Source: Nitrospirota bacterium (lineage in GTDB: Bacteria > Nitrospirota > Nitrospiria > JACQCE01). Taken from it: 33,989 bases of DNA. The translations under genes and the position numbers were made by a program. Positions 1 through 33,989 of the stretch are shown here, one piece after another. The stretch is from positions 1 to 33,989 of the forward strand of contig JACQCE010000059.1 in assembly GCA_016201765.1 (NCBI GenBank), written 5' to 3'. The stretch's first letter is position 1. Every line of letters starts with the position of its first letter. The notes beneath the pieces were generated by a model, which saw nothing but the letters and a program-made list of their open reading frames with translations, ran no database searches and was not told the DNA's origin.

Positions 1-1
1 G

Positions 2-262
2 CCTCCGCCGACTCAGGCGGTGGCGCCCCAATGGCGACGCGGGACGCACGAGGCCGAAGTCCCCGCTGTTCGTGGCGAGCCTCGCACGACGGAAGCAAGA
101 CGAGCCTTGCCTTTCCCCGCCCCCTCCCCGGACTCTTCCGATCCCGGTCGACGGTCCCAGAATGTCGAACGGCCCCAGGCACATCCCTCGGTCAAGGATG
201 ACGCGCCGCTGTCGGACAGGTTCTCCCGAAGAGAGGGCACGGCCGGCGCCCGGTCGGATTAA
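2..262 (+). CDS. possible C-terminal tail of a truncated gene (unrecognised)
   Basis: One plus-strand frame is open from the window edge to a TAA at 260-262. It encodes a Pro/Arg/Glu-rich, low-complexity stretch with no recognisable domain. It could be the disordered C-terminus of a gene that starts outside the window. Other frames here are also open for 60-75 codons because of the high GC, so this may be chance. No function can be assigned. Confidence 0.22.
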   Translation, partial: PPPTQAVAPQWRRGTHEAEVPAVRGEPRTTEARRALPFPAPSPDSSDPGRRSQNVERPQAHPSVKDDAPLSDRFSRREGTAGARSD

Positions 263-316
263 GAGCGGCGCCGACGCGGCGGATGACCATTTGCCGACGG
301 CGCCCGGCTCGATCAT

Positions 317-345
317 TTGACAGAAATTTCCCCCCCATCTACACT
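317..345 (+). promoter_or_regulatory. sigma70-type promoter for the FHA/kinase operon
   Basis: TTGACA at 317-322 and TACACT at 340-345 are separated by 17 bases. This is a near-consensus sigma70 promoter with a perfect -35 box. The predicted transcript starts near 352 and has a leader of about 60 bases before the ATG at 413. No other regulatory structure is visible between 263 and 412. Confidence 0.65.
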
Positions 346-412
346 GAAATCAACAGGTTAGTCGGTTCTTATCAGCAACGGTGCAACGGCTTTTTGGAGG
401 GGCCGCAACGCA

Positions 413-1801
413 ATGTCTGCGCAACAACCCGAGCCTGCCATCGTGTCGTCACCGGGATTCCCGTTTGTTGATTCCGTCATTGCCGATCAACTCTACGCGC
501 AGGAGACCTTCGAGCAGCAACTGCGTGAGCTGCACACGCAGGAACGCCCGTTTGTCGGCGTGGTCGAAGTGGTGGTGGACGCGTCTCACCGCCTCTATCT
601 GTGCATCGTGCAGGGAGAATTGCACGCCGCCACCCGGTGGTGGAACGGCGCGTGGTCGTCCCTGACGATCCGGCGTTTTTTCCAGTTGCTGCATGCCGCC
701 TATGGCGCGCGGATTCATGTCTGGCGGGCCGACCCCATTCTGATCAAGAGCCTGCTGGTGGTGGCGCAGAAGGCGCCCAGTCTTCACACGACGTCGGCCG
801 TGGTCAAGCTGGACGGCCTTCTCCAGCACCTGGCCCAGATGCAACGGGACGCCCTGCTGGTGGTGCACGAGGCGGCCGGATTGACGCTGTGCTACTTTTT
901 GAACGGCACGCCGGTCTTTCTGGAAAGCCGGAATCCGGCCTGGCGGGAAGCGAACGACGATAATCAGGGCCGGCTGCAACGGATCGTGAAGGAGACCGCC
1001 GCCGAATCGGTCGACCTCTCGCTGTACGAGGACGTGAACATCCATCCGGCGCAGGATCGCGATCTGCTCGGCGACCGGTGGCCGGAGCGCGTGATTGATT
1101 TTTTCCTTGCGCCCCGCTTTGCCCTGGTGCTGGCGACGGAAGGCGGCCAGGAGGCCCGGGTGGTGCTGAAGGGATCCCAGTTCACCGTCGGGCGGGGATC
1201 CGACAACGATCTGGTGTTGAGTCATCCGTCGGTGTCCCGCTCGCATTTGCTCATCCGGTTTGAGCAGGGGGGGCATCTGGCCCGGGATCTGGAGAGCCGC
1301 AACGGGACGTTGTTGAACGGCCGCCCCATGACCAGCGCGCCGCTGACCGGAGGAGAAAGTCTGCGGGTCGGGGAGGTGGCGCTGCGGTTTATCCGGGAGG
1401 ACGAGGGGATTGCCATCGATGAGGCGCCGGATGAAGTCGGCGAGACCACTCTCATCAGGATCACCCCCAAGCCGTCCGGATATCAGAACACGGGCTTGCT
1501 GGGCTGGTTTGACGTCATCGGGGGAAAACTCACCGGCATGCGGATCGAATTGACCCGCACCAAGATGTTCATCGGCCGCACCAAGGGCGACGTGATCATC
1601 GACGACACCAAGATCTCGCGCGAGCACGGTTCCATCGAATGGACCCCCGAGGGCTTTCTCTACATCGACCTCGGCAGCACCAACGGCAGCTTCGTCAATC
1701 AATTGCCGGTCACCAGCCAGCTGCTCAAGGCCAACGACGTGTTGCGACTCGGCGAGGCCGAATTGCAACTGCATGTGAACGACCGGAAGGAGCCGGGGTG
1801 A
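413..1801 (+). CDS. double-FHA-domain protein
   Basis: This 462-residue cytoplasmic protein has two forkhead-associated domains, which bind phosphothreonine. The first centres on GR at residues 260-261, followed by NDLVL, VSRSH and NGTLLNG. The second centres on GR at 388-389, followed by ISREH and STNGSFVN. Both keep the Arg, Ser-Arg-x-His and Asn residues expected for phosphopeptide binding. The N-terminal 230 residues match no family I recognise. GGAGG lies 12 bases before the ATG. The TGA stop overlaps the GTG start of the downstream Ser/Thr kinase gene (GTGA), so the two are probably translationally coupled. The inferred role is reading phosphothreonine marks made by that kinase. Confidence 0.88.
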   Translation: MSAQQPEPAIVSSPGFPFVDSVIADQLYAQETFEQQLRELHTQERPFVGVVEVVVDASHRLYLCIVQGELHAATRWWNGAWSSLTIRRFFQLLHAAYGARIHVWRADPILIKSLLVVAQKAPSLHTTSAVVKLDGLLQHLAQMQRDALLVVHEAAGLTLCYFLNGTPVFLESRNPAWREANDDNQGRLQRIVKETAAESVDLSLYEDVNIHPAQDRDLLGDRWPERVIDFFLAPRFALVLATEGGQEARVVLKGSQFTVGRGSDNDLVLSHPSVSRSHLLIRFEQGGHLARDLESRNGTLLNGRPMTSAPLTGGESLRVGEVALRFIREDEGIAIDEAPDEVGETTLIRITPKPSGYQNTGLLGWFDVIGGKLTGMRIELTRTKMFIGRTKGDVIIDDTKISREHGSIEWTPEGFLYIDLGSTNGSFVNQLPVTSQLLKANDVLRLGEAELQLHVNDRKEPG

Positions 1802-4266
1802 ACACGGGCCTGGATCCGCAATCGTTGCCCGAAGTGCCGCCGCAGGTCAGCCGGCTGCTCGAAGGGGATCAGTGGTATATCACGCTCGGGTGGTTGGTCG
1901 GGATTTTGTGCGTGGTCGGCGCGATCAAACTTTACCGGATGTATCAATCCTCCATGCATGCCTCGCCCTCTTCCGCCAGGGGACAGATGGACCCGCGGAA
2001 GCAGCAACACCAGATTCGAAAACAGGCCAAGCAATGGAAGCGGGCCAGAGCCTATAGCCGCGCCGGCGAATGTTTTGCGTCGATCGGCGACCACGAGCAG
2101 GCCATCGAGATGTATCGGAAAGCCGGGGCCCACCGGTCGTTGGCGCAACTCTACCGGCAGCTCAGGCGGTGGCGTGACGCGGCCCAGGCGTACGAGGAGT
2201 GCGGCGAACTGGAGCAGGCGGCCGTGATGCACCACTCCGACCGCAATTTTGCCAAGGCCGGGCAACTGTACGCCCGCCTCGGCCAGTTTGCCACCGCCGG
2301 GGACATGGCGGAACGGGCCGGCAACGTGCCGGAGGCCGCGGCCTACTACGAGCAGGGCCGGCAGGTTGGGCGCGCCGCCAGACTCTATGAGCAACTGGGC
2401 GATGCCAAGAAGGCCGCGACGCTGTACGAGCAGCATTTCCAGCAGGCGAAGGAACGGTATCACGATCCGACCGAGGATCGGACCGGCAAAAACCTCGATG
2501 AGGTGAATACCATCGCGCGGCTGGCCGCCGATCTCTATCTGCAATCCGAGCAATCCGAGAAGGCGGCGGCGCTGTTCGAGCAGTCGGGCGAGTTTCGCAA
2601 AGCGGCGGCCGTGCATGAGCAGGCCGGCCGGTTTCAACAGGCGGCGCAGCTCTATGAGCAGGCGGGGGAGGAAGGGGAGGCGGCGCGCTGCTATGAGCAG
2701 GACGGCCAGCCCAAGCGGGCGGCCCTGCTGCGGGCGCAGCATCTGCTTCAGGCGGGACAGGTGGAGGCGGCATCGCGGTTGTTTGAGGAGGCGGGCGAGA
2801 CCGGCCAGGCGGCCGAATTGCTGGAGCGCGCCGGCCGGCCGGCGGATGCGGCCCAACGCTATCTGGCGGCGCAGGATTACGCCCGGGCCGCGGAATTGTT
2901 TCTCAAGGCGAATGATCGACGGCAGGCGGCGATGGCCTGGGAGGCCGGCCGCCGGTTCAAGGACGCGGCCGCGCTGTACGAGGAGCTGGGCGAGGCGGAC
3001 AAGGCCCGGGGACTGTACGAAAAGCTCGGCCATTATTACCACGCCGCGCTGCTCTGCCAGGACCTGGGCCATCAGGGGCGGACCATCGAGCTGTTGCAGA
3101 AGGTCGATACGGAATCGGACGATTACTACCAGGCGTCGCTGCTGCTGGGCGATCTGTTCATCTCGCAGGAGATGTGGGACGCGGCCAGGGAGCGCTATCT
3201 GAAGCTCGTCAGCCGGCCCGGCGAGCCGGCCACGTTGATGGAGCCGCTCTACCGGCTGGCCACGCTGGCCGAAAAACAAAAGGACTACCCGGCCGCGCTG
3301 CAGTGGTACGAGCGGATTCTCTCCCACGACGTCAATTATCGCGACACCATGGGGCGGGCCAATCTCATCAAACGGGCGCTCACCAGCGCCAAGCGCGCGA
3401 TGGCGGAAGCCCCCAAGGAAGCCAGCACCGTGCTGGAGACGAACAGCGGGGGCAAGCCGCGGCGCTACCGGCTGATCAAGAAGATCGGCCAGGGCGGCAT
3501 GGGCATCGTCTACCAGGCGGAGGATTCGGTGCTCAATCGCGTCGTGGCCTACAAGGTGCTGCCGCCCAGCGTCAAGGAGCAGCCAAAAGTCTTGGCCAGC
3601 TTTTTGCGCGAAGCGCGGATCGCCGCGTCGCTGAGCCATGCGAACATCGTGGCCGTCTATGACGCCGGGCACGAAGCCGGCGACCTCTACATCGTCATGG
3701 AGTATGTGGACGGGATCAGTCTGAAGGAACGCCTGCAGCAGGTCGCTCCGCTGCCGCATGATGAATTCATGCACGTCGCCCTGCAACTCTGCCAGGGGCT
3801 GGCCTATGCCCACCGCCACAAGGTCGTGCACCGCGACATCAAGCCGGCCAACGTGATGCTCGGGCGGGACGGCCAGGTGAAAATCATGGATTTCGGTCTG
3901 GCCAAAGTGGTCAGCGACGCGCTGGCCGACCGCACCTCGGTCAAAGGCACGCCGCTCTACATGGCGCCGGAACAGGTGACGGGGGATCAGGTGGATCATC
4001 AATCGGACATCTATTCGCTCGGCTGCACGCTCTACCGGATGGCGACCGGACGGCCGCCGTTTACCGGCGGGGATCTGTACTACCATCATCTGCATACGCC
4101 GCCGGAGCCGCCGGTCTCCATCAATCCAAGTCTGTCGCCCCAGTTGAACCGGCTGTTGTTGACCTGCCTGGCCAAGAAGAAAAAGGAGCGGTTCAACGAG
4201 GTGGGGGTGATCATCAAAGCGCTGCAGGCCATTCCGGCGCCTCCGGGGTTGTCGGTCGGCCCATGA
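1798..4266 (+). CDS. membrane-anchored alpha-solenoid Ser/Thr protein kinase
   Basis: The 822-residue product begins at a GTG overlapping the FHA gene stop. An in-frame ATG at 1639 lies inside the FHA domain and is rejected. One membrane segment spans about residues 27-43. Roughly residues 70-540 form an Ala/Glu/Tyr-rich helical solenoid with a period near 20 residues (AAxLYEQxG-like units), TPR-like but shorter than the usual 34. A Hanks-type kinase follows at about 555-815: glycine loop GQGGMG from residue 564, ATP lysine K586 in VAYK, HRDIKPAN with catalytic D680, DFG with D698, and an MAPE motif. All key residues are present, so it should be active. The C-terminal kinase behind an N-terminal anchor and solenoid reverses the common PknB order. 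The 3' end overlaps the next gene by ATGA. Confidence 0.9.
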   Translation: MNTGLDPQSLPEVPPQVSRLLEGDQWYITLGWLVGILCVVGAIKLYRMYQSSMHASPSSARGQMDPRKQQHQIRKQAKQWKRARAYSRAGECFASIGDHEQAIEMYRKAGAHRSLAQLYRQLRRWRDAAQAYEECGELEQAAVMHHSDRNFAKAGQLYARLGQFATAGDMAERAGNVPEAAAYYEQGRQVGRAARLYEQLGDAKKAATLYEQHFQQAKERYHDPTEDRTGKNLDEVNTIARLAADLYLQSEQSEKAAALFEQSGEFRKAAAVHEQAGRFQQAAQLYEQAGEEGEAARCYEQDGQPKRAALLRAQHLLQAGQVEAASRLFEEAGETGQAAELLERAGRPADAAQRYLAAQDYARAAELFLKANDRRQAAMAWEAGRRFKDAAALYEELGEADKARGLYEKLGHYYHAALLCQDLGHQGRTIELLQKVDTESDDYYQASLLLGDLFISQEMWDAARERYLKLVSRPGEPATLMEPLYRLATLAEKQKDYPAALQWYERILSHDVNYRDTMGRANLIKRALTSAKRAMAEAPKEASTVLETNSGGKPRRYRLIKKIGQGGMGIVYQAEDSVLNRVVAYKVLPPSVKEQPKVLASFLREARIAASLSHANIVAVYDAGHEAGDLYIVMEYVDGISLKERLQQVAPLPHDEFMHVALQLCQGLAYAHRHKVVHRDIKPANVMLGRDGQVKIMDFGLAKVVSDALADRTSVKGTPLYMAPEQVTGDQVDHQSDIYSLGCTLYRMATGRPPFTGGDLYYHHLHTPPEPPVSINPSLSPQLNRLLLTCLAKKKKERFNEVGVIIKALQAIPAPPGLSVGP

Positions 4267-4691
4267 AGGCGATCCTCGCCATCGTGCTGCTGGGGCTGGC
4301 CGGTTGGGGCGGCTATCTCTATCTGGATGATGTCCTGGCGCAGGAGCGGTTCGGCGCCGCCGTGGAGCAGGCGATTGACGATCCCCGAACGACCACGCCC
4401 GATCAGATCCGCCGGACCATTCAGGCCGCCGCGGAACGCGAGGGCATGACGGTCGATCCCGACGCGATTGAGCTCTCCTCGTCGGAGTCGGACGCCCAGC
4501 CGGTGGCGGGACAAATGGTCGCCGGCGCCGGCATGGCCGTCGCCTCACAGCGGCTGACCGTTCGCGTGCCGTATGAGCGGATGCTCTGGGGGCGGCCCCA
4601 ACACCGGACGCTGGAGCGGGCGAAGGTCTACGTCGCTTCCGTTGCGCCGGGCTTCAATCTTCAGGATCGTGTCCTGTCCAAAATGCCCTGA
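4263..4691 (+). CDS. small membrane-anchored protein, third gene of the kinase operon
   Basis: The 142-residue protein starts at an ATG sharing bases with the kinase stop (ATGA), so it belongs to the same operon. Residues 3-21 form a hydrophobic N-terminal segment, read as a membrane anchor. The remainder is periplasmic or cytoplasmic, with a DDPRTTTPDQIRRTI helix, a DPDAIELSSSES strand, and a beta-rich end (LTVRVPYERMLWG). The layout resembles DUF4845-type proteins and the minus-strand protein at 32667-33098. It may be a substrate or structural partner of the kinase, but this is inferred only from coupling. Confidence 0.75.
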   Translation: MKAILAIVLLGLAGWGGYLYLDDVLAQERFGAAVEQAIDDPRTTTPDQIRRTIQAAAEREGMTVDPDAIELSSSESDAQPVAGQMVAGAGMAVASQRLTVRVPYERMLWGRPQHRTLERAKVYVASVAPGFNLQDRVLSKMP

Positions 4692-4744
4692 AAGCTCCTG
4701 CCGCCGTCTCATCCCGCCCTCCACGGAGCCGGCTGTTTTGTCTA

Positions 4745-4773
4745 TTGACACCCTCCCGCGCTGTCGATACAAT
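4745..4773 (+). promoter_or_regulatory. sigma70-type promoter for the PilZ gene
   Basis: A perfect TTGACA (4745-4750) and TACAAT (4768-4773) are 17 bases apart. The predicted start of transcription is about 20 bases upstream of the ATG at 4800, with the GAGAGGGG ribosome-binding region between. It makes the PilZ gene independent of the kinase operon. Confidence 0.75.
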
Positions 4774-4799
4774 GGCGGCGATGCGAGAGGGGTGTCGCG

Positions 4800-5642
4800 A
4801 TGGCGAATCCGGCGCTGGAGCCTGATCGCCGATACGATTCCGTAGCCATTTCCTTTCCCGACCGCCGGGCTGAGTCGCGGCGTCGGTTCCGCCGCTTTTT
4901 CCTGTCCCTCCCGGTGAGTTGCCGGGACCACGCCCGGCTCTTCGAAAGCTATTCGCTCGATATCGGTCTGGGCGGGATGTCGCTGCTTGCCGAGCAACCC
5001 AAGCCGCTCGGCGGCGAACTGATCCTCCAATTTTCCTTCTCCCCCGATCTCTATGTGGAATTTTACAGCGAGGTGATCCACGCCTCCGAGCAGACCGACC
5101 TCGGCCGGCAGGCGACGGTCGGCCTGCAGTTCATCCGGGGCACCGACACGGAACGGAAGGCGCTGGCCTCCTATCTGGCCGGCGTCGCCAACATGGCGAT
5201 TCCGCCGCAGTCCACCTGGTCGCCCGCGCTGCACTGGCATCGGTCTGAATTCCTCTGCGAGCGGCTGGTGCAGGTGAATGGGATGGGGGGAGCGGGGCAG
5301 ACGGCCGGCGGTGCGCCGGGGGGCTGGGAGCGGCAGGTGCAGGATGAATTCATCCGGTCGGTCATTCCGGAGGGCTGGTTGGCGCAGGGGCTGCAACTCT
5401 CCACGGTGGAGGCGACGATTCATCACGCGGTGGGCGCCGTGCCGGAAGCCATGCTGCTGTTGCGACTCAAGATCACGGCGATCAAACGGTCGACCATCAG
5501 CGTGCGGTTCGATTTTCTTTCCCCGGCCACGCGCCGGATCGTCTCGCAAGGGCAGCAGATCTTCGCCTTTTCCAGCGCCAACGGCCGGTTGATCCCCGTC
5601 CCGTCGGAGTTTCTGGCCCACTACCGGCAGCGGTTCATCTGA
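4800..5642 (+). CDS. PilZ-domain protein (probable c-di-GMP effector)
   Basis: The N-terminal 120 residues of this 280-residue protein form a PilZ domain. An arginine-rich RxxxR-like segment (ESRRRFRRF, residues 22-30) is followed by the D-x-G-x-G-G motif in LDIGLGGMSL. These are the two c-di-GMP contact regions of the family, although the second has Gly where Ser is usual. The C-terminal 130 residues are not recognised and contain beta-rich sequence. A Gly-rich linker at about residues 161-180 separates the halves. No membrane segment is seen. The likely role is linking c-di-GMP level to surface or motility behaviour; the target is unknown. An HD-GYP c-di-GMP hydrolase is encoded 18 kb downstream. 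Confidence 0.82.
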   Translation: MANPALEPDRRYDSVAISFPDRRAESRRRFRRFFLSLPVSCRDHARLFESYSLDIGLGGMSLLAEQPKPLGGELILQFSFSPDLYVEFYSEVIHASEQTDLGRQATVGLQFIRGTDTERKALASYLAGVANMAIPPQSTWSPALHWHRSEFLCERLVQVNGMGGAGQTAGGAPGGWERQVQDEFIRSVIPEGWLAQGLQLSTVEATIHHAVGAVPEAMLLLRLKITAIKRSTISVRFDFLSPATRRIVSQGQQIFAFSSANGRLIPVPSEFLAHYRQRFI

Positions 5643-5685
5643 CGCCGCCCGATACTCCCGCGCAGACAGGACGGCGGGGCACTCC

Positions 5686-7416
5686 ATGATCACCTTCCTT
5701 GACCTCTCCCGCTATTTCGAACGGTTGGAGCAGACCGCCAAGCGGCTTGAGATGTTCACGATTCTGGCCGAGTTGTTCAAACAGGCCGACCCCGCGGAGA
5801 TCGCGCCGCTGATCTATCTGACGCAGGGAGAATTGTTGCCCTCGTTTCGGGGGTTGCAGATCGGGATGTCGGAGAAACTGCTCATTCGCGCCATCGCGCT
5901 CGGCGCGGAGCGCGAACCGGCCGACGTGACGGCGACCTTCAAACAGACCGGCGATCTGGGCAAGACGGCCGAGGCGCTGCTGGACGGCAAGGGGAGGCAC
6001 TTGAGCGTGAAGGCGGTCTATGACGAGTTGGTGCGGACCGCCGGGATCAGCGGGGAGGGCAGCGTCGAGGACAAGGTGGCCGCGCTGGCCGAATTGCTGC
6101 GCCGTGTCTCGCCGGCCGAAGCGCGCTACATCGCGCGGGTCGTGATGGGGAAATTGCGATTGGGCGCCGGCGATGCGACGATTCTGGAGGCGCTGAGCGT
6201 CGCCATTCTGGGCGACCGCTCCGGCAAGGCGGCGCTGGAACGGGCCTACAATCTCTGCTCCGATCTTGGCGTGGTGGGGGAACAGTTGTTGGCCGGCGGT
6301 CTCAAAGGGGTGGAAGCGATTCACGCCCGGCTGGGCTATCCGATCCGGCCGGCGCTCTGCGAACGGTTGCCGACGACCGAGGAGATCATCGGCAAAATCG
6401 GCCGGTGCAGTGTGGAGCTCAAATACGACGGCCTGCGGCTGCAGATCCACCGCGATGGCGACACGGTCGAGATGTTTTCCCGCAATCTTGAGCGGATGAC
6501 GGCGATGTTCCCGGAGATCGCCGAGGCGGTCACCCGCTCATTGGGGGCCGAGCGTGCGATTCTCGAGGGAGAGGCGCTGGCCGTGAGCGAGACCGGCGAG
6601 CTGCTGCCGTTTCAGGTGACCATGCAACGGAAACGCAAGCACGGTATTGCCGCCATGGCGAAGGACGTGCCACTCTGTTTTTTCGCATTTGACCTGCTGT
6701 ATCTGGGCGGGGAGGACTATACGCCGAAACCATATACCGAGCGGCGGGCGAAATTGCGGGCGCTGTTGAAATCCGATCCGGTGATCGAGCTCTCCCGCGC
6801 GATCGAGACTGATGACCCGGCCGAACTGCAGCGTTTTTTCGACGAGGCGGTGGCGAACGGCCAGGAAGGGATCGTCGCCAAACGGCTGGACGGCCCCTAT
6901 ACGGCGGGCGCCAGGAATTTCAACTGGATCAAACTCAAGCGCAGCTATCGGGGAGAGCTGACCGATACTGTGGACGTCGTCATCGTCGGCTACTCGGCGG
7001 GCCGCGGGCAGCGGGCCAAATTCGGCGTGGGCACCGTGCTCGCCGCCGTCTACGACGACCGGAGCGACCTGTTCAAAACCGTCACCAAAATCGGTTCGGG
7101 TTTCAGCGAGGAGGAGTTGCGGGAGCTGAAAGCAAAACTGGATGAGATCACGCTGGATCACAAGCCGGCCAGGGTCGACAGCCTGATGGAGCCGGACGTC
7201 TGGGTGGAGCCGCGCTACGTCCTGACCGTCATGGCGGATGAGATCACCCGCTCTCAGATGCACACCTGCGGGAAGGAGGAGGGCATCCCAGGTTACGCGA
7301 TGCGGTTTCCCCGCACCGTGGGATTCATCCGCGCCGACAAACGGGCCGAGGACGCCACCACCGTGGCCGAAGTGATCGAATTGTTCGACCAGCAAAAACG
7401 AGTGAAGGTGGAGTAA
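5686..7416 (+). CDS. lig: ATP-dependent DNA ligase (archaeal type)
   Basis: This 576-residue enzyme seals DNA nicks through an AMP-lysine intermediate. Motif I is LKYDGLR, with nucleophile K246. Further nucleotidyltransferase motifs follow, including the FSRN region, LEGEALA, GIVAKRLDG, and WIKLKRSY as motif V. The N-terminal 200 helical residues match the DNA-binding domain of long archaeal/eukaryal-style ligases, and the C-terminal OB domain is present. Length is normal for archaeal LigB/Lig1-like enzymes and distinct from the short Ku-associated LigD ligases. No ku or ligD neighbour is visible, so a general repair or replication role is more likely than Ku-dependent end joining. The stop codon is overlapped by a palindromic repeat. 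Confidence 0.93.
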   Translation: MITFLDLSRYFERLEQTAKRLEMFTILAELFKQADPAEIAPLIYLTQGELLPSFRGLQIGMSEKLLIRAIALGAEREPADVTATFKQTGDLGKTAEALLDGKGRHLSVKAVYDELVRTAGISGEGSVEDKVAALAELLRRVSPAEARYIARVVMGKLRLGAGDATILEALSVAILGDRSGKAALERAYNLCSDLGVVGEQLLAGGLKGVEAIHARLGYPIRPALCERLPTTEEIIGKIGRCSVELKYDGLRLQIHRDGDTVEMFSRNLERMTAMFPEIAEAVTRSLGAERAILEGEALAVSETGELLPFQVTMQRKRKHGIAAMAKDVPLCFFAFDLLYLGGEDYTPKPYTERRAKLRALLKSDPVIELSRAIETDDPAELQRFFDEAVANGQEGIVAKRLDGPYTAGARNFNWIKLKRSYRGELTDTVDVVIVGYSAGRGQRAKFGVGTVLAAVYDDRSDLFKTVTKIGSGFSEEELRELKAKLDEITLDHKPARVDSLMEPDVWVEPRYVLTVMADEITRSQMHTCGKEEGIPGYAMRFPRTVGFIRADKRAEDATTVAEVIELFDQQKRVKVE

Positions 7417-7487
7417 AAAGGGGACAGGCTACTTTTTCTGTATTGCCATCAGGCGTAGCTGATGAAAAAGTAGCCTGTCCCCTTTTT
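7415..7487. repeat. perfect nested palindrome (REP/REPIN-like) on the ligase stop
   Basis: Two 23-base arms (7415-7437 and 7465-7487) are exact reverse complements, containing GGGGACAGGCTAC. The 27-base centre holds a second hairpin, CATCAG (7447-7452) with CTGATG (7459-7464). The left arm overlaps the ligase TAA. The right arm ends in five T residues, so the transcript could also act as a terminator. The shape resembles elements mobilised by REP-associated Y1 transposases, but no such gene is present in the window. Confidence 0.85.
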
Positions 7488-7527
7488 CCAAGTCACGCTC
7501 AGGCCCAGCCTCGACGTGGTGTGGGTA

Positions 7528-7567
7528 TTGACAAAAGTAATACTTAATGATACCTATATGGTATAAC
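7528..7567 (+). promoter_or_regulatory. promoter and candidate operator of the toxin-antitoxin pair
   Basis: A perfect -35 TTGACA lies at 7528-7533. The -10 is uncertain in the AT-rich stretch 7549-7567. ATACC (7550-7554) and GGTAT (7560-7564) form an inverted repeat over this -10 region. That is where an autoregulating ribbon-helix-helix antitoxin would be expected to bind. Confidence 0.5.
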
Positions 7568-7596
7568 CAATTCTGGTTCAAGGGGGGTAAGAAGCG

Positions 7597-7845
7597 ATGA
7601 AAACAGCCATTTCCATACCAGACGACCTCTTTAAGACCGTTGAGGAAATTGCGGAAGAGTTGCATCTTTCCCGTAGCCAGGTATTTGCTGATGCTGTGAG
7701 GGGGTACATCGAAAAACAGCGCAACAAGCAAATTTTAGATGCTATCAATAAGGCCTACGCAAGTCCTGAGACGAAGCAGGAGACGAAGGCAAGACGATTA
7801 AGCATAGAGCGGCATGCGAGATCGCTAAAGGCCGAGAAGTGGTAA
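7597..7845 (+). CDS. ribbon-helix-helix antitoxin (MazE/CopG-like)
   Basis: The 82-residue protein begins MKTAISIPDDLFKTVEE and continues with a helix ending in SRSQVFADAVRGYI. This is the ribbon-helix-helix DNA-binding fold of type II antitoxins. The C-terminal half is charged and probably wraps the toxin. A GGGGGG ribosome-binding run lies about 10 bases upstream of the ATG. It overlaps the following MazF-family gene by 7 bases, the usual antitoxin-first order. It likely represses its own promoter through the inverted repeat upstream. Confidence 0.88.
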   Translation: MKTAISIPDDLFKTVEEIAEELHLSRSQVFADAVRGYIEKQRNKQILDAINKAYASPETKQETKARRLSIERHARSLKAEKW

Positions 7846-8192
7846 TTCGGCAGGGAGACGTCTTCTGGGTGGATTTGGGGCGACCGGCCGGCTCTGCGCC
7901 CGGCTATCGCCATCCGCATGTCATCGTCCAGAATAACCTGTTCAACCAGAGTCGGATCAATACGGTTGTGCTCTGTGCGTTGACGTCGAACCTCAAGCGA
8001 GCGCATGCCCCGGGAAATGTGTTGTTGTCGAAAGGAGAAGCCAACCTGAAGAAAGCCAGCGTGGTGAATGTCTCGCAGGTGGTTACGGTCGATAAAGCCT
8101 ACCTCAGTGAGAAAATAGGAGCGCTCTCACCTGGCCGGGTCGAGCAGATCATTGACGGCATGAAGCTGCTCTTGGAACCCAGGGAAATATGA
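7839..8192 (+). CDS. MazF/PemK-family mRNA endoribonuclease toxin
   Basis: The 117-residue toxin starts at a GTG inside the antitoxin reading frame. The hallmark opening, IRQGDVFWVDLG followed by GSAPGYRHPHVIVQ, is present, as are the central VVLCALTSN strand and the NLKKASVVNVSQ segment that carries the conserved active-site Ser/Thr region. Full-length MazF proteins are 110-120 residues, so it looks intact. The family cleaves single-stranded mRNA at short motifs; the specificity here cannot be predicted. It sits in an accessory island flanked by repeat sequences. Confidence 0.92.
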   Translation: MVIRQGDVFWVDLGRPAGSAPGYRHPHVIVQNNLFNQSRINTVVLCALTSNLKRAHAPGNVLLSKGEANLKKASVVNVSQVVTVDKAYLSEKIGALSPGRVEQIIDGMKLLLEPREI

Positions 8193-8384
8193 AGCTTGGC
8201 GGCGAGGCGGGGGCCTTCACTGCTCCGAGGTGTTCGGTTGACCTGACTAGGGCTTAGCCCGCGACCCCACCGCTCGCCAAGTCGCGCTCGGGTCCCCAAC
8301 CCCGCCGTGTGGTGGGATACAAGGCAAGAAGTTTGGTGCGGGGTTCTGGTGTTGTTTTGTTGTTTGTTATGGGTTGGAGAAGGT
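8193..8384. other. non-coding stretch with degenerate repeat
   Basis: No convincing gene is seen. The segment beginning CCAAGTCGCGCTC at 8277 resembles the sequence at 7488-7525 before the antitoxin gene, with about four in five bases matching over roughly 40. The toxin-antitoxin pair therefore lies between two copies. Composition changes from GC-rich to AT-rich near 8330. Confidence 0.4.
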
Positions 8385-8522
8385 ATGCCGTTAAGTTCAG
8401 ATCTTTTCAATGGAGTTCCTGAACGTTATGGAAGATTTGAGCGATTTTTTCTTGCTCAGAATACATTAGGTGATCAGGTTGACATAAGGAGGTTTATGCT
8501 ATGCAGTGGAACTCAGTTGTAA
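8385..8522 (+). CDS. possible 45-residue peptide upstream of the protease
   Basis: An ATG at 8385 directly follows GGAGAAGG and opens a 45-residue frame (MPLSSDLFNGVPERYGRFER...) ending inside the protease gene at 8522. The peptide is polar and matches no family I recognise. Overlap with the downstream start could couple translation, or this may be a remnant of a longer gene cut during insertion. The ribosome-binding site is the main support. Confidence 0.3.
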   Translation: MPLSSDLFNGVPERYGRFERFFLAQNTLGDQVDIRRFMLCSGTQL

Positions 8523-9244
8523 ATAAAGTTACCCCATATGTTGTGAAGATAGAAACTCCGGATGGACATGGTACCGGGTTTTTGTGTCTTTATAATAACG
8601 ACAGAACTTTTTGTGGAATAGCAACAGCTCTGCATGTTGTCGCTAATGCCGATACTTGGCAACAGCCAATTAGATTGCATCATCATCCTTCGTCACAAGT
8701 TGCCTTTCTAAAAGAAGGTGAACGAATTATTATCCCAAATTACGAAACAGATTCAGCTATTATCCTTGTGTGGTTGGCGCAAATAAAGGAGTTTAATCTT
8801 CCACAAATGCTTATACCACTCCTCCCGTCTAGCACTATTCTCCCCATTGGAACAGAGATCGGATGGCTCGGCTATCCTGCTATTGCTCAGCATACTCTTT
8901 GTTTCTTTTCCGGAATTGTTAGCGCGAGGCAGGAACGGCAGCATGCTTATCTCCTTGATGGGGTCGCTATTAATGGAGTCAGTGGTGGCCCCGTTGTTCA
9001 CTCGACTGACGCTGATGGAGTCCAAATTATCGGAACGCTCTCTGCCTATATTAGCAACCGGGCTACCGGCGATACACTTCCAGGACTTTCGATCGCCCGT
9101 GATGTCTCTCATTTCCATGATACGATTGGCAGGTTAAATTCCTTAGAAGAGGCCCAACGGAAAAAAGAGGAACAGAAAGAACAACAAGCGCAGCCAGAAA
9201 CCATCTCATTGCCCTCCGACCGACCAAACCCTACTAAAGCATAG
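8501..9244 (+). CDS. trypsin-like serine protease
   Basis: The 247-residue protein keeps the chymotrypsin-fold triad: H45 in TALHVV, D84 in YETDSAIIL, and S161 in GVSGGPVV. The oxyanion glycines are intact, so an active enzyme is expected. There is no signal peptide, PDZ domain or membrane segment, which suggests a cytoplasmic protease unlike DegP/HtrA. The last 35 residues are a charged, Lys/Glu/Gln-rich tail. A strong AAGGAGG lies 8 bases before the ATG. The gene is AT-rich (25 of 60 bases are G or C in 8521-8580) against GC-rich neighbours, indicating recent acquisition. Such stand-alone trypsin domains occur in defence or conflict systems, but no partner is evident. Confidence 0.82.
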   Translation: MQWNSVVNKVTPYVVKIETPDGHGTGFLCLYNNDRTFCGIATALHVVANADTWQQPIRLHHHPSSQVAFLKEGERIIIPNYETDSAIILVWLAQIKEFNLPQMLIPLLPSSTILPIGTEIGWLGYPAIAQHTLCFFSGIVSARQERQHAYLLDGVAINGVSGGPVVHSTDADGVQIIGTLSAYISNRATGDTLPGLSIARDVSHFHDTIGRLNSLEEAQRKKEEQKEQQAQPETISLPSDRPNPTKA

Positions 9245-9337
9245 ATCGGCAAACTTTATCAGTACCGCCACGATAGTTCGGTTGACAATTTGTGATCTTG
9301 GAGTGAAGTGCCGTGGGAGGAAAAGCCTAAAGTAGAA

Positions 9338-9436
9338 ATTTCAAATACTGTCCCGGTGTAGGATCGCGGATTCTGCGCGACGGTTTCCGGGTGCCTTCGG
9401 CGATGATTCCGCCGCCCTGTGCGCCGCCTTCCGGCC
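9338..9436 (-). pseudogene. fragment of a uvrA 3' end
   Basis: Read on the minus strand, this segment encodes, across shifting frames, [27 protein letters not shown] and GQYLK. It parallels the UvrA C-terminus at 10252-10380 ([32 protein letters not shown]). At least two single-base frameshifts break it and no upstream UvrA sequence remains. It ends next to a GGGACACG repeat remnant at 9444. The DNA differs at many positions from the intact gene, so it is not a recent copy. Either an old uvrA end was displaced, or a second uvrA has decayed. Confidence 0.8.
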
Positions 9437-9439
9437 CAT

Positions 9440-9468
9440 GTTAGGGACACGTCTTAAATTCTTGAATC
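9440..9468. repeat. half-site of the GGGACACGTC repeat family
   Basis: The sequence around TTAGGGACACGTCTTAAATT matches one arm of the palindrome at 33265-33340 (TAGGGACACGTCCCAATTT). No second arm is visible nearby, so this looks like a truncated element. It lies exactly where the uvrA fragment stops, suggesting a recombination or insertion boundary. Confidence 0.5.
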
Positions 9469-9521
9469 TGAGGGGGAGGGCGAGTAAACTAACAGGGAAA
9501 AGATGATTGGAGGGTTCCTTG

Positions 9522-9629
9522 TTGGAGCGTGACCCCAGATTCAAGGCAAAGATTGAGCGCCGATGGCAGAATTATCTAAAGCGCGGCGGTGTGGAACTCA
9601 AGCGGATTCTTGAGTTGGTACAATCGTAA
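9522..9629 (+). CDS. possible 35-residue protein with TTG start
   Basis: A TTG at 9522 (or 9519), preceded by GGAGGG at 9509-9514, opens a 35-codon frame encoding LERDPRFKAKIERRWQNYL then KRGGVELKRILELVQS. The peptide is basic and helical, like small antitoxins or DNA-binding peptides. It ends 28 bases before the next gene and shares its strand. No family is recognised, and the TTG start is a weakness. Confidence 0.4.
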   Translation: MERDPRFKAKIERRWQNYLKRGGVELKRILELVQS

Positions 9630-9657
9630 GTTTTTGGGATGAGGGGAGGAATGTGGC

Positions 9658-9840
9658 ATGGCGGTGCTGAAGCTGGACCGGGATGATGAAGAAAAGGAGT
9701 TGGAGTTTGAACTCCGCTATCAACTCTCGCTCACCTTCGAGCAGCGGTTTCACATGATGGAGGAGGCCTCGCAGTACCTTACCACCACACGGGAACGGGA
9801 TGAAGCGAGCCGAACTGCTCAGGTTACTAAACGAACATAG
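9658..9840 (+). CDS. small partner protein of the nucleotidyltransferase (putative antitoxin)
   Basis: This 60-residue acidic helical protein (segment ELEFELRYQLSLTFEQRF) has GAGGGGAGG a few bases before its ATG. It overlaps the start of the nucleotidyltransferase gene by 41 bases in another frame. Small acidic proteins paired this way with AbiEii/MNT-like nucleotidyltransferases are often the regulatory partner of a toxin-antitoxin pair. That role is inferred from gene order; no DNA-binding motif is clear. Confidence 0.6.
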   Translation: MAVLKLDRDDEEKELEFELRYQLSLTFEQRFHMMEEASQYLTTTRERDEASRTAQVTKRT

Positions 9841-10243
9841 CGTCGAGTATGTGATTGTCGGCGCCGTGGCGTTTCCAATCCATGGCTATGCCCGCGCGAC
9901 CCTTGATATCGATCTATTTATCCGCCCCACGCCTGAGAATGCCAAGAGAACGCTCCAGGCCCTCGGCGCGTTTGGATACGACACGCACGAGATCTCGGCG
10001 AATGATTTGCTGACCAAGAAGGTGCTCATTCGTCAATATACGATTGAAACCGATCTCCATCCTTTTGTGAAGGGGGTCTCGTTTGACCACGTCTGGGCCA
10101 ACAAAGTCACCGGCCAGATCGAGGGAGTTCCGGTCTATTTTGCTTCGCTTGACGACTTGATTCAGATGAAGAAAGCCGCCGGACGGGTCAAGGATCGCGA
10201 AGATCTCAAAGTTCTTCGAAAGGTGAAGAAGCTGAAGCAGTAA
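9800..10243 (+). CDS. minimal nucleotidyltransferase (AbiEii/MNT-like)
   Basis: The 147-residue protein has a pol-beta-fold nucleotidyltransferase core: VIVGAVAFPIHGYARATLDIDLF, quoted in two parts as VIVGAVAFPIHG and RATLDIDL. The catalytic pair is D36 and D38, and D85 in IETDLHPF is a likely third carboxylate. The usual GG before the helix is GA here. The late LDDLIQMKKAAGRVKDREDL segment is typical of the AbiEii/DUF6036 group. Relatives transfer nucleotides to tRNA or protein, as toxins or antitoxins. It ends eight bases before the convergent UvrA gene, in the accessory island. Confidence 0.78.
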   Translation: MKRAELLRLLNEHSVEYVIVGAVAFPIHGYARATLDIDLFIRPTPENAKRTLQALGAFGYDTHEISANDLLTKKVLIRQYTIETDLHPFVKGVSFDHVWANKVTGQIEGVPVYFASLDDLIQMKKAAGRVKDREDLKVLRKVKKLKQ

Positions 10244-10251
10244 GCTGGTGC

Positions 10252-13017
10252 TCAGGGGTGGAGCAACGGTTTTAAGTATTGGCCGGTATATGAGCGCGGG
10301 TTGTTCGCAATTGCTTCCGGCGTGCCCTCGGCGATGATCTCGCCGCCCTGGTCGCCGCCCTCGGGCCCCAGATCAATCACCCAGTCGGCGCATTTGATGA
10401 CGTCGAGATTATGTTCGATGACGACGACCGTGTGGCCCGCGTCGACCAGGCGTTGGAGGACGGTCAGCAGTTTCCGGATATCCTCCGCATGCAGACCGGT
10501 CGTCGGTTCGTCCAAGAGGAAGAGCCAGTCGCGTGCGTCGGGCCGGTCGAGTTCGGCGCAAATTTTCAGCCGCTGCGCCTCGCCGCCGGAGAGTGTCGTT
10601 GCCGGCTGCCCCAGCCGGATATAGCCCAGGCCCACATCCGAGAGCAGCCGCAACGTCCGGGTGAGCTCCGGCACGTCGGCAAAATGGGTCAATGCCTGAT
10701 CGACGGTCAGCTCCAGGACCTGGCCGATGTGCAGTCCCTTGTGGGTGATCTTCAACACTTCGGGCCGGTACCGCGCGCCGCCGCATTCCTCGCAATGGAC
10801 GTAGAGGTCTTCGAAGAACAACATCTCCAGTTTTTCATAGCCGTTGCCTTCGCACCGCTCGCACCGTCCGCCGGGCACGTTGAACGAAAAGTGGCGGGCC
10901 GACAGGCCCCGGGTTTTGGCGTCCGGCTGGGCGGCAAACCGGTCGCGGATCGGCCCGAACAACTTCATATAGGTGACGGGGTTGGAACGGGGGGTGCGCC
11001 CGATCGGCTCCTGATCGATCAATCGCACGCCCCTGAGCTGTTCCATGCCGGTGATCCGTTCGAACCGTCCCATCGCCTCGAAGCTGAGCCGGAAATAGCG
11101 GGCGAGCGCCGGGTAGAGCGTGTCATGCAACAGCGTGCTTTTGCCCGAGCCGGAGACGCCGGTCACGCAGGTGAACGTGCCGAGCGGGATCGCCAGGTCG
11201 ACCGCTTTGAGGTTGTGCTCGCGCGCGCCCTGCAGCAACAAGGTGTGGCTGTTCCCTTTTCGCCGTTCCGCGGGCATGGGGATTTCGGTCTGTTTGGAAA
11301 GATAGCGGGCTGTGAGCGTGTCGCCGGCCAGAAATGCATCGATCGGGCCGGCGAAGACGATCTCGCCGCCCTGCGCGCCGCTGCCCGGCCCCAGCTCGAT
11401 CACATGATCGGCCGAGCGGATGAGCGCGGCGTCATGCTCGACGAGAATCGCCGTGTTGCCGGCGGCGGCCAGGTCGCGCACGATGGCGGCCAGCCGGCCG
11501 GTATCCCTGGGATGCAATCCAATACTGGGTTCGTCGAGCACGTAGAGCGTGCCGGTCAGTTGCGCGCCGAGCTGGTTGGCGAGGCTGATCCGCTGCGCCT
11601 CGCCGCCGGAGAGCGTCCGCGTCTGCCGTCCGAGTGCAAGATAGCCGAGGCCGACGCGCCGCAGAAAGCTCAACTTGGCCCGGATCTGCCGGAGAATCTC
11701 CTTGGCGATGGCCTGTTCATGCTCGGTGAAGGGGGCCTGGTCGAACCAAGCGGCCAGATGATCGATGCTGAGCGACGATAGCTGCGTAATCGACCGGTCG
11801 TGCACGGTGACCGCCTGGGCAAGCGGGATCAGCCGGGCGCCCCCGCAGCGGGGGCAGAGGGTTGGCGACCGGTACCGGCTCAAAAAGACCCGGACATGGA
11901 GTTTGTATCGCTTGCCTTCGAGGTAGGTGAAGAAATCGTTGATGCTCTCGATCCCCTTGGCGCCCTTCCACAGGGTGGTTTTCTCTTTTTTCGTGAGCGA
12001 TTGATAGGGTTGGTTGAGCCGGATCCCCGCCGCCTCGCCCTGTTTCATGAGCTGCCGGTGCCACCAGCGGTGGGAGGGTTTGGTCCACGGATCGACCGCG
12101 CCCTGCGCGAGCGTCAGCCGGGGATTGGGCACCACGAGTTGCTCGTCATACTCCAACAGGTGGCCGAAGCCCTTGCAGTCCGGGCAGGCGCCGAGCGGAT
12201 GATTGAACGAAAAGAGCAGCGGCTGCGGCCGCTGGTAGCTGGTCCCGCATTGCGCGCAGGCGTAGGCCTGGGTGAGGCGGATCCGTTCCAGACCGGGCAG
12301 GTCGATCTCGGCCTGTCCGTCACCCTCCCGGAAGGCGGTGGTGAGCGATTCCGCGAGCCGGCTCTGCTCATCCGGCTCGAGCCGGAGCCGGTCGACCACA
12401 ACGGCGACCGAGGCGCCGGCCAATGGCGCCGGATCGGTCGTCGCATCGATCGCCATCACGTCATTCTCGGTTCCGGTGTTGACGCGCAACCGGGAGAAGC
12501 CCCGCTGGACCAGTTCGTGCAACCACGGCGCCGGTTCGCGGGGGACGGAGGCGGGGAAGAGCACCAGCGCGGGCCGGCCGGCATGGTCGGCCAGCAGGCG
12601 CGCGGCGATGGTCGACGGCGATTCGGCCCGGACCGGCGCGCGGCAGGTCGGACAATGCAACAGGCCGATTTTGGCGAAGAGCAGCCGGAGGTAATCGTAC
12701 AGCTCCGTGCTGGTCCCGACGGTGGAGCGGGCGCTGCGGACGGGATTCTTCTGCTCGATGGCGATCGCGGGGCGGATCCGGGCGATCTGCTCGACGTCGG
12801 GCCGGTCCACCTTTTCCAGAAACAGCCGCGCGTAGGTCGAGAGCGATTCGATATAGCGCCACTGGCCTTCGGCGAAGATGGTGTCGAACGCCAGCGAGGA
12901 TTTGCCCGAGCCGCTCAGGCCGGTAATGGCCGTCACCCGGTCGTGTGGGATCTCAACCGTGATGTTTTTGAGATTATGCTCCCGGGCGCCCCGGATGCTT
13001 AACGATTCAGCCGTCAT
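10252..13017 (-). CDS. uvrA: UvrA-family excinuclease ATPase
   Basis: The 921-residue protein is the damage-recognition subunit of nucleotide excision repair. It has two ABC ATPase modules: GLSGSGKS at residues 33-40 and GVSGSGKST in the second half, each with an LSGGEAQR signature and DEP Walker B. CxxC pairs (CPTC, CAQC, CPDC, CPRC, CERC, CEEC) make the zinc modules, and the region between CPTC and CAQC is long enough for the UvrB-binding domain. Some usually invariant stretches differ: [15 protein letters not shown] and [16 protein letters not shown] instead of the common RRYVESLSAYARQF and TSHNPRSTVGT. It may be a divergent UvrA or a UvrA paralog. A minus-strand TATAAT lies at 13062-13057. 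Confidence 0.9.
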
Positions 13018-13056
13018 AGAGAAGAGAACTGGGTCGAGTGATTGGTAAAGGCGTTC

Positions 13057-13062
13057 ATTATA
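13057..13062 (-). promoter_or_regulatory. -10 box upstream of uvrA
   Basis: A consensus TATAAT on the minus strand lies about 40 bases upstream of the uvrA ATG. No good -35 is seen 16-18 bases further up, so this is only a candidate. No LexA-type palindrome was recognised. Confidence 0.35.
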
Positions 13063-13110
13063 ACATGACCTCAGGAGGGTAGATCACGGCGTGCGGAAGG
13101 GAATCGGCGG

Positions 13111-13443
13111 TTAAAACAGTTTCAGGACGAGCCGCGTCAGGACGACGCCGCACAAAAACACGGCCACCGAGCCGCCGATCGCGCCCCAGAAGCTGAACCG
13201 CGGGAGCAAGAGAGAGAGGGCGATCAGATAGCTGAACCAGGCGGGGGCGAAAATCATCAGGCCGCGGACATAGTCGGTCGTGGGCTGGGTGCCCGCTTCC
13301 AGATGGATAAAAATGACCGAGACGAGCGTGATTGCGGGAAAGGTGGCGATGAAGGCGGACAACAGAGACCGGCCGCTGCCGCCGACATAGGTCACCGCCG
13401 TCACCACCCCGCCGCCGACCAGAAAGTAGAAGAGGTATTTCAC
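13111..13443 (-). CDS. DUF3147-family small membrane protein
   Basis: The 110-residue protein is almost entirely hydrophobic, with four likely transmembrane helices, and begins MKYLFYFLVGGGVVTAVTY as in the DUF3147 family. It starts at a GTG whose bases overlap the stop of the upstream TOPRIM gene (GTGA), so the two form a minus-strand operon. The biochemical role of the family is not established. Coupling to a TOPRIM protein suggests nothing specific. Confidence 0.75.
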   Translation of the reverse strand: MKYLFYFLVGGGVVTAVTYVGGSGRSLLSAFIATFPAITLVSVIFIHLEAGTQPTTDYVRGLMIFAPAWFSYLIALSLLLPRFSFWGAIGGSVAVFLCGVVLTRLVLKLF

Positions 13444-13943
13444 GGGGTGGGCTGGCGACCGGTTGTTGTCTTGCGCGGGGACGCCGGCTCGGTCGGCCGT
13501 GCGGAGGCGGCCAGAAGAGCCGGCAACTCTTCAACGGCGGAGATCGTGGATTTGCACAGTGTGATCAATTCCTGCCGGATGTAGTGGTACTCCTCCCAGT
13601 CCGTCTCCAATTGCCGGGTGAGTTGTGTGTGCAGTTGACGCCCACGCCGGTCCCAGTCGAGCAGCAGGATCACGGCCGGAAACCGGCGGGTGAGTTGTTC
13701 GGCGAACGCCGCCACCGTCCGGCCGCAATGTAATGTCAGAATGGCGCCCTTCAACCCCAGCCGGCGCAGCGCATCGACGTCATGCCGCCCTTCCACAATG
13801 ACGGGGAACTCTTCATTGAGCAGGCGTAATTCGTGCAGCAGGCCGTGGAGACGGGCCGCAACCAGACGGGCGTCCGTTGGCGGCGTTGACGATGCGCCGG
13901 CCGGGTCGGGAGCGGTTTCGAACAATGACGACTGCACCGGCAT
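13440..13943 (-). CDS. small TOPRIM-domain protein
   Basis: The 167-residue protein has a TOPRIM core: FPVIVEGRHDVDALRRLG (catalytic Glu in VEGRHD) and ILLLDWDRRGRQL (the DxD metal pair). It resembles the stand-alone TOPRIM of RNase M5-like or OLD-like enzymes, with no primase zinc or helicase domain. A longer frame extends upstream to 14069 but runs into the palindromic repeat, so the ATG at 13943 is preferred. A minus-strand promoter ends eight bases before it. The C-terminus is Thr/Pro/Arg-rich and disordered. Substrate unknown; nucleic-acid cleavage or nicking is inferred. Confidence 0.75.
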   Translation of the reverse strand: MPVQSSLFETAPDPAGASSTPPTDARLVAARLHGLLHELRLLNEEFPVIVEGRHDVDALRRLGLKGAILTLHCGRTVAAFAEQLTRRFPAVILLLDWDRRGRQLHTQLTRQLETDWEEYHYIRQELITLCKSTISAVEELPALLAASARPTEPASPRKTTTGRQPTP

Positions 13944-13950
13944 CGCGGCG

Positions 13951-13979
13951 ATAGTAGCCGGTGGTAGGGGTGCTGTCAA
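13951..13979 (-). promoter_or_regulatory. promoter of the TOPRIM gene (leaderless candidate)
   Basis: On the minus strand, TTGACA (13979-13974) and TACTAT (13956-13951) are 17 bases apart. The predicted first transcribed base is about 13944, next to the ATG at 13943, leaving no room for a ribosome-binding site. The -35 overlaps the end of the palindromic element at 13979-14115. Confidence 0.6.
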
Positions 13980-14115
13980 GAGGCGGTAAATGGAGGAAGA
14001 AGGTTGCTGGGTAGTATGGTGGCTGGGTAGCTGGGAAGATCCAGTGAGTGCGAACTTCCCAGCCACCATACCACCTAGCCACCCGTTCTATCTTGAGGTT
14101 GTATTGACCGCCTCT
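13979..14115. repeat. palindromic repeat element between divergent genes
   Basis: Outer arms AGAGGCGGT (13979-13987) and ACCGCCTCT (14107-14115) are exact reverse complements. Inside, GTATGGTGGCTGGG (14014-14027) pairs with CCCAGCCACCATAC (14058-14071), and GCTGGGAAG (14030-14038) can instead pair with CTTCCCAGC (14055-14063). The GGTGGCTGGG motif recurs at 33171-33216, so this is one of a dispersed family. The ends overlap the -35 boxes of the TOPRIM and nth promoters. Confidence 0.75.
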
Positions 14116-14132
14116 GTGACCATTGCTAAAAT
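14104..14132 (+). promoter_or_regulatory. promoter of nth
   Basis: TTGACC (14104-14109) and TAAAAT (14127-14132) are 17 bases apart. The predicted transcript begins near 14139, which supports the ATG at 14201 and excludes the in-frame TTG at 14123. The -35 overlaps the end of the palindromic repeat. Confidence 0.6.
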
Positions 14133-14200
14133 GGCGCGTGGCCACGACCGTGAATAGACAAACCCGCACCACCCAAAGGTCTCGAACTGATCGCCGTCCG

Positions 14201-14866
14201 ATGCCCGTGCGATCCGCGCCGCTTGAAGCCGTGACGGCGTGGCTGGATCAGCGGGTGCCGCAATCGGAGCCGGAATTACGTTATGCCGCGCCATGGCAGT
14301 TGGCCGTGGCGACGATTCTGTCGGCCCAGTGCACCGACGCGCGGGTCAACCAGGTGACCCCGGCCCTGTTTGCCCGATATCCCGGGCCGGAGGCGATGGC
14401 GGCGGCTGACCCGCTGGAGTTGGAGGCGCTCATCCGGCCGACCGGGTTCTTCCGCGCCAAAAGCCGCCATCTGATCGGGTGCGCCCGGCGGGTGGTGAGC
14501 GAGCATGGCGGCCGCCTCCCTGATTCGATGGACGCGCTGCTCCAATTGCCCGGCATCGGCCGGAAGACGGCCAATGTCATTCTGGGCAATGCGTTCGGCC
14601 GGCCGGCGGTGATTGTCGACACGCACGTGCGCCGGGTCAGCCGGCGATTGGGGTTGAGCCGGTCGAATGACCCCGCTCGAATCGAGCGGGAGCTGGCCGG
14701 CCGCTTCCCCCCGGGTGAGTGGACTCGACGTTCCCAACAACTGCTTCTGCACGGTCGGTATGTCTGCCTGGCCCGCAAGCCCCGCTGCGCAGAGTGCGGA
14801 TTGAGGAACGTCTGCCCGTGGCATCGGACGTGCGCGGCCGGACAAGGGAAAAGGGGCAAAAGGTAA
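14201..14866 (+). CDS. nth: endonuclease III (DNA glycosylase/AP lyase)
   Basis: The 221-residue base-excision-repair enzyme removes oxidised pyrimidines. The helix-hairpin-helix LPGIGRKTANV carries catalytic lysine K122, and VDTHVRRV carries D140. The C-terminal iron-sulphur site keeps the exact C-x6-C-x2-C-x5-C spacing (CLARKPRCAECGLRNVC). These are all the signatures of active Nth. The region around residues 25-45 (YAAPWQLAVATILSAQCTD) is also typical. The chosen ATG begins MPVRSAPLEAV; the upstream TTG extension lies over the promoter. The stop is immediately followed by the yicC promoter. Confidence 0.95.
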   Translation: MPVRSAPLEAVTAWLDQRVPQSEPELRYAAPWQLAVATILSAQCTDARVNQVTPALFARYPGPEAMAAADPLELEALIRPTGFFRAKSRHLIGCARRVVSEHGGRLPDSMDALLQLPGIGRKTANVILGNAFGRPAVIVDTHVRRVSRRLGLSRSNDPARIERELAGRFPPGEWTRRSQQLLLHGRYVCLARKPRCAECGLRNVCPWHRTCAAGQGKRGKR

Positions 14867-14868
14867 AA

Positions 14869-14898
14869 TTGACAGTCAATCAAGGCGTTCGGTATAGT
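14869..14898 (+). promoter_or_regulatory. promoter of the yicC-remA-gmk-rpoZ cluster
   Basis: TTGACA (14869-14874) and TATAGT (14893-14898) are 18 bases apart, directly behind the nth stop codon. The leader is about 53 bases to the yicC ATG. Confidence 0.7.
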
Positions 14899-14957
14899 AA
14901 GCAGCTCCGCAGATGTCGTGATCGCGCAGTGATCGGATGACCGATGAATGAGGCGGT

Positions 14958-15833
14958 ATGGTTCGGAGCATGACCGGATATGGCCGGGCCGAGCGGCGCG
15001 GGCAGGGCATCGAAATGGCGGTGGAGTTGCGCACCGTCAACCACCGCTTTTCCGAGCTGAATATCAAGCTGCCCAGATCGCTCGCGCATCTGGAGCCGGC
15101 GGTGAAGGAATCGCTGACCGCGTTATTCGCCCGCGGGCGCGTCGATCTGTCCGTCAGCCTGAACGGCCGGGGGGGCGTCGAGCGGGAGTTGGTGGTGGAC
15201 GGCCGTTTAGCCCGCAGCTATATCAAGCAGTTGCGCGGGCTGCAGCGGCAGTACGGGTTGCGCGGTGAATTGGAGATCGGCCATCTGGCGGGTGTGCGGG
15301 AATTGTTGACGATCAGCGAGGCGCCGTCATTGCCCCCGGCGGCCGGCCGGATGGTGACCCAATTGCTGCGGCAGGCGGCCCGGCAGGTGGAGGCGATGCG
15401 GCGGGCCGAAGGGAAGGCGCTGGCGGCCGATCTGGAACAGAGGCTGACGGTGATCGAGGGGGCGGTCGAGCGGGTGCGGCGGCGGCTGCCCTCCGTCATC
15501 GAATCGTATCATCGCCGGCTGGCCGCGCGCGCGGCCGAACTGGCCGGCGGGGCGATCGCGCCGGAGCGGCTGGCCCAGGAGGTGGCGCTCTATGCGGAGC
15601 GATGCGATGTGAGCGAAGAATTGGTGCGGTTGGCCAGCCACGTCGCACAATTTCGGGCGCATCTTCGCGGCAAGGAGCCGATCGGACGAACGCTCGATTT
15701 TCTGCTCCAGGAAATGAACCGGGAGGTCAACACGCTCGGGTCGAAGGCGAACGACGCGATGATCACGTCGGAGGTGGTGGGGTTGAAGGGGGAGCTTGAG
15801 AAAATTCGCGAACAGGTGCAAAATGTGGAATAA
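14958..15833 (+). CDS. yicC: YicC/YloC-family endoribonuclease
   Basis: The 291-residue protein begins MVRSMTGYGRAE, the family signature, and ends with a helical domain containing GRTLDFLLQEMNREVNTLGSK and ITSEVVGLKGELEKIREQVQN, both strongly conserved. YicC proteins act in RNA turnover; E. coli YicC promotes small-RNA decay. The neighbourhood yicC-remA-gmk-rpoZ is common across bacteria. Length is normal and no residues seem missing. Confidence 0.93.
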   Translation: MVRSMTGYGRAERRGQGIEMAVELRTVNHRFSELNIKLPRSLAHLEPAVKESLTALFARGRVDLSVSLNGRGGVERELVVDGRLARSYIKQLRGLQRQYGLRGELEIGHLAGVRELLTISEAPSLPPAAGRMVTQLLRQAARQVEAMRRAEGKALAADLEQRLTVIEGAVERVRRRLPSVIESYHRRLAARAAELAGGAIAPERLAQEVALYAERCDVSEELVRLASHVAQFRAHLRGKEPIGRTLDFLLQEMNREVNTLGSKANDAMITSEVVGLKGELEKIREQVQNVE

Positions 15834-15869
15834 GGGTTTTGGGGGCGCAAGACCGGGGGTGGTGGCGGG

Positions 15870-16160
15870 ATGAAACTCTTGAATGTCGGTTTCGGCAACG
15901 TGGTGTCGGCCGGCCGGGTCATTGCGATTGTGGCGACCGATTCGGCGCCCGTCCGGCGTCTCAAGGATGAGGCCAAGGAAGCGGGGCGGCTGGTGGACGC
16001 GTCGCAGGGGCGGAAAACCCGGGCCATTGTCGTGATGGACAGCGGCCACGTGGTGCTCTCGGCGCTGCAGGCGGAGACCCTGGCCCAACGGTGCGCGTCC
16101 GGGGAGTTCAACGCGGTGGAGCCGGTGTCGCATACGGCGGGGGTCAGGGCGCTGTCATGA
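15870..16160 (+). CDS. remA: RemA/DUF370-family regulatory protein
   Basis: The 96-residue protein opens MKLLNVGFGNVVSAGRVIAI and contains RRLKDEAKEAGRLVDASQG and RKTRAIVVMDSGHVVLS, all standard for DUF370. Bacillus RemA is a ring-forming DNA-binding activator of biofilm matrix genes. Here the family often precedes gmk and rpoZ, so the role may differ. The last codon overlaps the gmk start by ATGA. Confidence 0.9.
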   Translation: MKLLNVGFGNVVSAGRVIAIVATDSAPVRRLKDEAKEAGRLVDASQGRKTRAIVVMDSGHVVLSALQAETLAQRCASGEFNAVEPVSHTAGVRALS

Positions 16161-16804
16161 ACGATTACCAGAAAGGCATCATTTTTGTGGTCTCGGCCCC
16201 GTCCGGCGCGGGCAAGACGACCCTCTGCGCGGAATTGAGCAGACGGGTGCCGAATCTCTCCCGATCGATTTCCTTTACGACCCGGGCGCCCCGCCCCGGC
16301 GAAGCGCACGGCGTCGATTACTTTTTCGTGACGGATGACAAATTCACCGAGATGGTGGAGAAAAACGGTTTTCTCGAGTGGGCGGAGGTGCACGGCCACC
16401 GGTACGGGACGGGGCGGGATCGCGTCATGGATTTCGTCAACCAGGGGCACGACGTCCTGCTCAACATCGACTGCCAGGGGGCGATCCATCTCAAAAAGAA
16501 GGGGCTGGACGGGGTGTTCATCTACATTCTGCCCCCTTCGCTGGAGGCGTTGAAGGCCCGGTTGCTGGAGCGGCGGTCTGATCCGCCCGAAGAAGTGGCC
16601 CGCCGCCTGCGGAAGGCGCGCGAGGAGGTCTGGAGCTACCGGGAGTATTATTATCTGGTGGTGAACGATCAGGTGGAGGAGGCGCTCGTGGAGCTGGAGG
16701 CGATCGTCCGGGCCGAGCGCCGGAAAATGAAACGGATGAATCTGGGCTGGATCGAAGAAACGTTCATCAAAGCGAAACCGGAATCTGCGGTGGGGGAGGG
16801 GTGA
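16157..16804 (+). CDS. gmk: guanylate kinase
   Basis: The 215-residue enzyme phosphorylates GMP to GDP. The P-loop SAPSGAGKTT spans residues 13-22. It is followed by SISFTTRAPRPGE and GVDYFFV (GMP binding), LEWAEVHGHRYGT, the Walker-B-like VLLNIDCQGA, and the lid RRSDPPEEVARRL. The ATG overlaps the RemA stop; the in-frame extension back to 16091 lies inside remA and is rejected. Confidence 0.96.
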   Translation: MNDYQKGIIFVVSAPSGAGKTTLCAELSRRVPNLSRSISFTTRAPRPGEAHGVDYFFVTDDKFTEMVEKNGFLEWAEVHGHRYGTGRDRVMDFVNQGHDVLLNIDCQGAIHLKKKGLDGVFIYILPPSLEALKARLLERRSDPPEEVARRLRKAREEVWSYREYYYLVVNDQVEEALVELEAIVRAERRKMKRMNLGWIEETFIKAKPESAVGEG

Positions 16805-16806
16805 CC

Positions 16807-17196
16807 ATGGATTTGATTGCATTGCCGTATGAAGGAAAGCTGCCTACGGGCGTGGACAGCCGCTATCGGGTCGTGGCCGTGGCGTCGCAACGCGCCCGGC
16901 AACTGGCGGAGGGCGCCAGGCCCTCGGTTGAAACCAGATACATCAAGCCGACGACCATCGCCCTGCAGGAGTTTTACGGCGGCATGCTGGAATTTCTGAC
17001 GGGCAAGGAAGCCCGCGTGGCGCAGAAGGAGGCCAAGCGGATCAGAGAGGAGGCGATGGCGGCCAAGGCGCTCGAAGCCCGCCACGCCGCCTTGAGCGAG
17101 GAGATCAAGCGGGATCTGTCGGTCTATGTGGAAGAGGGACTGGCCAAGGAGGCGCCGTCCCGTGAAGAGGGTCGGGTCGGCGGGACGGAGGAATAA
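16807..17196 (+). CDS. rpoZ: RNA polymerase omega subunit
   Basis: The 129-residue protein has the omega core SRYRVVAVASQRARQLAEG near residues 18-36, where the family helps assemble the beta' subunit. The PSVETRYIKPTTIALQEF stretch follows as usual. It is longer than the about 90-residue E. coli protein because of a charged helical C-terminus. The ATG at 16807 lies a few bases after GGGGAGGGG; a GTG at 16801 in the same frame overlaps this ribosome-binding site and is less likely. It follows the gmk stop by two bases. Confidence 0.88.
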   Translation: MDLIALPYEGKLPTGVDSRYRVVAVASQRARQLAEGARPSVETRYIKPTTIALQEFYGGMLEFLTGKEARVAQKEAKRIREEAMAAKALEARHAALSEEIKRDLSVYVEEGLAKEAPSREEGRVGGTEE

Positions 17197-17267
17197 TCAC
17201 GCCGCGCCGGCGCCCCCAGAACTTTCCCCAAGACCATCCCCACCACACTCCAACGAGCGGGGACGCG

Positions 17268-18464
17268 GTGGGTGAGCTGCACGGCAAGCGCATACTTCTC
17301 GGCGTGACGGGAAGCATTGCGGCCTACAAATGTCCCGAACTGGTCCGGCGGCTTCAGGATCGGGGCGCCACGGTGACCGTCGTCATGACGGAAGCCGCCG
17401 CCCGGTTCGTCACCCCCCTGACGTTGCAGACGATTTCCCGGCGTCCCGTCTACACCCAGTTGTTCGACCCCCGGGAAGAAATCCTCCATTTGACGCTGGT
17501 CGAGGAGGCCGATCTGTTTCTGATCGCCCCGGCCACGGCCAATTTCATCGGCAAGGCGGCCTCCGGGCTGGCGGATGACCTGCTCTCCACGCTGTTTCTG
17601 GCCGCGCGCGGCCCGGTGTTGCTGGCGCCTGCGATGGATGCGGTCATGTGGGATCATCCCGTCACCCGCGGACAGCTCCGGCAGTTGCGGGAGGCGGGCA
17701 TCGACATTGTGGGGCCCGAGGCCGGACCGCTGGCGTCGGGGCTGGTCGGGATGGGACGATTGGCCGATCCGGAGGCGATGATCGCCGCCGCGGCCGAGTG
17801 TCTGGTCTCGCGGACGGCCCTGGCCGGCGAACGGGTGCTGGTGACGGCCGGCCCGACGCGCGAGCCGCTCGACCCCGTGCGCTTTCTCTCCAACCGTTCC
17901 TCCGGGAAGATGGGGTACGCCATCGCCCGGACGGCCGCCCGGCGGGGCGCACACGTAACGTTGATCAGCGGACCGACCGCATTGCCGCTCCCCTTCGGGG
18001 TTGAGGTCGTCACCATCGAGACGGCGGCCGACATGGCGGCGGCGCTCGATAAACGATTTCCTGACAGCACGATCCTGATCATGGCCGCGGCCGTCGCCGA
18101 TTATCGGCCCAAGGCCGCTGAGACGCGGAAAATCGCACGGCGGTCGGAAGGCCTGCGGGTTGAACTGGAGGCGGTGCCCGATCTCCTGGCGCAACTGCGT
18201 CCCGACCGACCGCGTCAGTTGATGGTCGGGTTTGCGGCGGAGACGGAGGAATTGGTTCCGCGCGCCACGCGCAAGCTCCGGAGCAAACAGCTGGACCTGA
18301 TCGCCGCCAATCTGGTGGGGCCGTCGCTTGGATTTGACATGGAGGAGATCGCCCTGACCCTGCTGGACCGGACCGGTGGGGTGAGGGAACTGGGGCTTCT
18401 GCCCAAAACCGTGGCCGCCGGCCGGCTGCTGGATGCGGTGGTGGCGTTGCGCCAAAAGGCTTGA
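17268..18464 (+). CDS. coaBC: bifunctional phosphopantothenoylcysteine synthetase/decarboxylase
   Basis: This 398-residue enzyme catalyses two steps of coenzyme A synthesis. The N-terminal FMN-binding CoaC half has GVTGSIAAYKCPEL, catalytic H74 in ILHLTL, and PATANFIGKAASGLADDL. The substrate motif PxMNxxMW appears as PAMDAVMW, with Asp124 for the usual Asn. The C-terminal CoaB half has TAGPTREPLDPVRFLSNRSS, GKMG and MAAAVADYRP with the conserved lysine. Start is GTG with a weak ribosome-binding site. It follows rpoZ after 71 bases, the common gmk-rpoZ-coaBC order. Confidence 0.94.
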   Translation: MGELHGKRILLGVTGSIAAYKCPELVRRLQDRGATVTVVMTEAAARFVTPLTLQTISRRPVYTQLFDPREEILHLTLVEEADLFLIAPATANFIGKAASGLADDLLSTLFLAARGPVLLAPAMDAVMWDHPVTRGQLRQLREAGIDIVGPEAGPLASGLVGMGRLADPEAMIAAAAECLVSRTALAGERVLVTAGPTREPLDPVRFLSNRSSGKMGYAIARTAARRGAHVTLISGPTALPLPFGVEVVTIETAADMAAALDKRFPDSTILIMAAAVADYRPKAAETRKIARRSEGLRVELEAVPDLLAQLRPDRPRQLMVGFAAETEELVPRATRKLRSKQLDLIAANLVGPSLGFDMEEIALTLLDRTGGVRELGLLPKTVAAGRLLDAVVALRQKA

Positions 18465-18488
18465 CATATCACGAGGTTTTGCTATGAT
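18461..18488 (+). promoter_or_regulatory. promoter of the TPR gene and aroQ cluster
   Basis: TTGACA (18461-18466) overlaps the coaBC stop codon. TATGAT (18483-18488) is 16 bases downstream. The leader is about 25 bases and includes GGGGAG nine bases before the ATG. Confidence 0.72.
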
Positions 18489-18520
18489 GGCCTCAAGGAA
18501 TATGCGGGGAGCACGACCCG

Positions 18521-19486
18521 ATGCCTGAACTGTTGCCCAAGATCGCGGAGTTGAGCGAAAAACTGCGGAAGGACCCGGCGTCGCGCCTGTTTGTCCCGCT
18601 CGCCGAGGAATATGTGAAGGCCGGCTTGCTTGAGGAGGCCATCCAGGTGCTGGTCGACGGGCTGAAGAGGCACCCGCAGTTTTTCAGCGCCCGCGTCACC
18701 CTGGGCCGGATCTATGCTGATCAGCACAAGTTCAAAGAGGCCAAGGTCGAGTTTGAGCAGGTCCTGAAAGCCAGCCCGGACAATCTGTTGGCGCTGAAAA
18801 AAATGGCGACCATTTATCGGATGGAGGGGGAGCGGGAGCAGGCGAAAAAATGCTGCGAGATGCTCCTGGTCTCCAATCCGAAAGATGCCGAGGTCCGAAA
18901 GTTGCTGGATGAATTGACCGCGGCCGATTCGAGGAAAAACGTGGCCAGCATCCCGGTTGCCGATGCGCCGTTTGAGGTCGAACGACCTTCAGACGCCTTG
19001 GCATCGACCTCCCCCGCGCAGCCGCCTCCCTCCGAAGCGCCGACCCCGGCCGCGCCGACGCAGGAACGGGATCAGGACGACGCTCCCGAAGAACTGGTGT
19101 CGCCGACGCTGGCCCAGCTCTACATGCGTCAGGGCCATTACGCCCAGGCCGTCCGGGTCTACGATGAACTGCTCCGGCGCGAGCCGAACAACGAAACCTA
19201 TCGGCAGGCGCACAACATGGCCGTTGCCCTCTCGCAAGGAGAGGCGGGAACGGCCGCCGGAACCGATGCAACACCCGTCGAAGCGGAAGGCCCGGCGGCA
19301 TCCGCCCCGTCGGCGGCTCCGGCCGCTGCAGATGACGACTTTGCCGCGGAGCTTCTCCAGGTGGGACAACCTCCCCAGGCGGCGGTGACAAAACCGCCTG
19401 CAACAAATCCGAATACCCGCAAACTCAACAAGCTGCAATCGTGGCTGCTCCATATTCAGCAACAGCGACGCCGTCGGGCGTCATGA
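18521..19486 (+). CDS. TPR-repeat protein
   Basis: The 321-residue soluble protein has three or four TPR units at about residues 15-130 (for example [20 protein letters not shown] and [20 protein letters not shown]), a Pro/Ala-rich linker at about 150-190, another TPR at about 190-235 ([18 protein letters not shown]), and a disordered Ala-rich region before a basic end. No signal peptide is seen. TPRs bind partner proteins; the partner is unknown. It is the first gene of the transcript leading into aroQ and efp. Confidence 0.8.
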
Positions 19487-19493
19487 CTCAGCG

Positions 19494-19997
19494 ATGATCC
19501 GGCTCCTTGTCCTGCACGGCCCCAATCTGAATCTGTTGGGAAGCCGGGAACCCGAAATCTACGGCCGCACGTCGCTGGCCGCCATCGACCGGCTTATCCG
19601 GGAGTGGGCCCGCCGGACGGGGACGGCGGTCACGATCCGCCAATCCAACAGCGAGGGCGAACTGGTTGATTGGATTCAGCATGCCGCCTCACGGTATGAT
19701 GTCCTGGTAATCAATCCGGCGGCCTATACCCATACCAGTGTGGCGCTGCGGGATGCGATTGCGGCCGTGGCGGTCCCCGCGATCGAAGTGCATTTGAGCA
19801 ACCCGGCGGCCCGGGAGCCGTTTCGCCGCCAGTCCTTCATCGCCGAGGTGGCCGTGGGGCAGATCAGCGGCTTCGGCGTCGACAGCTATCTGTTGGGACT
19901 GGAGGCGGCCCGCGCCGTGGCGCGGCGACGTTCGGCTCCATCGGCCCGGCCGCAGCGGAGAGCCCGCCCGGCTGCGACCCGGCGGCGCCGTCGGTAA
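19494..19997 (+). CDS. aroQ: type II 3-dehydroquinate dehydratase
   Basis: The 167-residue enzyme catalyses the third step of the shikimate pathway. [18 protein letters not shown] carries catalytic Tyr23, [16 protein letters not shown] follows, and H100 is in EVHLSN before REPFRRQS. The catalytic domain ends near residue 140 with [14 protein letters not shown]. The remaining 25-odd residues are an unusual Arg/Ala/Pro tail ending in RRRRR. It lies seven bases after the TPR gene. EF-P follows, as in many bacteria. Confidence 0.95.
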
Positions 19998-20052
19998 ACC
20001 GTCGCAGACATGATGATGGCAGCGTGTGAACTCATGGGAGGAGTGGATCGGC

Positions 20053-20619
20053 ATGATCGGGGCGGGTGAATTCCGGGCGGGGATGAAGGTGGAGATCGAC
20101 GGCGAGCCGTATCTGATCGTCGATGCGGTGCATGTGAAGCCGGCCAAGGGCGGGGCGTTCGTACGCACCAAGTTCAGAAATCTTCGGACGGGCAATCAGC
20201 TCGAGCGCACCCATCGGGTCGTCGAAAAGTTCGACGAGCCGGATATCGAGGAACGGCGGCTGCAATTTCTCTACCAGCAAGGGGAAGATTTTCATTTTAT
20301 GGACAGCCAGAGCTATGATCAGCTGTCATTGACGGCCCGGCAACTGGGTGACAGCCGGAAATTTCTCAAGGAGCATATGGAAGCGGTGGTGATGTTCTAC
20401 AAGGGCAAGCCCATTGGCGTGACACTGCCGAACTTTGTGGAGCTGGTGGTGAGCGACACCGACCCCGGCGGGCGGGGCGACACGGCCACGGGCGGCACGA
20501 AGCCGGCGACGATGGAAACCGGCGCCGTGATCAAGGTCCCGTTTCACATCAACGTCGGCGATCTGCTCAAGATCGATACGCGCTCGGGAGAATACGTGGA
20601 GCGGATGAAGAGCGCATGA
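20053..20619 (+). CDS. efp: elongation factor P
   Basis: The 188-residue factor relieves ribosome stalling at polyproline. EFRAGMKVEIDGEPYLIVD and KPAKGGAFVRTK are typical, with K32 at the loop tip where E. coli EF-P is modified. The C-terminal signature DTDPGGRGDTATGG, then VPFHINVGDLLKIDTRSGEY, is intact. GGGAGGAG nine bases upstream fixes the ATG at 20053 rather than the GTG at 20026. No EpmA or EarP gene is seen nearby, so the modification state is unknown. It overlaps accB by ATGA. Confidence 0.96.
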   Translation: MIGAGEFRAGMKVEIDGEPYLIVDAVHVKPAKGGAFVRTKFRNLRTGNQLERTHRVVEKFDEPDIEERRLQFLYQQGEDFHFMDSQSYDQLSLTARQLGDSRKFLKEHMEAVVMFYKGKPIGVTLPNFVELVVSDTDPGGRGDTATGGTKPATMETGAVIKVPFHINVGDLLKIDTRSGEYVERMKSA

Positions 20620-21080
20620 ATCTGAAAGAGATCAAAGAATTGATGGAGCTCATGCGCCAGATGGGCGTCTCGGAGCTGGAGGTTGAGCGTTCGGGCGTCA
20701 GGGTGCGCATCAGGAGCGGTCGCGCGGCGGGGGAGGAACCGGTCGTTTCTGTCCTGGCCGAACGGAGCGCTCTGGATGTGACGGCGGCAAAACCGGCTGC
20801 CGAACCGGCTGCGGCCCCGGCTGAACCGGAGCGCGGTGTGCTCGTTCAATCTCCCATCGTGGGCACCTTCTATCGCAGCGCCTCACCGGACGGGCCGAAT
20901 TACGTCGAGGTGGGCGATGTCGTGAAGAAGGGCCAGATCCTCTGCATCGTGGAAGCGATGAAATTGATGAACGAGATCGAGTCGGAGAGCGACGGAAAAA
21001 TTTTGGAGGTGCTGGTCGAAAACGCCCGGCCGGTGGAATACGGCCAGCCCCTCTTCCGGATCGATCCGGCGCCGGCCTGA
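20616..21080 (+). CDS. accB: biotin carboxyl carrier protein of acetyl-CoA carboxylase
   Basis: The 154-residue protein carries biotin for malonyl-CoA synthesis. A helical N-terminus (MNLKEIKELMELMRQ) and an Ala/Pro linker at about 55-72 precede the biotinyl domain, whose EAMKLMNEI motif holds biotinylated K116. GTFYRSASPDGPNYVEVG is the usual thumb region. Start overlaps the efp stop; accC follows 29 bases later. A biotin operon lies 4 kb downstream. Confidence 0.96.
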   Translation: MNLKEIKELMELMRQMGVSELEVERSGVRVRIRSGRAAGEEPVVSVLAERSALDVTAAKPAAEPAAAPAEPERGVLVQSPIVGTFYRSASPDGPNYVEVGDVVKKGQILCIVEAMKLMNEIESESDGKILEVLVENARPVEYGQPLFRIDPAPA

Positions 21081-21109
21081 CGCCCCCTGCGGGCCGCCGA
21101 GCATTTTCC

Positions 21110-22459
21110 ATGGCCATGTTCAATAAAATCCTGGTCGCCAATCGGGGAGAAATCGCCCTGCGGGTGATCCGCGCCTGCAAGGAACTGGGCATCCGCACGG
21201 TGGCCATTTATTCCGAGATCGACGCGCGGGCATTGCACGTGCGGGTGGCCGACGAGCGCGTTTGCGTGGGGCCGGCCGACAATGCACTGAGCTACCGGAA
21301 CATCCCCAACATTCTGAGCGCCGCCGAAATCACCGGCGCCGACGCGATCCATCCCGGCTACGGGTTTCTGGCGGAAAACCCGCACTTCGCCGAGGTCTGC
21401 GAATCGGTCGGGCTGCGGTTCATCGGACCTCGCGCCGAGCATATTGCGATGATGGGCGACAAGGCCAAGGCCCGCGAGGTGATGCGGAAAAAGTCGATTC
21501 CGGTCGTCGCCGGCAGCGAGGGCGTGGTCTCCAGCGAACAGGAGGCGGTGCGGATCGCCGCGACACTGGGCTACCCGGTGATGATCAAGGCGGCGGCGGG
21601 CGGCGGCGGCCGCGGCCTCCGGGTCGTCAACCGGGAGGATGAGCTGACCAAATCGTTCCAATCGGCGCAGGCCGAGGCGAAAGCCGCGTTCGGCGACGAC
21701 AGCGTCTATGTGGAAAAATATTACATCGAACCGCGTCACATCGAGATCCAGGTGATGGGCGACGACAAGGGCCGGGTGGTGACCTTCGGCGAGCGGGATT
21801 GCTCCATCCAGCGCCGCCACCAGAAGCTGCTGGAGGAATCGCCCTCGCCGGTCATCGAAGAGCCCGTCCGTCGGGAGTTGAGCCGCGTGGCGACCGAGGC
21901 GGCCCGCGCGGTGGGCTACGTGAATGCCGGCACCGTGGAGTTTCTCCTCGACAAGCAATCGAATTTTTATTTTCTCGAGATGAATACGCGCATCCAGGTC
22001 GAGCATCCCGTGACGGAGGTGGTCACGGGGATCGATCTGGTCAAGGAGCAGATCCTCATCGCGTCGGGGCGGCCGCTCAGTTACCGGCAGCATGACATCC
22101 GCCTGCGGGGGTGCGCGATCGAGTGCCGGATCAACGCCGAATGTCCGGAGACGTTCACGCCGTCGCCGGGCACCGTGACCGACTATGTGGCGCCGGGCGG
22201 CCCCGGCATCCGCGTCGACTCGGCGCTCTACCCCGGCTGCGTGGTGCCGCCGCATTACGATTCGCTCGTGTCGAAGATTATCGCCTTCGGTGACACGCGT
22301 GAGGAGGCGATTGCCAGGATGCAGCGGGCGCTCGAGGAATGCTGGATCGAAGGGATCAAAACCAATATTCCCCTGCACCGGCGCATTCTGAAGGATCCGG
22401 CCTTTCTCAAGGGCCGCTATTCCACAAATTTCCTCGAAAAATTTATCGCCGGGGAGTAG
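21110..22459 (+). CDS. accC: biotin carboxylase subunit of acetyl-CoA carboxylase
   Basis: The 449-residue ATP-grasp enzyme carboxylates biotin on AccB. FNKILVANRGEIALRVIRA opens the N-domain; IHPGYGFLAENPHFAE, the glycine loop AAAGGGGRGLRVV, HIEIQVMGDD, FGERDCSIQRRHQKLLEE and EMNTRIQVEHPVTE follow with all catalytic residues. ATG at 21110 and ATG at 21116 are both possible starts. Length is standard. It is coupled to accB in the same transcript. Confidence 0.97.
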   Translation: MAMFNKILVANRGEIALRVIRACKELGIRTVAIYSEIDARALHVRVADERVCVGPADNALSYRNIPNILSAAEITGADAIHPGYGFLAENPHFAEVCESVGLRFIGPRAEHIAMMGDKAKAREVMRKKSIPVVAGSEGVVSSEQEAVRIAATLGYPVMIKAAAGGGGRGLRVVNREDELTKSFQSAQAEAKAAFGDDSVYVEKYYIEPRHIEIQVMGDDKGRVVTFGERDCSIQRRHQKLLEESPSPVIEEPVRRELSRVATEAARAVGYVNAGTVEFLLDKQSNFYFLEMNTRIQVEHPVTEVVTGIDLVKEQILIASGRPLSYRQHDIRLRGCAIECRINAECPETFTPSPGTVTDYVAPGGPGIRVDSALYPGCVVPPHYDSLVSKIIAFGDTREEAIARMQRALEECWIEGIKTNIPLHRRILKDPAFLKGRYSTNFLEKFIAGE

Positions 22460-22469
22460 GCCGGGTTTC

Positions 22470-23117
22470 ATGACCGCGGTGCCTCCGCTGTATTTGATTG
22501 CCGATCGGCAGGCCTGCGCCGGCCGCCCCCTGCTCGACGTGGTGCGCGCCGCCACGGCGGCCGGCGTGCGATGGGTCCAGTATCGTGAGAAAGCGCTGAC
22601 CCGCCGCGCCCGCTACGACGAGGCTCTACGGCTCCGCGCGCTGACCCGCGAGGCGGGCGCCGCCCTGATCATCAATGACGAACTCGACCTGGCGGCGGCC
22701 GTCGAGGCGGATGGCCTGCATCTCGGCCAGGAGGATCTGCCCCTGCCCGTTGCCCGTCGCTGGCTGGGCGCCGGCCGCGTGATCGGCGTGTCGACGCACA
22801 CCATCGACGAGGCCCGTCGCGCGATCGACGAGGGGGCCGATTACATCGCCGTCGGGCCGATCTTTGCCACGACGACCAAGGCGGTCCGCCCGCCCATTGG
22901 GTGCGACGCGATCCGCCGGGTTCTCGCCCTGACCGGCGTCCCGCTGGTGGCCATCGGGGGGATCACGCCCGGGAACGTCGGGGAAGTCATCCGCGCCGGC
23001 GCCGCCGGCGCGGCCGTCATCTCGGCCCTCTGCGGTGCGGCCGATGTGAGCGCGGCCGTCGCGGCATTTCATCGCTCGATCGCGCAAGCCCGCGCCACCG
23101 TCGATGAAAGGGCTTGA
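22470..23117 (+). CDS. thiE: thiamine-phosphate synthase
   Basis: The 215-residue TIM-barrel enzyme joins the thiazole and pyrimidine halves of thiamine. VQYREKALTRR, LIINDELDLAAAVEADGLHLGQED (quoted as INDELDLA and DGLHLGQED), GVSTHTIDEA, YIAVGPIFATTTK and LVAIGGITPGNV are all present. It follows accC after ten bases and precedes a new promoter. No other thi genes are in view. Confidence 0.95.
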   Translation: MTAVPPLYLIADRQACAGRPLLDVVRAATAAGVRWVQYREKALTRRARYDEALRLRALTREAGAALIINDELDLAAAVEADGLHLGQEDLPLPVARRWLGAGRVIGVSTHTIDEARRAIDEGADYIAVGPIFATTTKAVRPPIGCDAIRRVLALTGVPLVAIGGITPGNVGEVIRAGAAGAAVISALCGAADVSAAVAAFHRSIAQARATVDERA

Positions 23118-23142
23118 CAAGCCGCGACATTCACGATACCGT
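23114..23142 (+). promoter_or_regulatory. promoter of the DUF3553-like gene (leaderless candidate)
   Basis: TTGACA (23114-23119) overlaps the thiE stop; TACCGT (23137-23142) lies 17 bases on. The predicted first base is about 23149, three bases before the ATG at 23152, with no room for a ribosome-binding site. Confidence 0.5.
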
Positions 23143-23151
23143 TAGCCCGTC

Positions 23152-23445
23152 ATGTTGAAACGATCGCGTCAATTGATCGCTCAGCCGGCCTCCGGTGAGC
23201 GGGAGACCGTGGCGGGACGCCGGCTGGACGGCCGGATTTATCTGCGGCTGGGCGATGAGGTGAATCACCGTCGCTATCCCCAGTGGGGCAAGGGCGTCGT
23301 CGTGGAGGAGCGAACCTCCTCCCTGAATGGGGGGCTGTGTCTTGCGCGGGTCATGTTCACCGACGGGCAGGAACGCTCCTTCATCAACAATCTGGATGAT
23401 CAGAACTGCTGCTATTATGCCGGTCTCCGCATCACATCGGCGTAG
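23152..23445 (+). CDS. small DUF3553-like protein
   Basis: The 97-residue protein has a basic N-terminus and a beta-rich core: LRLGDEVNHRRYPQWGKGVVVEE (quoted as GDEVNHRRYPQWGKGVVVEE), then LARVMFTDGQERSFINN. The 'GD-V-H--G-G-V' followed by 'V-F--G' pattern matches DUF3553, a Tudor-like fold related to CarD/TRCF modules that contact RNA polymerase or nucleic acid. A regulatory role is possible but unproven. The N-terminal 25 residues may not be translated if the leaderless start is wrong. Confidence 0.65.
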   Translation: MLKRSRQLIAQPASGERETVAGRRLDGRIYLRLGDEVNHRRYPQWGKGVVVEERTSSLNGGLCLARVMFTDGQERSFINNLDDQNCCYYAGLRITSA

Positions 23446-23518
23446 ACCGGAATACGGGTGGTGCGTCAGCCGGGTGGGGTAGTGGCGCGAAGGGAAATGC
23501 GCATCGGGGGAGTGTATG

Positions 23519-23564
23519 ATCCTGCCGGTGGCCTTGCGGTCGGAGGCTCCAGGCGGGATTTTTT
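23519..23564 (+). terminator. probable rho-independent terminator
   Basis: ATCCTGCC (23519-23526) pairs with GGCGGGAT (23552-23559), seven Watson-Crick pairs plus one G-U, and is followed by TTTTT. The enclosed sequence can form inner pairs (GGCC/GGTC). It would end the DUF3553-like transcript before the HD-GYP leader. Confidence 0.55.
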
Positions 23565-23571
23565 GTTTCAG

Positions 23572-23706
23572 GGTACTCACATCGGATAGTATCGTTCATT
23601 TCGTTGGGGTAAAGGTACGAACATCGGACATGACCCCTCACGTTCGTTCGGGGTTTGGGGTACTAAAATCGGACGTTACTTCTCACATTCGTTCGAAGTA
23701 AATGGG
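23572..23706 (+). repeat. three imperfect tandem repeats with covarying hairpins
   Basis: Three units of about 42-48 bases each start GGTAC and contain ATCGGA then TTCGTT (23572, 23614, 23659). In unit 2, ACCCC (23633-23637) pairs with GGGGT (23650-23654). In unit 3, TTACTTC (23676-23682) pairs with GAAGTAA (23695-23701). Both enclose a 12-base loop, TCACGTTCGTTC or TCACATTCGTTC. Stem bases change on both sides together, so pairing is conserved. Unit 1 has lost the stem. The last hairpin ends just before the HD-GYP ribosome-binding site. Confidence 0.75.
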
Positions 23707-23715
23707 GGTTGGTGA

Positions 23716-26671
<2,956 letters not shown>

Positions 26672-26675
<4 letters not shown>

Positions 26676-27853
26676 GAGGGGATCAGATGATGACGCCGCC
26701 CCGCCTCGCGGAGCGCGTCGATCAGCGCGTCGATGTCATCCGTCGTGTGGGTGGCCATCAGCGAGAGGCGCAGTCGATCGGTGCCAGTGGGCACGGTCGG
26801 CGGCCGGATCGCCGGCGCGAAACAGCGCCGGGCCAGCAGCCCGTCCGCCACGGCCAGCGCCGTGGCCGGATCGCCGATTCGGACGGGCAGAATCGGCGTC
26901 TCGCTGCCCATCAGATCGTATCCCATGCGGCTCAGCGCCTCGGCGCAGCGGGCGCGGTGGCGCCAGAGCGCGGCCCGCCGCTCCGGTTCGCGATCGATGA
27001 TCGCCAGCGCGGCCGTCGCCGCGGCCGCCAGGGCCGGGGGCGGGGCGGTCGTGTAGAGAAACGACCGGCAGCGGTTCTGCACATAGGCGATGAGCGACGC
27101 GGGGCCGGCGACGAACGCGCCGAAGCCGCCGAGCGCCTTGCTCAAGGTGCCCATGTGAATCAACCGGTCGTCGTGCGGCAGTCCGAAATGTTCGCAGGTG
27201 CCCCGGCCGGTGTGTCCCATGACCCCCGTGCCGTGGGCGTCATCGACGAACAGCAACGCGTCGTACCGGCGGGCGAGGGCCAGCAGCCCGGGCAGCGGCG
27301 CCAGGTCGCCGTCCATGCTGAAGACGCCGTCGGTGACGATGAGCTTGGGCGCGCGGGGCGGCGTCCTGGCGAGCAACCGATCCAGTTGTTCGAGGTCCTT
27401 GTGGCGGTAGATTTTGAACCCGGCCCGGCTCAACCGGCAGCCGTCGACCAGGCTGGCGTGGTTGTACCGGTCGGCGAAGAGGACGCCGTCCGGTCCGCCC
27501 GTTGATTCCATGAGGGCCGGAATCAGACCGACGTTGGCGGCATAGCCGCCGCCCAGCAGCAGCGCCGCTTCGGCGCCGGTGAACGCGGCCAGCGCCGCCT
27601 CACATTGTTCGTGGGGGGGCATGGTGCCGGTAATCAGCCGGGAGGCGCCCGCGCCGACGCCATAGGTCATCACGGCCTCGACGGCGGCGGCTTTCACCTC
27701 CGGATGATCGGCGAGGCCAAGATAGTTGTTCGAGCCGAAGTTCCGGCAGGCCCGGCCATGAAGCGTGATCGTGGCGTTCTGGCCGGAGGCGATGGTGCGG
27801 AGCGTGCGGTAGAGATGGCGGGCCTTGAGTGAAGTGAGCGCGGCTTCAAACAT
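26672..27853 (-). CDS. bioF: 8-amino-7-oxononanoate synthase
   Basis: The 393-residue PLP enzyme condenses pimeloyl-ACP/CoA with L-alanine. FGSNNYLGLADHPEV, GAGASRLITG, FVDDAHGTGVMG and MGTLSKALGG (PLP lysine K239) are standard. It is the first gene of the minus-strand bioF-SDR-bioD operon. No clear ribosome-binding site precedes the ATG. bioA, bioB, bioC and a BioH are not in the window. Confidence 0.93.
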
Positions 27854-27894
27854 GCGGGGAGGGGAATCGTCGTCGATCGGCGTCTCTGGCCGCT

Positions 27895-27924
27895 ACCCTA
27901 CACATGGGGCCGGGGCCTTGTCAA
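27895..27924 (-). promoter_or_regulatory. promoter of the biotin operon
   Basis: On the minus strand TTGACA (27924-27919) and TAGGGT (27900-27895) are 18 bases apart. The leader is about 35 bases. No BirA-type operator palindrome was recognised. The divergent clpC promoter lies about 110 bases away. Confidence 0.5.
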
Positions 27925-28031
27925 TTGCCCGGTCGGGTGTCCGGTCGGGGGCCGGGGGACGACGGTGGCGCAGCCAGTGCCCGCAGAGGGGTCTCATCGT
28001 CGACAACTTCCGGCAAAACATGACAAATTCC
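27925..28031. other. divergent spacer between bioF and clpC promoters
   Basis: No gene and no clear palindrome or operator is seen here. The sequence is GC-rich apart from its right end, which becomes AT-rich at the clpC promoter. Confidence 0.4.
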
Positions 28032-28060
28032 TTGACAAGACGCCGAAGCATGGTTACAAT
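28032..28060 (+). promoter_or_regulatory. promoter of clpC
   Basis: TTGACA (28032-28037) and TACAAT (28055-28060) are 17 bases apart. The leader is about 127 bases, long for this region, and includes a TGGCTG-rich stretch at 28130-28165. No CIRCE or CtsR-like repeat was recognised. Confidence 0.72.
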
Positions 28061-28193
28061 TTTTAGTGTAAGACAGCGTCACGCATCCGGCTGAGCGGGA
28101 GAGGCCGTCCAAACCCGCCCCAGTCGAGGTGGCTGCCGGATGGCCATAGTGGCTGTGTAGTGGCTCTGATGATCGGCGGGGAGGGGGTTGGGC

Positions 28194-30644
28194 ATGTTTG
28201 AACGGTTCACCGATCGAGGCCGCAAAATCATCATTCTCGCCCGCGAAGAAGCGGAGCGCCATCAGAACGACTATCTTGGGACCGAGCATCTCGTTCTCGC
28301 CATTCTCCGCGAGGGCGACGGCATCGCCCTGGCCATGCTCAAAAAAATGGGGTTGTCGCCGGAGCACGTCCGTCTGGAAATTGAACGGAACCTTCCGGGC
28401 GGCAGTTCGACCATGACGTTTGGCGAAATTCCGTTCACGCCCCGCGTGAAAAAAGTCATCGAGTTTGCGATTGAAGAGGCCCGCCTGCTCGGCCACAACT
28501 ACATCGGCAGCGAACACCTTCTGCTGGGATTGCTGCGCGAAGAAGACGGCATGGGCGGGAAGATCCTGCGCAGCCTGGGGGCGAATCTGCTCAACGCCCG
28601 GCAGCTGGCCATCAGCCTTTCCAAACGATCGGCGACCCGGGAAAAGGAAAAGAAGAGCAACACGCCCGCGCTGGACGAGTTCGGCCGGGACCTGACGCAG
28701 CTGGCGTCCGAGGGCGCGCTGGATCCGGTGATCGGCCGGGCCGATGAAATTGAACGCGTTCTGCACATCCTCTGCCGCCGGACGAAGAACAACCCCGCGC
28801 TCATCGGCGAGTCGGGCGTCGGCAAGACCGCGATTGTGGAGGGACTGGCCCAGCGGATCGTCCAGGGCGAGGTGCCGGACAATCTGCTGAACCGGCGGGT
28901 CATCTCCCTGGATCTCGGCTCGCTCGTGGCGGGCACCAAATACCGCGGGCAGTTCGAGGAACGGCTCAAGGTGGTGATGAAGGAGATCATCAACGCCGGC
29001 AACATCATCATCTTCATCGACGAATTGCATACGCTGGTGGGCGCCGGCGCGGCCGAAGGGTCGATCGACGCGTCCAACATGCTCAAGCCGGCGCTCTCGC
29101 GCGGCGAGATCCAGTGCATCGGCGCCACCACGCTGGATGAATACCGGAAACATATCGAACACGACGGCGCGCTGAAGCGCCGCTTCCAGCCGATCTACGT
29201 CCAGCCGCCGGCGATTCCCGAGGCGATCAAGATCATCATGGGACTGCGCGACCGGTACGAGGAACACCACGGCGTCAAGATCGAGGACGAGGCGCTGGAG
29301 GAGGCGGTCAAGCTCTCCGACCGGTACATTTCCGACCGGTTCCTGCCCGACAAGGCGGTCGACGTGATCGACGAGGCGGGCTCACGGGCCAAGCTGCTGA
29401 CCTATTCGCTCCCGGCCGAACTGCGGGGCATGGAGCAGGAGTTGAAGAAGATGTCCCGCGAAAAGGACCTCGCCATCCGTCTGCAGAATTTCGAGGAGGC
29501 GGTCAAGTTGCGCGAAGAGGAAGAGCGGATGAAAAAGCTCTTCGAAGAGTCCAAGCAGGAGTGGAAGAAGAAGCAGGAAAAACAGCGGCCCGTCATCGCG
29601 AAAGAGGACATCGCCTACGTGGTGTCCAAGATGACCGGCATCCCCCTCTACAAGCTTGAGGAGGAGGAATCCAAAAAGCTGCTCGCGATGGAGGACGAAC
29701 TGCACCACCGGATCGTCGGCCAGGAGGAGGCGATCAAGGCGGTGTCGCGCGCGATCCGCCGTTCACGCGCCGGGTTGAAGGGCGACCGCCGCCCCATCGG
29801 CTCGTTCATGTTCCTGGGGCCGACGGGCGTGGGCAAAACCGAACTGGCCCGCGCGCTGGCCGAACTGCTCTTTGATGATAAAGACGCGTTGATCCGGATC
29901 GACATGTCCGAGTACATGGAGCGGTTCAGCAGCTCGCGTCTTGTGGGCGCGCCTCCGGGCTACGTCGGCTATGAAGAAGGCGGCCAGTTGACCGAGCGGG
30001 TCCGCCGGCGGCCCTATTCCGTCGTCCTGTTCGACGAAATCGAAAAAGCGCATCCGGAGATTTTCAACATGCTGCTCCAGGTGTTGGACGATGGCGTGTT
30101 GACCGACAGCCTGGGACGGAAGGTCGATTTCAAAAACACCGTGCTGATCATGACGTCCAACGTCGGCGCCCGTCTGCTCGACAAGGCCGCGCCGATGGGG
30201 TTCCAGCGGGACGCCCGTGACGGCGATCAGGTCAAACAGATCAAGGACACGGTGATGGGTGAATTGAAGAAGACGTTCAACCCGGAGTTTCTGAACCGGT
30301 TGGACGAGGTGGTCGTCTTCCATCAGCTGACCAAGGAGCATCTGGTCGGCATCGTCGATATTCTCATCGGCGAGGTCAACGGGCGGCTGGCGGAGCAGGG
30401 CCTCTATCTGGACTTGACGCCCGATGTCAAGCAGTGGCTGATCGACGAGGGCTACCAGCCGACCTACGGCGCCCGGCCGATGCGCCGTTGCATTCAGCGG
30501 AACATCGAGGACATGCTCTCCGAGGAGTTGTTGAAGGGACGCTTCAAGGAGGCGGGCAAGGACAAGGAGCTCAAACGGGTCAAGGTGGTGCTCAAGGACA
30601 ACGCTCCCGCCTTCACCGAAGAGGAAGCGTTGGCCGGGGTCTGA
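28194..30644 (+). CDS. clpC: ClpC-type ATP-dependent protease chaperone
   Basis: The 816-residue AAA+ unfoldase feeds proteins to ClpP. Two Clp-N repeats occupy the first 145 residues. Walker A motifs are GESGVGKT (205-212) and GPTGVGKT (542-549). Between them, a UVR motif (about residues 425-455, [17 protein letters not shown]) marks it as ClpC rather than ClpA or ClpB. A PMGFQRD loop resembles the ClpP-docking VGF loop. Start is the ATG at 28194 after GGGGAGGGGG; a TTG at 28188 is rejected. No mcsA, mcsB or ctsR adjoins it. Confidence 0.95.
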
Positions 30645-30736
30645 CCCTCGGGTGGGCGTCGCGCACCCCCTCTCCGTTCCCCTGCACGCGATGGCGGCCG
30701 TTCCGCCGCGTCTGATTTCCCCATGAGCCTGATTCC

Positions 30737-31534
30737 ATGAGTTTGATTAATGACGCCCTCAAGAAAGCGGGGCAGGAAGCGGGCGGCGATGACGCGCTGG
30801 ATAACGCCTATCCCCAAAAGATCGTCTTTCTGTCCGGTCGCCAGGGTCGGAACCGCTGGGTGATGCCGGTGGCGGTGATGCTGGTATTGGCCGGATCAGC
30901 CGCGGTGTTGTGGCACATGCCGTCCGTGACGCAACGACTCCTCCGCCTCGGCGGCGGCCCGCCGGCTCCGGTGCCCAAACCACGATTGCCGGCCGGGGCG
31001 CCCGCAGCCGGCCAACCGGTCAAACCGGCCCTCTCCGCTGAGGCCTCCAGGGCCCAGGCGGAACGTCGGGCGCAAGTCGACCAATTGATCAAGACCGGCA
31101 CGGCGGCGGTCCAGGCCGGCAACGTGGCCGCGGCCCGTGCGGCGTTTGGAAAGGCCGCCCAGGCTGATTCGAGTTCCGCGGCCGCCCATCATGGGCTCGG
31201 ACTGGCGGAAAAGCTGGCGGGGAATCAGGCCGATGCCGAACGGCACTATCTGGAGGCGATCAAACTGAACGCCGGCTACGCCGAAGCCCACAATAATCTG
31301 GCCCTGCTCTATGACCAGCAGGGAAAGAGCGACCGGGCGATTGTGGAGTACACGACGGCATTGTCGATTCAACCGGATTATCCCGAGGCCCGTCTGAATT
31401 ATGCCATCGCCCTGGAACGGCTCGGCCGGACGGCGGACGCCAAGATCCAGTATGGAAAATTTCTGGCCGCCGTGCCCCCTGAATTGCGTGACGTGGCGGA
31501 GAAGGTCCAGGCCCGCTTGTCCAATCTGTCGTAA
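30737..31534 (+). CDS. GspB-like TPR membrane protein
   Basis: The 265-residue protein starts MSLINDALKKAGQE, the N-terminal signature of GspB/MshN-type proteins of type II secretion and pilus systems. One membrane helix spans about residues 41-59, followed by a Pro/Ala linker and three TPR units (about 115-225, with AHHGLGLAEKLAGNQADAER and AHNNLALLYDQQGKSDRAIV). It probably faces the periplasm. No Gsp genes are adjacent, so the partner is unknown. Confidence 0.78.
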   Translation: MSLINDALKKAGQEAGGDDALDNAYPQKIVFLSGRQGRNRWVMPVAVMLVLAGSAAVLWHMPSVTQRLLRLGGGPPAPVPKPRLPAGAPAAGQPVKPALSAEASRAQAERRAQVDQLIKTGTAAVQAGNVAAARAAFGKAAQADSSSAAAHHGLGLAEKLAGNQADAERHYLEAIKLNAGYAEAHNNLALLYDQQGKSDRAIVEYTTALSIQPDYPEARLNYAIALERLGRTADAKIQYGKFLAAVPPELRDVAEKVQARLSNLS

Positions 31535-31611
31535 TCCGTGCGATCAACCATCACCGCAATCGAACCGTGGTGACCGGCGACTCTTGAAGGTCGTTGAACC
31601 GGATCCGAGCC

Positions 31612-32664
31612 ATGGATATTCTTGGGATTGAAACCTCGTGTGATGAAACCGCCGTCGCCGTCGTGCGGGACGGCACGGTCGTGCTCTCCAATCTCCTGAT
31701 TTCCCAGGTCGCCCTGCACCACCGGTACGGCGGCGTGGTGCCTGAACTCGCCTCCCGGCATCATCTTGAAGTGATTGTCCAATTGACGCGGGACTCGCTC
31801 GTGGAGGCCGGGATCGCCCAGGAGGAATTGGACGGGATCGCCGTCACCGCCGGTCCCGGGCTGATCGGCGCCCTGGCGATCGGTGTGGCGTTTGGCAAAA
31901 GTCTGGCCTATGTGTTGAACCGTCCGCTCGTCGGGGTCAATCATCTGGAGGGGCATCTGCTGTCGATCCTCCTCGATGATCAGAAGATCGAACCGCCCTT
32001 TATCGCCCTGATCGCGTCCGGAGGCCACACCAATCTCTACCGCGTGGAGGCGATCGGCGCCTATCATCTGCTGGGCCGGACGCGGGACGACGCGGCCGGC
32101 GAGGCATTCGACAAGGCGGCCAAACTGCTCGGCCTGGGCTACCCCGGAGGGCCGGTCATCGACCGGCTGGCGGCCGGGGGCAATGCCGAGCGGATCCGCT
32201 TCCCCAGGGGAATGACGGGGCGGTCCGGTTACGACTTCAGCTTCAGCGGGTTGAAGACCGCGCTGGCGCGCCACCTGGACCGCCATGGGCCGCCCACGCC
32301 GGAGATGCTGCCCCATCTGGCGGCCAGTTATCAGGCGGCCATTGTCGATGTGCTGGTGGAGAAAGCATTGCAGGCCGCTGATGAGCAGGGGCTGGCCGAT
32401 GTGGTGGTCGCGGGCGGCGTGGCCGCCAACCGGGCGTTGCGGCAGCAACTGCAGGAGGCAGGCGGCGCCCGCGGCTGCCGGATCCACCTGCCGTCCCCTC
32501 GATACTGCACCGACAACGGCGCGATGATCGCCGCCGCCGGCTATCATCGTCTTTGTTTGGGGCTCCGATCCGGGACGGAACGGAACCGGATCGACCTGTC
32601 ACTGGGCCCGGTGCTGGAGGGGGCCGGAGACTTCTTCACGGACGGCCTGCGAGCGGCCGGCTGA
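31612..32664 (+). CDS. tsaD: tRNA N6-adenosine threonylcarbamoyltransferase
   Basis: The 350-residue enzyme completes the t6A modification at position 37 of ANN-decoding tRNAs, with TsaB and TsaE. MDILGIETSCDETAVA opens the ASKHA fold, VNHLEGHL supplies metal ligands H111 and H115, and TDNGAMIA supplies D301, matching the classical numbering. ASGGHTNL and DDAAGEAFDKAAKLLG are standard. ATG at 31612 is preferred over a TTG at 31594. Confidence 0.96.
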   Translation: MDILGIETSCDETAVAVVRDGTVVLSNLLISQVALHHRYGGVVPELASRHHLEVIVQLTRDSLVEAGIAQEELDGIAVTAGPGLIGALAIGVAFGKSLAYVLNRPLVGVNHLEGHLLSILLDDQKIEPPFIALIASGGHTNLYRVEAIGAYHLLGRTRDDAAGEAFDKAAKLLGLGYPGGPVIDRLAAGGNAERIRFPRGMTGRSGYDFSFSGLKTALARHLDRHGPPTPEMLPHLAASYQAAIVDVLVEKALQAADEQGLADVVVAGGVAANRALRQQLQEAGGARGCRIHLPSPRYCTDNGAMIAAAGYHRLCLGLRSGTERNRIDLSLGPVLEGAGDFFTDGLRAAG

Positions 32665-32666
32665 TG

Positions 32667-33098
32667 TCAGCGTCGGGGTGTGACCGTCGTTTCGGTCGAC
32701 GGGGCATAATGCAATACGTCCTGATACATCCCGTTGAAGATATTGATGGTCACATCCCACTGTGTGCCGATGTAAATCTGGGTGTCCGAGCGTCTGATCT
32801 CGATGTCGTCCTCGGTGACCGGCAATTCCCATTCCTTGGCCGTGGTCAGGATTCGATTCGTGATCTCTTCATCCGACGTGACGGCGGCCGTGTGCACCTG
32901 TTCCTGAATCCGGTCCAACATGGCATGGTAGGCCATCCAGGGCGGGAGATAGAGCAGCGTCAGATAGATCGCGCCGGCGACCAGGAACAGTAAAAGAAAT
33001 GTCCAGATGGAAATCCCGCCGGACTGATCAAACGAGCGACGGCGGGACTGATCGCCGGCTTGTGTGTGCGGCGGATCAACAAGTCGAAAGTTCGGCAC
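32667..33098 (-). CDS. small membrane-anchored protein (DUF4845-like)
   Basis: From the GTG at 33098 the protein has 143 residues. A hydrophilic stretch of about 30 residues precedes one membrane helix (SIWTFLLLFLVAGAIYLTLL). The rest has a helix (TSDEEITNRILTTAKEWELP), then EDDIEIRRSDTQIYIG and WDVTINIFNGMY, as in DUF4845 proteins. The layout parallels the third kinase-operon gene at 4263-4691. An upstream ATG at 33128 is possible, but the promoter at 33115-33143 would leave it untranscribed. It converges on tsaD, two bases apart. Confidence 0.7.
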   Translation of the reverse strand: MPNFRLVDPPHTQAGDQSRRRSFDQSGGISIWTFLLLFLVAGAIYLTLLYLPPWMAYHAMLDRIQEQVHTAAVTSDEEITNRILTTAKEWELPVTEDDIEIRRSDTQIYIGTQWDVTINIFNGMYQDVLHYAPSTETTVTPRR

Positions 33099-33114
33099 GG
33101 CTGGCTCTATGAAC

Positions 33115-33143
33115 GTTATAGCATACATTGGTCGGTGACACAA
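33115..33143 (-). promoter_or_regulatory. promoter of the small membrane protein
   Basis: Minus-strand TTGTGT (33143-33138) and TATAAC (33120-33115) are 17 bases apart. Predicted start of transcription is about 33108, only ten bases before the GTG start. Confidence 0.45.
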
Positions 33144-33170
33144 ATTTTGAGCGAGTCAATGATAGAAGCA

Positions 33171-33216
33171 GGCGGCTGGGAAGTGCATGCCCTGGCAACC
33201 TAACCACCCAGCCACC
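33171..33216. repeat. GGTGGCTGGG palindromic repeat (second family member)
   Basis: GGCGGCTGGG (33171-33180) pairs with CCCAGCCACC (33207-33216), nine of ten positions. The GGTGGCTGGG motif and the neighbouring CCTAACCACC resemble the palindrome at 13979-14115. It abuts the larger element at 33234. Confidence 0.6.
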
Positions 33217-33233
33217 TTCTTTCTCCGTTTCAC

Positions 33234-33374
33234 CGGTAGTGGGTCAGTTTCACTGCAACCGGTTCAAAAATAGGGACACGTCCCAATTTCCTCATGCTGC
33301 GCACGGCACGTGACGAAATTGGGACGTGTCCCCATTTTTGCCACAATTGAATCCGTCAAACTGACCCACTACCG
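33234..33374. repeat. nested palindromic element (REPIN/MITE-like)
   Basis: A 17-base perfect outer inverted repeat (CGGTAGTGGGTCAGTTT, 33234-33250; its complement 33358-33374) encloses an inner 26-base inverted repeat with one mismatch (33265-33290 and 33315-33340, containing GGGACACGTCCCAATTTC). CCGTTTCACC occurs at both edges (33225-33234 and 33372-33381), suggesting a target-site duplication. No transposase lies inside. Confidence 0.8.
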
Positions 33375-33388
33375 TTTCACCACGTCCC

Positions 33389-33417
33389 TTGCGCCCCCCG
33401 CGCCGGTGTGCTATCGT
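33389..33417 (+). promoter_or_regulatory. weak promoter of the porin-like gene
   Basis: TTGCGC (33389-33394) and TATCGT (33412-33417) are 17 bases apart. Predicted first base is about 33424, six before the GTG at 33430. Confidence 0.35.
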
Positions 33418-33429
33418 GACCGCCTGATT

Positions 33430-33989
33430 GTGCTAAGTCGCTCCGCAGCGAAGCCGGCCATACCGTCCCACTCCAATGCACGGAGCGGCGCGCCCCTGCT
33501 GGTTTTCCTTTGCGCCAGCTTGTTGCTCACGTCTCTTGCGCCGGAGGCCCTGGCCGTCGATCTGCAGTTTTCCGGCGAATACCGCGTCCGTGCGTTTGAC
33601 GTCAATAATTTCTTCGATGCGCGATCCGAGGGCGGCTGCGGTACGCCGGCCGGTTCCTGCAACGACAAGGAACGATTCATCGACCAGCGGTTTCGCCTGA
33701 CCACGACGATGACGGCGGGCGTCACGTCGGGCGTCGTCACCATCGACGCGCCGAACACCTTCGGCGGCACCCGTTCCCCCAATCTGCTGGTGTGGCCTGG
33801 CTATGGCACCGGCGATGGCCGGTTCGGGACGGCCGGCATGGGCGGCAGCATCAACGCCGTCGGCCTGCGCGAAGCCTATTTGAAAATTGCGCTGTCGGGC
33901 GCCACGCTGTTTGCCGGCCGGCATCGCGTGGTGCTGGGCCACAGCATTCTGTTTGATGACGTGGCCGATGGCTTTACGCTCCTCTTCCC
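33430..33989 (+). CDS. outer-membrane porin/alginate-export-like protein (5' part)
   Basis: The frame is open from a GTG to the window edge, giving 186 residues of a larger protein. A signal peptide is clear: hydrophobic LLVFLCASLLLTSLA with cleavage near ALA-VDLQ, about 42 residues in. The mature part begins with beta-strand-like segments (LQFSGEYRVRAF, RFRLTTTMTAGV, LREAYLKIAL, LFAGRHRVVLGHS) typical of alginate-export/OprD-type barrels. The start is uncertain; a GTG at 33406 is an in-frame alternative. It is the only exported barrel protein in view. Confidence 0.75.
   Translation, partial: MLSRSAAKPAIPSHSNARSGAPLLVFLCASLLLTSLAPEALAVDLQFSGEYRVRAFDVNNFFDARSEGGCGTPAGSCNDKERFIDQRFRLTTTMTAGVTSGVVTIDAPNTFGGTRSPNLLVWPGYGTGDGRFGTAGMGGSINAVGLREAYLKIALSGATLFAGRHRVVLGHSILFDDVADGFTLLF

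Follow-up and report, generated by a model that had tools for sequence, protein, structure and literature searches.

The array upstream of the HD-GYP gene

The window (the whole stretch of DNA that was analysed, 33,989 nucleotides in length) carries a gene for a response regulator with receiver, GAF and HD-GYP domains, preceded by an array of three repeat units (Table 1). The last unit ends 11 nt before the ATG of this gene. A sequence-only reading of the window had described two tandem units, the stems of which differ by paired changes, together with a third, upstream unit without a stem; the sequences and coordinates of the pair, with about 45 nt per unit, are correct, and the upstream unit is confirmed as a degenerate copy. 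A conserved 18-nt 5′ flank, GGTACNAAMATCGGACAT, had been overlooked and belongs to the unit. The surroundings of the array showed no promoter-like site.

Table 1. Features of the array (positions in the window) and copies of a related subfamily (positions in other loci of the same genome).
Feature	Positions	Strand	Sequence or description	Support
Degenerate unit 1	23571–23612	+	Flank GGTACTCACATCGGAT retained, stem gone	Covariance-model score 20.9 bits, E 0.0012; alignment
Unit 2	23613–23657	+	Flank GGTACGAACATCGGACAT	62.1 bits, E 2.5e-15
Stem of unit 2	23633–23637 / 23650–23654	+	ACCCC/GGGGT, encloses TC-AC-GTTC-GT-TC	
Loop sequence	23638–23649	+	TCACGTTCGTTC	
Unit 3	23658–23704	+	Flank GGTACTAAAATCGGACG	70.6 bits, E 7.4e-18
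Stem of unit 3	23676–23682 / 23695–23701	+	TTACTTC/GAAGTAA, encloses TC-AC-ATTC-GT-TC	
Loop sequence	23683–23694	+	TCACATTCGTTC	
Response regulator receiver-GAF-HD-GYP gene	23716–25218	+	500 amino acids	Pfam Response_reg 4e-29, HD_5 2e-43, GAF_2 9e-11
Subfamily near tRNA genes	L073 70–140, 620–660, 900–970, 1435; L062 8970–9113; L068 8221, 9282	minus (L068)		

Unit architecture and structural constraint

The unit opens with GGTACNAAMATCGGACAT; then come a 5-bp stem that covaries, a UC/UC internal loop that is constant, a 2-bp helix, also covarying, with its loop, and GTAAAGG. The consensus of the covariance model R1, which was built from an alignment of 21 units, runs GGTACNAAMATCGGACATN, 5-bp stem, UC, RC, apical segment (some 3–7 nt, or more), GY, UC, the second arm of the stem on the 3′ side and TAAAGG. 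What had been read as a 12-base loop is correct as sequence, but the inner RC/GY helix covaries (A-U in 24, G-C in ten and G-U in two of 36 units), and this exchange of A-U for G-C resolves the segment into the UC/UC internal loop, a 2-bp helix and a short apical loop.

Among 41 distinct aligned copies, 90.3% of the alignment cells are paired, compared with 77.8% in shuffles, and 64 cells are changed on both sides, compared with 20.1; neither value is reached in any of 500 shuffles. The covariation of the aligned copies is 0.438 (0.208 shuffled), and every slid control falls far below the true alignment. Mutual information is significant in five of the seven pairs (permutation p ≤ 0.006; 36 distinct hand-curated units). 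The paired changes reflect constraint on a folded single strand, and to this extent the earlier interpretation is supported. The folding energies of the single sequences are no better than those of shuffles (z of 0.18 and −0.36), so that the case for structure is carried by the paired changes. As a strand-specific test for RNA, G-U pairs were counted against A-C mismatches in the 36 curated units; the excess is not significant (10 versus 6, p = 0.45), so that the sequences do not discriminate between RNA and single-stranded DNA.

Copy number and spread within the genome

A pattern search of the same genome returned 18 matches, compared with none for the reversed control. With R1, this 1.96-Mb draft (86% complete) yielded 42 units at E < 1e-4, a count that rises to 45 at E < 0.003; half of the 42 (21 units) had been used in building the model and the other 21 had not. 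The repeat is thus a family of about 45 copies in one Nitrospirae genome. An Rfam scan gave no match, bearing out the earlier statement that no recognised riboswitch class is present. Head-to-tail tandems are frequent, with a spacing of 44–47 bp; contig C53 has four units in this arrangement, the last three being nearly identical 44-bp copies. Every array that we saw is head-to-tail, and no inverted dimers were seen. As the generic pattern CTCGC-N-GCTCG shows no enrichment relative to its control, the short core by itself is uninformative in this GC-rich genome.

A related subfamily, in which AAMATCATG is combined with the UC/UC hairpin and the GGTAC...GGAC block is lacking, lies near tRNA genes (Table 1); several of its copies are directly followed by a hairpin with an A/T-rich stem that resembles a bidirectional terminator. 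A further variant has CTCATCTYCGATTCG followed by a common tail similar to GCAGATGGACTTTTTCAACARCCTGCTA (L061 9583–9629, L066 9207–9254 and L069 9024–9070), which suggests a composite of the repeat with the end of another mobile element.

Neighbouring genes and orientation

Gene context was taken from codon-based gene calls over about 0.5 Mb around the matches. The overlap with a called gene is at most 25 nt for 29 of 33 arrays, in a sample that is 16% intergenic; for the remaining four, the gene start may have been called too far upstream. The genes 3′ of sense copies include gyrA, clpP, hisD, rplR, lon, lgt, hppA, pilT, a divIVA-domain gene and a gene for an asparagine-synthase-like amidotransferase, and they have no common pathway or function. 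The check on whether matches lie upstream of signalling genes thus returned housekeeping genes and no signalling regulon. Between one array and hisD there is an ORF of ∼21 codons (L009, about 2616–2554, minus strand) with AAAGGAG ahead of it; its stop codon overlaps the hisD start (ATGA), a possible case of translational coupling.

Both orientations occur, with some copies antisense, divergent or convergent. Arrays flanked by codirectional genes are sense in 15 cases and antisense in five (p = 0.04); for those no more than 30 nt from a start codon the counts are 11 and one (p = 0.006). These are hand counts with tests picked post hoc and are suggestive only. Many copies lie between the stop codon and the Shine–Dalgarno (SD) sequence inside gene pairs, for example ahead of gyrA and in rplF-rplR. 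The end of a sense unit often merges into the SD sequence (GTAAAGGAG) or into the start codon (GTAAATG): clpP, pilT, divIVA and a VOC gene have AAAGGAG as their SD-like sequence, and the start codons of lgt and of the amidotransferase gene come from AAATG (L064 9482; L065 9443). The hairpin that ends right before a ribosome-binding site, noted at first for the HD-GYP gene, is a frequent arrangement among the copies. The sequence-only reading had set its proposal against ordinary mobile repeats, with copies at random places in either orientation; scatter and both orientations are largely what we find, yet orientation and placement are biased.

Comparison with related genomes

In rplF-rplR a 47-nt element starts right at the rplF stop codon (distance 0) and rplR begins 11 nt after it. 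With the element the gap is thus 58 nt. Same-class relatives with a readable gap mostly have 3–23 nt, although in a few the gap is longer and occupied by other sequence, or no start could be read. The gap would fit the insertion of one unit, in a comparison confined to same-class relatives, none of them close enough for high-identity empty sites. Two genomes from another family of the class have rplF-rplR gaps of about 160–200 nt (L165 and L177, about 1300–1500); these hold similar sequence, possibly a different intercistronic repeat.

Searches of 57 and of 269 same-class genomes with the covariance model gave no convincing copy, the few weak matches being generic CTCACTTCGTTCG hairpins or chance. 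The exact pattern had no match among GTDB species genomes and IMG/VR viral contigs, a collection that may omit very near relatives. The best relative of the HD-GYP gene that was found (L079, Nitrospirae, 43% identity) does not have the element in front of it. Neither this repeat nor any counterpart in Nitrospirota was found described in the literature.

Candidate partners

Four Y1_Tnp genes are present in the same genome and none is flanked by the element, although a RAYT could be missing from a draft that is 86% complete. As these genes are flanked by what appear to be their own terminal repeats and by no copy of the present family, a RAYT was set aside as the mobiliser. The apparent terminal inverted repeats at the RAYT-like genes of L075, L076 and L077 (for example AGGGGACAGGCTACTTTTC) are unrelated to the hairpin family. 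A search of the 86%-complete genome did not find CsrA, the obvious candidate for binding GGA, and a CsrA-regulated leader was likewise set aside.

Interpretation

The array probably represents one local cluster of a non-coding hairpin repeat of REP-like type, which is dispersed in the genome and specific to this Nitrospirae lineage. A new lineage-specific family of this kind, and not a dedicated c-di-GMP switch, is most likely; it is supported by copy number, conserved structure, scatter, an insertion-like fit, tandem copies and a hairpin core held in common with other repeats. On the other side, no transposase is tied to the element, there is no GTAG or CGTC tag and no inverted dimers were seen; head-to-tail arrays are rarely formed by REPs, and the 11:1 sense preference right before start codons is atypical of them. 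The repeat would be non-autonomous and may spread through a single-stranded intermediate, as proposed for REPs. The copying enzyme would recognise the folded hairpin (stem, UC/UC internal loop and RC/GY helix) together with the 5′ flank, and we propose that recognition of the fold in such an intermediate is why structure, and not stem sequence, is kept. Sense copies would settle between a stop codon and an SD sequence, where an AAAGG(AG) or AAATG end can act as SD sequence or start codon; they would be tolerated there and may mildly affect the translation of the next gene or the stability of its mRNA. Copies in operons are presumably co-transcribed, incidentally, with local effects at most.

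The control of the HD-GYP gene that the sequence-only reading proposed is not supported, since the same unit precedes unrelated genes, lies elsewhere antisense or between convergent genes, and is missing before the closest HD-GYP relative found. A riboswitch or c-di-GMP leader specific to this gene would account for the position immediately upstream of the ribosome-binding site, but it is contradicted by ∼45 copies before unrelated genes with no conserved link to one gene or pathway; the hairpin is also a simple one of 5–7 bp without a complex aptamer-like core, there is no Rfam match, and we regard this explanation as extremely improbable. Tandem operator sites, with a transcription factor recognising palindromic DNA, would suit the 44–47 bp spacing and the conserved GGTAC...ATCGGACAT block. 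An operator would, however, need conserved arm sequence, whereas the arms show compensatory changes; within gene pairs (ahead of gyrA, in rplF-rplR) many copies occupy the space from stop codon to SD sequence and not promoters, nor was a promoter-like site found near the array, which makes operators very unlikely.

The main rival is a functional RNA module of the 5′-UTR: portable tandem hairpins by the SD sequence that set the translation, processing or stability of the mRNA of downstream cistrons, possibly read by a protein through the UC/UC internal loop and the AUCGGACAU flank. Its main positive sign is the orientation bias (15:5 between codirectional genes and 11:1 near start codons), alongside the unit ends that serve as SD-like sequence or start codon and the compensatory changes. 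We nevertheless hold it to be unlikely, as the targets share no function, antisense, divergent and convergent copies exist, the G-U count gives no strand or RNA signature and CsrA was not found. A repeat family turned portable translation-initiation module, its sense copies giving housekeeping operon genes an SD sequence or start codon and an adjacent stem, seems quite unlikely; if this were true, a mobile hairpin would have rewired many 5′-UTRs of one genome at once. For practice, a leader hairpin with convincing covariation may turn out to be a dispersed repeat, and a whole-genome covariance search should come before any riboswitch claim.

Comparison with known repeat families

The family has the general features of REPs, being a short hairpin that is multi-copy, dispersed and extragenic, with paired changes that preserve the stem. 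Alternative complementary stem residues have been reported for REPs, as has a position next to stop codons, close to where the ORF upstream has its 3′ end (PMC3733652). The GTAG REPs and REPINs, such as the E. coli REP and GTAG-3, likewise combine paired stem changes with dispersed intergenic copies, and their hairpin also has unpaired di- or trinucleotides that separate the stem from a loop with complementary GC termini; for GTAG-3, unpaired dinucleotides have been reported in this place (PMC3733652). The present unit differs in that its conserved flank is GGTACNAAMATCGGACAT and not a GTAG tag; GTAG REPs are mobilised by RAYTs, whereas here the element flanks none of the four Y1_Tnp genes. 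CsrA sites and riboswitches resemble it in having a hairpin near the SD sequence with an exposed GGA, but the present copies are dispersed before unrelated genes, also in antisense, and are without an Rfam match.

The closest likeness is to the CGTC/TGTC-tagged REPs, which comprise CGTC-1 to CGTC-4, dRS3 in Neisseria and RPE-4 and RPE-6 in Rickettsia (Di Nocera et al., 2013; PMC3733652). These are also short, imperfect, intergenic hairpins in many copies, with alternative stem residues and no dedicated transposase. Repeats in some other Nitrospirota have an identical hairpin core (C-TC-RC-TTC-GY-TC-G, including the C-TC-AC-TTC-GT-TC-G form) in a different flank, for example AGATTC, CTCACTTCGTTCG, GAATGACR. 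The 13-mer core is enriched over its reversed control, with 34 exact matches versus none in one other Nitrospirota genome. These repeats, seen as ATTC, CTCACTTCGTTCG, GAATGACR in L195–L204 and L210–L214, end in GACA or GACG, which is TGTC or CGTC on the opposite strand, as in the published CGTC-tagged REPs. The present stem is instead followed by TAAAGG or TAAATG and not by GACR, so that the tag is lacking, and the unit carries its 18-nt conserved 5′ flank and TAAAGG end. Head-to-head dimers predominate in the CGTC REPs and head-to-tail dimers are negligible, with no dedicated transposase (PMC3733652), whereas the present arrays are head-to-tail with a sense bias before start codons. A hairpin core in common with the CGTC-type repeats, but with the tag missing, gives a starting point for learning what is read by the enzyme that mobilises tag-type REPs. 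With the present repeats, the Nitrospirae gain a REP-like family that is tagless, head-to-tail and sense-biased: the shared architecture and dispersal place these repeats with REPs, and the lack of a tag, the head-to-tail order and the sense bias make them a REP-like variant that belongs neither to the GTAG nor to the CGTC family.
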